NCBI GenBank assembly: GCA_949840465.1
Contig: CATKXE010000007.1
Coordinates: forward strand, 1 to 64,000
Length of the DNA: 64,000 bases
Reading direction: 5' to 3'
Source: an uncultured Lachnospiraceae bacterium
Lineage (GTDB): Bacteria; Bacillota; Clostridia; Lachnospirales; Lachnospiraceae
A model generated the notes under the pieces. It was not told the DNA's origin. It did no database searches and saw only the letters and a program-made list of their open reading frames with translations. A program made the position numbers and the translations under genes. Below, one piece after another: positions 1-64,000 of the stretch; the stretch's first letter is position 1; every line of letters starts with the position of its first letter.

Positions 1-57
1 GGATTCTTCTTTTTTGCTCTATAAAGGGGAAAAATCGCTATTTCCCGACAGCCCCAT

Positions 58-190
58 TCCCGCGAAGCAACGAGCCAGGTGGACATGTTTTTGTATGTCC
101 ATTTGGCGACTGCCGCGAGGGGCACATACCCCGCGGCTTGCCGCGCTGGAAATTTGATGCCTGTCAGCTTGCTGCGGGGTATGTGACTGA
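58..190 (+). repeat. Interspersed repeat copy R1 (blocks A+C)
   Basis: Block A begins CGCGAAGCAACGAGCCAGG and contains a hairpin, TGGACAT...ATGTCCA. Block C begins at about 124 with ACCCCGCGG and closes with GCTGCGGGGT, giving a GC-rich terminator-like stem. Block B, present in copy R7, is absent here. The copy lies just downstream of the DUF4097 gene, which is read on the minus strand. Bases 1-57 show no recognisable gene. The 66-aa plus-strand ORF over this repeat is treated as non-genic. Confidence 0.8.
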
Positions 191-206
191 ACTTCTGCGG
201 ATGCAG

Positions 207-1280
207 TTACATTGTGTCGATTTGAATGTCCCCGGCTTCTGCTTTCACCGTGACAACCCCTTTTCTCTTTCCCTGCGTCTGATAGGTGGCCTCGCCCCCG
301 GAAGAGGAATAAAAGCCTTCGGGCGCCTTGTCCGGTAGCCGGATCGAACCGTACTCTGTATGGGCGTCTATCGTATAATCTGAAAGTTCTTTGGGAAGGA
401 AAAGCTTTACATCCCCGTATTCGTTGCGGCAGGCGAGCGTATCCAATTTATCGGCCTCCAGAAGAAGCGTGCCGGACTGCAGCGTAAATTCCGTTGTATC
501 CGCAGAAAAAGCAGTGAGTTCTATATCGCCGTATTCATTTTCTGCAAGAAAGCTGTCACAGGTAAATGTGTCTGCCTCCAACTGGCCGGATTCTAATTTC
601 ACGTCTGTTTTTTTTGCAGAGGAATCCTTCAGTGTAACATCCCCGAAGTCGTTGACGATCAGAAGGTTGTCCGCGGTAAGCTGCTCGGCTTTCAGGCTGC
701 CGGATTCCAAAGTAAGTCTGGTATCTGCAAAGGAGACGTTCCTGAGCGTGATATTGCCGAACTCATTTTTAAGCTGGGCATCCTGAAACGCCATATGTTC
801 CACCGAGAGATCTCCACAGTCATTAAATACAAAGAGATCTTTCATGTCGTAGCCCTTTGGGATATACAGGTTAATGTACGGATGGAGGCTGCCGGTGGTA
901 GTGACGGAGAAGTTAAAAAAGTAGATGTTGCCGAAATGCGTATCCTTCTGTGTCAGGGTCAGGGTGTCTCCTGTCACATCAAAGGCCGGCTCTTTGTAAT
1001 CGCCGTCCAGCAGGTACTCCAGATAAAATTGCCCGTCCTCAGACGGCAGGATCCGGATGTCCGCATAGGATTCCACGGATAGCCTGATATGGGAGAAGGA
1101 GTCTGTCTTTGTTTTTTTCAAAGTGTAAGGCTCGTTCTGCCTGTAGGGGGAAGTGATCCCGTTTCTGGAAAAGGAAACGCCGGGACGGCCTCCGAACAGC
1201 ATCCCAATGCCTGTGAGGATGGCCCCTGCGATAATCAACAGCAGGGAAATATGGATCAGTTTTTTAGTATTTATTTTCAT
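207..1280 (-). CDS. DUF4097 family beta-repeat envelope protein
   Basis: The 357-aa protein starts with a short basic stretch and one membrane anchor (about residues 9-29). A long ectodomain follows, built of repeating beta-strand units in which phrases such as EYGD, EFGN and DFGD alternate with LESG or LQSG about every 20-30 residues. That ladder is typical of DUF4097 (LiaG-like, 'putative adhesin') proteins. Their biochemical role is not established, but they often sit beside DUF1700 and PadR genes in envelope-stress loci. The start has a strong AAAGGAGGG site, and the gene overlaps the end of the DUF1700 gene by 17 nt. It is the last gene of a three-gene minus-strand operon. The family call is firm and the function is open. 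Confidence 0.85.
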   Translation of the reverse strand: MKINTKKLIHISLLLIIAGAILTGIGMLFGGRPGVSFSRNGITSPYRQNEPYTLKKTKTDSFSHIRLSVESYADIRILPSEDGQFYLEYLLDGDYKEPAFDVTGDTLTLTQKDTHFGNIYFFNFSVTTTGSLHPYINLYIPKGYDMKDLFVFNDCGDLSVEHMAFQDAQLKNEFGNITLRNVSFADTRLTLESGSLKAEQLTADNLLIVNDFGDVTLKDSSAKKTDVKLESGQLEADTFTCDSFLAENEYGDIELTAFSADTTEFTLQSGTLLLEADKLDTLACRNEYGDVKLFLPKELSDYTIDAHTEYGSIRLPDKAPEGFYSSSGGEATYQTQGKRKGVVTVKAEAGDIQIDTM

Positions 1281-1860
1281 GTTTGCGCCCTCCTTTTGTG
1301 ATCGTTCCTAAAGAACGTGACATTTTCCGTAAAGTCCAGCGGCAGAAGAGGAAAGACCCATATAAAAAGAGGATCCCGGCTCCCAGTGTGAAAAGGCCCG
1401 CCCCGATGGTAGAAAGCCCATCGGAAAATGTGGAAAACAGAAGCGCCACGCCGCCTGCCACTGTGAGTACACCCCCTGCTGTAATGCCTGCCGCGGATAC
1501 AAAGAATGTAAAAATAAAGGCAAATACCGTGATGAGCAGGGCGAATATAACGCATACAAACGCCAGTAAAAGCGGCAGTGCAATGGGGGCGGCACAGACG
1601 CCGAGGATTCCGACCCAGACTGCGTGGAGCCCGCGCTTTACAGTCTTCGGAGGTTCCTGTATATTCTTCTCAGCCAGATCCATGATGAGATCCCGGGAAG
1701 CATCCTCCGGCGAACCCAAGTCGTGGACTGCCTCAGCCTCATGTTCCGGGCCTGCCTCGTTAAAATATTCTTCAAAATACTCCATGGCCCGGTCGAAATC
1801 TTCCCTTGGAAGACGCCTCAGATTGTGGGCCAGTGTTGTCATATACTCTGCTCTGGTCAT
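1264..1860 (-). CDS. DUF1700 family membrane protein
   Basis: This 198-aa protein has an N-terminal soluble half (residues 1-70) with the DUF1700 hallmark MTRAEYMTTLAHNLRRLP and an EYF/DLGSPED region. At least three hydrophobic helices follow, rich in Ala, Gly and Phe, then a basic tail. The listed ORF extends further upstream, but the start was placed at 1860 because GGGAGG lies just before it and its ATG overlaps the padR stop as ATGA, which suggests translational coupling. DUF1700 proteins commonly follow PadR regulators and precede DUF4097 proteins, as here. They are thought to act at the membrane in signalling or envelope homeostasis; the exact role is unknown. Confidence 0.88.
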   Translation of the reverse strand: MTRAEYMTTLAHNLRRLPREDFDRAMEYFEEYFNEAGPEHEAEAVHDLGSPEDASRDLIMDLAEKNIQEPPKTVKRGLHAVWVGILGVCAAPIALPLLLAFVCVIFALLITVFAFIFTFFVSAAGITAGGVLTVAGGVALLFSTFSDGLSTIGAGLFTLGAGILFLYGSFLFCRWTLRKMSRSLGTITKGGRKHENKY

Positions 1861-2174
1861 GATGTGGTTCCTCCCTTCACAATGTCGTCGATGGTGGTCT
1901 TGTAGAGCTCCCATTCTCTGGAAAGTTCCTGTTGGTAGCCTCTGCCGGAGGCTGTGATGGTGTAGTACTTGCGGTTGCGTCCCTGGTATTGCTGGTCGTA
2001 GGTTTCTAAAAACCGCTGTTCCTGAAGGCGGCGCAGTACAGGATAGAGTGTGGAATCCTTGGTGTTGGCGGCACGTTTGATGATCTGGCTGATCTGGTAG
2101 CCGTAAGTATCAGATTTGGCGATTACGGACAGGACAAGCAGGTCAAACATCGGTGCATTCAGCGGAAACGTCAT
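1857..2174 (-). CDS. PadR family transcriptional regulator
   Basis: The 105-aa protein is a typical short PadR. Its winged helix holds the motif DTYGYQISQIIKRA (about residues 22-35) and STLYPVLRRLQEQ (about 41-53), followed by the wing GRNRKYYTIT and a short C-terminal dimerisation helix. PadR proteins are ligand- or stress-responsive repressors that usually control their own operon. This is the first gene of padR-DUF1700-DUF4097, with an AAAGGA ribosome site. Two palindromes just downstream of its promoter are plausible self-binding sites. The family assignment is clear from the sequence; the inducer cannot be told. Confidence 0.93.
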   Translation of the reverse strand: MTFPLNAPMFDLLVLSVIAKSDTYGYQISQIIKRAANTKDSTLYPVLRRLQEQRFLETYDQQYQGRNRKYYTITASGRGYQQELSREWELYKTTIDDIVKGGTTS

Positions 2175-2190
2175 GATATCAGTCCTTTCT

Positions 2191-2272
2191 ATATATATAA
2201 TTCAATTATATATACTTCATAAGTATATATTTGATTTAAATATATTGTATAGTGTATAATATATTTTGTCAA
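2191..2272 (-). promoter_or_regulatory. padR operon promoter with two candidate operators
   Basis: On the minus strand TTGACA (2267-2272) and TACAAT (2244-2249) are separated by exactly 17 nt. Downstream, in the expected start-site region, lie two overlapping perfect inverted repeats: ATATATACTT-cat-AAGTATATAT (2208-2230) and ATATATAATT-c-AATTATATAT (2193-2213). Binding there would block transcription, which fits PadR autorepression. The region is very AT-rich, so some of the symmetry could be chance. Confidence 0.7.
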
Positions 2273-2297
2273 TACAGATATGCAAAAAAATTTGAGA

Positions 2298-2346
2298 AAA
2301 ACAGAAACAGGACTGCGGAATCAAAACGCAGCCCTGTTTCTGTTTT
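2298..2346 (-). terminator. Terminator downstream of aroB
   Basis: A long hairpin pairs AAAACAGAAACAGG with CCTGTTTCTGTTTT plus an inner CTGCG/CGCAG stem, with one mismatch between them. Read on the minus strand it follows the aroB stop by about 26 nt and is followed by T-rich sequence. Confidence 0.75.
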
Positions 2347-2372
2347 ATAGTACGGAAATTGTATAAAATGCG

Positions 2373-3434
2373 TTATACCACTACGGGCTCCGCACCCTGA
2401 AAGAACCCGAGATCAGCCGCCCAGACATAGCTGTCCCCAATTTCATGAAGTAATACAACATTCAAATGGTTGTTCAGGTTCTTTTTATCCAATGTGATTG
2501 CCCCCGTTAGTTCAGAGAGGGCAATTTTGCACGCAGAAGGCAGCCCATATGCAGTAAGCACCTCCCTGATCGATTCTGCGCAGCCTTTGGGAGTCAGCCC
2601 CTTTTCCTCTGCAATTCTGGTGATCTGGTACATCCCGATGGCAACGGCCTCTCCGTGGCTTTCGCGCTCATAATGGAAATACTGTTCAATCGTATGGGCG
2701 AGAGTATGCCCAAAGTTCAGCAGCATCCGCTCCCCGGTATCGAACTGGTCTTTTTCCACGACAATCCGTTTGATATCGACACAGCGGCAGATGACAGAGG
2801 CAAGTTCCTCTTTTAATTGTTCAAAACAGGCATGCTGCTGCAGGGTGCGGAACAGGGATGCATCTTTGATACAGCCATATTTAATGACCTCCCCCATGCC
2901 GTCATGGATAAAACGTTCCGGCAGGGTATCCAGTACATCCGGGTCAATCAGGACCAGGCGGGGATGATAAAAAGCGCCTACAAGGTTTTTTCCCTGCGGA
3001 AGGTCTACCGCGGTTTTTCCGCCCACGGAAGAGTCAACCTGAGCCAGCAGGGATGTGGGAATCTGTACCAGCTTTACCCCGCGAAGGAAACTGGCGGCCG
3101 CAAATCCGGCAAGGTCGCCGATGACGCCGCCGCCCAGGGCGATAATCAGGTCGCTCCGTGAGATTTTTGCATCCAGCAGAGCGGTGTAGATTTGCGGAAG
3201 CGTCTGGAAGCTTTTGGTCTGCTCTCCGTGGGGGAGGACCAGAGTATGGCATTCAAAGGAAGACAAAGTGTCAAGCAGTATCCGGCCATACAGAGGATAT
3301 ACCCTGTCGTCCGAGATGACCATGACCCTCCTGCCCCGGAATACTTGGGAAATATAACTTCCGGCATCTTTTAAAATGCCGTTTTCAATATAGATCGGGT
3401 AACTCGTTTGCTTTAGGTCAACTGTCAATTTCAT
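2373..3434 (-). CDS. aroB: 3-dehydroquinate synthase
   Basis: This 353-aa protein makes 3-dehydroquinate from DAHP, the second step of the shikimate pathway, in the cytoplasm with NAD and a divalent metal. The NAD-binding motif GGGVIGDLAGFAAASFLRG lies at about residues 101-120, followed by PTSLLAQVDSSVGGKT. The metal-binding region includes GEVIKYG, NFGHTLAHTIE and HGEAVAIGM. Length is normal for AroB. The start has a GGAGA ribosome site, and a good promoter lies 31-59 nt upstream. No other shikimate gene is adjacent, so it appears to be monocistronic between its own promoter and terminator. Confidence 0.97.
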   Translation of the reverse strand: MKLTVDLKQTSYPIYIENGILKDAGSYISQVFRGRRVMVISDDRVYPLYGRILLDTLSSFECHTLVLPHGEQTKSFQTLPQIYTALLDAKISRSDLIIALGGGVIGDLAGFAAASFLRGVKLVQIPTSLLAQVDSSVGGKTAVDLPQGKNLVGAFYHPRLVLIDPDVLDTLPERFIHDGMGEVIKYGCIKDASLFRTLQQHACFEQLKEELASVICRCVDIKRIVVEKDQFDTGERMLLNFGHTLAHTIEQYFHYERESHGEAVAIGMYQITRIAEEKGLTPKGCAESIREVLTAYGLPSACKIALSELTGAITLDKKNLNNHLNVVLLHEIGDSYVWAADLGFFQGAEPVVV

Positions 3435-3464
3435 AATGGATTCTCCTGATTATTTTTTACCCTG

Positions 3465-3493
3465 ATTATACCAAAAAGCAATTTCCGTGTAAA
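3465..3493 (-). promoter_or_regulatory. aroB promoter
   Basis: On the minus strand TTTACA (3488-3493) and TATAAT (3465-3470) are separated by 17 nt. The -10 is perfect and the -35 matches 5 of 6. It lies about 30 nt upstream of the aroB start, ahead of a clear ribosome site. Confidence 0.8.
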
Positions 3494-3656
3494 GCCGGGC
3501 AGCGAAGGGTTCTGGACAGTCCCTTAGATTGCTCTTGCCGGATTACGGAGAGCGTGTTAAACTGATGTACAGAGCCGCAGGGCCGGCAGGCTTCAAATGG
3601 ACGCGCCGCCGGATTTTATCCCTGCAGTCTGCAAATCTGGAAGATAAGGAGCAAGG

Positions 3657-4214
3657 ATGATAATGATGAAAAAAAAGCTGGATCGGTACAATTTTGATAA
3701 GATCAGCGACAGGATGTCGCAGAAGTACGGAACGCTCCCAAAAGGAGGAGAAGAGGACTATACGACGCTGCTCTTCCCCATGGAATCGAATTTGCTCAAG
3801 CTTCACCGGGAAGATGCCAGGAGAGACAGCCGGAAGGCCATTGAGGCAATCCATATCTGCCTGCTGACCGTCAACGGGTATCTGAACGATATAGAGTATG
3901 ATTTCGGCATCTTTTTGTCCGGGGAAAATAAGGCTCTGGCAAAAGGGCTGCTGATGGGCTTTGACCCGTTTACGAATGAGGAGATCAGGGAGGCTTTGAA
4001 GGATACATACGATCTGGATTCAAAGGAAGGGATGGAAGCCTATTTCAGAGAACCGGTGATGTGCCTGCTGAGACTGGAGAAGTCCATTGAGATGTGGCTC
4101 AGGGCACGGGGAAACGACGGGTATTTCCAGTACATCGAAGATCTCATGGGAGATACCGTGAAACGTGATTTGGAAATGAATTATGCGGTTCTGGCAAAAG
4201 AGGAAGAGGAGTAA
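3657..4214 (+). CDS. Conserved-looking protein of unknown function
   Basis: The family of this 185-aa protein was not recognised. It is soluble, charged and predicted mostly helical, with no signal peptide, membrane segment or cysteine cluster. It begins MIMMKKKLDRYNFDKISDRM and ends in a Glu-rich tail. The start at 3657 has a GGAG site 5 nt upstream; the in-frame ATG at 3663 is an alternative. It stands alone on the plus strand between aroB and an ABC transporter, both on the minus strand. Base composition matches its neighbours, so there is no sign of recent acquisition. It is called coding because of its length, its ribosome site and the lack of a competing frame. Confidence 0.75.
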   Translation: MIMMKKKLDRYNFDKISDRMSQKYGTLPKGGEEDYTTLLFPMESNLLKLHREDARRDSRKAIEAIHICLLTVNGYLNDIEYDFGIFLSGENKALAKGLLMGFDPFTNEEIREALKDTYDLDSKEGMEAYFREPVMCLLRLEKSIEMWLRARGNDGYFQYIEDLMGDTVKRDLEMNYAVLAKEEEE

Positions 4215-4245
4215 AGCATTTTTTTTGCCGCCGTTTGTATCCGCC

Positions 4246-4320
4246 GTATCCCGCGAAGCAGCCACCGAAACAGAGTGTACGCCAAATACCCCGCAGATTG
4301 CCGCGGGGTATTTGACTTCA
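4246..4320 (+). repeat. Repeat copy R2 (partial B + short C), doubles as convergent terminator
   Basis: GAAGCAGCCACCGAAACAGAGTG matches the end of block B in copy R7. The hairpin AAATACCCCGC-agattgcc-GCGGGGTATTT (4284-4313) is a short form of block C. It sits between two convergent genes and has flanking A and T bases on both sides, so it could terminate transcription in both directions. Confidence 0.7.
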
Positions 4321-4341
4321 CGGTATCAACAGGCCCGTGTA

Positions 4342-5202
4342 TCAGGAGAGGCGTTTCATATAAATATGCTCCAGTATATTGATCAGGGCGTACAGGAACA
4401 TTGCCATGATGCAGAGGAGGACGATGGACATCAGGAGCCAATCCATTTTAAATACCTGGCTGGAATAAATGATCAGATATCCGAGCCCGCTCCTTGCCGC
4501 CAAAAATTCCCCGATTACAACGCCTACCAGGCACAGCCCGATATTCACCTTCATATTGCTGATGATGGCGGGGATGGAGCTTGGCAGGACGACTTTGGTG
4601 AGTGCATGCCACTGATTGCCGCGCAGGGTATAGATCAGCTTAATCTTTTCCGGGTCTACGCCGACGAAGCTGGTATACAGGTTCAGGATGCTCCCGAAGA
4701 TGGCCACCGACATCCCGGCCACGATGATCGTGGTCTGGGTGGCGCCGAGCCAAACGATGAGAAGGGGCGCAAGGGCGGACTTCGGAAGGCTGTTGAGCAC
4801 CACCAGATAGGGATCCAGAATTTCCGAGAGCTTGCTGCTGCACCAGAGCAGGACGGCGGCCAGGATGCTTACAGCCGTCGTCAGCAGGAAGCTTGCAATC
4901 GTTTCATACAGGGTGCTCCACAGGTGCAGGAAGATGCTTTTGTCCTTTACCATTTCCCAGAAGCATAAGAAGATGCGGGAGGGGCTGCTGAATATGAAAG
5001 AATCAATGATTCCTGTATTGGCGGTAAATTCCCATAAAAAAAGAAAAGCCAGCAGGATTGCGGCGCGCGAGGCACGGACGATACGCCGGTGCTTTTTTCG
5101 GCTGTGAAGGTAATTTTGCTGCCCTGCGGAAAGTTCCGGCAGGCCTTCCCGGTTTCGAGGCAGACCGGGCGTTTTTTGGAGGCCATTATAGATTTCAGGC
5201 AT
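4342..5202 (-). CDS. ABC transporter permease, SsuC/TauC-like
   Basis: This 286-aa inner-membrane protein has about six hydrophobic helices and the binding-protein-dependent permease loop (EAA-type: TLRGNQWHALTKVVLPSSIPAI, about residues 204-225). It belongs to the nitrate/sulfonate/taurine/thiamine-precursor permease group. The start was placed at MPEIYNGLQ (5202) because GGAAGGAG precedes it; the longer ORF would add 18 residues lying inside the ATPase gene. It overlaps the upstream ATPase gene by 8 nt, showing a coupled pair. No substrate-binding protein gene lies next to it, so the substrate (sulfonate, pyrimidine precursor or other) cannot be assigned. Confidence 0.9.
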   Translation of the reverse strand: MPEIYNGLQKTPGLPRNREGLPELSAGQQNYLHSRKKHRRIVRASRAAILLAFLFLWEFTANTGIIDSFIFSSPSRIFLCFWEMVKDKSIFLHLWSTLYETIASFLLTTAVSILAAVLLWCSSKLSEILDPYLVVLNSLPKSALAPLLIVWLGATQTTIIVAGMSVAIFGSILNLYTSFVGVDPEKIKLIYTLRGNQWHALTKVVLPSSIPAIISNMKVNIGLCLVGVVIGEFLAARSGLGYLIIYSSQVFKMDWLLMSIVLLCIMAMFLYALINILEHIYMKRLS

Positions 5203-5962
5203 GGGTATCCAGCTCCTTCCAGATGAGATTGAAATAATGCTTAAATTCCGGTGCATTGCGCCGGCACATGGGGGTATCTTCTTCCAGCTCGAATGAAACG
5301 GCCACTTCTTTTGCGATGGAGGCAGGGCGCGGGGACAGGATGATGACCCGGTCGGCGAGGCTCACGGCCTCGGAAAGGTCGTGGGTTACGAGGATGGCGG
5401 TTTTATGGGCGTCCCGCAGGATCTTCCCGATGTCGTTGCAGACAGACAGCCGGGTCTGGTAATCCAGAGCGGAAAAGGGTTCGTCTAAAAGCAGGATGTC
5501 CGGATCAAGCACCAGAGTCCGGATCAGGGCGGCTCTCTGACGCATGCCGCCGGACAGCTCGGAGGGCTTTGCGTGTTCGAACTGCTTCAGACCGTACAAA
5601 TCCAGAAGCTCATGGGCATGCCCTTTTGCCCTGGCAGAAAGCATGTGCTGGATCTCCAGCCCCAGAAGGACGTTGTGATAGACCGTGCGCCATTCAAATA
5701 GATGGTCATGCTGCAGCATATACCCGATGTTGGTGGTGCTGTCCCTGAGATATTTCCCGTTAAGTTTTATCAGTCCTTTTTCCGGCCCGATGAGGCCGCA
5801 GATGATGGAAAGCAGCGTGGATTTGCCGCATCCGGAGGGTCCGACGATGGCGACAAACTCTCCGGGAAATACAGAGAATGAGATATCTGTCAGTGCTTTG
5901 GTTTCTCCTTCCAGGTTGTGGTATGCATAATTGATATTTTTAAGTTCCAGTATTGGTTCCAT
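5195..5962 (-). CDS. ABC transporter ATP-binding protein, SsuB/TauB-like
   Basis: The 255-aa nucleotide-binding subunit powers the neighbouring permease. Visible motifs are Walker A GPSGCGKST (about residues 42-50), a Q-loop in GYMLQHDHLFEW, signature LSGGMRQRAAL, Walker B LLLDEPFSALD and the switch VTHDLSEA. The sequence falls in the nitrate/sulfonate/taurine ATPase group. The start has a GGAG site 7 nt upstream. The 3' end overlaps the permease start by 8 nt. A binding-protein gene is missing on both sides, so a distant or shared lipoprotein must serve this transporter, or the system is incomplete. Confidence 0.93.
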   Translation of the reverse strand: MEPILELKNINYAYHNLEGETKALTDISFSVFPGEFVAIVGPSGCGKSTLLSIICGLIGPEKGLIKLNGKYLRDSTTNIGYMLQHDHLFEWRTVYHNVLLGLEIQHMLSARAKGHAHELLDLYGLKQFEHAKPSELSGGMRQRAALIRTLVLDPDILLLDEPFSALDYQTRLSVCNDIGKILRDAHKTAILVTHDLSEAVSLADRVIILSPRPASIAKEVAVSFELEEDTPMCRRNAPEFKHYFNLIWKELDTHA

Positions 5963-6101
5963 GCAGACACTCCATTCATTAGATATATATTACTTTATGA
6001 GAAAAAAACAGATAGGTGCATGGGACGGGGGATTCCAGAGGCTCATGCCGGGGTCCGTCATATGGGAAAAGGGCGCCCCCCGGGTGGATGGGAGAAATCA
6101 A

Positions 6102-6129
6102 ACGAGGAGGATCCGATGATCCTCCTCGT
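6102..6129 (-). terminator. Hairpin terminator after the sigma-factor operon
   Basis: A perfect 12-bp stem ACGAGGAGGATC-cgat-GATCCTCCTCGT lies 18 nt beyond the stop of the minus-strand gene at 6147. The T-tract is weak (GTTTGATTTC). The rest of 5963-6101 holds no gene. Confidence 0.65.
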
Positions 6130-6146
6130 TGCTGCAGTCCAGATAG

Positions 6147-7646
6147 CTACTGTTCCACTTTGACATAGACATATTTGTTTCCGCCTTCGGGAACCGGCCA
6201 TCCGCCGTATCCAGAATAGAACTGGAAAAATGTGTCCCCCAGCCTGTCCTCATCCACCACATAGGCAAGGGTGTATTCCATCTCTTCTCCGGGTTCCATA
6301 GGGACAAAATGAGAGTGTGTCAGGCGCTGCATTCCTTCTGTATAGTACATTTTGTCAAAATACACCGGGGATCCGAACTGCAGGTTATATCCTTCATTTG
6401 CCGGATAGTATTCATTGCCTTCCGTATAATTATGAAGGTATTTTCCGTTGGCGTCTTTTTCCAGATATTTCACATACGGGCATACACATACCTCAAAATC
6501 ATCATAGGGATTGACGTCGTTGTTATTTTTCACCTTCATATGCACCACTACAAATTTGGAATCCACGGTCTCCACTGTCGGTTTTGCCGTGGAATTTCCC
6601 GTTTCATCTAATGGAAATTTGAAGCGTTCGTGAGGTTTCAGGCTGCCGTCTTCATTGATCCAGCTTACCATGGATTCTTCATAGTCCGGATAGTTTTCGA
6701 TCGGGAATTCTGAATCGGGGAGGGCGTCTTTGATTTCCACGGATTCGACTGTATAGCGGATATCATCCGGTTTTATCCCGCTTTCTGCCTCGGTAAACGG
6801 TATTTTCAACTCTTCTCCTATGGAAAAGAAATTATTGTCCGCCAGCGGCTCGGGTTTCATTTCATCTTCGATTCTTTCTTTTTCCAGTTCACGCTCCGCC
6901 AGCATGCGTTCGATTTCCGCATCCGTTTTATAAGGAACCGTGGAATCCAAAACGCGGATATCCAATCCCTCTGCAATCCTGACTGTCTCTTCCATCGGAA
7001 GATGGCTGTTCATATTGAAGACCTGTACAAGATATCCTTCGTCTTCATTGAACAGCATTGCGTCCACGGTATTTTTATCACTGTCTACATAAGCGCTTTC
7101 GGACAGGAACAGTGCGACTTTCATACCGTTGATCCGGAGTTCTTGTTTCAGGTTTTCTTCTTTCATCCCATGGGTCAGCAGATCGGTGTCTCCCAGACGG
7201 ATCTGTTCGTCCAGTTCAGCGGCGTTTGATGCGACAATCGAGATCGTGCCGCCTGTTTCGGCATTATGCCATTTTCCGCCCCAGGCGGAATTTTCGTCGC
7301 CCAATTCATAACCCGCCGGCAGATAGGTGGGAGTCACCTCAATTTCATGCGCCGGATGTTCATGGTCTATTGTAAGGTTATAGGTGATGCTTTCCTCACC
7401 TTTCACAAGGTTTGCCGACAAAAACTTATTTGCCGCCAGTACTGCCAGGGATGAGCCGGCCGCCAGCACTGCGGCTGCCGCCAGTACGCGTAACGCCTTC
7501 CGTTTTATGAAAAATGTACGTTTTTTTGTCGTTTGGATACCCAGTTTTTCGTATGCATCCTGCATGCCGAGACTGATTTTCTCCGGAATGACCAGTTCCT
7601 GTTTCAAAATTCTTGCCATTTCCTGCTCTGAATATGTTTTTTTCAT
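6147..7646 (-). CDS. Membrane-anchored DUF4367-like protein, probable sigma-factor partner
   Basis: The 499-aa protein has a short cytoplasmic segment (residues 1-47), one membrane helix (about 49-71) and a large outside part. The first outside domain resembles DUF4367, with PTYLPAGYELG near residue 105. A charged linker (about 245-270) follows, then a second beta-rich domain rich in Tyr, Asp and Glu. It lies 38 nt downstream of an ECF sigma gene with its own AAAGGAGG site. This order is typical of sigma/anti-sigma pairs. No HxxxCxxC zinc anti-sigma motif is visible, so if it is an anti-sigma factor it is not of the ZAS type. The role is inferred from context. Confidence 0.8.
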   Translation of the reverse strand: MKKTYSEQEMARILKQELVIPEKISLGMQDAYEKLGIQTTKKRTFFIKRKALRVLAAAAVLAAGSSLAVLAANKFLSANLVKGEESITYNLTIDHEHPAHEIEVTPTYLPAGYELGDENSAWGGKWHNAETGGTISIVASNAAELDEQIRLGDTDLLTHGMKEENLKQELRINGMKVALFLSESAYVDSDKNTVDAMLFNEDEGYLVQVFNMNSHLPMEETVRIAEGLDIRVLDSTVPYKTDAEIERMLAERELEKERIEDEMKPEPLADNNFFSIGEELKIPFTEAESGIKPDDIRYTVESVEIKDALPDSEFPIENYPDYEESMVSWINEDGSLKPHERFKFPLDETGNSTAKPTVETVDSKFVVVHMKVKNNNDVNPYDDFEVCVCPYVKYLEKDANGKYLHNYTEGNEYYPANEGYNLQFGSPVYFDKMYYTEGMQRLTHSHFVPMEPGEEMEYTLAYVVDEDRLGDTFFQFYSGYGGWPVPEGGNKYVYVKVEQ

Positions 7647-7684
7647 GTTCTGCCTCCTTTTTTGTTCCCGCGAACCAGAATTTT

Positions 7685-8218
7685 TCAGCGGGCGATCTGC
7701 CTTTGCCCGATGGGCCGTGCCGGTTCAAACCGGTATTCCCGGGCGAGCTGTTTCCGGCCCCGGGAAAGCCTGGTCTTCACGGTATTTTCTTCCAGTTCCA
7801 GTATCTGCGCGATTTCCCGGATTTTAAATCCTTCTACATAATGCAGGATCAAAATGATGCGGTATTTTTCGTCCAGAGAATTTAGCAGTTCATAAAATTC
7901 ATAATTTTCCAGTGACACACAAGTCCCCCCTTGTTCCGGCAGTTGTCCGGTGGGCGCTTCCCTTCGGCCGGCATTTAAGATATCGATGCATTTGTTGATC
8001 AGGATCCGGATCAGCCAGGTCTTAAAAAACTGTTCGTTCTTTAAGGTTTCCAGCTTTTCATAGCAAGCCAGAACCGTCTCCTGGATTGCATCGGCAATAT
8101 CGTCGTCTGAACGCAGATAGCTTCGGGCAACTTTGTACATCGTAAGCTTCTGACTTTCCATTAATTCGACAAAGGCATCATTATCATGCCGTTTGGCCTT
8201 TTTTACTAAAAATCTCAT
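7685..8218 (-). CDS. ECF-type RNA polymerase sigma factor
   Basis: This 177-aa sigma-70 family protein has region 2 (about residues 15-85, with ARSYLRSDDDIADAIQETVL and the FKTWLIRILINKC helix) and region 4 (about 112-165, ending in ENTVKTRLSRGRKQL). It directs polymerase to a small regulon, probably for envelope stress as in SigV/SigW-like factors. The ORF track starts at 8272, but AAGGAGG precedes the ATG at 8218 and the MRFLVKKAK start fits the family. The next gene is a membrane protein likely to hold it inactive. An ECF-like promoter lies upstream, which suggests autoregulation. Confidence 0.95.
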   Translation of the reverse strand: MRFLVKKAKRHDNDAFVELMESQKLTMYKVARSYLRSDDDIADAIQETVLACYEKLETLKNEQFFKTWLIRILINKCIDILNAGRREAPTGQLPEQGGTCVSLENYEFYELLNSLDEKYRIILILHYVEGFKIREIAQILELEENTVKTRLSRGRKQLAREYRFEPARPIGQRQIAR

Positions 8219-8267
8219 GGAAAAAACCTCCTTGCTCTTCCTTTGTTCTGGCGCCTTACATTTATTA

Positions 8268-8294
8268 GACAAACAAAAGTGTCAAATGGTTTCA
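8268..8294 (-). promoter_or_regulatory. Candidate ECF-type promoter of the sigma operon
   Basis: On the minus strand TGAAAC (8289-8294) and TGTC (8268-8271) are 17 nt apart, about 50 nt upstream of the sigma gene start. TGAAAC followed by a CGT/TGTC-like -10 is the usual form for SigW/SigV-group factors. No SigA promoter of good quality was seen. The assignment is by pattern only. Confidence 0.5.
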
Positions 8295-8327
8295 CCCAGG
8301 GCAAAAAAATTTCAGGCCGAAAACGGG

Positions 8328-10040
8328 CTACTTTTGGAGATATTCTTTTGCAGCTTTACGGGCGCGTGCGTGGGCGAAATTCCATTTTCTCAGAGAAGGT
8401 TCCTGACGGCTTAAAATCTGTTCCATATAATATTGGAATTCCGGCTCCAGATAATCCCCCACGGTTTCAAATCCCTGGAGGTCTTCCTGCGACGAATATT
8501 CATAAGGGGTTTCCCGGTAATAAGAGTGGTCGTCTTCCGTAAAACTGTATTTTTCCATATCCACCTGTGACAGCTCTTCTATATAGGGCACGGCATCCTC
8601 TGAAAGTCCATGCATGAGATAAAAAACATCCTGCCAGCTGATCTGTGAGGCATGCTTTATATTGTAGGAGGCAATGAGGCCGTCCACGTTTGCGAAGGAG
8701 AGCCCGATATAGCAGCATGCTACAACGGCCACGGTATATTTGAACAAAGGGAATCCACGGCGGAAAATGCCGGCCGCCACGCCGCCCATGAGGAAGGTGA
8801 GCAGGCCTAAGAACCACAGTACCAGAATCCGCAGGAAGGTGAGATTGTATATTTCGATATAGAGCATCATCCGGTATGCCGCGGATACGGTCATGATGCA
8901 GGTGCAGACGGAAATCACAAGCAGCAGGACATTCAGCGCCCTGTGTGCCTCAAAGACCTGTATGCAGACCAGTACCGTAATGATATTGATCAGGCTTACG
9001 GCCAAAAGCTGCCAGAAGCCCTGATGGGCGTACTGGGAATAGGTCATCCCGTCGGGCAGGCCCCGCCGCAGGAACAGATACAAAATCTGAATCCCGGAGT
9101 AAGGCACATAGAAGAGGGCAAGTATGGCTGTAAATGTAATCCCGGTCAGGGCATTTGCAGTCCGGCGTTTTTTGGGGGGCTCCTCTTTCAGGTTTTGCCT
9201 GAACAGAGCCGCAAAGGATACATAAAGCAGGAGGAAGCCTGCCAGAAAGCAGAAGAACATTCCGATTCCGGAGCCAGGATCCGCGGAGGAAAAACAATTT
9301 AGAAAATACCGGGCAAATACCTGGTCAGAGCCGAGCAGCAGGGGCAGCACAAACAGGAGGAAGAGAGCAGCCATGCCTGCGCCTGCGAGTACGGCCGAAG
9401 CCTGCCTTTTCTCATCGGCATTTTGGCCCGCTTTCTTTTGAGAAATATAGTACAGCAGATGTTCGAATGGTTTGAACAGAGATGTAATCCATGTTCCCAA
9501 TAAAATCAGCAGCTGCTTCATATATACAGGAAAGCTCCAGCGCCCGTCCTCATAAAACTGATGCAGCATTGCCGCGCAGAACAGGAGTACGATGCCTGCG
9601 GTATTGAAAAAATGGAACCAGCTGTTGGCTGTCAGGCAGGTGGAGATTCCCAGAAGCATCATTCCCGTGAAACAGAAAATCAGTCCCCGCTTTACGGACA
9701 GGCCTGCCTTGCGGATCCACAATACGGAAAACAGGATGGTTGCGGCGGTGATCACCGGAAAGGTGATTCCGGCAGGATTGTCATACAGGCAGAAGGTGTA
9801 GAGGAGCGCGTACAGGAATGCAGTCCCGGCAAACCATGAGAAATGGCCTTTCATGAACAGGGTGAGAGGGCTTTCTTCCGGCTGTTTCTCTTCTGCTTTG
9901 CCGTGATGTGTCATGTTGCCTGCCGCTGTATTGCTGTCTGGGATTGCGCCGGAAGTGGGCGCTGTATTGGTATGGGCCGCGCCGTCGTCTGGCGGTGCCG
10001 GATTCTGCATATCAGGGTTTGGAAGATTTGGGTTTTCCAT
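8328..10040 (-). CDS. DUF4173 family polytopic membrane protein
   Basis: The 570-aa protein begins with a Pro/Asn-rich soluble segment (residues 1-55) and then has roughly a dozen hydrophobic helices. It carries the DUF4173 signature region GMTYSQYAHQGFWQLLAVS (about residues 370-388), and its C-terminal domain is acidic and Tyr-rich. Function of the family is unknown. The ORF track begins at 10241, but AAAGGAG lies 8 nt before the ATG at 10040 and a promoter maps 40-68 nt upstream of that ATG, so the shorter form was chosen. It follows no other gene on its strand and may be monocistronic. The sigma operon starts 110 nt beyond its end. Confidence 0.87.
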   Translation of the reverse strand: MENPNLPNPDMQNPAPPDDGAAHTNTAPTSGAIPDSNTAAGNMTHHGKAEEKQPEESPLTLFMKGHFSWFAGTAFLYALLYTFCLYDNPAGITFPVITAATILFSVLWIRKAGLSVKRGLIFCFTGMMLLGISTCLTANSWFHFFNTAGIVLLFCAAMLHQFYEDGRWSFPVYMKQLLILLGTWITSLFKPFEHLLYYISQKKAGQNADEKRQASAVLAGAGMAALFLLFVLPLLLGSDQVFARYFLNCFSSADPGSGIGMFFCFLAGFLLLYVSFAALFRQNLKEEPPKKRRTANALTGITFTAILALFYVPYSGIQILYLFLRRGLPDGMTYSQYAHQGFWQLLAVSLINIITVLVCIQVFEAHRALNVLLLVISVCTCIMTVSAAYRMMLYIEIYNLTFLRILVLWFLGLLTFLMGGVAAGIFRRGFPLFKYTVAVVACCYIGLSFANVDGLIASYNIKHASQISWQDVFYLMHGLSEDAVPYIEELSQVDMEKYSFTEDDHSYYRETPYEYSSQEDLQGFETVGDYLEPEFQYYMEQILSRQEPSLRKWNFAHARARKAAKEYLQK

Positions 10041-10079
10041 GGGGGGTCTCCTTTCAATGTAAAGAGTGTTTTTATAGGA

Positions 10080-10108
10080 TTTATAGCATTGTATCATCAG
10101 AAAATCAA
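10080..10108 (-). promoter_or_regulatory. Promoter of the DUF4173 gene
   Basis: On the minus strand TTGATT (10103-10108) and TATAAA (10080-10085) are separated by 17 nt, placing the transcript start about 30 nt ahead of the chosen ATG. This also argues against the longer ORF that begins at 10241. Confidence 0.7.
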
Positions 10109-10220
10109 TATAAATCTGGAAAACCACGAAAAATATATGGAATTTCAAATCAAAATGGTCAGATTTTGTCTTCCGGGAGGATTGTAAATATCCGTCTGAA
10201 TCTTTCATTAAAGTATAAAG

Positions 10221-10248
10221 GGAGTAGTTGCATGTATACAACTACTCC
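10221..10248. promoter_or_regulatory. 10-bp inverted repeat upstream of the sugar transporter operon
   Basis: GGAGTAGTTG and CAACTACTCC are perfect complements around an 8-nt centre. The element lies in the divergent region, about 65 nt before the -35 of the transporter promoter. It could be a regulator site or a small terminator; no T-tract follows on the plus strand. Confidence 0.5.
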
Positions 10249-10313
10249 TAAAATGAGAGGATAAATTAAAATATGCACAAAAAGTTGTATTCTATTTTGT
10301 GACATATTCCGAC

Positions 10314-10342
10314 TTGAAAAAGCAGAATTTGTACAGTACAAT
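10314..10342 (+). promoter_or_regulatory. Sugar transporter promoter with embedded operator
   Basis: TTGAAA (10314-10319) and TACAAT (10337-10342) are separated by 17 nt. The spacer and -10 contain the perfect palindrome TTGTAC-a-GTACAA (10329-10341). Palindromes of this kind are typical of GntR-LacI hybrid (AraR-like) repressors, and such a regulator is encoded at the end of this cluster. Binding here would block polymerase directly. The pairing of regulator and site is inference. Confidence 0.65.
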
Positions 10343-10459
10343 ATAAGCATAAAAAATAGGCGCCTGAATTACAGGGCGCCCAGTGGCCCCAGAAGGAAAG
10401 GCATGAAGCATATGCAGGAAAATCTCCGGGGGCGCGCTTCAAAAAAGGAGGTAGAAAGG

Positions 10460-11563
10460 ATGAAAAAAAGGATTCTCAGCGTAGCTCTGGCAGCAGTCAT
10501 GGCACTTTCTCTCGCATTGACCGGATGCGGGAGCGGCGATCCGGGTGACGGTGGGGAAAAACAGGGAGGCAATGGAAAACTGGTCGGTGTGGCCATGCCG
10601 ACGCAGAGCTCAGAAAGGTGGATCAAGGATGGCAGGAACATGAAGGCGCGGCTGGAAGAACTGGGCTATGAAGTGTTCCTTCAATACGCGGAGGATGATG
10701 TACAGGTACAACTTGCTCAGATCGAGACTATGATTGCCAAAGACGTGGACTGTCTGGTCGTTGCAGCAGTGGATTCCTCGGCGTTGATCAATGCCCTGCA
10801 GACGGCAAAAGAGGAGGGGATTCCCGTGATCTCATATGACCGTCTTCTGATGAACACCGATGCGGTCAGCTATTACGCATCCTTTGACAATGAGGGAGTG
10901 GGCAGGAAGATCGGGGAATACATCGAGGAAAAGGCGGGGCTGGCAGATGCAAAGGAGCCCCGGACTATCGAATTTTTCATGGGTTCGCCGGATGACAACA
11001 ACGCGGTCCTTCTATATAAAGGCGTAATGAGCGTGCTGCAGAAGTATCTGGACGACGGCACGCTGGTATGCAAATCAGGAAGAACCTCATTTGACGACAC
11101 CTGTATTTTAAGATGGTCCCAGGAAGTGGCTCTGCAGAACTGCGAAAATTATCTGTCAGGATTCTATGCGGATGAAAAGCTGGATATCTGCTGCTCTGCA
11201 TTTGACGGATTTGCCTACGGGATCAAGGCGGCGCTGGAGGCGGCCGGATACACGGAAGAGGATTGGCCGATTATCACCGGGCAGGATGCGGAAGTGATGG
11301 CGGTGAAAAATATCATCGAAGGAAAGCAGACCGCGACCATTTTCAAGAATACGGAGCTGCTGGCTCAGAAATGTACAGGGATGGTGGATGCGGTCATCGA
11401 GGGCAGCGAGCCGGAGGTTAACGATACCGAAACCTACGACAACGGAAAGATGGTCGTGCCTTCTTACCTGTGCGAGCCGCTTTCGCTGGATAAAGACAAT
11501 TACAGGGAACTGGTTATTGACAGCGGATATTACAAAGAGGAAGAAATTCAAAATGCAAAATAA
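10460..11563 (+). CDS. Multiple-sugar-binding lipoprotein, ChvE-like
   Basis: This 367-aa solute-binding lipoprotein captures monosaccharides outside the cell and delivers them to the next two gene products. A signal peptide ends in the lipobox LALTGC (Cys about residue 24). The body is a periplasmic-binding-protein type 1 fold, with the hinge and ligand region containing VVAAVDSSALINALQTAKEEGIPVISYDRL. Aspartates such as those in ITGQDAE are typical of sugar contacts. The start was moved to 10460, where AAGGAGG precedes MKKRILSVALAAV. It is 18 nt from the ATPase gene. The gene order is that of the chvE-gguA-gguB group. The exact sugar is not evident, although arabinose or galactose would fit. 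Confidence 0.93.
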   Translation: MKKRILSVALAAVMALSLALTGCGSGDPGDGGEKQGGNGKLVGVAMPTQSSERWIKDGRNMKARLEELGYEVFLQYAEDDVQVQLAQIETMIAKDVDCLVVAAVDSSALINALQTAKEEGIPVISYDRLLMNTDAVSYYASFDNEGVGRKIGEYIEEKAGLADAKEPRTIEFFMGSPDDNNAVLLYKGVMSVLQKYLDDGTLVCKSGRTSFDDTCILRWSQEVALQNCENYLSGFYADEKLDICCSAFDGFAYGIKAALEAAGYTEEDWPIITGQDAEVMAVKNIIEGKQTATIFKNTELLAQKCTGMVDAVIEGSEPEVNDTETYDNGKMVVPSYLCEPLSLDKDNYRELVIDSGYYKEEEIQNAK

Positions 11564-11581
11564 AGGAAAGGAGTTGAGGTA

Positions 11582-13135
11582 ATGTCTGATTATATTCTGG
11601 AGATGAGGCACATTGTTAAGGAATTCTCCGGCGTGAGAGCATTGAATGATGTAAATTTGAAAGTGAAACGCGGCGAGATCCATGCTCTCTGCGGCGAAAA
11701 TGGAGCCGGAAAATCTACCTTGATGAATGTATTGTCCGGAGTCTATCCATTTGGCACCTACACGGGCGATATCGTATACAACGGGGAAGTAGTGAAGAAC
11801 CGCAATATCAAAGACAGCGAGAAAAAAGGAATCGTCATCATCCATCAGGAGTTGGCATTAAGCCCGTACCTGTCTATCGCGGAAAACATTTTTCTGGGCA
11901 ATGAACAGATGAAGATGAAAGGCGTCATTGACTGGACCCGGACCCGGAACGAGGCGCAGAAGATGCTGGAAGAGGTGGGCCTGGGAGGCGAAAACCTGGA
12001 AGCGCCTGTCAATTCTCTTGGTGTGGGAAAGCAGCAGCTTATTGAGATTGCGAAGGCGCTGGCGAAAAAGGTCGACCTCCTGATTCTGGACGAGCCGACG
12101 GCGGCGTTAAACGACGAGGAAAGCGCGCAGCTCCTTGAAATCATGCTGAAGCTGAAATCACAGGGAATCACGAGCATTATCATTTCCCACAAATTAAATG
12201 AGATCAGCTATGTGGCGGATGCGATCACGGTCATCCGAGACGGACAGACCATCGAGACCCTGACCAAGGGCGTGGACGATTTTTCGGAGGACCGGATCAT
12301 TAAAGGCATGGTAGGGCGTGAACTGACCAACCGTTATCCGGAACGCATGGACTGCCCCATCGGGGACGTAGTCATGGAAGTAAAGGACTGGAATGTCTAC
12401 CACCCGGAGGATCCGGACCGTCAGGTGCTAAAGAATATCAATATCAAAGTGAGATCCGGAGAGGTCGTGGGGCTTGCAGGCCTGATGGGCGCCGGAAGGA
12501 CAGAGCTTGCCATGAGCATATTCGGGCAGCAGTACGGCCAGAAGATTTCCGGAGAGATCTTTATGCATGGCAAGCCTGTGAAGATCAGGAGCGTGAAGGA
12601 TGCCATTGACAATAAGATTGCATATACTTCCGAGGATCGGAAAAATTATGGGCTGATCCTGTTCAACGACATCAAATGGAACATGTCTCTGGCAGCCCTG
12701 CGCGGTTTCTTTTCACAGAATGGGATCGTGGATTCCAATAAGGAGATTCTGGAGGCTGAAAAATACAAAGAGCTGATCAATATTAAATCCAACTCCGTCC
12801 ATCAGGCAGTAGGAAACCTGTCAGGAGGAAACCAGCAGAAGGTCATCCTGGCAAAATGGATGCTGACGGAACCGGACGTGCTGATTCTGGACGAACCTAC
12901 CCGGGGGATCGATGTGGGCGCCAAGTATGAGATATACTGTGCCATCAACGATCTGGCAAAAGCAGGAAAAGCGGTCATCGTCATTTCCTCCGAGATGCCG
13001 GAGATCCTTGGCACATGCGACCGGACGTATGTATTGAACGAGGGCTGTATTGCCGGTGAAATATTCAAAGAAGATCTGTCTCAGGAAAGAATCATGAAAT
13101 GCATCATGCAGCATAATAACAGGAAAGGGGAATAA
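11582..13135 (+). CDS. Multiple monosaccharide ABC transporter ATPase, GguA-like
   Basis: The 517-aa protein is a tandem ATPase of the RbsA/XylG/MglA class that energises sugar uptake. The first half has Walker [10 protein letters not shown] (about residues 38-46), a diverged signature [17 protein letters not shown] and Walker [12 protein letters not shown]. The second half has the degenerate loop [10 protein letters not shown], the intact signature [15 protein letters not shown] and Walker [12 protein letters not shown]. That asymmetry is normal for this class. It has an AAAGGAG site and lies 2 nt upstream of the permease gene, so the three transporter genes form an operon. Confidence 0.95.
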
Positions 13136-13137
13136 CA

Positions 13138-14307
13138 ATGGAAAAGAAGAAAACCGCAAACTTAAATTTAAAGCAATATGGCATGGTTTTTGCAATGCTT
13201 GCTATTTTTATCGTATTTTATATATTGACAGGAGGCGTCAACGCCACGCCCATGAATATGAATAACCTGATCATGCAGAACAGCTATGTTATCATCCTTG
13301 CAACCGGTATGCTGCTCTGTGTACTGACCGGAAATGTAGACCTGGGCGTGGGTTCCTATGTGGCTCTTTGCGGTGCAGTCGCGGCGAAGCTGATCGTGGA
13401 AAATAACATGAATATCCCATTGGCTTTTTTGATCACCATTTTAGTCGGAGTGGCGTTCGGCGCTTTTAATGGATTCTTCATTGCATATCTGAATATCCCT
13501 CCGTTTGTAGTGACTCTGGCAGGCATGCTGATTGGCCGGGGGCTTACATATACGCTGCTGGAAAATAAGACGGTAGGGCCGCTTCCCAATGCGTACGTAA
13601 AAGTAGGGGCAGGCTTCTTCGCTACAAGCAAGATTGATTTTGGCGGCGGAACACTGGACATTATTACGATTTTGGCTGCCGTGATCGCCACGGTTCTGGT
13701 GATCGGCGCGGAATTAAAAAACATGAAAACGCAGCAGAAATATGGATTTGCAATGGCGCCTGCATGGCAGACCGGTGCGAAGGTTGCGGTTACACTTGCA
13801 ATCCTCTGGTTCTTCTTCTTTAAGATTGCGTCTTACAACGGGATTCCGATCATCCTGATCCTGATGGCTGTGATTGTGGGAATCTACCATTTTATTACAA
13901 GCAAGACGGTTGCCGGGCGACAGGTTTATGCGTTGGGCGGCAATGAAAAGGCTGCAAGGTTGTCCGGTATCGACACGAAAAAGGTGTTCTTCTGGGTATA
14001 TACGAACATGGGGTTCCTTTCTGCTATCGCAGGTATTGTGCTGTCGGCCAGAAATGCTTCCGCTACGCCAAAGGCCGGGGACGGATTTGAGCTGGATGCC
14101 ATCGCGGCATGCTACATCGGCGGGGCTGCTGCATCAGGCGGCATCGGTACGGTAATCGGCGCGGTGATCGGAGCGTTTGTTATGGGAATCCTGAATAACG
14201 GAATGTTCCTCATCGGGTTGTCCACAGACCTTCAGAAAGTTGTAAAGGGATTGGTACTTCTTGGGGCAGTTACATTTGATGTGCTGTCAAGTAAAAAGAA
14301 GAATTAA
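13138..14307 (+). CDS. Multiple monosaccharide ABC permease, GguB-like
   Basis: This 389-aa inner-membrane permease has about ten hydrophobic helices and the BPD_transp_2 fold shared with RbsC/XylH. Recognisable segments are GMLLCVLTGNVDLGVGS near the start, IPPFVVTLAGMLIGRG, and GGNEKAARLSGIDTKKVFFWVY, the cytoplasmic loop that meets the ATPase. It is the third gene of the sugar transporter operon, with AAAGGGGA before its ATG. A strong terminator follows 25 nt after the stop, which closes the operon and separates it from the regulator gene. Confidence 0.94.
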   Translation: MEKKKTANLNLKQYGMVFAMLAIFIVFYILTGGVNATPMNMNNLIMQNSYVIILATGMLLCVLTGNVDLGVGSYVALCGAVAAKLIVENNMNIPLAFLITILVGVAFGAFNGFFIAYLNIPPFVVTLAGMLIGRGLTYTLLENKTVGPLPNAYVKVGAGFFATSKIDFGGGTLDIITILAAVIATVLVIGAELKNMKTQQKYGFAMAPAWQTGAKVAVTLAILWFFFFKIASYNGIPIILILMAVIVGIYHFITSKTVAGRQVYALGGNEKAARLSGIDTKKVFFWVYTNMGFLSAIAGIVLSARNASATPKAGDGFELDAIAACYIGGAAASGGIGTVIGAVIGAFVMGILNNGMFLIGLSTDLQKVVKGLVLLGAVTFDVLSSKKKN

Positions 14308-14332
14308 GGAATACTGCATATTTTACAGGAGG

Positions 14333-14366
14333 AAAAAACAGAGGCATTTCATGCCTCTGTTTTTTC
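14333..14366 (+). terminator. Terminator of the sugar transporter operon
   Basis: The stem AAAAAACAGAGGCAT-ttc-ATGCCTCTGTTTTTT is a perfect 15-bp hairpin whose right arm supplies the T-tract. Confidence 0.92.
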
Positions 14367-14463
14367 GGTTTTTGGCATGGAAAAGGCTGCAGGTTTTTTT
14401 AAAATGTGTGGGTGAAGTACTTTTGCACAAAATCAGTATTTGTTTTTTAGTACATTTTGCGAA

Positions 14464-14492
14464 TTGTAAACAATAAAGTTGTATTGTATATT
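14464..14492 (+). promoter_or_regulatory. Candidate promoter of the GntR-LacI regulator
   Basis: TTGTAA (14464-14469) and TATATT (14487-14492) are separated by 17 nt, about 100 nt ahead of the chosen TTG start. The surrounding 14370-14540 is AT-rich and has several imperfect symmetric stretches, but no second copy of the TTGTAC palindrome. Confidence 0.5.
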
Positions 14493-14590
14493 ATACATTA
14501 GTTGTTTCGGAAATTGTATTTATATTCAATAATTGGGCAGTGAACCAGTCAGGATGTTGTTTCAGTTATGGAAATTATGGAGGTGGCCAT

Positions 14591-15685
14591 TTGGAGGAAT
14601 CAATCGCAAAATATAAAGAAATCTGTCTATGGATCAGGAACCGTCTGGAGAGCGGTGAACTCAAACCCGGGGATAAAGTGGAATCGGAGTATAAGCTGTG
14701 CAGGCAGTTCCAGGTCAGCAGGCAGACCGTGCGGCACGCCATTGCCGTGCTGGAGGAAGAGGGGATCATACAGAGATACCGGGGGAGCGGCACGTATATC
14801 AGCGACCTGGGAAAGAACGGAGCGCGGCGGGAAAAGACCATGCAGATCGCAGTGATGACAACCTTTGTGCAGGAATACATTTTTTCTTCTATCATCCGCG
14901 AGATGGAGGCACAGTTTTCAAATGCGGAGTACAGCCTTCAGATTTCTGTCACCAATAATTCGGTGGAAAAGGAACGGTTTATTTTAAAAAATATCCTGAA
15001 TAAAAATACAGTGGACGGGGTGATCGCGGAGACGACGAGAAGCGGGCTTCCCAATCCCAACCTGGATATTTACAGAGAGCTTATGGAACGGGGCATCCCT
15101 GTGCTTTTTATTAACAGCCATTATCCCCAGCTGGATGCGCCCCATGTGAGCCTGAACGATAAACTGGCAGGAAAGCAGGTGACCAATTATCTGCTCCAAT
15201 GCGGGCATCGGGATATCGCGGCGATCTTCAAGGGGGACGACGGCCAGGGACATCAGCGTTACGCAGGGTATCTGGAAGCCCTGATGGAGGCCAACATCAG
15301 GATTCAGGACAAACGGGTCGCGTGGCTGGATACGGAAATGCTGTCTGATTTTGAACTGAACGGAGAATGGATCAGCCGCAGGCTGCATGGATGCACGGCC
15401 TGTGTGTGCTATAATGACGTGGTGGCAAGCAAGCTGCTTCCTGTGTGTAAAAAGAAAGGGATCAGAGTTCCCGGCGACCTGTCGGTGATTAGTATTGATA
15501 ATTCGGATATTGCAGCTTTTTGTGAGGTTCCCCTGACATCCGCAGAAAATCCCACAGAGGAGCTGGCAAGGATCGCAGCCATGCAGATGCTGGATATGAT
15601 TGACGGAAAGAGCGTGCCAGAGTCAACGGAACTGGAATCGGAAATTATTACAAGGGTATCCGTGGCAATTTTAAAGAACGGATGA
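14591..15685 (+). CDS. GntR-LacI hybrid transcriptional regulator, AraR-like
   Basis: The 364-aa protein joins a GntR winged helix (about residues 5-72, with FQVSRQTVRHAIAVLEEEGIIQRYRGSGTYI) to a LacI-type sugar-binding domain (about 85-360, with SVISIDNSDIAAFCEVPLTS). This is the AraR architecture: a repressor released by a sugar. The listed ORF starts at a GTG (14540), but GGAGG (14579-14583) lies 7 nt before a TTG at 14591, and the protein then begins LEESIAKYKEICLWI, which fits the family better. It sits just after a monosaccharide transporter operon and is its most likely regulator. The inducer is not known. Confidence 0.92.
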   Translation: MEESIAKYKEICLWIRNRLESGELKPGDKVESEYKLCRQFQVSRQTVRHAIAVLEEEGIIQRYRGSGTYISDLGKNGARREKTMQIAVMTTFVQEYIFSSIIREMEAQFSNAEYSLQISVTNNSVEKERFILKNILNKNTVDGVIAETTRSGLPNPNLDIYRELMERGIPVLFINSHYPQLDAPHVSLNDKLAGKQVTNYLLQCGHRDIAAIFKGDDGQGHQRYAGYLEALMEANIRIQDKRVAWLDTEMLSDFELNGEWISRRLHGCTACVCYNDVVASKLLPVCKKKGIRVPGDLSVISIDNSDIAAFCEVPLTSAENPTEELARIAAMQMLDMIDGKSVPESTELESEIITRVSVAILKNG

Positions 15686-15803
15686 AACATAAGTTGTGCA
15701 GATGATGCAGCAGACAGATGCTGAGGCAAAAGATGCACAGGTTATGTGCCGTCAGTACTTTAATGTGCCGAAGGTGTAAAGAATTCACAGCCGGGAGAAG
15801 AAA

Positions 15804-16448
15804 ATGCAGACACAGAAAGTAAATTATCAAAAGGAACTGGACAAGATTCTGGAACGGTTAAAGGAAGAGGGGCGTGTGCCGCGGCTTTTGCTTCATAGCT
15901 GCTGCGCGCCCTGCAGCAGTTATGTGCTGGAATATCTGTCAGATTATTTTGAAATCACCGTGTTTTATTATAATCCGAATATTTATCCGGCAAGCGAGTA
16001 CAATCAGCGTGCGGCGGAGCAGCAGATGCTGATCCGCAAACTAAAGACGGTCCATCCGGTTGCTTTTATGGAAGGGATCTATGATCCGGAAAAATTTTAC
16101 CGGATGGCGGAAGGGCTGGAGAAGGTAAATGAGGGAGGCGAGCGGTGTTTCCGGTGCTATGCCCTGCGTCTTTCGGAAGCTGCAGAAAAGGCAAGGGAAG
16201 GCGGATTCGACTATTTTACCACCACGCTCAGCATCAGCCCTTTAAAAAACGCGCAGAAGCTCAACCAGATCGGCCTGGCGCTGGGCAGGGAGGCGGGCGT
16301 CCCTTATCTGGCGTCGGATTTTAAAAAGAAGAACGGATATAAGCGTTCCGTGGAACTGTCGGAAGAATACGGACTGTACCGCCAGGACTATTGCGGTTGT
16401 CAGTTTTCACTGGAAAACCGCCCGGCCAGGGGGGAAAGTACCTCGTAG
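15804..16448 (+). CDS. queH: Epoxyqueuosine reductase QueH
   Basis: The 214-aa iron-sulfur enzyme carries out the last step of queuosine synthesis, reducing epoxyqueuosine in tRNA to queuosine without cobalamin. The four-cysteine pattern is visible as LLLHSCCAPCSS (about residues 28-39), GGERCFRCYALR (about 112-123) and the late DYCGCQFS. These residues match the DUF208/QueH family and would hold a [4Fe-4S] cluster plus a second metal. The start has a GGGAGAAG site. No other queuosine gene is nearby, and a strong terminator follows, so it is probably monocistronic. Confidence 0.94.
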   Translation: MQTQKVNYQKELDKILERLKEEGRVPRLLLHSCCAPCSSYVLEYLSDYFEITVFYYNPNIYPASEYNQRAAEQQMLIRKLKTVHPVAFMEGIYDPEKFYRMAEGLEKVNEGGERCFRCYALRLSEAAEKAREGGFDYFTTTLSISPLKNAQKLNQIGLALGREAGVPYLASDFKKKNGYKRSVELSEEYGLYRQDYCGCQFSLENRPARGESTS

Positions 16449-16467
16449 ACAGAAAGGACGAAAACGG

Positions 16468-16518
16468 GGACGGCCGGCTTATAGAAAAAGTCTATAAGCC
16501 GGCTGTCCTTATCTTATT
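16468..16518 (+). terminator. Strong terminator after queH
   Basis: The 18-bp stem beginning GGACGGCCGGCTTATAGA and ending TAAGCCGGCTGTCC has an AAAAG loop and is followed by TTATCTTATTTT. One T/G wobble interrupts the lower stem. Confidence 0.93.
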
Positions 16519-16596
16519 TTGCAATTAGACGGAACCTGAAATAAAAGTTATACTAATAAGCAGTAAGAATAAGGCGGAAACGAAAGGGAAGGGGAT

Positions 16597-17727
16597 ATGA
16601 TTTATTTGGATAATGCGGCGACCACCCTGCAGAAGCCGCGCCGGGTATCGAAAGCTGTGGCGGAGGCTCTGTGTTCGCTGGGAAATGCAGGCCGTGGCGT
16701 CCATGAGGCCACGCTGGGGGCGTCGCGGGTGATATTTGACACGAGGAAGAAGCTGGCGGATTTTTTCCATGCAGAAAGCCCGAAGCAGATGGTATTTACC
16801 ATGAATTCAACGGAGAGCCTGAACATTGCGGTCAAGGGGATCCTGAAAAGCGGGGATCATGTGGTGACGACGGAACTGGAGCACAATTCGGTACTCCGTC
16901 CTTTATATGAAATGGAAAAAAAGGGGGTGGAGCTCACCTTTATCAGGAGTGATAAAAAGGGGTGCGTCAATCCCCGGGATTTTCAACGGGAAATCCGGGA
17001 AAATACACGGGCCATCTTCTGTACCCATGGCTCCAACCTGACAGGGAATTTGGTGGATATCGAAAAGGTTGGAAAAATTGCCCGTGAATACAGGGTGCTA
17101 TTCTGCGTGGATGCCTCCCAGACGGCGGGGATATTTCCCATTGACGTGCAGGCAATGCACATCGACATATTGTGCTTTACCGGGCATAAAAGCCTGTTAG
17201 GGCCTCAGGGGACCGGCGGTATGTATGTGCGGGAAGGCGTGGATGTGCGTCCGCTGCTCAGCGGAGGCAGCGGCGTCCAGACATACAGCCGGGAGCATCC
17301 GGCCCAGATGCCCACGGCTTTGGAGGCCGGCACCCTGAACGGGCACGGGATTGCCGGGCTGAATGCGGCCATAGGCTATATACAGGAGACCGGGATGGAC
17401 GTGATACGGAACCGGGAGCAGGCTTTGATGCGGCGGTTTTATGACGGCGTGAAAAAAATCCCGGGGGTGAAGATATACGGGGACTTTACGGCAGAGCGCC
17501 GCTGCCCCATTGTGGCCTTGAATCTGGGGGATTATGATTCTTCGGAAGTAAGCGACGAATTGTTTATGTCCTACGGGATCGCCACGCGGCCGGGCGCCCA
17601 TTGCGCCCCGTTGATGCATCAGGCGCTGGGCACGGTGGAGCAGGGGGCGGTCCGCTTCAGCTTTTCTCATTTTAATACGGAGGAAGAAATCGACGCCGCG
17701 GCGGCGGCGCTGGGGGAACTGGCGTGA
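16597..17727 (+). CDS. Cysteine desulfurase-like PLP aminotransferase
   Basis: This 376-aa class V aminotransferase fold protein resembles SufS/CsdA cysteine desulfurases, which move sulfur (or selenium) from cysteine to an acceptor. MIYLDNAATTLQKP opens the protein, the PLP lysine is in FTGHKSLLGPQG, and the candidate persulfide cysteine is in RPGAHCAPL. It lacks the long SufS extensions. It is followed by a double-cubane reductase gene and a DUF3343 gene, a neighbourhood that hints at sulfur or selenium handling rather than general Fe-S assembly; no sufU or iscU is adjacent. AAGGGGAT lies before the ATG. Confidence 0.9.
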   Translation: MIYLDNAATTLQKPRRVSKAVAEALCSLGNAGRGVHEATLGASRVIFDTRKKLADFFHAESPKQMVFTMNSTESLNIAVKGILKSGDHVVTTELEHNSVLRPLYEMEKKGVELTFIRSDKKGCVNPRDFQREIRENTRAIFCTHGSNLTGNLVDIEKVGKIAREYRVLFCVDASQTAGIFPIDVQAMHIDILCFTGHKSLLGPQGTGGMYVREGVDVRPLLSGGSGVQTYSREHPAQMPTALEAGTLNGHGIAGLNAAIGYIQETGMDVIRNREQALMRRFYDGVKKIPGVKIYGDFTAERRCPIVALNLGDYDSSEVSDELFMSYGIATRPGAHCAPLMHQALGTVEQGAVRFSFSHFNTEEEIDAAAAALGELA

Positions 17728-17729
17728 AG

Positions 17730-17802
17730 GCTGTAACCCCTGCGGCAACCGCCAAATGGACATACAAAAACATGCCTGCCTGGCTTAGTGCTTCGCGGGA
17801 AT
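17730..17802 (-). repeat. Repeat copy R3 (block A only, reversed)
   Basis: Read on the minus strand this is the A block: CCCGCGAAGCACTAAGCCAGG, then a hairpin around CATGTTTTTGTATG and TGGCGGTTGCCGCAGG. It starts 3 nt after the preceding gene's stop and ends 30 nt before the next gene, inserted within an apparent operon. Blocks B and C are missing. Confidence 0.8.
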
Positions 17803-17832
17803 AAAAAATGATAAAAACAAAGGAGAAGAACC

Positions 17833-19104
17833 ATGGCAAATTATGTAGAAATGTGGAAAGAACTGGGGATGGATCTGGAGGCTCACGACGCGCTTTGCGC
17901 CGTGCTTCCGTCGGCATTTGGGGATGTATACCTTTCACAGGAAAACCGCCCTGAGGGCATGGGATTCTGGGACATGGTGGTGGCCGACATCCACGGTATC
18001 CGTCCGGCAGAGCTGATGGAGGCGCAAAAGAAGGGGCAGAAGGTGTTCGGGACATTCTGCGTGTATGTACCGGACGAAGTGGTGGTTGCGGCGGACGGCA
18101 TTGTGACCGGGCTGTGCGGCGGCTCCCAGTTCTGGGTTCCGGGCGGGGAGAAAGTGCTTCCTAAAAGTGTCTGCCCGCTGATCAAGGCATCCGTAGGCGC
18201 GAGGCTTGAGCGAACCTGCCCGTTTTTCCGTATTGCGGACATGTACGTAGGTGAGACGACCTGTGACGGCAAGAAAAAAGCATGGGAGATCCTGGGGAAG
18301 GATGTTCCGATCCATATTATGGACATGCCGCAGATGAAGCGCCCCCAGGATGTGAAAAAGTGGGAAGATGAGATCCGGGAATTTGCAGGCGTTGTAGAGG
18401 AATGTACAGGAAATAAAATCACGCCGGAAAAGTTAGGCGGGGCCATCCATATCATCAATGAAAAGCGAAAAGCCCTTGCCCGCGTGTATGAGGCAAGGAA
18501 AGCAAAGAATATCCCTGTCAGCGGGAGGGACGCGCTGCTGGTTATGCAGATCGCATTTTTTGACGATCCGGTGCGCTGTGCGCAGATGACGAACCGGCTG
18601 GCGGATGAATTAGAGCAGCGTATCGCCGACGGCGTGTCTGTATTCCCGGCGGGGACAAAACGTATCCTGCTGTCCGGGACGCCTATGGCGATTCCGAACT
18701 GGAAGCTGCATCACATCATCGAGACGAGCGGCGCAGCGGTGGTATGTGAAGAAACCTGTACAGGAACACGCTATTTTGAAAATCTGGTGGATGAGGCAAA
18801 GACGGATCTGGACGGGCAGTATGCGGCGATTGCCAGGAGATATATGGGTGTGAACTGCGCATGCTTTACCCCGAATACAGGACGTGTGGATGATATCCTG
18901 CGCCTTGCGGAAGAATATGACGTGGACGGAGTGATTGACGTGAACCTGAAATTCTGCTGTCTGTATGATACAGAAGGCTATACGGTAGAAAAGGCATTGA
19001 AGGATGCCGGTATCCCGGTCCTGGGGATTGAGACGGACTATACGGATGCAGACGCGGAACAGCTTCGGACCAGGATCGAGGCATTTGTGGAGATGTTGGG
19101 ATAA
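17833..19104 (+). CDS. Double-cubane-cluster anaerobic reductase (HgdB/YjiM-like)
   Basis: The 423-aa protein belongs to the 2-hydroxyacyl-CoA dehydratase superfamily and most resembles single-subunit double-cubane proteins (YjiM type). In that family an [8Fe-9S] cluster, reduced by an ATP-driven activator, reduces small unreactive molecules. Cysteines fit for a cluster are seen at GTFCVYV, CPLIKASVGARLERTCPFF, EETCTGTRYF, VNCACFTP and KFCCLYDTEG. No activator (YjiL/HgdC-like ATPase) gene lies in this window, so it must be encoded elsewhere. The start has AAAGGAGAAG ahead of it. The gene is tightly linked to a DUF3343 gene, 1 nt downstream. The true substrate is unknown. Confidence 0.9.
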   Translation: MANYVEMWKELGMDLEAHDALCAVLPSAFGDVYLSQENRPEGMGFWDMVVADIHGIRPAELMEAQKKGQKVFGTFCVYVPDEVVVAADGIVTGLCGGSQFWVPGGEKVLPKSVCPLIKASVGARLERTCPFFRIADMYVGETTCDGKKKAWEILGKDVPIHIMDMPQMKRPQDVKKWEDEIREFAGVVEECTGNKITPEKLGGAIHIINEKRKALARVYEARKAKNIPVSGRDALLVMQIAFFDDPVRCAQMTNRLADELEQRIADGVSVFPAGTKRILLSGTPMAIPNWKLHHIIETSGAAVVCEETCTGTRYFENLVDEAKTDLDGQYAAIARRYMGVNCACFTPNTGRVDDILRLAEEYDVDGVIDVNLKFCCLYDTEGYTVEKALKDAGIPVLGIETDYTDADAEQLRTRIEAFVEMLG

Positions 19105-19105
19105 T

Positions 19106-19381
19106 ATGGACGGGGAAAGCAGAATCAATTATTATATCCTGTTTGAGAATTATACACAGGGGATGATGCTTCAGGAACTTTTGCGGGGGGAACATATTTC
19201 CTCCCGCATTTCGCCTGCCCCACGTTCCATTCAGGGGGAGTCAGGATGCGGCATGTCCCTTTTGATCCAGCCGGAAGAGATAGGACAGGTGCGGGAGTGC
19301 ATTGAGAAAAATCAGGCGGAATACTATGACATCGTCGCCCTTCCCTGCCAGATCAATCCGCGTAGAGACAGATTTTGTTAG
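19106..19381 (+). CDS. DUF3343 putative Se/S carrier-like protein
   Basis: This 91-aa protein was trimmed from a longer ORF; MDGESRINYYILFENYTQGM is the likely start, one base after the reductase stop and without a strong ribosome site, so it is probably read by coupling. It has the DUF3343 pattern: a short beta-strand start with FENYTQGMMLQELLRG and a single conserved cysteine region GESGCGMSLLI. DUF3343 proteins are small carriers suggested to handle selenium or sulfur and are often found with cysteine desulfurases and YedF/SelD. The link here to a desulfurase-like gene and a double-cubane reductase supports that idea. It remains inference. Confidence 0.83.
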   Translation: MDGESRINYYILFENYTQGMMLQELLRGEHISSRISPAPRSIQGESGCGMSLLIQPEEIGQVRECIEKNQAEYYDIVALPCQINPRRDRFC

Positions 19382-19557
19382 GAACTGTGGAAGTTCCTTA
19401 TAGACAGAGCCCGTGACCTGTGATAATATGTTTTTAAATTTGGTACTGGGAATGTGAAAAAATGATTTGTGCAGATGGACATTCAGATATCAGATGTACA
19501 TGTTTTTTCACGGTTCCAAAACAGCAACTTATATTTTGGAGAAGAGAGGGAACGTAA

Positions 19558-20937
19558 ATGGCACAGTTATGGGGCGGTCGTTTTACGAAAGAGACGGACA
19601 GGCTGGTATATGATTTTAACGCGTCTATCTCATTTGACAAGAGGTTTTATGCACAGGATATCCGGGGCAGCATCGCCCATGTGACGATGCTGGCAAAGCA
19701 GGGGATACTGACCGTAGAAGAGAAAGAGAAGATGATCGAGGGGCTGGAGGGCATCCAAAGAGACGTGGAGGCCGGTACGCTTCCGGTGACAGAGGAATAT
19801 GAGGACATCCACAGCTTTGTGGAGGCGAACCTGATCCACCGGGTCGGGGATGTGGGCAAGAAGCTGCACACAGGGAGGAGCCGCAACGATCAGGTGGCTT
19901 TGGATATGAAGCTGTACATAAGGGATGAGATATTGGAGCTGGACGGACTGTTAAAAAGCCTGCTGGAAGTACTCCTGAAATTAATGAAGGAACACATGGA
20001 GACCTATATGCCCGGATTTACCCATCTGCAGAAGGCGCAGCCGGTTACGCTGTCCCATCATCTGGGGGCGTATTTTGAAATGTTTAAAAGGGACCGTTCG
20101 CGGATGAAGGACATTTACCGCAGGATGAATACATGTCCTCTGGGAGCCGGGGCGCTGGCAGGCACCACCTATCCTCTGGATCGGGAGTATACGGCGGAAC
20201 TGCTGGAGTTTGACGGGCCAACCCTCAACAGTATGGATTCTGTGGCGGATCGGGATTATCTGATCGAGCTGCTTTCGGCGTTATCCACGGTGATGATGCA
20301 TCTAAGCCGGTTTTCGGAGGAAGTGATTATCTGGAATTCCAATGAATACCGGTTTGTGGAGTTGGATGATGCTTACAGCACCGGGAGCAGCATCATGCCT
20401 CAGAAAAAAAATCCGGATATCGCGGAACTGGTACGTGGGAAGACCGGGCGGGTGTATGCGGCGCTTTTGTCCCTGCTGACATCCATGAAAGGGATTCCAC
20501 TGGCATATAATAAGGATATGCAGGAGGATAAGGAACTGACCTTTGACGCGATAGATACCGCCAAGGGGTGTCTCGCGTTATTTACCGGAATGCTGGATAC
20601 CATGAAATTCTCCAGGGAGAGGATGGAAGACAGCGCAAAACTCGGGTTTACCAATGCCACGGACGCTGCGGATTATCTGGTAAAACATGGCGTGCCGTTT
20701 CGGGATGCGCATGGGATTGTCGGGAGGCTGGTACTTTACTGTATTGAGGAAAACAAGCCGCTGGATGCGCTGTCATTGGAAGAATACCGGACAATCTCAC
20801 CGGTGTTCGAGGAGGATGTTTATGAGGCGATCAGCATGAAAACCTGTGTGGAGACGCGCAATACGGTGGGCGCTCCGGGGAAGGCGGCCATGGAAAAGGT
20901 GATCGCGCTGGAAGAGGCGTATCTCGCGGCAGAATAG
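19558..20937 (+). CDS. argH: Argininosuccinate lyase
   Basis: The 459-aa cytoplasmic enzyme splits argininosuccinate into arginine and fumarate, the last step of arginine synthesis. It has the family signature [11 protein letters not shown] (about residues 280-290), the early motif LWGGRF and [12 protein letters not shown]. Length is normal. The start has GAGAGGGAAC upstream. argG is not in the window, so the pathway genes are scattered. The 177-nt leader (19382-19557) contains a weak hairpin AGGAACT/AGTTCCT and GTGAAAAAA/TTTTTTCAC arms, but no T-box or clear arginine repressor box was seen. Confidence 0.97.
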
Positions 20938-21036
20938 ACGGCGCGTTCAAAGCAACACAGGGGATTCTATGATGAGCGGTTGAAGAGATCCAAAGATGTG
21001 TACAGATGGGTCAGAAGTCAAAGGAGAGAAGGGAAT

Positions 21037-22128
21037 ATGATGGAGAAAAAATTAAAAGTCGGAATTTTAGGGGCAACAGGAATGGTAGGCCAGAGATTTA
21101 TTTCTCTGCTGGAGGGCCATCCCTGGTTTGAGGTGGTTACGGTGGCGGCCAGCCCGCGTTCCGCAGGGAAAACCTATGAAGAAGCCGTGGGCGGCAGATG
21201 GAAGATGAGCGCGCCTATGCCGGAGGCCGTCAAAAATCTTGTGGTGCTCAATGTCAATGAAGTGGAAAAAGTTGCCGCGACCGTGGATTTCGTGTTCAGC
21301 GCGGTGGATATGTCCAAGGAGGAAATCCGTGCAATCGAGGAAGCATATGCCAGGACAGAGACCCCGGTGGTATCCAATAACAGCGCCCACCGTTGGACGC
21401 CGGACGTGCCCATGGTAGTGCCGGAGATCAATGTGGAGCATTTTGAGGTGATCGCGGATCAGAGGAAACGCCTTGGGACAGAGCGGGGCTTTATTGCTGT
21501 AAAGCCGAACTGCTCCATCCAGAGTTACGCACCCTGCCTTGCCGCATGGAAGGAGTTTGGGCCAAAGGAGGTTGCGGCAACCACATATCAGGCGATTTCC
21601 GGCGCAGGAAAGACGTTCAAAGACTGGCCGGAGATGGTGGAAAATGTGATTCCCTATATCGGCGGGGAAGAGGAAAAGAGCGAGCAGGAGCCCTTACGTA
21701 TTCTGGGCAGGGTGGAAAACGGGCAGATTGTAAAGGCAGAGCTTCCGAAGATTACCTGCCAGTGCATCCGCGTTCCGGTTCTGGACGGACATACGGCGGC
21801 GGTATTTGTGAATTTTGAGAAGAAGCCGACGAAAGAGCAGCTGATTGAAAAGCTGGTGAATTATAAAGGGTTCCCGCAGGAGGCAGGGCTGCCCAGCGCG
21901 CCCGGGCAGTTCATCCAGTATCTGGAAGAGGATAACCGCCCCCAGGTGAAGCTGGATGTGGATTACGAGAATGGCATGGGCGTATCCATCGGGCGGCTGA
22001 GAGAAGACAGCCTGTTTGATTATAAATTTGTCGGGCTGTCCCATAATACGGTCCGGGGGGCAGCAGGCGGCGCGGTGCTGTGCGCGGAGGCTCTGACGGC
22101 AAAAGGATATATTGAAAAGAAAGCGTGA
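21037..22128 (+). CDS. asd: Aspartate-semialdehyde dehydrogenase (archaeal/fungal-type)
   Basis: The 363-aa enzyme reduces aspartyl phosphate to aspartate semialdehyde, feeding lysine/diaminopimelate, threonine and methionine. It has the NADP motif [13 protein letters not shown] (about residues 9-21), the catalytic cysteine in VKPNCSIQ, and QAISGAGK. Its length and motifs place it in the longer archaeal/fungal-type group rather than the usual bacterial one. The ORF track adds 19 residues; the start at 21037 was chosen because AAGGAG and AAGGG lie just upstream. An alternative ATG follows directly. It is followed by a strong terminator. thrC lies 7 kb downstream. Confidence 0.95.
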
Positions 22129-22149
22129 TCTGGGCATGCCGGTTTAGCG

Positions 22150-22190
22150 GCCGCCGGGAGTGTTGCTCCGTGTCGGCGGCACTTGTTTTT
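22150..22190 (+). terminator. Terminator after asd
   Basis: GCCGCCG-GGAG-tgttg-CTCC-gtgt-CGGCGGC is followed by ACTTGTTTTT. It lies 21 nt past the asd stop. The distal arm resembles part of repeat block B (GGCGGCACTTG), so the terminator and the repeat may overlap. Confidence 0.8.
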
Positions 22191-22246
22191 GCAGGGAACG
22201 AAAGGGAGTGTACACCAAATCCCCCGCAGCAAGCTGCGGGGGAGAT
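22171..22246 (+). repeat. Repeat copy R4 (partial B + short C)
   Basis: TGTCGGCGGCACTTG, AACGAAAGGGAGTG and CACCAAATC follow the order seen in block B of R7. The perfect hairpin TCCCCCGCAG-caag-CTGCGGGGGA (22220-22243) is a short block C and is followed by GATTTTTG, so it could act as a second terminator. Confidence 0.7.
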
Positions 22247-22263
22247 TTTTGGGACAAATTTAT

Positions 22264-22326
22264 CATAGCATGCTATGTAATTGTGGGAAGGGGAGAGAAG
22301 AGGCGGTTCTATAGCATGCTATGTAA
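22264..22326. repeat. Paired palindrome repeats ATAGCATGCTATGTAA
   Basis: CATAGCATGCTATG (22264-22277) is a perfect 14-bp palindrome. The 16-nt string ATAGCATGCTATGTAA occurs at 22265-22280 and again at 22311-22326, 46 nt apart. Paired palindromes with a spacing near four helical turns could be an operator pair or a recombination site. No gene starts within 600 nt on the plus strand, so the partner is unclear. Confidence 0.6.
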
Positions 22327-22420
22327 AAAAGATGAGAAATAAAGGGATGATGCTATATGGTTTTTTTTTGGGGTTTGCGGACAGCAGCAACCAGGTACAG
22401 CATCAATTTTAGAAATAGTA

Positions 22421-22710
22421 TTGACAAATCTTTTATCTTGGTTTATCATCAACTTACTCGTCTTGGGACAAATCTTATTTCTTTGGGAGTATCATCCCAT
22501 TATCCAAACGCGAGGACATAGCTATGTTATTTATTCCCACGAAGCAATGAGCCAGGTGGACTTATTTTTGTATGTCCACCTGGCGACTGACACGAGTCTT
22601 GCTTTGTGACGGGCTTGTGAGGGCCAAAGACGCAACATTCCAGAAGGGAGGGATTTTCTGATTTTGTGAGAAAAAGCCGTCCCAATTCACGCCCCATACG
22701 GGACGGCTTT
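22421..22710 (+). ncRNA. Candidate small RNA unit in the repeat-rich gap
   Basis: TTGACA (22421-22426) and TATCAT (22444-22449) with 17-nt spacing form a good promoter that leads to no recognisable gene. About 230 nt later the hairpin AAAGCCGTCCC...GGGACGGCTTT (22673-22710) could end the transcript, although its T-tract is short. The transcript would include repeat copy R5. The gap 22129-22938 contains no convincing gene otherwise. The call rests only on promoter and hairpin patterns. Confidence 0.4.
22532..22612 (+). repeat. Repeat copy R5 (block A only)
   Basis: CACGAAGCAATGAGCCAGGTGGACTTATTTTTGTATGTCCACCTGGCGACTG is block A. Here the stem CCAGGTGGAC...GTCCACCTGG is perfectly paired, longer than in other copies, because the right arm differs. 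That looks like compensatory change and argues that the RNA or DNA fold matters. Confidence 0.8.
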
Positions 22711-22741
22711 GATCAGAGTAACACGAAAGGGCATTACGGCT

Positions 22742-22882
22742 TTATTTCCGCGAAGCAACGAGCCAGGTGGACATGTGTTTGTATGTCCATTTGGCGACTG
22801 CCGCGAGGGTCAAATACCCCGCGGCTTGCTGCGCTGGAAATATGATGCCCCGTCAGCTTGCTGCGGGGTATTTGACTTTAAG
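22742..22882 (+). repeat. Repeat copy R6 (blocks A+C)
   Basis: This copy is nearly identical to R1: CCGCGAAGCAACGAGCCAGG, the TGGACAT/ATGTCCA hairpin, GCGACTGCCGCGAGGG, then ACCCCGCGGCTTGCTGCG and GCTTGCTGCGGGGTATTTGAC. It ends about 57 nt before the adhesin gene start, so the repeat is in or near that gene's leader. Confidence 0.85.
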
Positions 22883-22938
22883 TGGCGCTTCCCCGGTACA
22901 GGTGCAAAAAAGAAGGATTTGTATGGAGGGAAAAGAAT

Positions 22939-25900
22939 ATGAAGCAAGTGTTTTACAGCATGGCAGGTGCGTTCCGGACGGCGGCGGCCTTCCTGTTGAT
23001 TTTTAGCTGCATGGTCACAACAAGCGTGGTTTCCGTGCGGGCTGAAGAAGAGATGGATGCGCCCCTGGCAGAAACAGAGGCGGTTTTGGAAAATACCGGG
23101 CAGGAAAACCAGACCTCCGGCGGCCAGGCCGGTTCTTCCCGGGGTACAGACGATGCAGACCCAGAAGAGGGCGAAGCTTCCGCTCAGAATGTGGATAAAT
23201 CCCAGGAGGACGGGGAAGAAGAGGCTTTGGAATTCCCGAAAGTCCCGCCGGTTGGAAGGCAGTATCTTACCGGACATTATGGAACAGCCTTCGTGGCGGG
23301 CGGCCAGGGGCGCATGATGCGTTCGGCGGTGAACGCGGATTGTACGATCACGCCGGGGACCAGGCACCATTATGGAGGCTGGGAGACCACCGAATTCTAT
23401 GTGGCCACCGGTACGGGAAATTATATGGGTTACTGCGCACAGCCGAAAAAGGCGACCCCGTCGGGCATTTATCAAATATCAAAAATGGAAGGCAATGACC
23501 GTATTAAAATGGCGCTGATGTTCGGCGCAGACGGACCCTGGGCAAAGGAGGCCTCCGCGCTGTTTGGAGGGACGGACAATCCTTATCCCTATATACACGC
23601 CATGATCGGGATTGAGTATACAAACGATACCGACGGGCTGACAGCGGTTCAGATCGCGGCCATGCGGAATGCTTTGGATGAGCAGATGAACAGCGGAAAG
23701 GCGCAGATGCCGGTTTTCCAGGAGTATACGGTATATGTGGCATATAATGATGATCAGGATATTGTCTGGCTGGAATATTCCGGGCCTGTTGACGGAACCG
23801 CCAGGCTGCGCAAAAGCTCGTCCAATCCGTCTCTTACGGCCGGAAATGGCTGCTATTCTTTAGCCGGGGCGGAGTATGGGGTTTATGTGGATGCGCCTTG
23901 TACGCTGCAGGCCGGGACATTTACCACCAATGAAGCAGGGGAAAGCGATTCCGTGGAGTTGGCGGCAGGGGACTATTGGGTGAAAGAAATCCAGGCTCCC
24001 ACGGGATACCGCAGGAACGAGACGGTGTATCCCATCCATGTCAATGCAGGGGAGGAAACGCAAGTACAGGTCAGTGACGTGCCAAAATATGCACCGGGAG
24101 AACTTCGGCTGATGAAAATGGATTCCGAGACGCAGGAGGGGCTGCCGCAGGGAAACGCCGCATTTGCAGGAACTCAGTTTACCGTAAAATATTACAACGG
24201 ATATTATGACAAGGACAGCCTGCCCCGCACACCTGTAAGAACCTGGGTGCTCCAGGTAAGAAAGATGGAAGACCCTGACGGAGGGCCGTCTGGTTACAGG
24301 GCGGCATTGGATGAGCGCCACAAAGTATCGGGCGATGATTTTTACATGCAGGATGGAAATGCCGTGCTGCCCTTCGGAACGGTGACCATTGAAGAGACGA
24401 AGGCTCCGGCAGGGTATCTTCTGGAGCAGTTTTATGTGAAAGCGGAGGGCAGCAAAGAAACACACAGCGGCCTGTATATTTCCCAGATCAGGGAGGGGCA
24501 AAACGGGATTTCGCTGATCGGCGGAAGCCAATATGCCGTCTACGATCAGGTGATCCGCGGAGGCGTGAAGATACGGAAACGGGATTTTGAGACAAAGGGC
24601 GCCCTGCCCCAGGGCGGCGCGGATTTTGAAAAAGCCGTGTTCATCATTGTAAATCTAAATGAAAACCAGGTGACAGTGAACGGAAAATCCTATGGAAGAA
24701 ACGACCAGGTGGCGGTGATGCAGACCGATCAAAACGGCGTGGCGCAGACGGAAAAGGATCTGCTTCCCTATGGGAAATACCGGATTATCGAGACCGGGGC
24801 GCCGGCGGGCTATCTGGAAGAAGGGGTTCTGTGCCAGGAATTTTCCGTCACCGAGAATGGAAAAATTGTGGATCTTACAGAGCCGGAACATTCCATACAG
24901 AATCAGGTGAAGCGGGGGGATTTTGAACTCCGTAAGATTGACGCCGACACCCAGGATGTGATCCGGGGCGTGCAGTTTAGGGTGACCAGTGTAAATACAG
25001 GAGAATCCCATATAATCACAACGGACGAAAACGGTTATTATTGTTCCGAATCTGCGTGGAACAAACATTCCCATAACACTAATCTGGGAGGCAGGGAAGA
25101 CGGGCTTTGGTTCGGGACGGACAGGGAAGGCAATCCGGCGCCGGTCAATGACAAGAAGGGGGCGCTGCCTTATGATACATACACTTTGGAAGAACTCCCG
25201 TCGGATGCCAATGAGGGGAAGGTGATGCTTAATACCACCTTTGTCATCTACAAGGATCGTGTGACCGTCAGCCTTGGGAATCTGGAAAATAAGGGACCCG
25301 ACGAGTGTGTGCCTGCCATCTCCACCAGCGCAAGGAACGAGGCGACGGGCGACCATTATGGAGCGGCAGGCCGTGTGACGGTTATCGATTCCGTGATCTA
25401 CAGCGGGTTAAAAGAGAAAGAGGAATATCTTCTGAAATGCATGCCCATAAGCAAATCGGACGGGAAAGCGGTGACAGACAAGGACGGGAATCCGGTTGTG
25501 TCAGAACAGACATTTACTGCGTCAGCGTCAGCAGGCATCGTGGAAGTGGAATGTACATTTGACGCGTCAGGGCTGGGCGGTTCTGATGTGGTAATTTATG
25601 AGGAATTGTACTGCGGCGGAAAGAAGATTGCAGAGCACAGGGATCGAAAGGACGAAGGACAGACCATCCATTTCCCGAAAATCAGGACAAAGGCAGCGGA
25701 CAAGGCATCCGGAACCAATATGGCAGCGGCAGGGAAAGAGGCCGCTGTTGTGGATACCGTCACCTATGAAAACCTGAAAGCAGGACAGGAATATACATTG
25801 ATCGGTAAATTGATGGACAGGGAGACAGGACAGATTGTAAAAGATGCCGACGGAAGAGACGTGGTTTCGGAGGTAAAATTTGTTCCAGAAGAAAAGGACG

Positions 25901-26916
25901 GGAAAGCAGAGGTTCTGTTTACATTTGACGGCTCCATGCTGGAAGGGAAGACATTGGTTGCGTTTGAACGATTAGAGAAGAACGGCAAACTATATGCAGT
26001 CCACGCGGATATCCGCGACGAGGACCAGACCGTCTGTTTCCCGAAAGTCCGCACGGCGGCGAGGGACGTCCACACGGACAGCCGGAGCGCCAATGCGGCA
26101 GATGGCGCGGTCGTGGTGGATTCGGTATTTTACACCAATCTTAACTCAGGGCAGGAGTATACGGTGGAGGGAATCCTGATGGATAAACAGACACAGGAAC
26201 CGCTTTTGCAGGACGGTAAAGAAATTACCGCCAAGACAACATTTACGCCCGAGGATGGGACAGGAACCGTGGACGTGACGTTTGAATTTGACGCTTCCGC
26301 GCTTGCGGGGAAAACAGCCGTGGCATATGAAAGCGTGACGCAGGACGGAAAAGAGGTGGCTGCCCACAAGGATATTGGCTATGAAGAGCAGACCATCCGT
26401 TTTCCGGAAATCGGGACAAAGGCCAGGGAAAAAGAGAGCGGCGGCCGGGAGGTTACGGCGGCACAGAAGAAAGAAATGACCATTGTGGATGAGGCGGCCT
26501 ATAAAAATCTGATTCCGGGGGAAGAATATACCATAAAAGGGATTTTGATGGATAAAGCCACAGGAAAAGCATTTACGGACGGGGAGAAAGAAGTGACGGC
26601 GGAAAAGACGTTTATCCCCGAACAGGCGGAGGGGACTGTGGAGATAGAATTTACATTCGAAGCCCAGCCGCTTAAGAAGATGGAGATCGTTGTATTTGAA
26701 AAAGTATTATCAGGCGGTGCGGAGGTGGCTGCCCATGAAGACATCCATGATGAGGGGCAGACGATCAGGGTACATATGCCAGGGATGGAGGAACCTGCCG
26801 TAAATCCGGGGAAATCGGTGAAGACAGGGGACGCCATAGGGATTCTTCCGGCAGTCGTTTTCATGCTGCTGTCGCTGGCGGCGCTGGTGGCGGCGGCACG
26901 GAGGAAAATCGGATAA
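22939..26916 (+). CDS. Large cell-wall adhesin: thioester, SpaA and VaFE domains
   Basis: This 1325-aa secreted protein has a signal peptide (residues 1-35) and an acidic linker to about 100. A probable thioester domain follows (about 140-260, Cys166 in GYCAQPKK), which would bond covalently to host surfaces. Next come about four SpaA/Cna-B-like domains (about 285-780, each ending in phrases like EIQAPTGY, ETKAPAGY and ETGAPAGY) and four VaFE/ester-bond repeats (about 785-1270, with VAFERLEKNG, VAYESV and VVFEKV). The tail NPGKSVKTGD, a hydrophobic stretch and ARRKIG form a sorting signal of the KTGD kind rather than LPXTG. The start was set at 22939 after GGAGGG. No sortase gene is adjacent. 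Confidence 0.9.
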   Translation: MKQVFYSMAGAFRTAAAFLLIFSCMVTTSVVSVRAEEEMDAPLAETEAVLENTGQENQTSGGQAGSSRGTDDADPEEGEASAQNVDKSQEDGEEEALEFPKVPPVGRQYLTGHYGTAFVAGGQGRMMRSAVNADCTITPGTRHHYGGWETTEFYVATGTGNYMGYCAQPKKATPSGIYQISKMEGNDRIKMALMFGADGPWAKEASALFGGTDNPYPYIHAMIGIEYTNDTDGLTAVQIAAMRNALDEQMNSGKAQMPVFQEYTVYVAYNDDQDIVWLEYSGPVDGTARLRKSSSNPSLTAGNGCYSLAGAEYGVYVDAPCTLQAGTFTTNEAGESDSVELAAGDYWVKEIQAPTGYRRNETVYPIHVNAGEETQVQVSDVPKYAPGELRLMKMDSETQEGLPQGNAAFAGTQFTVKYYNGYYDKDSLPRTPVRTWVLQVRKMEDPDGGPSGYRAALDERHKVSGDDFYMQDGNAVLPFGTVTIEETKAPAGYLLEQFYVKAEGSKETHSGLYISQIREGQNGISLIGGSQYAVYDQVIRGGVKIRKRDFETKGALPQGGADFEKAVFIIVNLNENQVTVNGKSYGRNDQVAVMQTDQNGVAQTEKDLLPYGKYRIIETGAPAGYLEEGVLCQEFSVTENGKIVDLTEPEHSIQNQVKRGDFELRKIDADTQDVIRGVQFRVTSVNTGESHIITTDENGYYCSESAWNKHSHNTNLGGREDGLWFGTDREGNPAPVNDKKGALPYDTYTLEELPSDANEGKVMLNTTFVIYKDRVTVSLGNLENKGPDECVPAISTSARNEATGDHYGAAGRVTVIDSVIYSGLKEKEEYLLKCMPISKSDGKAVTDKDGNPVVSEQTFTASASAGIVEVECTFDASGLGGSDVVIYEELYCGGKKIAEHRDRKDEGQTIHFPKIRTKAADKASGTNMAAAGKEAAVVDTVTYENLKAGQEYTLIGKLMDRETGQIVKDADGRDVVSEVKFVPEEKDGKAEVLFTFDGSMLEGKTLVAFERLEKNGKLYAVHADIRDEDQTVCFPKVRTAARDVHTDSRSANAADGAVVVDSVFYTNLNSGQEYTVEGILMDKQTQEPLLQDGKEITAKTTFTPEDGTGTVDVTFEFDASALAGKTAVAYESVTQDGKEVAAHKDIGYEEQTIRFPEIGTKAREKESGGREVTAAQKKEMTIVDEAAYKNLIPGEEYTIKGILMDKATGKAFTDGEKEVTAEKTFIPEQAEGTVEIEFTFEAQPLKKMEIVVFEKVLSGGAEVAAHEDIHDEGQTIRVHMPGMEEPAVNPGKSVKTGDAIGILPAVVFMLLSLAALVAAARRKIG

Positions 26917-26928
26917 AGTGATCCGGTA

Positions 26929-26955
26929 AAAGTGATCCTTCACTTTCTGCTTTCC
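26929..26955 (+). terminator. Weak hairpin after the adhesin gene
   Basis: AAAGTGA-tcct-TCACTTT is followed by CTGCTTTCC. The stem is short (7 bp) with a broken T-tract. Confidence 0.4.
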
Positions 26956-27042
26956 TTTCGTGGAATTGTGTGTTAGAATAGCAGACAGAAAACAGAGCGT
27001 TTCTGAAATAAGAAGAGCGCGAAAAATGAGGAGGTTTTCACA

Positions 27043-28320
27043 ATGGGAATGACGATGACACAGAAAATATTGGCAGCCCATGCAGGGCTTGATTCTGTAT
27101 CAGCCGGACAGTTGATAGAAGCAAAGCTGGACGTGGTGATGGCAAATGATATCACCGGGCCGATGGCGCTGCCTATTTTCTGTGAGATGGCAGAAAAGGT
27201 ATATGATAAAGACAAGGTGGTTCTGGTGCCGGATCATTTTACGCCCAATAAGGACATCAAGTCAGCAGAGAATTCCAAAGCAATCCGGGAGTTTGCAAGG
27301 GAACAGGGGCTTAGCTGGTTCTTCGAACAGGGCAAATCCGGGGTGGAGCATGCGCTCCTGCCGGAAGCAGGCGTGGTCACAGCGGGAGAGTGCATTATCG
27401 GCGCGGATTCCCATACCTGTACATACGGCGCGCTGGGCGCATTTTCTACAGGAGTAGGGACCACCGATATTGCCACAGGAATGGCCATGGGGGAACTGTG
27501 GTTCAAAGTTCCGGGCGCAGTTAAGTTCGTGCTTACCGGGAAGCCCGGGCCGTATGTGAGCGGAAAGGATATCATCATCCACATCATCGGTAAGATCGGC
27601 GTGGACGGCGCGCTTTATAAATCCATGGAATTTACAGGGGACGGGATTGCGAACCTGTCCATGGACGATCGGTTTACCATGGCCAACATGGCCATCGAGG
27701 CAGGCGCAAAGAACGGGATTTTCCCTGTGGATGCGCAGGCGGAAAGCTATATTAAGGAACATTGTAAAAAGGAATATCATATTTACGAGGCGGACGAGGA
27801 CGCGGAGTATGACGAGGTTATAGACATCCGGCTGGACGAAGTACGGCCTACCGTCGCATTTCCACATCTTCCGGGCAACGCGAAAACCATTGACGAGATA
27901 GAGGCAATGGAGCCTATCAAGATCGATCAGGTCGTGATCGGCTCCTGTACCAACGGACGTATGGAAGATATGAGGAAGGCTGCGGCTATACTGAAAGGCC
28001 ATACGGTGCATCCTGACGTGAGGGTGATGGTGGTGCCTGCGACGCAGAAGATCTACAAGCAGTGCATTGCAGAAGGTTTGATTGATATTTTTATTGACGC
28101 AGGCTGTGCAGTGAACACACCCAGTTGCGGCCCGTGCATGGGCGGGCATATGGGCGTGATGGCGGCAGGGGAAAAATGTGTGTCCACCACGAACCGGAAT
28201 TTCGTGGGTCGCATGGGGCATGTGGATTCCCTGATCTATCTGGCTTCCCCGGAAGTGGCGGCGGCCAGCGCCGTTGCAGGCTGTATTGCGAATCCAGAGA
28301 AAGTAGGTGGCAAAGCATGA
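27043..28320 (+). CDS. leuC: 3-isopropylmalate dehydratase large subunit
   Basis: The 425-aa aconitase-family subunit isomerises 2-isopropylmalate in leucine synthesis together with LeuD. The [4Fe-4S] cysteines appear in GSCTNGR (about residue 302) and CGPCMGG (about 362-368); [15 protein letters not shown] is also visible. The short size with a separate small subunit marks the bacterial/archaeal HacA-like type. The start has a GAGGAGG site 13 nt upstream. An extended -10 (TGTTAGAAT, 26971-26979) lies about 65 nt upstream with a weak -35. The stop overlaps the leuD start as ATGA. leuA and leuB are not in the window. Confidence 0.96.
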
Positions 28321-28823
28321 AAGCATTGGGACACGTTTTTAAATATGGGGATAATGTAGACACGGATGTGATCATCCCGGCAAGATATCTGAACTCTTTT
28401 GACGCGCAGGAACTGGCGAGCCATGCCATGGTGGATATTGACCCGGAATTTGTGAACAAGGTGCAGCCGGGCGACCTGATCGTGGCAAATAAAAACTTTG
28501 GCTGCGGGTCTTCCAGGGAGCATGCGCCGCTGTGTCTGAAAACAGCAGGAGTAAGCTGCGTGATTGCGGAGACATTTGCAAGAATCTTCTATAGAAATGC
28601 GATCAATATCGGGCTGCCCATTATCGAATGCCCGGAGGCGGCCAGAGGGATCGAAGCCGGGGACGAGGTGGAAGTGGATTTTGACAGTGGAAAGATCTAT
28701 AACCGGACCAGAGGGACGGAGTTCCAGGGACAGGCATTCCCGGAATTTATGCAGAAGCTGATCTCGGCAGGCGGGTTGGTGAAGTATACGAACAATAAAA
28801 AGGCCGAAGAAGCAAATGCCTGA
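28317..28823 (+). CDS. leuD: 3-isopropylmalate dehydratase small subunit
   Basis: The 168-aa small subunit completes the LeuCD isomerase. It begins [24 protein letters not shown] and has the family motif [12 protein letters not shown] (about residues 59-70). The ORF track begins much earlier, but the ATG at 28317 overlaps the leuC stop (ATGA), has AGGTGG upstream and gives the usual length. Translational coupling would keep the subunits in balance. A hairpin with AAGGACAG/CTGTCCTT arms follows about 60 nt after the stop. Confidence 0.96.
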
Positions 28824-28882
28824 CGTAAAAGAGTAAAGCGGCAGATTCATAGAGTATTAGCGGCCTGAAAAGGAAACAATAC

Positions 28883-28921
28883 AAGGACAGTGGGAACGAA
28901 GAACGGTTGTACGCTGTCCTT
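28883..28921 (+). terminator. Possible terminator after leuD
   Basis: AAGGACAG (28883-28890) pairs with CTGTCCTT (28914-28921) around a 23-nt loop. A small second hairpin TATGCT/AGCATA follows. There is no strong T-tract. Confidence 0.4.
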
Positions 28922-29019
28922 CTGCTATGCTTTAGCATAAGGAAAGCGGATGAACAGAAAATGTAGCTGCCGGAAGGATTTCGCAGCCGGGAGCATGGAG
29001 AGAGAAGAGGATGGAAGAT

Positions 29020-30507
29020 ATGAATCTACTATATAAAAGTACACGGGACGTAAAGCTTTCAGTGACGGCTTCAGAGGCAATCCTGAAAGGGCTTGCTCCG
29101 GACGGCGGCCTGTTTGTGCCGGAGTCTGTGCCGGAGCTTGATGTGACGATGGAAGAATTAAAGGAAATGTCCTATCAGGAGACGGCTTACGCTGTGATGA
29201 AGCTGTTTTTGACGGATTTTACGGAGGAAGAATTAAAGCACTGTATCAACAGCGCCTACGATTCCAAATTTGATACCGAGGTGATCGCGCCGCTGGTAAA
29301 GGTGGGGGATACCTATCATCTGGAACTGTTCCATGGGGCGACGATTGCATTTAAGGATATGGCGCTGTCTATTCTGCCCCATCTTCTGACCACGTCGGCC
29401 AAAAAGAATCATGTGGAGAATGAGATCGTCATTCTGACCGCTACCTCCGGCGATACCGGAAAAGCGGCATTGGCCGGGTTTGCGGGTGTGCCCGGGACGC
29501 GGATCATTGTTTTTTATCCGAAAAACGGGGTCAGCCGGGTACAGGAGCTGCAGATGGTGACCCAGAAAGGGAGCAACACGGCGGTGGTGGCGATCCACGG
29601 GAATTTTGACAATGCCCAGAGCGGTGTGAAAGCGCTGTTCGAGGATAAAGCGCTGGAGGAGGAAATGGCGGGGAAGGGATATCAGTTTTCTTCCGCAAAC
29701 TCCATCAATATCGGCCGCCTCATTCCGCAGGTAGTGTACTATGTGTATGCTTATGCAAAATTGCTGGCGAACGGGGAGATCGCATCGGGGGAAGAGATCA
29801 ACGTGACCGTGCCTACCGGGAATTTTGGAAATATCCTGGCAGCCTATTATGCAAAACAGATGGGAGTTCCGATCGCGAAGCTCATCTGTGCCTCCAATGA
29901 GAATAAAGTATTGTTTGATTTCTTCCGCACCGGGACTTATGACCGGAACCGGGAATTTGTACTCACCTCTTCCCCGTCCATGGATATCCTGATCTCCAGC
30001 AATCTGGAAAGGCTGATCTATGCGATCGCCGGAGGGGACGACGGGAAGGACCGGAAGCTGATGGAGGCATTGAAATCTGAGGGCAGGTACGAGATCACTC
30101 CGGAGATGAAAGAACAGCTTTCAGACTTTGCGGGCGGATATGCCACGGAAGAGGAGACCATGGCGGCAATCCATGATACGTATGAATCCACAGGGTATGT
30201 AATGGATACCCATACGGCGGTGGCGTCCCACGTGTGCAGGGCGTACCGGGAGAAGAATCAGGATCACACGAAAGCCCTGGTGGCATCCACGGCAAGCCCG
30301 TACAAATTTGTAAAAAGCGTGATGACAGCCATTGACGGGAAATATAGTTCCATGGATGAATTTGATCTGATCGGCGAATTGAAAAAAGTGTCAGGCACCC
30401 AGGTGCCTCATGCGATCGAGGAGATACAAAATGCAAAGATCCTGCACACAAGGGAATGTGATGTGGATCAGATGAAAGAGACAGTCAGGGAAATATTGGG
30501 GATTTAA
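29020..30507 (+). CDS. thrC: Threonine synthase
   Basis: The 495-aa PLP enzyme converts O-phosphohomoserine to threonine. The PLP lysine lies in GATIAFKDMALSILPHLL (Lys near residue 110). The phosphate loop is in PTGNFGNILAAYYAKQMGVP, and TATSGDTGKAALAGFAGV is also present. It is the long threonine-synthase type. The start at 29020 (MNLLYKSTRD) is preferred over 29011, because the purine-rich AGAAGAGG sits directly against 29011 but 9 nt from 29020. It functionally joins asd, 7 kb upstream, in the aspartate pathway; hom and thrB are not present here. Confidence 0.95.
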   Translation: MNLLYKSTRDVKLSVTASEAILKGLAPDGGLFVPESVPELDVTMEELKEMSYQETAYAVMKLFLTDFTEEELKHCINSAYDSKFDTEVIAPLVKVGDTYHLELFHGATIAFKDMALSILPHLLTTSAKKNHVENEIVILTATSGDTGKAALAGFAGVPGTRIIVFYPKNGVSRVQELQMVTQKGSNTAVVAIHGNFDNAQSGVKALFEDKALEEEMAGKGYQFSSANSINIGRLIPQVVYYVYAYAKLLANGEIASGEEINVTVPTGNFGNILAAYYAKQMGVPIAKLICASNENKVLFDFFRTGTYDRNREFVLTSSPSMDILISSNLERLIYAIAGGDDGKDRKLMEALKSEGRYEITPEMKEQLSDFAGGYATEEETMAAIHDTYESTGYVMDTHTAVASHVCRAYREKNQDHTKALVASTASPYKFVKSVMTAIDGKYSSMDEFDLIGELKKVSGTQVPHAIEEIQNAKILHTRECDVDQMKETVREILGI

Positions 30508-30595
30508 ATGTATTCTATATACAGCCGGATGTTGTCAGGGCAAGAATGCACGGACAGCGGGGACCGGCTATAAGGACAGAAAGGCGGTAAAGGAA

Positions 30596-31144
30596 ATGAA
30601 GAGGGCCAGCGTATTTTTGGCAGACGGATTTGAAGAGATCGAAGGGCTTACAGTAGTGGATATCCTTCGCAGGGCAGGGGTGCAGGTGGACACGGTGTCG
30701 GTTACAGGGGACAGGACGATCCATGGCTCCCATCAGATTGACGTGCAGGCGGATTTTTTATTTGAGGAAATGGATTTTACACAGACGGATATGCTGGTAC
30801 TCCCGGGCGGAATGCCGGGGACAAAGTACCTGATGGAGCATAAGGGGCTGAGGTCGCTTTTGCAGGCGTATCATGAGCAGGGGCAGTATATTGCGGCGAT
30901 CTGCGCGGCGCCGAGTATTTTTGGCGGACTGGGTTTTTTGAAAGGACGGAAGGCATGCTGTTACCCCTCTTTTGAAGAAAAGCTCGAAGGCGCAGAGGTT
31001 GTGCAGGATGCAGTCAGCGTGGACGGCCATGTGGTCACCAGCCGGGGGATGGGCACGGCCATTCCGTTTGCATTGAAGCTGACGGGGCTTCTGTGCGGGG
31101 AAGAAAAGGCTGAAGAGATCGGGCGTTCGATCATTTACAGATGA
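30596..31144 (+). CDS. DJ-1/PfpI family protein
   Basis: The 182-aa protein is a class I glutamine-amidotransferase-like fold of the DJ-1/YajL type. It has FLADGFEEIEGLTVVDILRRAG at the start, VLPGGMPG in the middle, and the nucleophile elbow AAICAAPSIF with the reactive cysteine near residue 103. Glu16 is in the position that lowers the cysteine pKa. Members act as deglycase/glyoxalase-like stress proteins or chaperones, and the reaction is disputed even in well-studied ones. The start follows AAGGCGGTAAAGGA. It stands between thrC and gtrA with short gaps. Confidence 0.9.
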   Translation: MKRASVFLADGFEEIEGLTVVDILRRAGVQVDTVSVTGDRTIHGSHQIDVQADFLFEEMDFTQTDMLVLPGGMPGTKYLMEHKGLRSLLQAYHEQGQYIAAICAAPSIFGGLGFLKGRKACCYPSFEEKLEGAEVVQDAVSVDGHVVTSRGMGTAIPFALKLTGLLCGEEKAEEIGRSIIYR

Positions 31145-31215
31145 GGCCGCGGCCTGCCTGCCGGGCGGCGGACAGTCACGGACGGGGAAAAGGTATAAAG
31201 GAGGACGGCTGAATT

Positions 31216-31611
31216 TTGGCACAGAGGAGGTCTTTACTGCAGCAATTAATCCGCTTTGGCATTGTCGGGGGCAGTGCTTTTGCAATCGATTATGGCATAT
31301 TGTTTTTACTGACAGAAGTAACCGGACTCAATTATCTGGTATCCGGGGCAATATCATTTGCCGTATCTGTAATATTCAACTATATAATGAGTATAAAATG
31401 GGTTTTTGATGTTGCGGGGGAAAGAAGCCAGACGCAGGATCTGGCGGTATTCCTTATTCTGAGCGTGATTGGATTGGGCATAAACCAGCTTGTTATGTGG
31501 GTGGCGGTGGATCAGTTCCATATTTACTATATGGTATCTAAACTGGGCGCAACCGGCATTGTCATGGTCTATAATTTTGTCACGAGAAAAATATTTTTAG
31601 AAAAGACATAA
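31216..31611 (+). CDS. GtrA-like membrane protein
   Basis: This 131-aa protein has four hydrophobic helices and the GtrA pattern LIRFGIVGGSAFAIDYGILFLL at its start and FNYIMSIKWVF in the middle. GtrA-like proteins are thought to flip or present lipid-linked sugars for glycosylation of envelope polymers. The start is a TTG at 31216 with AGGAGG about 11 nt upstream, and no in-frame ATG gives a better fit. The gene is about 70 nt downstream of the DJ-1 gene. No glycosyltransferase is adjacent, so its partner must be encoded elsewhere, possibly in the polysaccharide locus 15 kb away. Confidence 0.88.
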   Translation: MAQRRSLLQQLIRFGIVGGSAFAIDYGILFLLTEVTGLNYLVSGAISFAVSVIFNYIMSIKWVFDVAGERSQTQDLAVFLILSVIGLGINQLVMWVAVDQFHIYYMVSKLGATGIVMVYNFVTRKIFLEKT

Positions 31612-31668
31612 AATGTCTGTTCTGTTTTCAGGCTTTCATGAAAAGGCGTATATCCATACAAAAAGTAC

Positions 31669-31697
31669 TGGAAATCAGGGAACTCTTGTGCTATACT
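31669..31697 (+). promoter_or_regulatory. Possible tig promoter
   Basis: TGGAAA (31669-31674) and TATACT (31692-31697) lie 17 nt apart, about 130 nt upstream of tig. The -10 is good and the -35 is moderate. The 225-nt gap between gtrA and tig shows no other clear element. Confidence 0.4.
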
Positions 31698-31836
31698 TGT
31701 TTAATGATTGTGGGCGAATGCCCGTGCAGAAAAGAGCGGCGGCAGTTTTGCCGTGCAGATGGAGCAGGAACGGCAGGAAAATGGTGTTATTCTCTGCATA
31801 CAGTTCCCTACAAATGTCAAGGAGGAAATTAGAAAG

Positions 31837-33123
31837 ATGAGTCTACAGGTAGAAAAGTTAGAGCATAATATGGCAAAGCTTACGATCGAGGTTGCTGCGG
31901 AGGATGTGGAGAAGGCGCTTCAGGCCGCATATCTGAAGGAGCGTAAGAAGATTTCCATACCGGGTTTCAGAAAAGGGAAAGTGCCGCGACAGATGGTGGA
32001 GAAGATGTACGGCCCGGAGGTGTTTTATGATGAGGCTGTGAACAGCATGATTCCCGGGCATTATGAAAAGGCTTATGATGAATGCGGCCTTGATATCGTG
32101 TCCAATCCGACGATTGACGTAGTCCAGATGGAAAAAGGACAGCCATTTATCTTTACCGCGGAAGTTGCGGTGAAGCCGGAAGTGACATTAGGTGAATATA
32201 AAGGACTGAAAGTGGATAAGATTTCAGTGGAAGTAACAGAAGAGGATGTAGATGCAGAACTCCAGAGAGAGCGTGAGCGCAACGGGCGCACTGTGGAGGT
32301 TACAGACCGGGCGGTTCAGGATCAGGATATGATTACGCTGGATTTTAAAGGATTTGTAGACGGAGAAGCCTTTGAAGGTGGAGAAAGCACAGATTATGCA
32401 CTCACTGTCGGATCCGGTTCCTTTATCCCGGGATTTGAAGAACAGTTGATCGGCGCAGAGATCGGCAAAGAGCTGGAGGTGAACGTGACCTTCCCCGAAC
32501 AATACCATGCGGCAGAACTGGCAGGAAAACCGGCGGTATTTCAATGCACTGTAAAGACGATCAAAGAGAGAGAACTGCCTGAATTGGATGATGAATTTGC
32601 TTCAGACGTATCAGAGTGCGAGACTCTGGAAGCGTACAGGGCAGAGGTGGAGAAGAAACTGCTCGACAGGAAGACGGCGGAAGCACGGGAAAAAGTGGAA
32701 GACCAGGCTGTAGATCAGGCAGCAGAAAACGCTGAGATGGATATTCCGCAGGCAATGATTGATTTTCAGGTAAGGCAGATGCTGGACGATATGTCTTATC
32801 GTCTTAGGATGCAGGGAATGACAAAAGAGATGTATTTCCAGATGACAGGGCTTACAGAGGAGCGTATGAAACAGGATATGGAGAAGCAGGCGGTTCGCTC
32901 CATTAAAACAAGGCTGACTCTGGAAGCGGTTGCCAGGGCAGAGAATATAGAAGTATCCGAGGAACGCCTGGAAGAAGAAATACAGAAGATGGCGGACAAC
33001 TATAAGGTGGAAGCTGCGAAGTTCAAAGAGAATATGGGAGAAAAACAGATAGAAGAATTGAGAGAAAACATTGTCGTACAGGATGCCATTACATTGATCG
33101 CCGATGCAGCGGTGGAAGAATAA
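31837..33123 (+). CDS. tig: Trigger factor
   Basis: The 428-aa ribosome-bound chaperone and peptidyl-prolyl isomerase meets nascent chains. The ribosome-binding tip PGFRKGKVPRQMVEKMYG is visible near residues 37-54. The FKBP-like domain runs over about 155-240 (GFVDGEAFEGGESTDYALTVGSGSFIPGFEEQLIG), and the helical C-terminal arms follow. The start at 31837 replaces the long ORF start because AAGGAGG lies 11 nt upstream and MSLQVEKLEHNMAKLTIEV matches the family. The neighbours clpP, clpX and lon make a typical protein quality-control cluster. Confidence 0.97.
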   Translation: MSLQVEKLEHNMAKLTIEVAAEDVEKALQAAYLKERKKISIPGFRKGKVPRQMVEKMYGPEVFYDEAVNSMIPGHYEKAYDECGLDIVSNPTIDVVQMEKGQPFIFTAEVAVKPEVTLGEYKGLKVDKISVEVTEEDVDAELQRERERNGRTVEVTDRAVQDQDMITLDFKGFVDGEAFEGGESTDYALTVGSGSFIPGFEEQLIGAEIGKELEVNVTFPEQYHAAELAGKPAVFQCTVKTIKERELPELDDEFASDVSECETLEAYRAEVEKKLLDRKTAEAREKVEDQAVDQAAENAEMDIPQAMIDFQVRQMLDDMSYRLRMQGMTKEMYFQMTGLTEERMKQDMEKQAVRSIKTRLTLEAVARAENIEVSEERLEEEIQKMADNYKVEAAKFKENMGEKQIEELRENIVVQDAITLIADAAVEE

Positions 33124-33171
33124 AGAATAGATACATTCCATATCCTTTAGGATGGGAATGGCATGGCAGAG

Positions 33172-33356
33172 TCAAAGACCCCGCAGCAAACTGACGGGGC
33201 GTCAAATTTCCGGCGCAGCAAGCCGCGGGGGATCTGGTCTTCACTCCGTTTCGGTCGTTGCCAGACAAGTGCCGCCGGCACTTAGCAACCCTCGCGGCAG
33301 TCGCCGGATGGACATACAAAAACATGTCCGTCCGGCCCGTTGCTTCGCGGAAATAA
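33172..33356 (-). repeat. Repeat copy R7 (full A+B+C, reversed)
   Basis: Read on the minus strand this is the longest copy. Block A is CCGCGAAGCAACGGGCCGG plus the GGACAT/ATGTCC hairpin and GCGACTGCCGCGAGGG. Block B is GTTGCTAAGTGCCGGCGGCA through AACGACCGAAACGGAGTG. Block C is CCCCCGCGGCTTGCTGCG through GTTTGCTGCGGGGTC. It fills most of the tig-clpP gap (33124-33421). A small hairpin CCCGTC/GACGGG follows at about 33374-33388. Confidence 0.85.
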
Positions 33357-33421
33357 AGATTCCTCAGCCCGCCCGTCAGCCGGACGGGCTGCAAGCATGA
33401 TTTCAGAAGGGAGATTTTCAG

Positions 33422-34003
33422 ATGAGTTTAGTACCTTATGTCATTGAACAGACGAGCCGCGGGGAACGTTCCTATGATATTTATTCCAGATTGCTGAAGG
33501 ATCGGATCATTTTTCTGGGAGAAGAGGTGACAGATGTTTCCGCCAATATCGTAGTGGCCCAGCTTTTGTTTCTGGAGGCGGATGACCCGAATAAGGATAT
33601 CCAGCTCTATATCAACAGTCCGGGCGGTTCTGTGACTGCGGGGCTGGCAATCTATGATACGATGCAGTATATCAAGTGCGACGTGTCTACGGTATGTATC
33701 GGCATGGCAGCCAGCATGGGGTCATTTTTGCTCTCCGGAGGGACCAGGGGCAAGCGGTTCGCACTTCCCAATGCAGAGATCATGATTCATCAGCCTTCCG
33801 GCGGCGCCAGGGGGCAGGCAACGGAAATTCAGATTGCCGCGGAACATATCCTGAGAACCAGAAAGCGGCTGAATGAAATCCTTGCAGCCAATACCGGGCA
33901 GCCTCTGGAGACGATTCAGGTGGACACAGAGAGAGACAATTTTATGTCCGCAGAGGAAGCGAAGGAGTATGGGCTGGTTGACGAAGTCATTGCCAAACAT
34001 TAA
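33422..34003 (+). CDS. clpP: ATP-dependent Clp protease proteolytic subunit
   Basis: The 193-aa serine protease forms the 14-mer chamber that degrades proteins fed by ClpX or other Clp ATPases. The catalytic serine is in [11 protein letters not shown] (about residue 97), the histidine in MIHQPSGG (about 122) and the aspartate in the QVDTERDNF region (about 169-173). Length is typical. The start has AGAAGGGAGATTTTCAG upstream. It lies 23 nt before clpX, so the pair is co-transcribed. A repeat copy fills the upstream gap, where no SigA or CtsR site was found. Confidence 0.98.
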
Positions 34004-34026
34004 GGGATTATATGAGGTGAAAACAG

Positions 34027-35298
34027 ATGGCAGGAAAAATGATGGAAGAAATTGTAAGATGTTCTTTCTGTAACAAGCCGCAGACGCAGGTCCGCAAGCT
34101 GATCTCGGGGCCTAACGGGGCATTTATCTGTGATGAATGTGTGGAAGTATGTTCTGAGATTATTGAAGAAGAATTAGATTATGAAGAGAGGAATCCTTTT
34201 GCGGACATCAATCTGCTTACACCGGAGGAGATGAAAGCGTTTCTGGATGATTATGTCATCGGACAGGAGGAAGCGAAGAAAGTGCTTTCGGTGGCTGTAT
34301 ATAACCATTATAAGCGGATTTTGGCGGAACAGGATCTGGGTGTGGAACTGCAGAAGAGTAATATTCTGATGCTGGGACCCACGGGATGCGGGAAGACGCT
34401 TCTTGCACAGACCCTTGCAAAAGTATTGAATGTTCCCTTTGCAATCGCGGATGCCACAGCGTTGACTGAGGCAGGCTATGTGGGGGAAGATGTGGAGAAT
34501 ATCCTTTTGAAGGTGATCCAGGCGGCGGACGGAGATATCGAGCGTGCCGAGCATGGGATTATCTACATTGACGAGATTGATAAGATCACAAGAAAATCAG
34601 AAAATCCATCGATTACCCGTGATGTGTCCGGAGAGGGCGTGCAGCAGGCCCTTTTGAAGATTGTAGAGGGGACTGTCGCATCTGTTCCCCCGCAGGGCGG
34701 GAGAAAACACCCCCATCAGGAACTGATTCAGATCGACACGACCAATATCCTGTTCATCTGTGGAGGGGCGTTTGAGGGGCTTGACAAGATCATCGAGACG
34801 AGGCTTGATAGAAAGTCCATCGGATTTAACGCGGAGATCGCAACCCAGCATGAGTATAATGTGGATGTACTCTTAAGGGAAGCGCTTCCCCAGGATTTGG
34901 TGAAGTTTGGGCTGATCCCGGAACTGGTAGGCCGTCTTCCGGTGACGGTTGCTCTGGAGATGCTGGATAAAAAGGCGCTGATCCGGATTCTGACAGAACC
35001 TAAGAGTGCGATTGTCAAGCAGTATCAGAAGCTTTTGGAACTGGACGGCGTCAGGCTGGTATTTGACAGGGATGCATTGACTGCCATTGCAGAGACTACA
35101 TTAGCGCGCAAGACCGGAGCCAGAGGGCTCAGGGCTATTATGGAAGGGATTATGATGGATACCATGTTCCGTGTACCTTCGGATGAGACGATCAAGGAAT
35201 GCAGGATCACGAAGGATACTGTAAAAGGCACGGGGCAGCCTTTGTACGAGTGTGACGGGGAAGAGCGCAGGTCGTTTTTGACGCCTCGCAGTGCGTAA
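34027..35298 (+). CDS. clpX: ATP-dependent Clp protease ATPase subunit ClpX
   Basis: The 423-aa AAA+ unfoldase delivers substrates to ClpP. The N-terminal zinc domain has two Cys pairs, CSFCNK and CDECVEVC (about residues 13-43). Walker A is GPTGCGKT, Walker [11 protein letters not shown], and the substrate pore motif GYVGEDVE is present. The C-terminal sensor region [14 protein letters not shown] is intact, as is an IGF-like loop region for ClpP contact. The start has GAGGTG upstream. It directly follows clpP. Confidence 0.98.
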
Positions 35299-35405
35299 AT
35301 GCTTTTGGGAAGTAACCTGTAGGGGGGCTCGGCAAAGGGCATTTTGCGGCGGTTTGGAAGATGGCAGGTATATCTTACAGGAATCTTTAAGGAATGAGAA
35401 AATAG

Positions 35406-35443
35406 GGGCGGGTATTATGGGGAAACCAGGTACCTGCCCTTTC
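35406..35443 (+). terminator. Possible terminator between clpX and lon
   Basis: GGGCGGGTA (35406-35414) pairs with TACCTGCCC (35431-35439), with one G-T pair, followed by TTTCAT. The remaining part of 35299-35548 shows no gene. Confidence 0.5.
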
Positions 35444-35548
35444 ATATAAGATGCATTTTGAGAAAGAATGAGAAGGTTATTCAGTAACAAAGAAACTTTG
35501 CAGCGGCTTAGGAAACAAAAAAGTTGCTGATTTGGAGGATTAACAACC

Positions 35549-37879
35549 ATGAAAAGTGAGAGAAAAAGTCTCCCCATGGTCGCGCTGCGGGGCATGACAA
35601 TTATGCCGGAGATGGTGGTGCATTTCGATATCAGCCGGGAGCGCTCGATTGCGGCAGTACAGGAGGCCATGCTGGAGGATCAGAAGATTTTTCTTGCCAC
35701 ACAACGGGAACAGGAGACGGATGATCCGAACCAGCGGGAGGTGTATGAGGTTGGTACGGTCGCGTCTGTCAAGCAGATTATCAAGCTGCCGAAGAAGCTT
35801 TTGCGGGTTCTTGTGGCAGGGGAGACGAGAGGGATCCTGCAGAATATTGAATACGATACCCCCTATCTGCGCGCAGAAGTGGAGCTCGTCGACGAATCTG
35901 ATTTCCAGCCGCCGGAGGATTCCAACAGGCAGGCCGCCATGGTGCGCAGCCTGAAGGATATCTTCGTGGACTATGCGGCGAAGAATGGGAAGATGTCCAA
36001 GGAGGGGGTTGGGCGGATTCTGGAAATCCAGGATCTGAAAGAACTGGTAGATGAGATTTCCGCGAATATTCCTCTCTATTATATCGACCTGCAGGAGATT
36101 TTAAACCAGATAGAGTTTGGAAAAAGATATGAGATGCTGGCTTTTAAGATGGTCAATGAAGTCCAGATCATGGATATCAAGGATGATATCCGTTCCAAGG
36201 TCAAGGAGCGGGTGGATAAGCACCAGCGGGAATATATCCTCCGGGAGCAGCTGAAGCTCATCCGCGAGGAATTGGGCGATGATACCACATTGTCGGATGC
36301 AGAGGAGTTCGAGCAGGCTGCAAAAAAACTGAAAGCGCCCAGGGAAGTGAAGGAGAAACTGGCAAAGGAGATCAGCCGTTTTAAGAGTTCCCTGAACAGC
36401 CCTGCGGAGAGCGGCGTGCTTCGGACCTATATTGAGACTCTTTTGGAAATGCCCTGGAACAAGTCGGTTAAGGACAGCGGGGATCTGGCCTTTGCCGAGA
36501 AAGTGCTGGAGGAGGATCACTATGGGCTGGAACAAGTGAAGGAACGCGTGCTGGAATTTCTGGCAGTGCGTTCGCTGACGAAAAAAGGGGAAAGCCCGAT
36601 ACTCTGCCTGGTGGGGCCGCCGGGAACAGGAAAGACGTCGATTGCAAAATCCCTGGCCCGGGCGCTGAAAAAGCCCTATGTCCGCATTTCCCTTGGAGGC
36701 GTGCGGGATGAGGCAGAGATCCGGGGGCACCGGAAAACCTATGTGGGAGCCATGCCGGGAAGGATTGCCAATGGAATCCGCCTCGCAGGAGTGAAAAATC
36801 CGCTGTTGCTTTTGGATGAAATTGACAAAGTCAGTACAGACTATAAAGGGGACACGTTCTCTGCGCTTTTGGAGGTTCTGGACAGTGAGCAGAATCAAAA
36901 GTTCCGCGACCACTATCTGGAGGTACCGTTGGATCTGTCGGAGGTTCTTTTCGTGACTACCGCCAATACTACGCAGACCATCCCGCGGCCCCTTTTGGAC
37001 AGGATGGAGGTTATTGAAGTCAGCAGCTATACGGAGAATGAGAAGCTGCATATCGCTGTGGAGCATTTGATTCCAAAACAACTGGGGAAGCACGGGCTGG
37101 ATGCTTCCATGCTGACCTTCAGCAAACAGGCGATCGGAAAGGTGGCCAGACATTATACAAAGGAAGCCGGGGTGCGGCAGCTGGAGAGGGAAATTGGAAA
37201 TATCTGCCGAAAGTCAGCAAAGGAAATACTGACGGAGAACAGGAAAAAAATCACGGTTACTGAGAAGAATATTCAAAAATATCTTGGAAAAGAGAAATTT
37301 TCCTATCAGATGGCCAATACTTCTGACGAGGTGGGGATCGTCAGGGGACTGGCATGGACAAGCGTGGGCGGCGATACGCTTCAGATTGAGGTCAATATCA
37401 TGCCGGGGAAGGGGGATATCCTGCTGACCGGGCAGCTGGGCGATGTAATGAAGGAGTCTGCCCAGACCGGAATCAGTTATATCCGTTCCATCAGCAGCCG
37501 TTATGAGATTGCAGACGATTTTTTTGAAAAGCACGACATCCATGTACATATCCCGGAGGGTGCGGTTCCCAAGGACGGGCCGTCAGCCGGGATCACCATG
37601 GCAACGGCAATGATTTCTGCAATCGCAGGCCGAAAGGCCCGCGCGGATCTGGCCATGACCGGGGAGGTAACGCTCAGGGGGAGGGTGCTTCCTATCGGCG
37701 GCCTCAAGGAAAAACTGCTGGCAGCGAAAAATGCGGGCATTAAAACCGTACTGATTCCGAAGAAAAATAAGGCGGATGTAGAAGAGTTGTCCTCCGAGAT
37801 CACAAAAGGTCTGGAGATTGTTGCAGTGGAGCATATGGATGAAGTATTGGAGCGGACCCTGGTGAATGAAAGCAAATAG
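35549..37879 (+). CDS. lon: ATP-dependent protease La
   Basis: The 776-aa protein is a full LonA: an N-terminal substrate-recognition domain (about residues 8-200), a coiled helical bundle, an AAA+ module with GPPGTGKTS (about 355-363) and LLLDEIDKV, and a C-terminal Ser-Lys protease domain. The catalytic serine is in [11 protein letters not shown] and the lysine in the later [14 protein letters not shown] segment. It degrades damaged and regulatory proteins. The ribosome site is TTGGAGG. It is 9 nt upstream of ysxC, the order seen in many Firmicutes. Confidence 0.98.
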
Positions 37880-37888
37880 GAGATCGTT

Positions 37889-38476
37889 ATGGTCATTAAA
37901 AATGTAAATTTGGAAACAGTATGTGGGATTACCAGTACGCTGCCGGACAATGAAAAACCGGAGATTGCATTTGCGGGGAAATCCAATGTAGGAAAGTCCT
38001 CGCTTATCAATGCACTGATGAACCGGAAGTCCTATGCACGGATTTCCGCCACGCCGGGAAAGACGCAGACGATTAATTACTATAATATTAACGGAGAATT
38101 GTATCTGGTAGACCTTCCTGGATATGGGTATGCGAAGGTATCCGGGAAGGAAAAAGAGCAGTGGGGGAAGCTGGTGGAGCGGTATCTCCACGGTTCCTCC
38201 CAGTTAAAGGCGGTCTTTCTTTTGATCGATATCCGCCATGCACCGTCCGGGAATGACAGGATGATGTACCAGTGGATTCTGGAGCAGGGATTTCAGCCGG
38301 TCATTATTGCGACAAAGCTGGATAAACTGAAAAGGAGCCAGGTGCCTAAGCAGCTGAAGGTGTTAAAAGAAGGGCTGATGCTCATTCCGGGTACAAAGCT
38401 GATCCCTTTTTCGTCAGTGACCAGGCAGGGGCGGGAGGAAATCTGGGAATATGCAGAGAAGGAATGCCTTGTATGA
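37889..38476 (+). CDS. ysxC: Ribosome biogenesis GTPase YsxC/EngB
   Basis: The 195-aa GTPase acts in assembly of the large ribosomal subunit. It shows G1 GKSNVGKSS (about residues 31-39), G3 [11 protein letters not shown] (about 75-85) and G4 TKLDKL (about 145-150), and has a single G domain, as normal for EngB. It lies 9 nt after lon, has a GGAGA-like site overlapping the lon stop, and is very probably co-transcribed with it. After its stop a small hairpin GCCCGTC/GACGGGC (about 38506-38520) is seen without a T-tract. Confidence 0.97.
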
Positions 38477-38601
38477 CGGCAACCGTGCAGGGGAAGCTGT
38501 TTTGCCCGTCAGACGGGCAGGAGAATATACCGGTTCTTCCGCGCGGTATTTGCAGTAAATGATGAAGGAAGTTCATGTAAAAAAGCAGAGGTGTTAGGTT
38601 C

Positions 38602-39741
38602 ATGGAAAGTAAGAGGCCGTATTGGCAGGTGGCGGTGAGCCTGGTATTTAGTATTCTGGCCACAGCTGCATTTATCATCATAGGAGTGAAGGCAATCGTT
38701 TTCTTTATGCCCTTTGTAATCGGATGGTGCATCTCCGCCATTGCCGCGCCTGTGGTAAACTGGCTGGAAAAGCATTTCAGGATCGTGAAGAAACTGGGAT
38801 CCGCGCTGATTGTCGTGCTGGTGATCGGGCTGATCGTGTTGGCGTTCTATCTGGCGGTGAGCAGGCTTGTGGCAGAGGTGGGGGATCTTGTCAAGAATAT
38901 ACCGGAGATGTACAGCCAGCTGGAAAGCGGGTTTCGGACGATTGGGAATTCCCTGTCCGGGCTGTTTGAGCGGCTGCCAAAAGAGACCCAGACCGGCCTG
39001 CAGTCCATGATGGATCATTTCAACCGGTACATGGGGGAGCTGATCTCTAAGATCGGGGAGCCGACTGTAACGGCTGCGGGAAACCTAGCCATGCGCCTTC
39101 CCTTCTATCTGGTGTCAGTGCTGGTGGCAGTAATTTCAGCGTATTTTTTTACTGTAGAACGTGAGGAAGTGCTGAACTGGGCAAAGAAGGTGATGCCGCA
39201 GTCCGTTGTAAAGCGGATGACGCTGGTGGCGGACAATCTGCGTTATGCGGTGGGCGGATATTTCCGGGCGCAGTTTAAGATTATGGGAATCGTATTTATC
39301 ATTCTGCTGGCAGGTTTTGCCCTGCTGAGGATCAAGTATTTTGCACTGGTGGCTTTTTTGATCGCATTTTTGGATTTCCTGCCCTTTTTCGGGACAGGCA
39401 CTGCCATGATCCCCTGGGCGGTATACAAGCTTCTGGTGGGGGATTATAAGACGGCGCTGCTGCTGGTTATTATTTATGCCATTACGCAGATCAGCAGACA
39501 GATCCTGCAGCCAAAGCTGGTGGCGGACAGTATGGGGATGAACCCATTGGTCACTTTGTTCCTATTATATGTGGGATACCGGGTCAGCAGCGTGCTGGGT
39601 TTAATTCTTTCCGTGCCCATAGGGATGGTGGTGATCAATATGTGCCAGGCAGGCGCCTTTGACTATATCTTTGACGATGCGCGGATTCTCATCGACGGAA
39701 TCCTCAGGTTGAGGGGGGAACCAGGGGAGAAGAAGGAGTAA
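38602..39741 (+). CDS. AI-2E family transporter-like membrane protein
   Basis: The 379-aa polytopic protein has about eight hydrophobic helices and a long polar stretch (about residues 95-160). The family pattern shows at FAIDFLPFFGTG-like IAFLDFLPFFGTGTAMIPWA and QILQPKLVADSMGMNPLVTL. Members export AI-2 in some bacteria, act as ion antiporters in others, and include sporulation protein YtvI; the role here cannot be chosen. It lies 125 nt after ysxC. Its start follows a GTTAGG-type weak ribosome site, and the family-typical short N-terminus supports the ATG at 38602. Confidence 0.9.
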   Translation: MESKRPYWQVAVSLVFSILATAAFIIIGVKAIVFFMPFVIGWCISAIAAPVVNWLEKHFRIVKKLGSALIVVLVIGLIVLAFYLAVSRLVAEVGDLVKNIPEMYSQLESGFRTIGNSLSGLFERLPKETQTGLQSMMDHFNRYMGELISKIGEPTVTAAGNLAMRLPFYLVSVLVAVISAYFFTVEREEVLNWAKKVMPQSVVKRMTLVADNLRYAVGGYFRAQFKIMGIVFIILLAGFALLRIKYFALVAFLIAFLDFLPFFGTGTAMIPWAVYKLLVGDYKTALLLVIIYAITQISRQILQPKLVADSMGMNPLVTLFLLYVGYRVSSVLGLILSVPIGMVVINMCQAGAFDYIFDDARILIDGILRLRGEPGEKKE

Positions 39742-39823
39742 ACTTATTTCTGGCTTAAGAAATAAATAAAATGTAACTATTTGTAAATAAAATGTAAAAT
39801 TTATATTAATTTGTAATATTTAA

Positions 39824-39945
39824 GTACCGCGAAACTACAGGTTCCCATAAGAAAAAAATGATCGGACTCCTCCTGCCGCATCATAGGAAAAGCCCCGTGG
39901 CTACGGCTGTTTCCTGTGATGCGGCAGGAGATTTTTTTGCGGTAC
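39824..39945 (+). terminator. Strong terminator enclosed by an outer stem
   Basis: The stem CTCCTGCCGCATCA...TGATGCGGCAGGAG, with further AGGAAA/TTTCCT pairing (39870-39930) and ATTTTTTTG after it, is a strong terminator. In addition GTACCGC (39824-39830) can pair with GCGGTAC (39939-39945) and enclose the whole hairpin. It lies 83 nt after the AI-2E gene and about 60 nt before the promoter of the next gene. It probably ends the upstream transcript. An RNA switch is possible but not shown. Confidence 0.8.
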
Positions 39946-40006
39946 GGACAGGAAAAACAGCCTTTTTTTGTGTTTCCCCAGACGCCGGATGTCGAAAAAT
40001 TGTACC

Positions 40007-40035
40007 TTGAAAGTAAAAGGAGATTGATGTATAAT
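40007..40035 (+). promoter_or_regulatory. Promoter of the amidase/glucosaminidase gene
   Basis: TTGAAA (40007-40012) and a perfect TATAAT (40030-40035) with a 17-nt spacer lie 45 nt before the start codon. Confidence 0.85.
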
Positions 40036-40079
40036 GAAATCCATGCTTGTACAAATAAATAAAATATGAGGTGGAAATG

Positions 40080-43000
40080 ATGATGAAAGGGAGAAAGAAG
40101 AAACTCGTTGTTTGGCTTCTTATGCTCAGTTTATTGATGAGTTCGTTTCCCGGCCTGAGCGTCTCAGCGACAGGACCGGCTCTGAACGCTGATCAGACTG
40201 CAGCGGATGGCGATGTTGATTCGGGTACGCCAACTTCGGATGCGGCTGTCACAGAACCGGATACAGAACCGGCAGAAGATGCGACAACGGATCAGCCGAA
40301 AACGGATGACCAGCCAGCCGGAACGGAGGGGGCAGGAGATTCGGATAAAGCCAAAGATCAGGATGAATCCGCAGGTTCGGACACATCGGCGGATCAGGAT
40401 GAATCCGAAGAGCCAAAGGAAGAGAAGGAAGACGAAGAAGAAGAGGTTCAGGAGAGCCTGATCAATTATCTGGCTATCGGCCAGCCACAGATGCAAGCGC
40501 CAGGGGAGCAGTACGTGATTGTATCTTATGGAGACGGGACGGAGGAGATTTCATCCGTCAAGCTGGTACTCACAGGGGAAGAGGGCAAGCAGAAAGAAAT
40601 CCCGTTAACAGAGAAAGAGGACGCCAGTTACCGTTTTGTCAGGGCATTTGAGGAAAGTGAAGCAGGAATTTATCATATAACACGGTTTTCCTACGTACAG
40701 GACGGGCACAGAAAATATATTGATTTCGAAAAGACCGGGATATCCGTAGAGTTTACCGTGCAGGCAGGCGTTGCACAGAGCGATGAGGAAGAGTGTACGC
40801 AGGAGCCGGGGATAGAGGTTAAGGCTCTTACCTCGGATGATATCTCGGACGATATGACAAGCGAGATCCAACAGGTCATTCAGGAGGCTGCGGATGAAGC
40901 GGTTGAGAACGTGCAGGACGGCACGGTTGAATTAGGGTCTTCCAGTACCGACAAGTCCTACGGCAGATCCGGCGTCAGCCTGGAGGCTACAGCAAAAGTG
41001 GACGCGGCAATGAGCTTAGGCGGCGTCAGCACACCGAGGGCATATACGGGAACCACATCGTCGGTTGTAGTCGTTCTGGATCCGGGGCATGGCGGAACGG
41101 ATAACGGCGCGACGGCCAACGGCCTGGTGGAAAAGGATATCAACTTAATTATCGCAAGGTTTTGTAAAAAAGAACTGGAAAAGCATAATGGCATTACGGT
41201 CTATATGACCCGTGATGATGACAGATATGTCAGTTTGGACGCAAGAGTGCAGGCAGCAAAGTTAATGAATGCCACTTTGTTTGTCAGCATACATATGAAT
41301 TCAACTGATCAAAATCAGGATAAAGCGAAGGGAGCGGAAGTCTATTATCCCAATTCGAATTACAACCCGGCGGTCTCTAACGAAGGAAAGGCGGCAGCTC
41401 AGAACATCTTAAATGAATTGGTGCAGTTAGGGCTGGATAACCGGGGAATCAAAATCAGAAATTCGGATGATATGGAATATGCGGACGGTTCTACGGCGGA
41501 CTATTACAAGGTCATCCGGGACAGTAAGCAGAACGGGTTCCCGGGAATCATCGTAGAGCACGCGTTTTTGACCAACGATGATGATGCGGATAATTTCTTT
41601 AATGAAGACGGGACGTTGAACGGAACATTTCTACAGCAGCTGGGACAGGCCGATGCACAGGGAATCCTGAAGTACTGCCAGACAAAGACGGATTATTCTC
41701 CGGTATACGATTTCAGTTATTATGTGAGCCGTTATCCGGATGTGAAAAGCGCTTTTGGCAACAACCCGGTTGGGGCTATGCAGCATTTCATCAATTATGG
41801 TATGAAGGAAGGCCGGCAGGGATGCAAAGACTTCAATGTTGACGCATACAAGGGTCGTTATCCGGATCTGGCGTCAGCTTTTGGGACAAATAATACCTCG
41901 TATTATCTGCATTACATTAATTTTGGCATAAAGGAAGGGCGAGTAGGAACCACGGACGGTTCCGATCCCAATGCCGGTTCCAATGCAGGGGCGAATGTAC
42001 CCAATAACACGGCTACAAATACGATCTATGGCGGGATTGATTACGGGGATGTTTATGATTATGAGTATTATATCACTCGGTATAAAGACCTTGCAGCAGT
42101 ATATACCGGTGATTATGCCGGTGCCCTGAAGCATTTTGTACAATGTGGAATGAATGAGGGAAGACAGGCAAAGGGTACGTTCAATGTTAATGCATATAAG
42201 GAGAATTATCCAGATTTAGCTGAGGCTTTTGGAGTCAACAGAGATAATTTAAAACTATATTATATGCATTATATTGACCATGGGAAAGAAGAGGAACGGA
42301 CACAGACCCTTTTTAAAGATCAGGAAGAAGGTTCAGACAGGGAGCCAGGCGCTACAACAGGGACGACACAGTATGGACTTGTAGATTATGAACTTGTTTA
42401 CAATTTTGATTATTATATTTCGAAGTATCCGGATGTAAGGCAGGCATATGGAAATGACCCTAAAAAGGTTCTTCAGCATTTCATACGTCATGGTATGGAC
42501 GAGGGACGCAGCGGCAATGACGTGTTCAATGTTTATGGCTATCAGAGCAGATACAGCGACCTGCGCGCGGCATTTGGGAACGATTTGAAAAAATATTACC
42601 TGCATTATATTAATCATGGAGCAGGTGAAAAACGTAAGTGTGATATGCCGAAGGTTACTTCCTATCAGGGTACGGATTATTCAGATGTCTATGAATTTGA
42701 TTATTATATGAAGAAATATTCGGATCTGGAAGCCGCGTTTGGTACCAATCCTGCAGGGGCAATAGAGCACTTTATCAAATTCGGAATCAACGAAGGCCGG
42801 CAGGCCATCGGAAGCTTCAGTGTGAGCGCATATAAAAATAACTATGCAGACTTGAGGAGAGCTTTCGGCGACAATAATCTGGCGTATGTAAGACACTATA
42901 TCGAAATCGGAAAAAGTGAAGGAAGAGATAACACAAGCTCACCGATCTATCATCGGATTATGCTGGATAGCAGCGAAGTGAATACATATACTTCTCAGAA

Positions 43001-43517
43001 AACCAGCCGGGTAAACCAGATGGCGACATACTTCCTGGCAAATTCAACCTATCCGACCTATTATGCGAACAACACAAATGTAAAGAATATCAAGCAGTTC
43101 TGCCAGTTATATTATGAGGAATGCCTGAAAAATAAAGTCAATCCAGAAGTTGCATTCTGTCAGGCAATGAAGGAGACAGGCTTCCTGAAATTCGGCGGAG
43201 ACGTAAAGAAAGAGCAGTATAACTTTGCAGGCCTTGGAGCGACGGGCGGCGGCGCATCCGGAGCAAGCTTCAGAAGTATTCAGGAAGGGATCAGGGCGCA
43301 GGTTCAGCACCTGGCAGCTTACGCGACGGAAGGCTTAGAGCAGAGCGATCTGGCGGACGCTTGTGTTGACCCACGGTTTGACTATGTGAAAAAAGGAAGC
43401 GCTATTTATGTGGAATGGCTTGGCCAGAAGGAAAATCCGTTTGGTGAAGGCTGGGCTACGGCAGAAGGATATGGAACCAGTATTGTGGATTATATGAATA
43501 AGCTGTCGTTATACTAA
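40080..43517 (+). CDS. Bifunctional peptidoglycan hydrolase: amidase and glucosaminidase
   Basis: This 1145-aa secreted enzyme would cut cell-wall peptidoglycan at two bonds. After a signal peptide (residues 1-32) comes an acidic, Thr/Asp/Glu-rich spacer to about 125, then an Ig-like region (130-220). An Amidase_3 domain follows (about 328-535) with the zinc ligands in VLDPGHGG, the Glu of LVEKDIN, SIHMN and the Glu of IVEHAF. Eight repeats of about 45 residues (about 540-950) share YYxxxYPDxxxAFG...HFxxxGMxEGR. A glucosaminidase domain (about 955-1145) ends the protein, with its catalytic Glu likely in AMKETGF. The start was chosen among three ATGs after GAGGTGG. It is monocistronic. Confidence 0.92.
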   Translation: MMKGRKKKLVVWLLMLSLLMSSFPGLSVSATGPALNADQTAADGDVDSGTPTSDAAVTEPDTEPAEDATTDQPKTDDQPAGTEGAGDSDKAKDQDESAGSDTSADQDESEEPKEEKEDEEEEVQESLINYLAIGQPQMQAPGEQYVIVSYGDGTEEISSVKLVLTGEEGKQKEIPLTEKEDASYRFVRAFEESEAGIYHITRFSYVQDGHRKYIDFEKTGISVEFTVQAGVAQSDEEECTQEPGIEVKALTSDDISDDMTSEIQQVIQEAADEAVENVQDGTVELGSSSTDKSYGRSGVSLEATAKVDAAMSLGGVSTPRAYTGTTSSVVVVLDPGHGGTDNGATANGLVEKDINLIIARFCKKELEKHNGITVYMTRDDDRYVSLDARVQAAKLMNATLFVSIHMNSTDQNQDKAKGAEVYYPNSNYNPAVSNEGKAAAQNILNELVQLGLDNRGIKIRNSDDMEYADGSTADYYKVIRDSKQNGFPGIIVEHAFLTNDDDADNFFNEDGTLNGTFLQQLGQADAQGILKYCQTKTDYSPVYDFSYYVSRYPDVKSAFGNNPVGAMQHFINYGMKEGRQGCKDFNVDAYKGRYPDLASAFGTNNTSYYLHYINFGIKEGRVGTTDGSDPNAGSNAGANVPNNTATNTIYGGIDYGDVYDYEYYITRYKDLAAVYTGDYAGALKHFVQCGMNEGRQAKGTFNVNAYKENYPDLAEAFGVNRDNLKLYYMHYIDHGKEEERTQTLFKDQEEGSDREPGATTGTTQYGLVDYELVYNFDYYISKYPDVRQAYGNDPKKVLQHFIRHGMDEGRSGNDVFNVYGYQSRYSDLRAAFGNDLKKYYLHYINHGAGEKRKCDMPKVTSYQGTDYSDVYEFDYYMKKYSDLEAAFGTNPAGAIEHFIKFGINEGRQAIGSFSVSAYKNNYADLRRAFGDNNLAYVRHYIEIGKSEGRDNTSSPIYHRIMLDSSEVNTYTSQKTSRVNQMATYFLANSTYPTYYANNTNVKNIKQFCQLYYEECLKNKVNPEVAFCQAMKETGFLKFGGDVKKEQYNFAGLGATGGGASGASFRSIQEGIRAQVQHLAAYATEGLEQSDLADACVDPRFDYVKKGSAIYVEWLGQKENPFGEGWATAEGYGTSIVDYMNKLSLY

Positions 43518-43559
43518 AGAACGCTCCGTAACCTTTATCGGAACAGAACAGACAGGAAT

Positions 43560-43594
43560 AAAAATGCTGATGGCGTCTGCCATCAGCATTTTTT
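43560..43594. terminator. Bidirectional terminator
   Basis: AAAAATGCTGATGGC-gtct-GCCATCAGCATTTTT is a perfect 15-bp hairpin with A's on one side and T's on the other. It serves the plus-strand hydrolase gene and sits at the very end of the minus-strand FkbM gene, whose stop codon it includes. Confidence 0.92.
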
Positions 43595-44699
43595 ACCTGT
43601 GAGGGATTGCATAGAGCGTCAGGCACTCTGTAACAGCGTTGGTAAAGCGTAAATAATATTGATAGTTCCCTGTCCCCGCCGCCTTTTCGATAAAAGGAAT
43701 ATAATCGATCAACGCCCTCTGGTCGATCCCGGCGGATATGATCATTTTGGGAAGATGCTTTTTAATAGTCAATTCTGCGCCTCTCAGAATGGGGAGGATG
43801 GTATTCCCGATACAGATTTTTATGAGGGTTACATCTGTAAGGGGGGCGGTGAGGAGATCTACGGTCGTGACTTGTACAGATTCACCATTGTGCTTGGATA
43901 TGCAGGTACTCTGGTCGTCAAAGTGGAAATAGTCGGTTCCTTCATGGTCGCTGATTCCGATATTTTCGATCTGAATCTGATCGTTTTGACCCCATTTTTC
44001 CAGAAGCTGTTCATACATGTGGGGCTGGACCTCCACGCAAAGGACTTTCTGATAGCCTTGCTGTACCCGGAGAAATTCCTGCAGTGACCTGCCGTCATAC
44101 GAACCCAGGTCGAGATATACTTCATCCGGCTCCATATGTATCACATCATTGGAAAAGTAGGTGGATGGGCCGGTGAAGTCTTTGATGATCCAGGAGTCGT
44201 CATAATTGATTTTTGCATTCAAATAAGCGGCCATGTTTTTTCGGGACAGGGGGTCTGCCAGCGCCTGATAAACTTCCTCAAACTGCGGCAGATTTTCTTT
44301 TAAAAAGTCTGCCGTGATATCGTCGTCATCTCTCACGGCGCCGGAAAGAAACCAGACATGGTCAACCGGCTCCAGTTCTTCCATCTGATAGGCCAATTCA
44401 TAATGGGAGTGGCCCATGACTACCGAAAAATGCTCTTGTTTTTGTAAAAGGTCATCCAACAGAAAGATGGGGATGTTTAATTTTTTGATCCGGGAGTCCA
44501 GATTGTATCCGTTGACATTGACAAAGCAGCCGGCCACCTGAATGCCGGAGCGTATCAGTTCCCGCGCAGCCCCGGCAGCCACGCTGCCTGTTCCCCAGAT
44601 ATATAATTTTTGTTCGGGGTTCTTCCCGTTCCACGCTTTGATTTCTTCCAGAGGTTTTTTTGCACGGTCAAAAAAAAGTGCTTGAGATAATTTGCTCAT
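43593..44699 (-). CDS. FkbM family methyltransferase
   Basis: The 368-aa protein has an N-terminal Rossmann-like part (about residues 30-130, with LYIWGTGSVAAGAARELI) and a C-terminal SAM-dependent FkbM-type methyltransferase part (about 150-340). The latter begins VYLDLGSYDGRSLQEFL and contains VLCVEVQPHMYEQL and NIGISDHEG. FkbM enzymes O-methylate sugars or polyketides, and the location suggests a surface polysaccharide. The start at 44699 (MSKLSQALFFDRAKK) follows AAAGGAATTT. It lies 85 nt behind the ATP-grasp gene on the same strand. Confidence 0.87.
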   Translation of the reverse strand: MSKLSQALFFDRAKKPLEEIKAWNGKNPEQKLYIWGTGSVAAGAARELIRSGIQVAGCFVNVNGYNLDSRIKKLNIPIFLLDDLLQKQEHFSVVMGHSHYELAYQMEELEPVDHVWFLSGAVRDDDDITADFLKENLPQFEEVYQALADPLSRKNMAAYLNAKINYDDSWIIKDFTGPSTYFSNDVIHMEPDEVYLDLGSYDGRSLQEFLRVQQGYQKVLCVEVQPHMYEQLLEKWGQNDQIQIENIGISDHEGTDYFHFDDQSTCISKHNGESVQVTTVDLLTAPLTDVTLIKICIGNTILPILRGAELTIKKHLPKMIISAGIDQRALIDYIPFIEKAAGTGNYQYYLRFTNAVTECLTLYAIPHR

Positions 44700-44784
44700 T
44701 ATAAATTCCTTTCCTGTTTTTTGGATAAAATGCCTCACATGGCAGAATGAAATTCCGACAAGTGAAACAGAAGGTTTGGATGCT

Positions 44785-45813
44785 TCAGGCCAGTTTCATC
44801 ATGGAAATATCTTTCTGCGCCATCACCCCGGCCTGCGGGGTCAGTATCAGGGAATCAACCGTCTCTCCTCTGAGCCATTTTACGACCGCAAGAGGCAGAT
44901 TTGCGCCAGCGGTATGGCTGAAAGGATAGCCGCCTCCGAAGCGGGCGTTCATTTCCAGAATATAGATATCGCTGCCGGAGATAAAGACGTCCACATCCAT
45001 ATCTGCGGCATGGCGGGTGAGCAGAGCCAGTTTTTCACCCACGGCCTTTAGTTCGGGCGCATCTACAATCTGCGCGTAATCAGTCTCTCCTGAGCGCATG
45101 CCGCCTTTTTTCTTTGTGAGGGTGGTGCAGTAGTTTCCGTCCAGATCGCAGATTACATCCAGGCCGTATTCTTGTCCGGGGATTTTTTCCTGGATCAGGA
45201 CGCTTCCTTCCATATCAGCCTCTGATTCAAATTTCAGATATAATCGGAAGATCTCGCGTTTTACCTTGCGGTACAGCACCCGCAGCTCCTGTTCGTCTTC
45301 CGCCTCGTAAACCGCGATGGAACCCATTCCCCATCTTGGCTTGATGATGACGGGAAACTGCATGGCTCCCTCTTCTATCGCTGTTTCTGCTTCCGATAAA
45401 CGGATAAATGTAGAGGGAACGGCAAACCCATTCTCCTTTAAAAATTGAAAAGTTTTCCATTTATCATTGCAGATATCCACAATCTTAGAATCCGCCACAA
45501 TGAGCCTTGTGCCGGCCTCTTCAAACTCCTTCCTGTGCCGTGCCAGAACCGGCAGGTCAATATCAAAGAGGGGAATGACCGCCGCAATCTTATGTTCCCT
45601 GCAATATCGGAGCAGAAAAGGAATATACTCAGGATCATAGATCAGCGGAGTAATCACAGAATGGTCAGCCGCCTGCAGTGCCGTTGAGATCCTGGAGCTG
45701 TTGGCGGCATGTACGGTTCCGCCGCCCGCAAGGGCCTGCTGAAAATATTTGATCAGATAGCTCCGCCTTCCCGCAGACGTGAAAAGGAGATTCAGGATTT
45801 TCGGATCGTTCAT
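44785..45813 (-). CDS. ATP-grasp enzyme (carbamoyl-phosphate synthase-like)
   Basis: The 342-aa ATP-grasp ligase resembles PylC or CarB-like single-subunit members. It has an N-terminal pre-ATP-grasp fold (LLFTSAGRRSYLIKYFQQAL, about residues 8-27). Further in come FPVIIKPRWGMGSIAVYEAEDEQEL (about 145-170) and the metal/ATP site DVFISGSDIYILEMNARFGGGYPFSH (about 274-300). Such enzymes join a carboxylate to an amine, here perhaps decorating a sugar with an amino acid. The start at 45813 follows AAAGGAAAC. An extended -10 (TGTTATACT) about 80 nt upstream on the minus strand could drive it with the FkbM gene. Confidence 0.88.
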   Translation of the reverse strand: MNDPKILNLLFTSAGRRSYLIKYFQQALAGGGTVHAANSSRISTALQAADHSVITPLIYDPEYIPFLLRYCREHKIAAVIPLFDIDLPVLARHRKEFEEAGTRLIVADSKIVDICNDKWKTFQFLKENGFAVPSTFIRLSEAETAIEEGAMQFPVIIKPRWGMGSIAVYEAEDEQELRVLYRKVKREIFRLYLKFESEADMEGSVLIQEKIPGQEYGLDVICDLDGNYCTTLTKKKGGMRSGETDYAQIVDAPELKAVGEKLALLTRHAADMDVDVFISGSDIYILEMNARFGGGYPFSHTAGANLPLAVVKWLRGETVDSLILTPQAGVMAQKDISMMKLA

Positions 45814-46006
45814 ATATGTTTCCTTTCTATAACCAAAATGTATCGATATGCCCAAAAGTGTACCTGCCAGGCCGCTGCCTGACAATTTTTAAGTATAACA
45901 CCATATATAGGAAAAGTACAGGAGAAAATAAAGGGGGCATGAACCTGTTAAGTTACAAAAATATTACAAAACAGTGAATAGAAATGTGTAAAATGTATGT
46001 TTGGAC

Positions 46007-46035
46007 TTGTCCTTTTATGGAAAATATTATATGAT
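46007..46035 (+). promoter_or_regulatory. Promoter of the polysaccharide operon
   Basis: TTGTCC (46007-46012) and TATGAT (46030-46035) are 17 nt apart, about 90 nt before the GTG start of the glycosyl-phosphotransferase gene. The gap 45814-46123 separates divergent transcription units and holds no other clear element. Confidence 0.6.
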
Positions 46036-46123
46036 ATTACACGAACTGGAAAAAGAATGTCTATAGATGGAATCTGTCCAGGCTTTGTACGAATGATTGT
46101 TGATTGGAAGAAGGAAGTAAGCG

Positions 46124-47527
46124 GTGATAAAAGAGAATCAAAAGCTTTTGAACAGGCTGCAGGTCGTTCTGGATGGGATGACGATCGTAGCCTCATATAT
46201 GCTGGCATGGTATATTCGGTTCCAGACGGGAATTTTTGAACAGGATCCATGGACGCTTTCCACGGAGAAGTATATGCAGCTTCTGCTGTTGATCGTGCCG
46301 GGATTTTTAATCTTATATTATGCGTTCAGGCTGTATGAGCCCAAAAGAGTATTGGGAAGAAGGCTGGAAGCCTGGAGAGTGATCCAGGCCAATGTACTTG
46401 GCGTTATGATCCTGATCCTGCTTTTATACCTGATCAGGCAGTTTGATATTTCCAGAAATATGCTTTTCGTATTTGCCTGTACGGATATTTTCATGGGAGT
46501 GCTGGAGCGCAACATTGTCCGGTATATCCTGCGCCGCATGCGTAAGAACGGCCACAACTTAAAGCATATTATTCTGGTCGGATACAGCCGTGCGGCGGAG
46601 CAGTATATAGACAGGATCATGGTCAACCCGGAATGGGGGTATTATGTGCGTGGGATTCTGGATGACACTATGCCGCATGGTATGGAATACAGAGGGATCA
46701 AAGTGCTTGGCAGTATTGACAACCTCAATATCATCCTGCCCCAGAACAGGCTGGACGAGATTGTGATCACGCTGGGATTGAGCGAATACCATAAGCTGGA
46801 GCGGATCGTGGGCATGTGTGAAAAGTCCGGCGTGCATACAAAATTTATTCCAGATTATAATAATATTATCCCGACGAAGCCATATACGGAAGATATTCAG
46901 GGAATCCCTGTCATCAACATCCGGCACGTCCCCCTGAATAATACGCTGAACTGGATCTCAAAGCGGATGATGGATGTTTTTGGCTCATTGTTTGCCATTG
47001 TCCTGTTTTCGCCGGTGATGCTGATCGTTGCCCTGACGATAAAAATAACCGATCCCGGGCCTCTGATTTTTAAGCAGGAGAGGATTGGGCTGAAAAATAA
47101 ACCTTTTTATATGTATAAGTTCCGTTCCATGGTCATGCAGAGTGAATCCGATGAGGAAAAAGGGTGGACGCGGAAGGATGATCCCCGTGTGACGCCCATC
47201 GGGCATTTTATCCGAAAGACAAGTATTGACGAGCTTCCGCAGCTGTTCAATATCCTCAAAGGAGATATGAGCCTGGTGGGGCCAAGGCCGGAACGGCCGC
47301 AGTTCGTGGAGAAGTTTAAGGAGGAAATCCCCAGATATATGATTAAGCACCAGGTCAGGCCGGGGCTGACCGGATGGGCTCAGGTGAAGGGATATCGGGG
47401 GGATACTTCTATCCGGGGGCGGATCGAATGCGACCTGTACTATATTGAGAACTGGACGCTGGGACTTGACCTGAAGATTATCATCCTGACGTTTTTTAAA
47501 GGATTTATCAACAAAAATGCCTATTGA
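46124..47527 (+). CDS. Undecaprenyl-phosphate glycosyl-1-phosphate transferase (WcaJ-like)
   Basis: The 467-aa membrane enzyme starts a polysaccharide repeat unit by placing a sugar phosphate on the lipid carrier. Four or five hydrophobic helices lie in residues 10-125. A CoA-binding-like domain follows (about 140-260, HIILVGYSRAAEQYIDRI), and then the bacterial sugar transferase domain (about 275-467). The latter has DPGPLIFKQERIGLKNKPFYMYKFRSM, LPQLFNILKGDMSLVGPRPERP and the RPGLTGWAQV segment. It starts with a GTG after AAGGAAG. It is the first gene of the plus-strand polysaccharide operon and overlaps the next listed ORF by 4 nt. Confidence 0.95.
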   Translation: MIKENQKLLNRLQVVLDGMTIVASYMLAWYIRFQTGIFEQDPWTLSTEKYMQLLLLIVPGFLILYYAFRLYEPKRVLGRRLEAWRVIQANVLGVMILILLLYLIRQFDISRNMLFVFACTDIFMGVLERNIVRYILRRMRKNGHNLKHIILVGYSRAAEQYIDRIMVNPEWGYYVRGILDDTMPHGMEYRGIKVLGSIDNLNIILPQNRLDEIVITLGLSEYHKLERIVGMCEKSGVHTKFIPDYNNIIPTKPYTEDIQGIPVINIRHVPLNNTLNWISKRMMDVFGSLFAIVLFSPVMLIVALTIKITDPGPLIFKQERIGLKNKPFYMYKFRSMVMQSESDEEKGWTRKDDPRVTPIGHFIRKTSIDELPQLFNILKGDMSLVGPRPERPQFVEKFKEEIPRYMIKHQVRPGLTGWAQVKGYRGDTSIRGRIECDLYYIENWTLGLDLKIIILTFFKGFINKNAY

Positions 47528-47631
47528 ACGTGAAGGGCATCCGCATGGATTCAGGCTTTTGCAAAGATGTATCGGAAACGGATTATTGGAGGCTCTGTTC
47601 CGGGTATTTTCAGAATCAGAAAGGGAACGCT

Positions 47632-48987
47632 ATGCATCAGAAAGAAAAACAGGTGGATTATATTTCCTATGCTGTAACCTATATACTGTCTTTTACGGCG
47701 TCCAGAACAGGGGCGGTGTATCTGGCCGGAACCGTGCTGATGGCGGAAGCGCTGTTTTTATATCTGCGCAGCTATGGGAGAACCGGGAATCTGGTGGATC
47801 TGCGGGGGCTTTTCTCCCTGTCCTGGGTGGGCGGGGAAGGGATCGCCTGCCTGCAATTAAGCAGGCTCCAGAGAGATTGGGAGATTGTGACGTGGATCTG
47901 TTTTTTTCTGGCATACATTTTCTTTTCGGCAGGATATGATTTTGCGGGCAGGAAGCCGCAGCCCCCTGCAGGGCTTGGGGAAAAGGAGGAAGAATCTGAA
48001 AAAAAACGGCCTATGCAGGCAGGCAGAATCCTGATCTGCATCATCCTTCTGGGGGCCGGTTCCCTGTTTTGCTTTCTGCTCGAGGCCGTTGTCCTGGGGT
48101 TTATTCCCCTGTTTTCGCCGGAACCGCATGCTTATTCTTACTTCCATATCTCCGGGGTGCATTATTTTACAGTAAGCTGCATCCTGATTCCTGCGCTGAC
48201 GGTATTGTATGTCAGGCTGAATGACAGGTGGAATGCCTTTAGGATTGCAGTACTGGCGGCGGGGAATCTGCTGGCGGCAGGGATTCCGATTCTCTGTGTG
48301 TCCCGGTTCCAGCTGTTGTTTGCAGTGGGGTTTGCCGCGGTGGTCTATCTCATGCTGTACCGGCATGTGACCTGGAAAATGATTGTGGCAATGGTGGTCA
48401 TCCTGATTCCGGTCTACGTGCTTCTGACGGTGGCGCGGCGGCATGATATCACATATCTCAACGGTATTTTTGAGATGAAGTACAGTAAGATGCCGATTTT
48501 TATCACACAGCCCTATATTTATGTAGCGAATAATTATGAGAACTTTAACTGCATGGTGCGGGAACTTCCGGAATTTGCGATGGGGCTTCGGATGCTGTTT
48601 CCGTTTTTTGCCCTGACAGGGTTGAAATTTCTATTTCCACAGGTGACGGCGTTTCCGATTTATACGACGAAAGAGGAACTGACAACGGTTACTTTATTTT
48701 ATGACGCCTATTATGATTTCGGCATCGCGGGTATCATCCTGTTAGCGGCCGTCACAGGCTGTGCCGCCGCCTGGCTGGGCCGATGGGTGGAAAAAAGCAG
48801 GAATCCTGTGGTGTACTTGTTTTACGGACAGGCCGCAATCTATCTGGGACTTTCCTTTTTTACCACATGGTTCAGCAACCCGACCACCTGGTTCTGGCTG
48901 GCGCTGACATCTGCAATGTACCTGTTTATCGGGTATGGAGAAAAGAAGCTGTTTATGAAAAGGGGGAAGAAGACATGCCAAAGGTAA
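47632..48987 (+). CDS. O-antigen/oligosaccharide repeat unit polymerase (Wzy-like)
   Basis: The 451-aa polytopic protein has about ten to twelve hydrophobic helices and a large polar loop after residue 250, with DITYLNGIFEMKYSKMPIFI. The layout and sequence style fit Wzy-type polymerases, which join lipid-linked repeat units outside the membrane. The ORF track begins with a TTG at 47524. MHQKEKQVDYISY at 47632 was chosen because AAAGGGA lies 6 nt upstream and the first helix follows soon after; the longer form is possible. It overlaps the glycosyltransferase gene by 13 nt. Wzy proteins diverge fast, so the name rests mainly on topology and context. Confidence 0.8.
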   Translation: MHQKEKQVDYISYAVTYILSFTASRTGAVYLAGTVLMAEALFLYLRSYGRTGNLVDLRGLFSLSWVGGEGIACLQLSRLQRDWEIVTWICFFLAYIFFSAGYDFAGRKPQPPAGLGEKEEESEKKRPMQAGRILICIILLGAGSLFCFLLEAVVLGFIPLFSPEPHAYSYFHISGVHYFTVSCILIPALTVLYVRLNDRWNAFRIAVLAAGNLLAAGIPILCVSRFQLLFAVGFAAVVYLMLYRHVTWKMIVAMVVILIPVYVLLTVARRHDITYLNGIFEMKYSKMPIFITQPYIYVANNYENFNCMVRELPEFAMGLRMLFPFFALTGLKFLFPQVTAFPIYTTKEELTTVTLFYDAYYDFGIAGIILLAAVTGCAAAWLGRWVEKSRNPVVYLFYGQAAIYLGLSFFTTWFSNPTTWFWLALTSAMYLFIGYGEKKLFMKRGKKTCQR

Positions 48988-50528
48988 GCATATGGCTCAC
49001 ATCCTATAACCATGGAGAATTGCTGAGGGAGAGTATTGAAAGCGCCCTGAATCAGACTTATCAGGATTATGAACTGGTGATCGTTGACGACTGTTCCACG
49101 GACAACAGCCGGGATATTATCCGGGAATATGCGCAGAAGGATTCCAGAATCAGAATGGTGTTCCATGAGAAGAATATGGGACACAGCGGTTTAAAAGAAG
49201 AAGTGGACAATTTTGCGGGAGAGTATGTGGCGATCCTGTGCGGGGACGATAAATGGAAGGAAGATAAACTGGAAAAACAGGTAGAAGTGCTGGAAAGGCA
49301 CGGCAATGTCGCCGCCTGTTTTACCGGTGTGCAGGCCATCGGCCTGGATGGAAAAGTATATACGGGAAGCCAGGCGGGGGCGAAGGTTTTTCAGGCGGAG
49401 AACCGGACACGTTTTGAGTGGCTGCGCTATTTTTTTTATCACAGCAACTGTCTGTGCCATCCAAGCCTGCTGATCAGGAAAAATGCGTATAAAGAATACG
49501 GGATTTTGAAGGTAGGTCTTCTGACAAGCCTGCCGGATTTTTATGAATGGGTAAAATTGTGTTTCCATGCTGATATCCACGTTATCCCCGAGGCGCTCAC
49601 ACTGTTTCGGATCCATGAGGATGAGACAAGCCAGAGCGGTGAGACGGAGGGAAAGCTGAACCGGACCTTTATGGAAGAGTATTATATATATCAGGCCTAT
49701 TTTGGGATTCACGATTTAAGGACTCTGACAGATATATTCCCTGAAAGCAGGGAATATATCAAGGACAAAGAGTGTGTGGTGGAGTTTGCACTGGCGAAAA
49801 TCTTTCTGGAAGCGCCGAGAAAATCCCAGAAACTGCTGGGGCTTACCAGGATCGGCGAACTGTTGGAGGACGAGGAAACAAAGAGGAAGCTGGAAGACCT
49901 GTATGGCTATGGAGAGCGGGAATATCATCTGGAAAAGCAGAGGTTTGATATTTTCGGAAACATAGGCAGGGAAAGATTTTTAACGACTTCTTTGTTTGTA
50001 GACACCGGGGAGGGATACCATGAGAAGGAATGCATCAGGCAGCATGTATTTATTCCGGGCACAAAGATTGTAAGGCTTGTATATGATCTGAGCGGTTTTT
50101 CAGGAAGGAAGATCCTGAGGCTCCGTTTTGACCCGGATGAAGAGATGTACAGGATCTGTACTGTCATCAAGGCCTGGTGGGAGGATGGGGAGGATGCAAA
50201 GATCCATCCGGCCAACGGCGTCAGGGAAGAAGGAAGGGATTGTTTTTATACATTGGATCCGCAGTATGAGATCGAGCCAGAGGGGCAGAAGGCGCTTCAT
50301 CTGATCCTGAAAGCAGGAGTCCTTCCGGCGGCAGATGTGGAGAGATACCGGGTAACACAGGAGGAGAAGGCCAGGGAACTGGAACAGAGGCTTATGGAAG
50401 CTAAGGCAGATGTATACCATTACCGCAAGATGTTTGGGGAACACAAACGGCTGCTGGACGAGTACCGTTCTTCCCTCGCCATCCGCGCCCTGCATAAGCT
50501 TCAGAAGGGAATTCACAGAGGGAAATGA
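48975..50528 (+). CDS. Family 2 glycosyltransferase
   Basis: The 517-aa protein has a GT-A domain in its first ~220 residues: VSIWLTSYNHGELLRESIESALNQTYQDYELVIVDDCSTDNS, followed by ILCGDDKW, which gives the metal-binding aspartates. The middle and C-terminal half (about 300-517) are not recognised and end in a charged, coiled-coil-like stretch. It adds a sugar to the growing repeat unit. The start at 48975 follows AGGGGGAAG and overlaps the polymerase gene by 13 nt. The stop overlaps the aminotransferase start as ATGA, so the genes are coupled. Confidence 0.92.
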   Translation: MPKVSIWLTSYNHGELLRESIESALNQTYQDYELVIVDDCSTDNSRDIIREYAQKDSRIRMVFHEKNMGHSGLKEEVDNFAGEYVAILCGDDKWKEDKLEKQVEVLERHGNVAACFTGVQAIGLDGKVYTGSQAGAKVFQAENRTRFEWLRYFFYHSNCLCHPSLLIRKNAYKEYGILKVGLLTSLPDFYEWVKLCFHADIHVIPEALTLFRIHEDETSQSGETEGKLNRTFMEEYYIYQAYFGIHDLRTLTDIFPESREYIKDKECVVEFALAKIFLEAPRKSQKLLGLTRIGELLEDEETKRKLEDLYGYGEREYHLEKQRFDIFGNIGRERFLTTSLFVDTGEGYHEKECIRQHVFIPGTKIVRLVYDLSGFSGRKILRLRFDPDEEMYRICTVIKAWWEDGEDAKIHPANGVREEGRDCFYTLDPQYEIEPEGQKALHLILKAGVLPAADVERYRVTQEEKARELEQRLMEAKADVYHYRKMFGEHKRLLDEYRSSLAIRALHKLQKGIHRGK

Positions 50529-51658
50529 TGAAGGGGGACGTACCGTATATGGATAGCAAGATTCTGGTGACCCGCTCCTCCATGCCCGGCATGGAGGAGT
50601 ATATAGATGAGATCAGGGAGATGTGGGACAGCCATTGGCTGACCAATATGGGACCGAAGCATCAGAAGCTGGAAGAAGAGTTAAAGAAATATTTGGGCCT
50701 GGATCATATCGAGCTTCTGGTCAACGGACATATGGCGCTGGAACTGACCCTGCAGGCCATGAACCTGCAGGGGGAGGTCATCACCACGCCCTTCACGTTT
50801 GCATCCACCACACACGCGATTGTGCGCAATGGGCTGAAACCGGTATTCTGCGACATTGATCCGGTTACATATACGATGGACGCCGGGAAGCTGGAAAAAC
50901 TGATTACAGATTATACCTGCGCGGTGCTTCCGGTGCATGTGTACGGCAATATCTGTAATATAGAAGAGATTGAGCGCATCGCGCATAAATATGAATTAAA
51001 AGTCATTTATGACGCGGCGCATGCGTTTGGGGAGACTTACCATGGAAAGGGAATCGGCAGCTTTGGGGACGCCTCCTGTTTTAGTTTCCATGCCACCAAA
51101 GTATTCAACAGTATTGAAGGGGGAGCGGTGAGCTACCGGGAGAAATGGCTGGGCGACTATCTCTATGAATTGAAGAATTTCGGCTTCCACGGACCGGAGG
51201 AGGTCAGCGAGGTAGGGGCGAATGCAAAGCTCAATGAGTTCAGTGCGTCCATGGGCCTGTGCAACCTCCGCCATGTGGACGAGGAGATCCAGAAGCGGAA
51301 AAAGATTGTGGAGCGCTATCGGGAACGGCTGGAGGGAATCGACGGAATCCGGTTAAATGTGGTTCAGGACGGGGTAAAATCCAACTATTCCTATTTTCCG
51401 GTGGTCTTTGAGGAAAAGCAGTTTGGAGCCAGCAGGGCCGAAGTGTTTGACCGGCTGGCGGAGCATGGGATCGGCGCAAGAAAATATTTTTACCCGCTGA
51501 CCAATACGTTTTCCTGCTTCCATCGGAGGTTTGATGTGTCAAAGACCCCCGCAGCCCTTCATATCAGTAAGAGGGTGCTGACGCTGCCGCTGTACGCAGG
51601 ACTGGGGCTTTCGGATGTGGATCGCATCTGTGATGTGGTGGTAAGCTGTAAAGGATAA
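50525..51658 (+). CDS. DegT/DnrJ/EryC1/StrS sugar aminotransferase
   Basis: The 377-aa PLP enzyme makes an amino sugar from a nucleotide-linked keto sugar, or a related dehydration. It shows the PLP site FSFHATKVFNSIEGGAV (Lys near residue 187), EVITTPFTFASTTHAIVRNG and VLPVHVYGN. It is coupled to the upstream glycosyltransferase gene by ATGA overlap. The ATG at 50549 (MDSKILVTRSSMPG) is an alternative start. Its likely substrate is a dTDP-4-keto sugar, because rfbA, rfbB and rfbC lie in the same locus beyond the inserted island; this is inference. A hairpin follows after the stop. Confidence 0.93.
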   Translation: MMKGDVPYMDSKILVTRSSMPGMEEYIDEIREMWDSHWLTNMGPKHQKLEEELKKYLGLDHIELLVNGHMALELTLQAMNLQGEVITTPFTFASTTHAIVRNGLKPVFCDIDPVTYTMDAGKLEKLITDYTCAVLPVHVYGNICNIEEIERIAHKYELKVIYDAAHAFGETYHGKGIGSFGDASCFSFHATKVFNSIEGGAVSYREKWLGDYLYELKNFGFHGPEEVSEVGANAKLNEFSASMGLCNLRHVDEEIQKRKKIVERYRERLEGIDGIRLNVVQDGVKSNYSYFPVVFEEKQFGASRAEVFDRLAEHGIGARKYFYPLTNTFSCFHRRFDVSKTPAALHISKRVLTLPLYAGLGLSDVDRICDVVVSCKG

Positions 51659-51675
51659 GAAAAAGAGCCGTTTTT

Positions 51676-51703
51676 GGGGCACCCTCCGTAAGGAAGGTGC
51701 CCC
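51676..51703. terminator. Hairpin after the aminotransferase gene
   Basis: GGGGCACCCTCC-gtaa-GGAAGGTGCCCC forms an 11-bp stem with one mismatch. TTTTT lies on its left and AAGG on its right, so termination strength is uncertain. It marks the left limit of the AT-rich island. Confidence 0.55.
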
Positions 51704-51757
51704 AAGGCTTTGCATCTCAAATTAAGTATTGTTGTATGAAAACGGTGTAGCAAGTTG

Positions 51758-51940
51758 CTATGTCGTTTTTGTTGCTCTTGCAGCTTTGTTCTGCATATGC
51801 TCTTGGAAATATTCTTCCATTTCTTCGGGGGAAGGCTCTCTGATAATGCCGATTCCGTTATAGCGGATTTCGACACTTTGGTAACGCTTGCTTTTAAATT
51901 TTCCTGCTCGCGTTCCAAAGACATTGACATTGTAGCGGTT
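51758..51940 (-). pseudogene. Gene remnant, possibly the C-terminal end of a serine recombinase
   Basis: A 60-codon open frame on the minus strand, too short for the ORF track, reads ...FKSKRYQSVEIRYNGIGII and REPSPEEMEEYFQEHM before a natural stop at 51758. It is preceded by an in-frame stop and has no start, so it is a fragment. The RYQ-VEI-YN-IG pattern resembles the end of DUF4368 serine recombinases, but this is a weak match by eye. A 138-aa ORF in another frame on the same strand overlaps it. If the identity is right, this is the scar of the element that delivered the neighbouring island. Confidence 0.4.
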
Positions 51941-52068
51941 TTAGTCCCTTGCTTACGAGGAATTATATTATACATTACAGAGTGATTGCTCGTTAAGATA
52001 TTAAAAGCATACTTTTACCTATACTTTTAAAAATATTGGAAATAATATTTTTGATTTGCTTTTTCAAG

Positions 52069-52135
52069 AAACTGTGTATTAAAAATTGTTGATATCCACT
52101 CTCTTTTGTGTTAGAATATTTTCAGAACACAGTTT
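52069..52135 (+). promoter_or_regulatory. abiE operon promoter flanked by inverted repeats
   Basis: TTGATA (52089-52094) and TAGAAT (52112-52117) are separated by 17 nt. The 9-bp arms AAACTGTGT (52069-52077) and ACACAGTTT (52127-52135) flank the promoter on either side. AbiEi antitoxins are known to repress their own promoter through inverted repeats, so these are likely operators. The gap 51941-52068 is AT-rich and holds no gene. Confidence 0.7.
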
Positions 52136-52167
52136 TAGATAATTGTAATTTGAAAGTTGGTGTATAA

Positions 52168-52773
52168 ATGGACAAAAAGAAAACTGCTGAAAAGGTAATA
52201 AGTAATACAGGTGGTATTGTTAAAACTTCCGAATTTGTTTCCGCAGGGCTTTCGAATTTTGATGTTGCCAATTTGTGCAATGATGGATATATCGAGCGTA
52301 TACGACACGGTTATTATCAGCTTGCAGGAAAAGAAGATATAAAAGAGGAACAAATACTTGCATCGCTTCTTCCTGAAGGTATTGTTTGTGTTGAGTCTGC
52401 ACTTTTTTATTATGGATACAGTGATTTTGCACCAAGGCAATGGTCTATCGCTGTTCCAAGGACATTTTCAAGAACAAGGCTGAAATTTGATACTTTGCCT
52501 ATGAAAATATATTACATTCAAAATTCTCAATTTGAAATAGGAAAAGCAAAAAGCAATTTTAATGGCGTGAAACTTGCTGTTTATGACCGTGAACGCACCA
52601 TTTGCGACTGTTTCAAATATCGCACAAAGCTCGACAATGAGCTGTTTAATAAAGCTCTTAATGCCTATGTCGCAGATGATAAGAAAAATTTAGGCAATCT
52701 TTCAAAATACGCAAAGGAAATGCGAGTTTACACAAAACTGATGAATATAATGGAGGTGCTTCTTAATGGCTGA
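52168..52773 (+). CDS. abiEi: AbiEi family antitoxin / transcriptional repressor
   Basis: The 201-aa protein has an N-terminal winged helix typical of AbiEi (residues 1-50: IVKTSEFVSAGLSNFDVANLC and YIERIRHGYYQL) and a C-terminal antitoxin domain (about 60-200, with VYDRERTICDCFKYR). It neutralises the toxin encoded next to it, acting as a type IV antitoxin, and represses the operon. It overlaps the toxin gene by 8 nt. The DNA is clearly richer in A and T than the flanking polysaccharide genes, a sign of transfer. The ribosome site is weak (GAAAGTTGG). Confidence 0.9.
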   Translation: MDKKKTAEKVISNTGGIVKTSEFVSAGLSNFDVANLCNDGYIERIRHGYYQLAGKEDIKEEQILASLLPEGIVCVESALFYYGYSDFAPRQWSIAVPRTFSRTRLKFDTLPMKIYYIQNSQFEIGKAKSNFNGVKLAVYDRERTICDCFKYRTKLDNELFNKALNAYVADDKKNLGNLSKYAKEMRVYTKLMNIMEVLLNG

Positions 52774-53662
52774 TATGGCTGTGTCCGTACTTGCAAGACT
52801 AAAAAACAAAGCAAAAGAAAGTGGTAGAAGTTATCAGCTCTGCTTGCAGCTTTTTTGCCAAGAGGAGTTTCTGCGCCGTTTAGAAAAATCAAAGTATGCA
52901 GAAAATCTTGTATTAAAAGGTGGATTGTTTATTTATTCTGTTACTGATTTTGACAGCCGGGTAACGGTGGATGTAGATTTTCTTCTTCAGAAAGTTCCCA
53001 ATACTCCTGAACAGTTAAAAGTTGTGTTAGAGGAAATCATTGCTACTCCGACAAAAAATGATTTTATTACCTTTGAAATTAAAGACATTGCACCGATTGC
53101 TATTCAAAAGAAGTATGCAGGTATCGGTGCTTCACTTGTAGCATATATCAAAAATACCAAAACGCCATTCAGCATTGATTTCGGTGTAGGGGATGTTATT
53201 GTGCCGAAGCAGGAAAAACGAAAAATTCCTACACAACTTGATGATTTTACTGCCCCGACGGTAAATACATATTCTCTCGAAACGACCATTGCCGAGAAGC
53301 TTGATGCAATTCTCAGCCTAATGGAATTTTCAAGCCGAATGAAAGATTATTACGATATTCATTATCTTGCAAATAAGTTTGATTTTGATGGCGATGTCTT
53401 GACCGAAGCGCTTAAAAAGACTTTTGAAAACCGTGGACACGCATTTACGATTGAACAGTTTGAGCGGATTATGGGTTTTGCCGATGATTCCGTCATGCAG
53501 AAAAAGTGGAGAGCCTTTACCCGTAAGATAGATACGAAAACTGCTGTTTTCGACACAGTGCTTAAAACAATAAATGCATTTCTTACGAAACCATTCACAG
53601 CAGCAGTACAAAATGAAGAATACGTTAAACAATGGTCAGCTTCCGTTTGCGAATGGAAGTAA
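52766..53662 (+). CDS. abiEii: AbiEii nucleotidyltransferase toxin
   Basis: The 298-aa protein has the four motifs of the AbiEii/MenT nucleotidyltransferase family: KGGLFIY (about residues 51-57), VDVDFLL (68-74, metal Asp69 and Asp71), TTIAEKLDAI (173-182) and KDYYDIHYL (193-201). Such toxins add nucleotides to tRNA or other targets and stop growth, aborting phage infection. All motif residues look intact, so the toxin should be active. The start has GGAGG 9 nt upstream. It is followed after 14 nt by the restriction-modification gene, which suggests one operon with it. Confidence 0.93.
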   Translation: MADMAVSVLARLKNKAKESGRSYQLCLQLFCQEEFLRRLEKSKYAENLVLKGGLFIYSVTDFDSRVTVDVDFLLQKVPNTPEQLKVVLEEIIATPTKNDFITFEIKDIAPIAIQKKYAGIGASLVAYIKNTKTPFSIDFGVGDVIVPKQEKRKIPTQLDDFTAPTVNTYSLETTIAEKLDAILSLMEFSSRMKDYYDIHYLANKFDFDGDVLTEALKKTFENRGHAFTIEQFERIMGFADDSVMQKKWRAFTRKIDTKTAVFDTVLKTINAFLTKPFTAAVQNEEYVKQWSASVCEWK

Positions 53663-53676
53663 TTTAGGAGGATATT

Positions 53677-55542
53677 ATGAACAGATTTGATATTATAAAT
53701 AGGATTGGCGATCAATACCGTATAGGTAATACTGAAACTGGTGAGTTCAGCTATACACAAGCCTTGAAAACTGTTGGTAAAGATATTAGGGATTACCAAA
53801 AAGCCACAACAGGAACCCAACACCAGTTTCTGGATATTCGTTTTGAAAACGAACGACTTACTGTTCTTGTAGAATGCAAAAATAAATTCAGTCGTTGGGA
53901 CAAGGCAAAAATTCAAGGGCAATTGCAAGACTATGTGCGTTTTGAGAAAGCATATTCCGATAAAAAGATTGTCGCTATACTTGCTGAAACCGACGGAGAC
54001 GATGTATGGGTATGGTATGGTCAGTCTGTTATTATCGATGACGAACACCGTAGGGAAGAAGAGACCGTCCTTCGCCCATTTGAAGAATATGAAAATTTGT
54101 GCTTTGGTAGAGTTAACGACAAAATTAAGGTTGTTGATTCTATTAAAACACTTAACGAAAAGCTTCATTCTGATGGCATCAACGAGAAATTACGCAGTCA
54201 ATTTGTTGGTACTTGCCTTCTTGCACTAAAAAACGGTCTTGTTTATAAAAATGTAAAAGAAACGTTGGATCCGAAAACGGGAAAGAAGCTTGTGCCTGAA
54301 AGAGTTGTTTTGAAGAGTGTCAAAGATATTCTTGAAGGTTTGCTAACCCGTGGTGGTAGCCTGAATAAGGCTGGAAAACTTGCTGTATTGAACAGTAAAG
54401 TCCTTGATGACCAAGATGTTACAAGCCTGACCTATAAAGAACTCGAAGATATACTGCAATTTATCGACAATAATGTGGTTCCATATATCAATGATAAAAG
54501 TACAGCAGGACAGGACTTACTGAATTTGTTTTTTACAACATTCAACAAATATGTTGGTAAATCCGATAAGAACCAGGCATTTACACCTGATCATATTTGC
54601 GATTTTATGAGCAAGGCAGTTGGCGTAAATAAAAACTCTCGTGTTTTGGATCCCTGTTGCGGAAGTGGAGCTTTCCTTGTCAGAGCAATGACAGATGCAA
54701 TGGATGATTGCGACACTGAAGAAGAACGTGAAGAAGTAAAGAAAAATCAAATTTTCGGCATTGAATATGAGGAAGGTGCATTTGGTTTGTCCTCAACTAA
54801 TATGCTAATTCACGGTGACGGCAACTCTAATGTTGTTCAGGATTCTATGTTTAAACGAGCTAATTGGATTGCAGAAAACAATATTAACATCGTATTAATG
54901 AATCCACCATACAACGCTACTAAAAAATGCTGCGACCCGGATTATACAAAGAGATGGGCTGCAAAGAAAAAGGAAGACCCATCTAAGGGACTGCACTTTG
55001 TTGAATGGGTAGCTCGTCACGTTCCTTCTACTTGTAAAATGGCGGTTTTGCTTCCTATGCAGGCAGCTATAGGTAATGCTGGTGATGTAAAAGACTTCAA
55101 AAAGAAAATGCTGGATAACTATACTCTTGATGCAGTGTTTTCTCTTCCCGTGGAAATGTTTTATCCCGGCGCTGCAGCGGTTGCCTGCTGTATGATTTTT
55201 GACCTTTCGCAGAAACACGAAAAAGCAAATAAAGATACTTTCTTTGGTTATTTCAAAGACGATAAATTTATAAAGAGAAAAGGGCTTGGTCGTATTGAGC
55301 GCACTGATTCCGATGGGAATAGCTTATGGGTTAAGACGAAGGAACAGTGGCTTAACCTTTATAAGAATAAGAGAGAGGTTCCGGGCTTATCTGTTATGCA
55401 CCGTGTTACTTGGAAAGATGAGTGGCTTGCAGAAGCATATATGGAAACTGATTATAGTACATTACAGGAGGCTGATTTCCAAAAAGTACTTAATGATTAC
55501 TTATCGTATCTTGTGAAAAGCGGAGGGGTAATCAATGATTGA
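53677..55542 (+). CDS. BcgI-like restriction-modification subunit: nuclease fused to N6-adenine methylase
   Basis: The 621-aa protein joins an N-terminal PD-(D/E)XK-type nuclease (about residues 1-150; Asp53 in FLDIRF, then VECKNK with Glu66 and Lys68) to a helical linker and a HsdM-like methylase (about 270-540). The methylase shows QAFTPDHICDFM, motif I DPCCGSG (325-331) and the catalytic NPPY (409-412). One chain carrying cutting and methylation plus a separate S subunit is the BcgI (type IIB) plan. There is no HsdR helicase. It has an AGGAGG site and overlaps the S gene by 8 nt. Confidence 0.88.
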   Translation: MNRFDIINRIGDQYRIGNTETGEFSYTQALKTVGKDIRDYQKATTGTQHQFLDIRFENERLTVLVECKNKFSRWDKAKIQGQLQDYVRFEKAYSDKKIVAILAETDGDDVWVWYGQSVIIDDEHRREEETVLRPFEEYENLCFGRVNDKIKVVDSIKTLNEKLHSDGINEKLRSQFVGTCLLALKNGLVYKNVKETLDPKTGKKLVPERVVLKSVKDILEGLLTRGGSLNKAGKLAVLNSKVLDDQDVTSLTYKELEDILQFIDNNVVPYINDKSTAGQDLLNLFFTTFNKYVGKSDKNQAFTPDHICDFMSKAVGVNKNSRVLDPCCGSGAFLVRAMTDAMDDCDTEEEREEVKKNQIFGIEYEEGAFGLSSTNMLIHGDGNSNVVQDSMFKRANWIAENNINIVLMNPPYNATKKCCDPDYTKRWAAKKKEDPSKGLHFVEWVARHVPSTCKMAVLLPMQAAIGNAGDVKDFKKKMLDNYTLDAVFSLPVEMFYPGAAAVACCMIFDLSQKHEKANKDTFFGYFKDDKFIKRKGLGRIERTDSDGNSLWVKTKEQWLNLYKNKREVPGLSVMHRVTWKDEWLAEAYMETDYSTLQEADFQKVLNDYLSYLVKSGGVIND

Positions 55543-56599
55543 TACATCTCAATGGAAGTTTTTTGATTTAATTGGCGATAACGGAATATTTAGAATTGAG
55601 TCTTGCAAGTGTAGTAATGCAGGAGAACTTCTGGAAGACGGAACAGATATTGAATATATCGGTGCTAAAAAAGATGATAATGGGGTTATGACTCTTGTTA
55701 AGTACAACCAAAACCTTGTTACGAAAGGGAATTGTATTATTTTTATTTGCGATGGACAGGGCTCAGTAGGATATGCCAATTATATAAATCACGATTTTAT
55801 AGGCTCAACTACATTGTCTGCAGGTTATAATAGTCATTTGAATGAGAAAAATGGCTTGTTTATAGTTACTGTCCTTGATCTGGAGCGTTATAGATATTCA
55901 TTTGGACGCAAATATAAGCCCAATTTACCAAAGGCAAAAATCAAATTACCTTCTACCCCTACTGGTGAGCCAGATTGGGCGTATATGGAAAAATATATTG
56001 ATTCTTTGAGCTTTCATCCAATAACAACAAGTATACATAAAGGCAATTCAGTTTTGTTGGATACAAAAGAGTGGAAAAAGTTTTATCTACACAAGCTATT
56101 TGTTGCAAGTATGGGTAACGGTATTGATGCCATTCTTACCACAAGCGATGACCCCAAATACAATTATGTTTCCCGGGATAGCAACGGAAATGGTGTAGTG
56201 GGATTCGTAGATGAGATTGAGGGTGAAGAACCTTTTCCTGCTGGGGCAATGTCATTAGCTTTGGGCGGAAGTTTTTTGGGGTCTTGCTTTATTCAGAAGA
56301 AAACATTCTATACTGCTCAAAATGTTGCTGTACTACAAGAAAAGATTCCTTTAACTAATCATACAAAGTTGTTTATTGCAACGCTTATTAGAAACGAATG
56401 TAAGATAAAATATCAAGCGTTTGGTCGAGAACTTAATGCACATTTTCGAAAAGATTTTACCATTAAGTTGCCTGTTAAGTCCGATGCAAACGGTATAGTG
56501 TATAATGAAACGCATGAGTTTTCGGACGAGGGCTATATTCCTGATTGGGATTGGATGGACAAATATATGAAATCCTTGCCGTATAGTGACAGGATATAG
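55535..56599 (+). CDS. Restriction-modification specificity subunit, BcgB-like
   Basis: The 354-aa protein has two target-recognition halves. The first (about residues 5-160) begins SQWKFFDLIGDNGIF and ends at EPDWAYMEKYIDSL; the second (about 178-350) begins TKEWKKFYLHKLF and ends at IPDWDWMDKYMKSL. Each half closes with the same (P)DW-M-KY-SL helix, the usual internal repeat of S subunits. It would bring the fused nuclease-methylase to a two-part DNA site. Its size is close to BcgB and shorter than many type I S proteins. It overlaps the upstream gene by 8 nt. Confidence 0.87.
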   Translation: MIDTSQWKFFDLIGDNGIFRIESCKCSNAGELLEDGTDIEYIGAKKDDNGVMTLVKYNQNLVTKGNCIIFICDGQGSVGYANYINHDFIGSTTLSAGYNSHLNEKNGLFIVTVLDLERYRYSFGRKYKPNLPKAKIKLPSTPTGEPDWAYMEKYIDSLSFHPITTSIHKGNSVLLDTKEWKKFYLHKLFVASMGNGIDAILTTSDDPKYNYVSRDSNGNGVVGFVDEIEGEEPFPAGAMSLALGGSFLGSCFIQKKTFYTAQNVAVLQEKIPLTNHTKLFIATLIRNECKIKYQAFGRELNAHFRKDFTIKLPVKSDANGIVYNETHEFSDEGYIPDWDWMDKYMKSLPYSDRI

Positions 56600-56613
56600 A
56601 AGGAGGCACATTG

Positions 56614-56667
56614 ATGAACGAATTGCGAATGACAGCGCTTCCTGTTGCTGAAATTACTATAATGTAA
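56614..56667 (+). pseudogene. 17-codon ORF stub at the right edge of the island
   Basis: A strong AAGGAGG site precedes ATG and a 17-codon ORF, MNELRMTALPVAEITIM, that stops at 56667. Such a good ribosome site 15 nt after the S gene suggests a further gene of the operon whose body was lost by deletion or by the junction with the polysaccharide locus. A genuine micropeptide is possible but less likely. Confidence 0.45.
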
Positions 56668-56826
56668 ATTAACCGTTGCCCCTATATTCCTATGGATTTA
56701 TTTTTTTTCGATTGGGAGAAGCTACTTCCTTATGTAGCCTCCCCCTTGTGCGGCTCTTTTTTTGTGGCTGCGCTGATACAAAGAAGAAGGATGCAGGCTG
56801 CTTCCCGGGGGAGACTGGCGTAAATA
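56668..56826. other. Right junction of the AT-rich island
   Basis: No gene was seen in this 159-nt stretch. It has an imperfect hairpin GGGAG-aa-GCTAC/GTAGC-CTCCC (56714-56743) followed by T-rich sequence, then GC-richer bases up to the minus-strand stop codon at 56827. The change in composition places the island edge about here. Confidence 0.5.
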
Positions 56827-58863
56827 TCATTCGATCACCAGTACTTCCGGGAGATGTGCATAATAATCGTAATCCACGATATCAGCCGAAACCTGTATCT
56901 TATTTTCTACAATGGCGCTTACCTCTGCAATATAGTCTTCTTCGGTCTCTTCATCGTCAAAAGACGCCCCTTCAAAGGGGGTAAATTCTTCTGTAGAATT
57001 CTGATAAATGCCTTTTCCGGTTATCCAGCTTCTGTCCGGGAATATGACGAACTGCTCCGCATCGGACAGGATATCGCGTCCGGCCAGCAATCGGGAGTCG
57101 TATTCCAGCCCCATCAGGTTCGCTACTGTGGGGAAGATATCAATACTGCTGCAGTATTTGGGGACTTCAACCGGTTCCTGCATGGATGCAGACCAGACCA
57201 CCAGAGAACTGTGATACCATTCCAGGCTATCCTCAAGGTCTTCCCCCGCCAGTTCACTGCACATGTCCTGAAAACCATAAGGAATATGATCCGGCCCGAT
57301 TACAAATAATGTGTGATCCAGCATTCCTTTTTCCTCCAGCCGTTCGATCAGATATTCTACCGCCAGTTCCAGTTCATAATTGCAGGCCAGATATTTTTTT
57401 GCTTCATCGGAATAGGGAAGGTCTTTCACCAGATCCCAGTGCCTGGCCGACATATCATTGGAATCGTCATAGTTGGCGTGGCCGCTGAAGCTCATGTAAT
57501 TCGTGTAGAAAGGCTCCAGTCCCGGATCCCCATATACATCGAATGTATCTGACACCAGTTTGAGATCCGACTGGGGCCAGAGGACCTTGCCGTCTTCGTG
57601 CGTTTCAAACTGATATCCGCCGTTGCCCGCAGCATACCATTCGAATCCCATATTGGGATGGGATTTATTCCTGAAATAAAAATCATGGAGATAGCTGTGG
57701 AAAGCCCGGACTCCATATCCTTCTTTCAATAGCAGCCGGCTTAATGTAAACTGCATGTTATTTTCATTTTCCCCGGTCTCCACCATGCTGAAGGGGCCGC
57801 TTTCCTTGGGGATCAGCCCGGTCAGGTTGGCGAATTCACCGCCGATGGTGCTTCCGTTCCACAGAGGCGTATAGTAATTTTCAAAGACAAACCCTTCATG
57901 GAGGAGTTTGTACAGGGTCGGGGTCAGGTCCTCACGAACCGCGTATTTCCACCATCCTTCCGCAGTAATGAAGATCAGGTTGTATCCTTCAAACATCCCG
58001 GTATACGCATTCTGATAGGTAGGATCCTCATTCTTCATATATTCATGAAGGGATCGGATTTTTTTATTCGTGGTGTGGCTTATCAGCATATCAAAATCAT
58101 AGTCGATCATATTGGGTTCCCTGGCTTCGCCCTCTTCCTCTCCTGCGCTGCCCTGGTCAATCACGTTGCTGTTGTCCATCATCCCATAGAACAGCGAGTC
58201 GTATCCGGTCAGCCCCTTCAATGTGACCCGGAAGAAATCCTGGGAAATCCCTGTGAAAAGCCCCAGGGTCTGGATATTGTGATTAATCTGGGTGCTGTAA
58301 AAATAAGTATACAGGGGGGATTTCAGTCCAGTTCCAAAGGGCAGCAGGCAGAAAAGGCCTGCTATATATAGAAGGAAAGCGGCGGCCCAGCCTTTTTTGA
58401 CCGTACGTTTGGAAACGGGGTTGCAGATCAATTTGAACACGCATAAAAAAGCGTACAGGACGCAGGGGAGGAAGCATACGATCAGCTTTCCAGTATGTTT
58501 CCCAATATATTCAAACAGTACATTCTGAAAATCCACTGCATTGCCGGCCATCGCGATGCTGCTGAAAGGAGCCAGGAGCGTGTGGAAAATACCGTAATAG
58601 ATCATCTCCATGACGCAGAAAGCGCATACGAGAAAGGTAATGAGCGCTCCGATTGCGATATTGAGCCTCCGGGAGAAACAGGAGCATAAAAAAGCCGCAA
58701 ATATTACCACAGGAAGACATAATATGAACGGGATCAGGATATTGCCATCTTTAAATATGTTCAAATGTAAATAAATCTCACTGAAACTATATAGAAATAA
58801 AAACCAAAGAATAGTAAATGCGGCTGGCCTTAATACCAGGACTTTTTGACTGTGCAACTGCAT
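56827..58863 (-). CDS. LTA synthase family sulfatase-fold membrane enzyme
   Basis: The 678-aa protein has five or six hydrophobic helices (residues 1-200) and an extracellular alkaline-phosphatase/sulfatase-like domain (about 285-610). Metal and nucleophile motifs are IFITAEGWW (Glu), the Thr in NGSTIGGEFANLTG, and IGPDHIPYG (Asp-His). The family transfers glycerol-phosphate or phosphoethanolamine to lipids or glycans, so here it could decorate the surface polymer or make lipoteichoic acid. It is the only minus-strand gene within this part of the locus, starting opposite rfbB and ending at the island. Confidence 0.92.
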   Translation of the reverse strand: MQLHSQKVLVLRPAAFTILWFLFLYSFSEIYLHLNIFKDGNILIPFILCLPVVIFAAFLCSCFSRRLNIAIGALITFLVCAFCVMEMIYYGIFHTLLAPFSSIAMAGNAVDFQNVLFEYIGKHTGKLIVCFLPCVLYAFLCVFKLICNPVSKRTVKKGWAAAFLLYIAGLFCLLPFGTGLKSPLYTYFYSTQINHNIQTLGLFTGISQDFFRVTLKGLTGYDSLFYGMMDNSNVIDQGSAGEEEGEAREPNMIDYDFDMLISHTTNKKIRSLHEYMKNEDPTYQNAYTGMFEGYNLIFITAEGWWKYAVREDLTPTLYKLLHEGFVFENYYTPLWNGSTIGGEFANLTGLIPKESGPFSMVETGENENNMQFTLSRLLLKEGYGVRAFHSYLHDFYFRNKSHPNMGFEWYAAGNGGYQFETHEDGKVLWPQSDLKLVSDTFDVYGDPGLEPFYTNYMSFSGHANYDDSNDMSARHWDLVKDLPYSDEAKKYLACNYELELAVEYLIERLEEKGMLDHTLFVIGPDHIPYGFQDMCSELAGEDLEDSLEWYHSSLVVWSASMQEPVEVPKYCSSIDIFPTVANLMGLEYDSRLLAGRDILSDAEQFVIFPDRSWITGKGIYQNSTEEFTPFEGASFDDEETEEDYIAEVSAIVENKIQVSADIVDYDYYAHLPEVLVIE

Positions 58864-58974
58864 TTTATATGATCTCCTTATCTAAGGTTAAGGTGCGCAG
58901 GGAACTGGGTACGCCATGATTCCATGCGGCTCCCTGAAAAGTCCCACAAAAAGCGGGGCAAAAAAACAATATTT

Positions 58975-59003
58975 ATGCTACATTATAATGTCAGAAATGT
59001 CAA
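58975..59003 (-). promoter_or_regulatory. Promoter of the LTA-synthase-like gene
   Basis: On the minus strand a perfect TTGACA (58998-59003) and TAGCAT (58975-58980) are 17 nt apart. A TATAAT sits between them but is too close to that -35. The start codon is about 110 nt downstream. Confidence 0.55.
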
Positions 59004-59052
59004 TGAAATATTCAGTTTTTCCAGAGCCAAAAAGAATTAAGGTTTACAAGAG

Positions 59053-59081
59053 TTGATTTTGTGCAATACTAATGCTATAAT
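59053..59081 (+). promoter_or_regulatory. Promoter of the rfbB operon
   Basis: TTGATT (59053-59058) and a perfect TATAAT (59076-59081) are separated by 17 nt, about 58 nt before rfbB. The region 58864-59138 thus carries divergent promoters. Confidence 0.8.
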
Positions 59082-59138
59082 TGGAAAATAATCAGGAAAT
59101 GGAAAAAATAAGAAGATGTAATTGATGGAGGAGAGACT

Positions 59139-60221
59139 ATGCGGACGTACCTTGTAACCGGCGGCGCCGGATTTATTGGTTCTAATTATATACATTATAT
59201 GTTAAAAAAATATCAGGATGAGATCCGGATTATCAATGTAGACAAGCTGACCTATGCGGGCAATCTGGAGAATCTGAAGGGCGTGGAGGGCCGCGGCAAC
59301 TATACATTTATCAAGGCGGATATCTGTGATTCCGGCGCGATCCGCCGGATTTTTGCGGAATATGATATTGACAGGGTGGTTCATTTTGCGGCGGAGAGCC
59401 ATGTGGATCGGAGTATCCGGGATCCGGAAGTGTTCGTGAAGACGAATGTGCTGGGAACCCTGGTTATGCTCAATGCGGCGAAAGAAGCCTGGGAACTTCC
59501 GGATGGGACATTTAAGGAAGGCAAGAAGTTCCTTCATGTATCCACAGACGAGGTGTATGGATCTTTGGAGGATGAGAATGCGTATTTCTATGAGACTACG
59601 CCATATGATCCGCACAGCCCGTATTCTGCCAGCAAAGCATCGTCGGATATGCTGGTGAAGTCCTATATGGATACTTACAGATTTCCGGCGAATATCACGA
59701 ACTGCAGCAATAACTACGGACCCTACCAGTTCCCGGAAAAGCTGATCCCATTGATTATTCATAATGCGCTGCAGGGCAGGAAGCTGCCGGTATACGGCGA
59801 CGGCAAGAATGTCCGTGACTGGCTTTATGTGGAAGACCATGCAAAAGGGATCGATATGGTCCAGGAAAAGGGACGCCTCTTTGAGACTTACAATATCGGC
59901 GGCCATAATGAGAAGCAGAATATCCAGATCATCCATATTATTCTTGATACGCTTCAGGAGATGCTGCCAGAGGAAGACCCCAGGAGAGAGCTGGTCAGTG
60001 AAGGGCTGATTACCTATGTGGAAGACCGCAAAGGGCACGACAGGCGTTACGCAATAGCGCCGGATAAGATTAAGGCGGAAATAGGCTGGTATCCTGAGAC
60101 GAAGTTTGAAGACGGAATCAGGAGGACGATCCAGTGGTTTTTTGAACACGAAGAATGGATGAAGAATGTTACAAGCGGGGACTATCAGAAATACTATGAA
60201 GAGATGTATTGCGGGAAGTAA
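59139..60221 (+). CDS. rfbB: dTDP-glucose 4,6-dehydratase
   Basis: The 360-aa short-chain dehydrogenase family enzyme turns dTDP-glucose into dTDP-4-keto-6-deoxyglucose. It shows the NAD motif [11 protein letters not shown] (about residues 6-16), STDEVYG with the active-site Asp-Glu (about 134-140), and the YSASKAS catalytic Tyr/Lys (about 162-168). The start has TGGAGGAGAG upstream. It comes before rfbA and rfbC, completing three of the four steps to dTDP-rhamnose. The fourth gene, rfbD, is not in the window. The keto sugar could instead feed the DegT aminotransferase upstream. Confidence 0.97.
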
Positions 60222-60262
60222 CTCAGATCCCCGGTTCGATTTTACACAGGAGGTTTCATTTT

Positions 60263-61144
60263 ATGAAGGGAATTATTCTGGCAGGAGGCTCAGGGACAAG
60301 GCTTTACCCTCTGACTCAGGTGACAAGCAAGCAGCTCCTGCCGATTTATGACAAGCCCATGGTTTATTACCCGCTCAGTATTTTGATGGAGGCAGGAATC
60401 CGGGAGATCCTGATTATATCCACCCCGGAGGACACGCCGCGCTTCGAGGAACTTTTAGGAGACGGGGAGCAGTTCGGCATTCAGCTAAGCTATAAGGTAC
60501 AGCCTTCTCCGGATGGCCTGGCCCAGGCGTTTTTACTGGGGGAAGAGTTTATTGACGGGGATAGCTGCGCGATGATTCTTGGAGACAATATTTTCCACGG
60601 GCACGGGCTTAGAAAGCGTCTTAAAGCGGCAGCGGCGAAGGAGGAAGGCGCCACTGTATTCGGTTATTATGTGGACGACCCGGAGCGGTTTGGAGTGGTG
60701 GAATTTGACCGCGAGGGAAAGGCGGTCTCTCTGGAGGAGAAGCCGGAGCATCCCAAGTCCAATTATGCGGTGACAGGGCTGTATTTTTATGACAGCCATG
60801 TGGTGGAGTATGCAAAGCAGATTCAGCCCAGCGCCAGAGGGGAACTGGAGATTACGGATCTGAACCGCATCTATCTGGAAAAAGAGAATCTGGACGTGAC
60901 GCTTTTAGGGCAGGGATTTACCTGGCTGGATACAGGGACCCACGAGTCTCTGGTGGACGCCACCAACTTTATTAAGACAGTGGAGTCCCATCAGAACCGG
61001 AAGATTGCCTGCCTGGAAGAAATCGCGTATAACAACGGATGGATCGACGAGGAGAAATTAGGCCAGGCCTGCATGCTTTATCAGAAAAATCAGTACGGCA
61101 GATATCTGAAAGATGTATTGGACGGAAAATATATTGATCAATAA
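60263..61144 (+). CDS. rfbA: Glucose-1-phosphate thymidylyltransferase
   Basis: The 293-aa nucleotidyltransferase makes dTDP-glucose from glucose-1-phosphate and dTTP. It opens with [21 protein letters not shown], the family signature, then has [17 protein letters not shown] and [10 protein letters not shown]. The start at 60263 follows AGGAGG and removes 18 extra residues of the ORF-track version. Order and spacing with rfbB (41 nt) and rfbC (23 nt) show one operon. Confidence 0.97.
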
Positions 61145-61167
61145 AGAAACCAGAGAGGACTTACATT

Positions 61168-61716
61168 ATGGGAAAAATTACGGTTGAAACATGCGGCATT
61201 GAGGGACTGAAGGTGATTACCCCCACCGTGTTCGGAGATGAACGGGGATATTTTGTGGAGACTTATAACTATCAGGATTACGAAGCGGCAGGCATTGACA
61301 TGGAATTTGTGCAGGACAACCAGTCAGGCTCGAAAAAGGGCGTGCTGCGCGGACTGCATTTTCAGATTCACTATCCTCAGGACAAGCTTGTGCGGGTGAT
61401 CAACGGAGAAGTGTTTGACGTGGCGGTGGATCTTCGGGAAGGTTCTGCTACCTATGGAAAATGGCACGGGGTCGTCCTGTCTGCGGAGAATAAAAAGCAG
61501 TTTTTTATTCCAAAGGGTTTTGCGCATGGATTTCTGGTATTGTCGGATACTGCGGAATTTGCCTATAAGTGTACGGATTTTTATCATCCCAATGACGAAG
61601 GGGGCTTAAAATGGGATGATCCGGATATCGGAGTGGACTGGCCGATTCCAGAAGGCATGGAACTGACCATCTCAGAAAAGGATCAGCATTGGGGCGGCAT
61701 CAAAGATCTGAAGTAA
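61168..61716 (+). CDS. rfbC: dTDP-4-dehydrorhamnose 3,5-epimerase
   Basis: The 182-aa cupin-fold enzyme epimerises dTDP-4-keto-6-deoxyglucose to dTDP-4-keto-L-rhamnose. Motifs are GDERGYFVETYN, QDNQSGSKKGVLRGLHFQ with the catalytic His, and PKGFAHGFLVLSDTAEFAYKCTDFY. Length is typical. The start has an AGAGAGGA site. Its presence argues that the end product is a rhamnose-type sugar, even though rfbD is not seen before the window ends. It lies 19 nt ahead of the ABC exporter permease. Confidence 0.97.
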   Translation: MGKITVETCGIEGLKVITPTVFGDERGYFVETYNYQDYEAAGIDMEFVQDNQSGSKKGVLRGLHFQIHYPQDKLVRVINGEVFDVAVDLREGSATYGKWHGVVLSAENKKQFFIPKGFAHGFLVLSDTAEFAYKCTDFYHPNDEGGLKWDDPDIGVDWPIPEGMELTISEKDQHWGGIKDLK

Positions 61717-61735
61717 AGATTTCCGGAGGAAGATT

Positions 61736-62512
61736 GTGTCAACATATATCAAAAATTTTTTGAAATTTCAGCCCCTGCTGTCTGAGTTGGTTGCAAGGGA
61801 TGTAAAAATCAAATATAGGCGTTCTGTTCTGGGAGTGCTGTGGACGCTTTTGAACCCGCTTTGCATGATGGTGATTCTCTCGGTGGTATTTTCCAATATT
61901 TTCAAATTTGATGTGGAGAATTTTCCTTTATATGTCCTGAGCGGACAGGTGATTTTCAATTTTTTCAATGATGCGACAACCAGTTCCATGACGTCCATTA
62001 TCAGTAATGCGGCCCTGTTAAAAAAAATATATGTTCCGAAATATCTTTTTGTCCTGGCAAGGGTGTTTTCCAGCTTCATCAACCTGATGGCGTCTTTTAC
62101 CGCGCTTTTGCTTGTGATGGTGGCAGTCAGGGCGGAGCTGCACTGGACGTTAGTGTTATCCGCTATCCCGCTGCTGCTGGTGGTGGCGTTCTCGCTGGGC
62201 GTGGGAATGCTGCTGGCAGCCCTGACGGTGCGGTTCCGGGATATCATGCATTTATACTCTGTGTTTACCACAGGGCTTATGTACCTGACTCCGGTGATTT
62301 ATCCGATGTCCATGCTGCCCTCCGGGATCAAGTCTGTGGTGCTTTTAAATCCTCTGACCAATTATGTGACCATGTTCAGGGATTTGGCGTTTAACAGTAC
62401 GATTCCCTCCTTCGGTTCTATGATCCTGGGGATCGTGGAGTGTCTGGCTGCCATAGTTCTTGGGGTTTATGTATTCTATAAAAATCAGGATGAGTTCATA
62501 TTAAATATATAG
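61736..62512 (+). CDS. ABC-2 type polysaccharide/teichoic acid export permease
   Basis: The 258-aa protein has six hydrophobic helices and the ABC-2 pattern of TagG/Wzm, including LVARDVKIKYRRSVLGVLWTLLNP at the N-terminus. Together with the next gene product it moves a lipid-linked glycan across the membrane. It starts with a GTG after GGAGGA. It is 10 nt upstream of the ATPase gene. A Wzy-type polymerase and an ABC exporter are usually alternative routes, so their joint presence suggests two polymers or a mixed locus. Confidence 0.93.
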   Translation: MSTYIKNFLKFQPLLSELVARDVKIKYRRSVLGVLWTLLNPLCMMVILSVVFSNIFKFDVENFPLYVLSGQVIFNFFNDATTSSMTSIISNAALLKKIYVPKYLFVLARVFSSFINLMASFTALLLVMVAVRAELHWTLVLSAIPLLLVVAFSLGVGMLLAALTVRFRDIMHLYSVFTTGLMYLTPVIYPMSMLPSGIKSVVLLNPLTNYVTMFRDLAFNSTIPSFGSMILGIVECLAAIVLGVYVFYKNQDEFILNI

Positions 62513-62522
62513 GAGCGATAGT

Positions 62523-63257
62523 ATGGGGAATGACGCAATCGTGACGGTTGATCACGTGTCCATGAAGTTCAATCTGTCTTCGGAGAAATTTGACAGCTTC
62601 AAGGAATATGTCATAAAAAGTATAAAAAGACAGGTTTCTTACGATGAATTCTGGGCATTGCAGGACGTCTCTTTTGAGGTAAAGCGCGGGCAGTCCCTTG
62701 GGCTTGTGGGGCTCAACGGGAGCGGAAAAAGCACCATGCTGAAAATCATAGCGGGCGTATTGAAACCCACCAAAGGACGTGTGGCCGTAGGCGGGAATAT
62801 GGCGCCTCTGATCGAACTGGGAGCCGGGTTTGATATGGATCTGACTGCAAGGGAGAATGTATTTCTGAACGGAGCGCTTTTGGGTTATAACCGTGCGCAA
62901 ATGGAAGCACAATATGAGGATATCGTACATTTTTCCGAGTTAGGCGAATTTATGAATGTCCCTGTTAAAAACTTCTCTTCCGGTATGGTATCCAGGCTGG
63001 CATTCGCCATTGCCACGATCGGGGTGCCGGACATTTTGATCTGCGATGAGGTCCTGTCTGTGGGCGACTTCCGTTTTCAGGAAAAGTGTGAGGAGCGGAT
63101 TGGGAATATGAAGGAAAAAGGAACCACGATCCTGTTCGTATCCCACAGCCTGACGCAGGTGGAAAAAATCTGCGACAAGATTGTGTGGCTGGAGAAAGGG
63201 CATCTGAAAAAGTTTGGAGATGCAGAAGAAATCTGCAGGATTTATGCCGGCTCGTAG
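62523..63257 (+). CDS. ABC export ATPase, TagH/Wzt-like without a sugar-binding tail
   Basis: The 244-aa ATPase shows Walker A GLNGSGKST (about residues 64-72), the signature FSSGMVSRLAFAIA, Walker B ILICDEVLSVGD and VSHSL. The N-terminal stretch before Walker A, with SMKFNLSSEKFDSFKEYVIKSI, is typical of TagH/RfbE-type exporters. It ends just after the ATPase core, so it lacks the C-terminal carbohydrate-binding domain of long Wzt proteins. The start has a GGAG-like site (TAGGAGCGATAGT). It pairs with the permease 10 nt upstream. Confidence 0.94.
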   Translation: MGNDAIVTVDHVSMKFNLSSEKFDSFKEYVIKSIKRQVSYDEFWALQDVSFEVKRGQSLGLVGLNGSGKSTMLKIIAGVLKPTKGRVAVGGNMAPLIELGAGFDMDLTARENVFLNGALLGYNRAQMEAQYEDIVHFSELGEFMNVPVKNFSSGMVSRLAFAIATIGVPDILICDEVLSVGDFRFQEKCEERIGNMKEKGTTILFVSHSLTQVEKICDKIVWLEKGHLKKFGDAEEICRIYAGS

Positions 63258-63296
63258 GAAACACATGAAAAGAAGTTCATTGGGGATTTACGGAAT

Positions 63297-63902
63297 ATGA
63301 AAAAAAAATGGAGCTTTATCTTACTGGGCATCTGCCTGTTTGCATGTGCATATTTATATGCACATATTGACAAAAACACCTATTTGTATGACCGGAATAC
63401 GGATTCGGCTGATTTTATCGGAACCGGGATCCTGAAGGAAGGGGAAGAGATTACGCAGACCTTTACCTGCCCGGAAAATTCACTGGACGGAATCAATCTG
63501 AAAGCCACTTTGATTGGCAGCGCAGAAGCCGTAAAAATAGAATATTCCCTGATAGATTTAGAAAGCGGCGATGAGGTCAGGACGGCGTCTGCAGCGGGAA
63601 GTGAGATCAAAAACAATAAATTTAACAAATTGGATTTTGAGGTTTTGCCGGGAACGAAAGGGAAGCGTTATATGCTGCGGCTTAAGGAATCCGGGACAGA
63701 CGATATGGCAGGCGTCAGCTTTTATGTGACTGAAGGGGGCGGGAATGAGGAAACGCTTTCCATCAAAGGGAGTGAGACGAAAGGAACGCTGATTGTCAGA
63801 ATGCTCACGCACAGGTTTGACCTGGAGACCTTTGTGGTCCTGCTGGGAATTGCGGCCTTTATTGCCGGCTTTATGGGCATGCTTTACAGGTTATTTAAAT
63901 AA
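63297..63902 (+). CDS. Membrane protein of unknown function
   Basis: The family of this 201-aa protein was not recognised. It has a hydrophobic helix at residues 5-22 and another at about 175-195. Between them lies an outside domain, predicted beta-rich, with phrases such as GEEITQTFTCPENSLDGINLK, followed by a charged part. The topology resembles a small sandwich domain held between two membrane anchors. It lies 39 nt after the exporter ATPase gene and 27 nt before the next ORF, so it belongs to the same operon and may help polymer export or assembly. Confidence 0.75.
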   Translation: MKKKWSFILLGICLFACAYLYAHIDKNTYLYDRNTDSADFIGTGILKEGEEITQTFTCPENSLDGINLKATLIGSAEAVKIEYSLIDLESGDEVRTASAAGSEIKNNKFNKLDFEVLPGTKGKRYMLRLKESGTDDMAGVSFYVTEGGGNEETLSIKGSETKGTLIVRMLTHRFDLETFVVLLGIAAFIAGFMGMLYRLFK

Positions 63903-63929
63903 TTACAGATATAAGGGGAAGAAAATACC

Positions 63930-64000
63930 ATGGAGAATAAATTTTTTGTGACAACATGCAGGTTTCACACAAAAGTAAAGAACAAGCTGCTGATCATAGG
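63930..64000 (+). CDS. Partial CDS cut by the window end
   Basis: An ATG at 63930 follows AAGGGGAAG and opens a frame, MENKFFVTTCRFHTKVKNK, that runs to the end of the window. It is 27 nt after the previous gene. Too little is visible to name it; its place suggests another member of the polysaccharide operon. Confidence 0.6.
   Translation, partial: MENKFFVTTCRFHTKVKNKLLII

Follow-up and report, generated by a model that had tools for sequence, protein, structure and literature searches.

The role of chromosomal toxin-antitoxin pairs is a long-standing question, and one locus of an uncultured Lachnospiraceae bacterium raises it in a specific form: what does an AbiE toxin-antitoxin pair do directly ahead of the genes of a restriction enzyme? 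The window, i.e. the whole stretch of DNA analysed, is 64,000 nucleotides long, and the features of the locus within it are the following.

51669-51712, plus strand: left boundary of the insert, a terminator-type hairpin belonging to the upstream DegT gene (fold -32.3 kcal/mol, z -5.7)
51761-51886, minus strand: serine-recombinase remnant (C-terminal end, 42 codons), left edge of the insert
52069-52135, no strand: operator-like inverted repeat flanking the promoter, arms AAACTGTGT (52069-52077) and ACACAGTTT (52127-52135)
52089-52117, plus strand: sigma-70-type promoter TTGATA-N17-TAGAAT with TG ahead of the -10, 10/12 matches
52152-52162, plus strand: leader GAAAGTTGGTG, kept ahead of most clade A abiEi genes with any cargo
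52168-52773, plus strand: abiEi, 201 aa, predicted antitoxin and putative autorepressor (ORF, HMM, PADLOC)
52766-53662, plus strand: abiEii, 298 aa, predicted nucleotidyltransferase toxin (ORF, HMM, PADLOC)
53663-53676, plus strand: 14-nt gap between abiEii and the nuclease-methylase gene, with the ribosome-binding site AGGAGG inside
53677-55542, plus strand: fused PD-(D/E)XK nuclease and gamma-class N6-adenine methylase, 621 aa
55535-56599, plus strand: specificity subunit, 354 aa, two target-recognition domains (TRDs)
56617-56667: small ORF of 17 codons, inside the end point (56667) given by an earlier sequence-only reading
56699-56746, minus strand: right boundary of the insert, a terminator-type hairpin belonging to the convergent sulfatase-like gene (minus strand z -3.1)

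As judged from its sequence, the locus is an AbiE system followed by a Type IIB (BcgI/BsaXI-like) restriction enzyme, the identity that the sequence-only reading had proposed and that HMM and PADLOC matches bear out. The four genes and the single apparent operon of that reading also stand: the ORFs, all on the plus strand, are spaced by an 8-nt overlap, a 14-nt gap and a second 8-nt overlap, and one sigma-70-type promoter lies ahead of abiEi. The abiEi product matches AbiEi_4 (PF13338, HMM 1e-6, above the cut-off; PADLOC AbiEi 8e-63), and phmmer aligns it with S. agalactiae AbiEi (6y8q, 2.8e-19) and AbiGI (9hlo_A, 1.4e-19). The abiEii product matches AbiEii (PF08843, HMM 1e-47; PADLOC 1e-93), and with the catalytic motifs defined as hG[G/S]-x15-DhD and R..KD..D (PMC3985639) its residues G52G53-x15-D69-x-D71, K178, R191-x-K-D194 and D197 are invariant in 7 aligned sequences. 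The abiEi gene precedes, and overlaps by 8 nt, a DUF1814 (AbiEii) gene with intact catalytic motifs, the same two overlapping genes for a wHTH antitoxin-regulator and a DUF1814 nucleotidyltransferase as in the type IV systems S. agalactiae AbiEi/AbiEii and AbiGI/AbiGII. AbiE has been published as bicistronic (PMC3985639), whereas the window locus has further genes directly behind it.

The nuclease-methylase matches N6_Mtase (HMM 6e-31) and REase_MTase_IIG (PADLOC 3.5e-52), and its motifs E20/E23-D53-E66xK68-Q82, DPCCGSG (325-331) and NPPY (409-412) are invariant in 27 sequences. The model of its N-terminal domain (pLDDT 87) has BpuSI (Z 8.2) and BsaXI (Z 7.6) as best structural matches; Foldseek with the nuclease domain gave E-values of 0.009 or worse only. 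The specificity subunit matches Methylase_S in two stretches (HMM 5e-20) and Specificity_II (PADLOC 1.9e-26), and the relatives of one half differ from those of the other. Nuclease and gamma N6-adenine methylase in one chain with a separate two-TRD S subunit is the arrangement of BcgI/BsaXI-like Type IIB enzymes, which share with the window the separate RM (621 aa here) and S (354 aa here) chains and the pairing of a PD-(D/E)XK nuclease, here closest to BpuSI and BsaXI, with a gamma adenine methylase; the window enzyme differs in being preceded by AbiE. As an enzyme of this type it would be expected to work as 2RM:1S and to cut on either side of a two-part site. Since AbiE is absent ahead of most of the 80 relatives found of the restriction gene (some contigs stop before that position), the gene does not need AbiE; among the relatives, HTH, Phd/YefM or HicB-like genes occupy AbiE's place, and some, L104 included, have RM fused to an S-like part.

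Horizontal acquisition of the four-gene defence operon is supported by its A+T-rich composition, the recombinase remnant and its placement between two terminators, and the insertion and the A+T-rich insert of the sequence-only reading are upheld in this sense. At 37.1% GC (window mean 48.6%), 51720-56667 is the lowest 5-kb stretch in the window, with single genes at 36-39% in the insert versus 47-52% in the flanking genes. The recombinase remnant shares 47-49% identity with serine-recombinase C-termini from genomes of the same genus (L319, L321). On either side the insert is bordered by the terminator of a flanking gene, the two genes being convergent: upstream lies a DegT/EryC1 aminotransferase gene (DesI/PseC-like), and on the other side a membrane sulfatase-like gene with rfbB/rfbA/rfbC-like genes after it, these four named by sequence. 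An empty site was not shown, the best relative of the DegT flank being at 66% and those in the same genus at most 57%, with the sulfatase flank beside none of them. No direct repeat of at least 10 nt was found at the insert borders; a shared AAAAAGAGCCG/CGGCTCTTTTT was rejected as a flanking repeat, being part of the two terminators.

The arrangement is not confined to the window. AbiE also precedes the same BcgI-like enzyme in L036 and L104, and in L039 an AbiE of a different type does, so that the two systems do occur together elsewhere, as the reading of one unit had demanded; a single clade for the three AbiE-bearing restriction entries is weakly rejected (AU p 0.021). Within two AbiE clades a defence system, or its broken remains, lies directly behind abiEii in about half of the sampled loci, the other half being without recognisable cargo. 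Behind abiEii were found Gabija (L168; GajA 7e-230, GajB 3.5e-175), Lamassu (L174, L176, L261, L266; LmuA 3e-147, LmuB 5e-250), type III R-M (L247, 5.5e-114), IIG R-M (L121, 4.5e-182), C5 R-M (L172), MTase-HerA (L259), HerA-type cargo (L246, L252, also L302) and the Hachiman gene HamA (L171, 6.6e-41). The neighbours at L124, with only UvrD-type helicase similarity and in the third gene, were not counted as a defence system. AbiE and Type IIB enzymes are each already known; no published account of defence operons headed by AbiE was found in a literature search that was incomplete.

Loci with the same AbiE type carry mutually unrelated cargo, the cargo labels are unclustered on the AbiEii tree (15 changes against a shuffled mean of 16.3), and AbiE of the window type also occurs on that tree without the window's restriction enzyme. 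Near-identical AbiEii proteins carry differing cargo in L174, L268, L269 and L172, the cargo junctions lie directly at the abiEii stop, and at five loci broken cargo follows an intact AbiE (L245, L248, L255, L263, L296). Near-identical AbiE pairs exchange their cargo, and cargo is lost where AbiE itself is retained. Because close relatives of the same pair front many different anti-phage systems, this suggests that the AbiE pair is a portable "head" controlling or guarding the defence genes behind it.

The promoter ahead of abiEi holds its position in the alignment of related loci, and the layout of promoter, repeat and leader is common to 31 related abiEi upstream regions with or without cargo. 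Taken alone, the window repeat is not significant (27 of 150 shuffles reach its 23-bp score); over the 31 related loci, its centre at -64 from the abiEi ATG is the best among all centres (z 4.1). S. agalactiae AbiEi represses its own operon via two inverted repeats (PMC3985639), and an inverted repeat likewise surrounds the promoter there, with N27 between 11-bp arms as against arms about 50 nt apart in the window, and with a different sequence. Repression of the restriction genes by AbiEi is plausible, with both a promoter and an operator-like repeat present. The 14-nt gap is too short for a promoter, and a scan of the region gave no convincing second promoter besides the one ahead of abiEi; promoter-like matches are about as frequent across the region as chance predicts (17 found, 16.6 expected), so abiEii may yet contain an internal promoter.

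Controller (C) proteins of type II R-M systems are small DNA-binding autoregulators encoded upstream of, and co-transcribed with, the restriction gene. AbiEi is similarly placed, although it is of a different protein family and comes with a toxin; no small Cro/C1-type HTH C protein was found upstream of the restriction gene by HMM, AbiEi_4 being the sole upstream regulator, and by analogy AbiEi may do the C-protein job. The WYL repressors BrxR/CapW, which precede BREX, CBASS and further systems (PMC9122601), are likewise autorepressors that head diverse defence operons via inverted repeats, but each is a single regulator of another family and without a partner toxin. The nuclease-protease pairs of Hachiman, AVAST, Lamassu and DRT show the same repeated uptake of a gene pair by unrelated systems, but there the pair is the effector of its system (PMC12799240), whereas AbiE forms a toxin-antitoxin in its own right and brings its promoter with it.

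The best explanation, and a probable one, is a horizontally acquired operon in which AbiEi is the autorepressor of the whole and the AbiE clade is an exchangeable head. It builds on the order and tight spacing of the genes, the conserved layout of the promoter, the intact catalytic motifs, the recurrence with many cargos and the turnover of cargo, to which it adds presumptive co-transcription, AbiEi repression, a phage response and a toxin target. AbiEi would bind the inverted repeat that brackets the only promoter, holding the whole transcript (antitoxin, AbiEii, restriction-methylase and specificity subunit) at a set level; the AbiEii toxin would attack tRNA, and a drop in AbiEi, e.g. at phage takeover of the cell, would let toxin and restriction enzyme rise together. 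In this reading the clade provides a 5' head behind which unrelated defence cargos are exchanged, the Type IIB (BcgI/BsaXI-like) enzyme being that of the window. The stronger proposal of a dedicated control-and-fail-safe head, in which AbiEi couples any attached defence to a growth-arresting toxin, phage interference triggers both and cargo is exchanged behind, is tentative and somewhat doubtful.

AbiE could instead be mainly stabilising, loss of the locus poisoning the cell so that the following genes are kept too and any control of cargo is incidental. This account is possible though not likely: AbiE stabilises plasmids (PMC3985639) and ICEs (PMC11062541), and cargo swapping and the decay of cargo while abiE stays open are compatible with it, but the same decay implies that AbiE gives no protection against point decay of the cargo, and addiction predicts linkage rather than overlapping reading frames, leaving unexplained AbiE's upstream position and the gap of -34 to about +50 nt between abiEii and cargo in related loci. 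The near-identical AbiEii proteins with different cargo and the junctions exactly at the abiEii stop would also be expected if the conserved abiE genes were mostly a shared stretch for cargo exchange by homologous recombination, with regulation second; alone, this unlikely explanation accounts neither for the conserved operator layout nor for the missing cargo in other AbiE clades.

That AbiE and the restriction genes are merely separate units that meet in defence islands is quite improbable. Both are mobile and common, and of 9 neighbours upstream of cargo loci 2 are themselves defence-like, but the tight same-strand spacing is on one side only (gene behind abiEii on the same strand within 100 nt in 27 of 74 related loci, gene before abiEi in 1 of 69; p 2e-8), and the linkage is confined to the two AbiE clades, no clear defence neighbour being seen among 20 loci scanned outside them (p 4e-5). 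Equally improbable is that the cargo or its activity restrains AbiEii and that inhibition or bypass of the restriction enzyme frees it, in the manner of PrrC in EcoprrI. The model is PrrC of a Type IC operon (PMC3874165): there too a restriction operon encodes a toxin that attacks tRNA, if the target inferred for AbiEii holds; PrrC cuts a tRNA and AbiEii has been proposed to act on tRNA (PMC7725324). However, PrrC is held by the restriction complex, whereas AbiE comes with an antitoxin of its own and goes with many cargos; the occurrence of the same AbiE type before unrelated cargos and alone speaks against a conserved specific contact with one enzyme, and the sequence gives no sign of sensing.

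The recurrence of AbiE as the leading pair of restriction, Gabija, Lamassu and Hachiman-type operons permits a direct test of whether an antitoxin sets the level of defence, and likewise of toxin action upon defence failure. This wider occurrence of related AbiE pairs ahead of many further defence systems was not part of the sequence-only reading. Genes immediately following AbiE of this type make good defence-system candidates, e.g. the HerA-type cargo of L246, L252 and L302, or the two unassigned genes that come after AbiE in L272.

The segment at positions 51720-56667 carries four genes:

52168-52773, + strand, abiEi
52766-53662, + strand, abiEii
53677-55542, + strand, fused nuclease-methylase gene (RM)
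55535-56599, + strand, specificity subunit gene (S)

The sequence-only reading described four ORFs joined by two overlaps of 8 nt and a gap of 14 nt in A/T-rich DNA, and both points hold: ORF reading gives the same arrangement, and at 37.1% GC the segment is the lowest 5-kb stretch in the window (mean 48.6%). Family searches identify the products as AbiEi, AbiEii, a fused nuclease-methylase and a two-TRD specificity subunit. AbiEi matches the solved AbiEi/AbiGI chains 6y8q and 9hlo_A, AbiEii matches AbiGII (9hlo_B), and the DUF1814-toxin motifs of AbiEii (motif description PMC3985639) are invariant in an alignment of seven sequences. The segment is bounded by two terminator hairpins: one belongs to the DegT-type aminotransferase gene upstream, the other to a sulfatase-like gene that runs convergently. 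At the left edge a serine recombinase has left 42 codons of its C-terminus, with 47-49% identity to recombinases from same-genus genomes. The low GC, the position between terminators and the recombinase remnant argue that the four genes are an acquired insert; no relative carrying both flanks was found among the genomes compared. Directly after the S gene is a 17-codon ORF, MNELRMTALPVAEITIM (56617-56667), with its own ribosome-binding site, for which a match was sought and none found.

A single sigma-70-type promoter, TTGATA-N17-TAGAAT (52089-52117), lies 50 nt upstream of abiEi, enclosed by the inverted repeat AAACTGTGT...ACACAGTTT (52069-52077 / 52127-52135). By itself the window's repeat does not reach significance, its score being matched in 27 of 150 shuffles; when 31 related loci are taken together, no centre of symmetry scores better than the one at -64 (z 4.1 for the outer arms), and the promoter and GAAAGTTGGTG leader keep their positions in most of these loci. 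In S. agalactiae, repression of the AbiE operon by AbiEi works through two inverted repeats of this kind placed around the promoter (PMC3985639); in M. tuberculosis two pairs of repeats are in use (PMC7319586). In the rest of the segment promoter-like matches are about as frequent as expected by chance, so the sequence speaks neither for nor against an internal promoter.

The RM residues E20/E23-D53-E66xK68-Q82, DPxxGSG (DPCCGSG in the window) and NPPY show no variation in 27 aligned relatives. The N-terminal 180 residues, modelled at pLDDT 87, are closest in structure to BpuSI, an enzyme of type IIG (Z 8.2), and then to the Type IIB enzyme BsaXI (Z 7.6); Foldseek with this model gave weak E-values, 0.009 and worse, in a list of mostly PD-(D/E)XK nucleases. 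On the basis of this model likeness and the separate two-TRD S chain, a Type IIB enzyme is the best assignment. The S gene is a domain shuffle, since its two TRDs have different relatives. Among the loci compared (L058, L073, L092, L103, L125; L-numbers denote related loci in other genomes), the N-terminal TRD shares 66-74% identity with S genes that are mostly paired with an RM of only 52-56% identity, and the C-terminal TRD shares 60-89% with a different set, a sign of TRD shuffling across RM subfamilies. Some relatives have a single-chain form of ~810-830 aa, RM fused to an S-like domain (L104:6001-8493; L041, L045, L047, L049, L053, L055).

Recurrence of AbiE with the restriction gene, on which the one-operon reading was to be judged, was found among 80 RM relatives in GTDB genomes: AbiEi and AbiEii directly precede RM in L036 (Neglectibacter; 60/83% identical to the window's pair) and L104 (Ruminococcus; 53/66%). 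In L039 an AbiEii of another type (PF08843 2e-40; PADLOC AbiEii 3e-106), itself preceded by a probable regulator gene, stands before RM. The restriction tree places L104 in a different supported clade from the window, and forcing the three AbiE-bearing RM rows together is weakly rejected (AU p 0.021). Because HTH, Phd/YefM, HicB-like, Fic or AAA_14/DUF4143 genes occupy the same upstream place in other relatives, a regulator- or toxin-antitoxin-type gene often precedes this enzyme, AbiE being one among several; and since restriction does without AbiE in most relatives, AbiE is an added head and not part of the enzyme. In L034:4617-5984 and L035:4629-5984 a DUF4143/AAA_14 ATPase gene lies 16 nt upstream of the same RM gene. 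Two more genes, the first of OLD/AAA type, directly follow RM in L104 (8493-10709) and may add a third defence module to that operon.

AbiEii relatives were also drawn from class, family and phylum samples and their surroundings read. A same-strand gene lies within 100 nt behind abiEii in 27 of 74 loci and before abiEi in 1 of 69 (p 2e-8), an asymmetry that by itself would show no more than that a transcript starts with AbiE. The genes found there include diverse defence systems (cargo).

Defence cargo directly behind abiEii
Gabija: L168, gap 48
Lamassu LmuA+LmuB: L174, L176, L261 (another gene interrupts after LmuA), L266, overlap 4
Other LmuA-like nucleases: L175, L269, L295, L297
Type III R-M: L247
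IIG R-M: L121
C5 R-M: L172
Methylase with HerA gene: L259
HerA-type pair: L246, L252
Start of Hachiman HamA gene: L171
Same types behind more distant AbiE pairs: HerA-type, L302, gap 13 (AbiE pair 49-67% identical); Gabija-like, L305, gap 75

Six loci at first scored solitary (L245, L248, L255, L260, L263, L296) turned out to have cargo, broken or truncated, immediately after an abiEii that is intact, and weaker traces occur in L243, L258 and L267. Cargo falls almost entirely within two clades of the AbiEii tree, of 29 and about 22 rows, and its types are mixed there (15 label changes vs 16.3 in shuffles); in samples not chosen by cargo, defence cargo, intact or broken, was counted at about 23 of the 47 loci that belong to these clades. 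Among 20 neighbours scanned with PADLOC in neighbouring AbiE clades there was no clear match and two weak ones. The difference between the two clades and their neighbours (p 4e-5) is indicative, because the two counts differed somewhat in method, remnants having been sought by comparison with known cargo. Upstream of cargo loci, two of the nine neighbouring genes are defence-like, so there is some island effect.

The simplest reading of the gene spacing, the lone promoter and the recurrence is that all four genes are co-transcribed from the promoter of abiE, in which case AbiEi would set a joint level of toxin and restriction enzyme. It would thereby fill the role that C proteins, HTH and Phd/YefM genes may play before related enzymes and that BrxR/CapW repressors play in other settings (PMC9122601). 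By analogy a fail-safe of the EcoprrI-PrrC kind (PMC3874165) may also operate; the variety of cargo speaks against specific contact; an addiction role would account for AbiE outliving its cargo, and control, fail-safe and addiction are not mutually exclusive. In the literature searched AbiE is described as bicistronic and listed beside other systems, and no description of AbiE-headed operons was found there. The AbiE and Type IIB parts are both of known kinds; the recurrent AbiE-headed pattern merits a uniform census and direct experiment.

Two gene pairs may be cargo of unnamed kinds. Behind three different AbiE pairs (L246, L252, L302) a conserved 382-395 aa protein, for which there were no family matches, accompanies a HerA/mad8-like protein, followed in L302 by an Hsp90-type ATPase; the pair is a candidate unnamed defence system. 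In L272 (2356-4890) the genes behind AbiE, beginning with an overlap, encode a protein of 378 aa that weakly matches dCTP-deaminase and a FAD-type protein of 462 aa; a PADLOC search gave no match, and the two are possibly another unnamed cargo.
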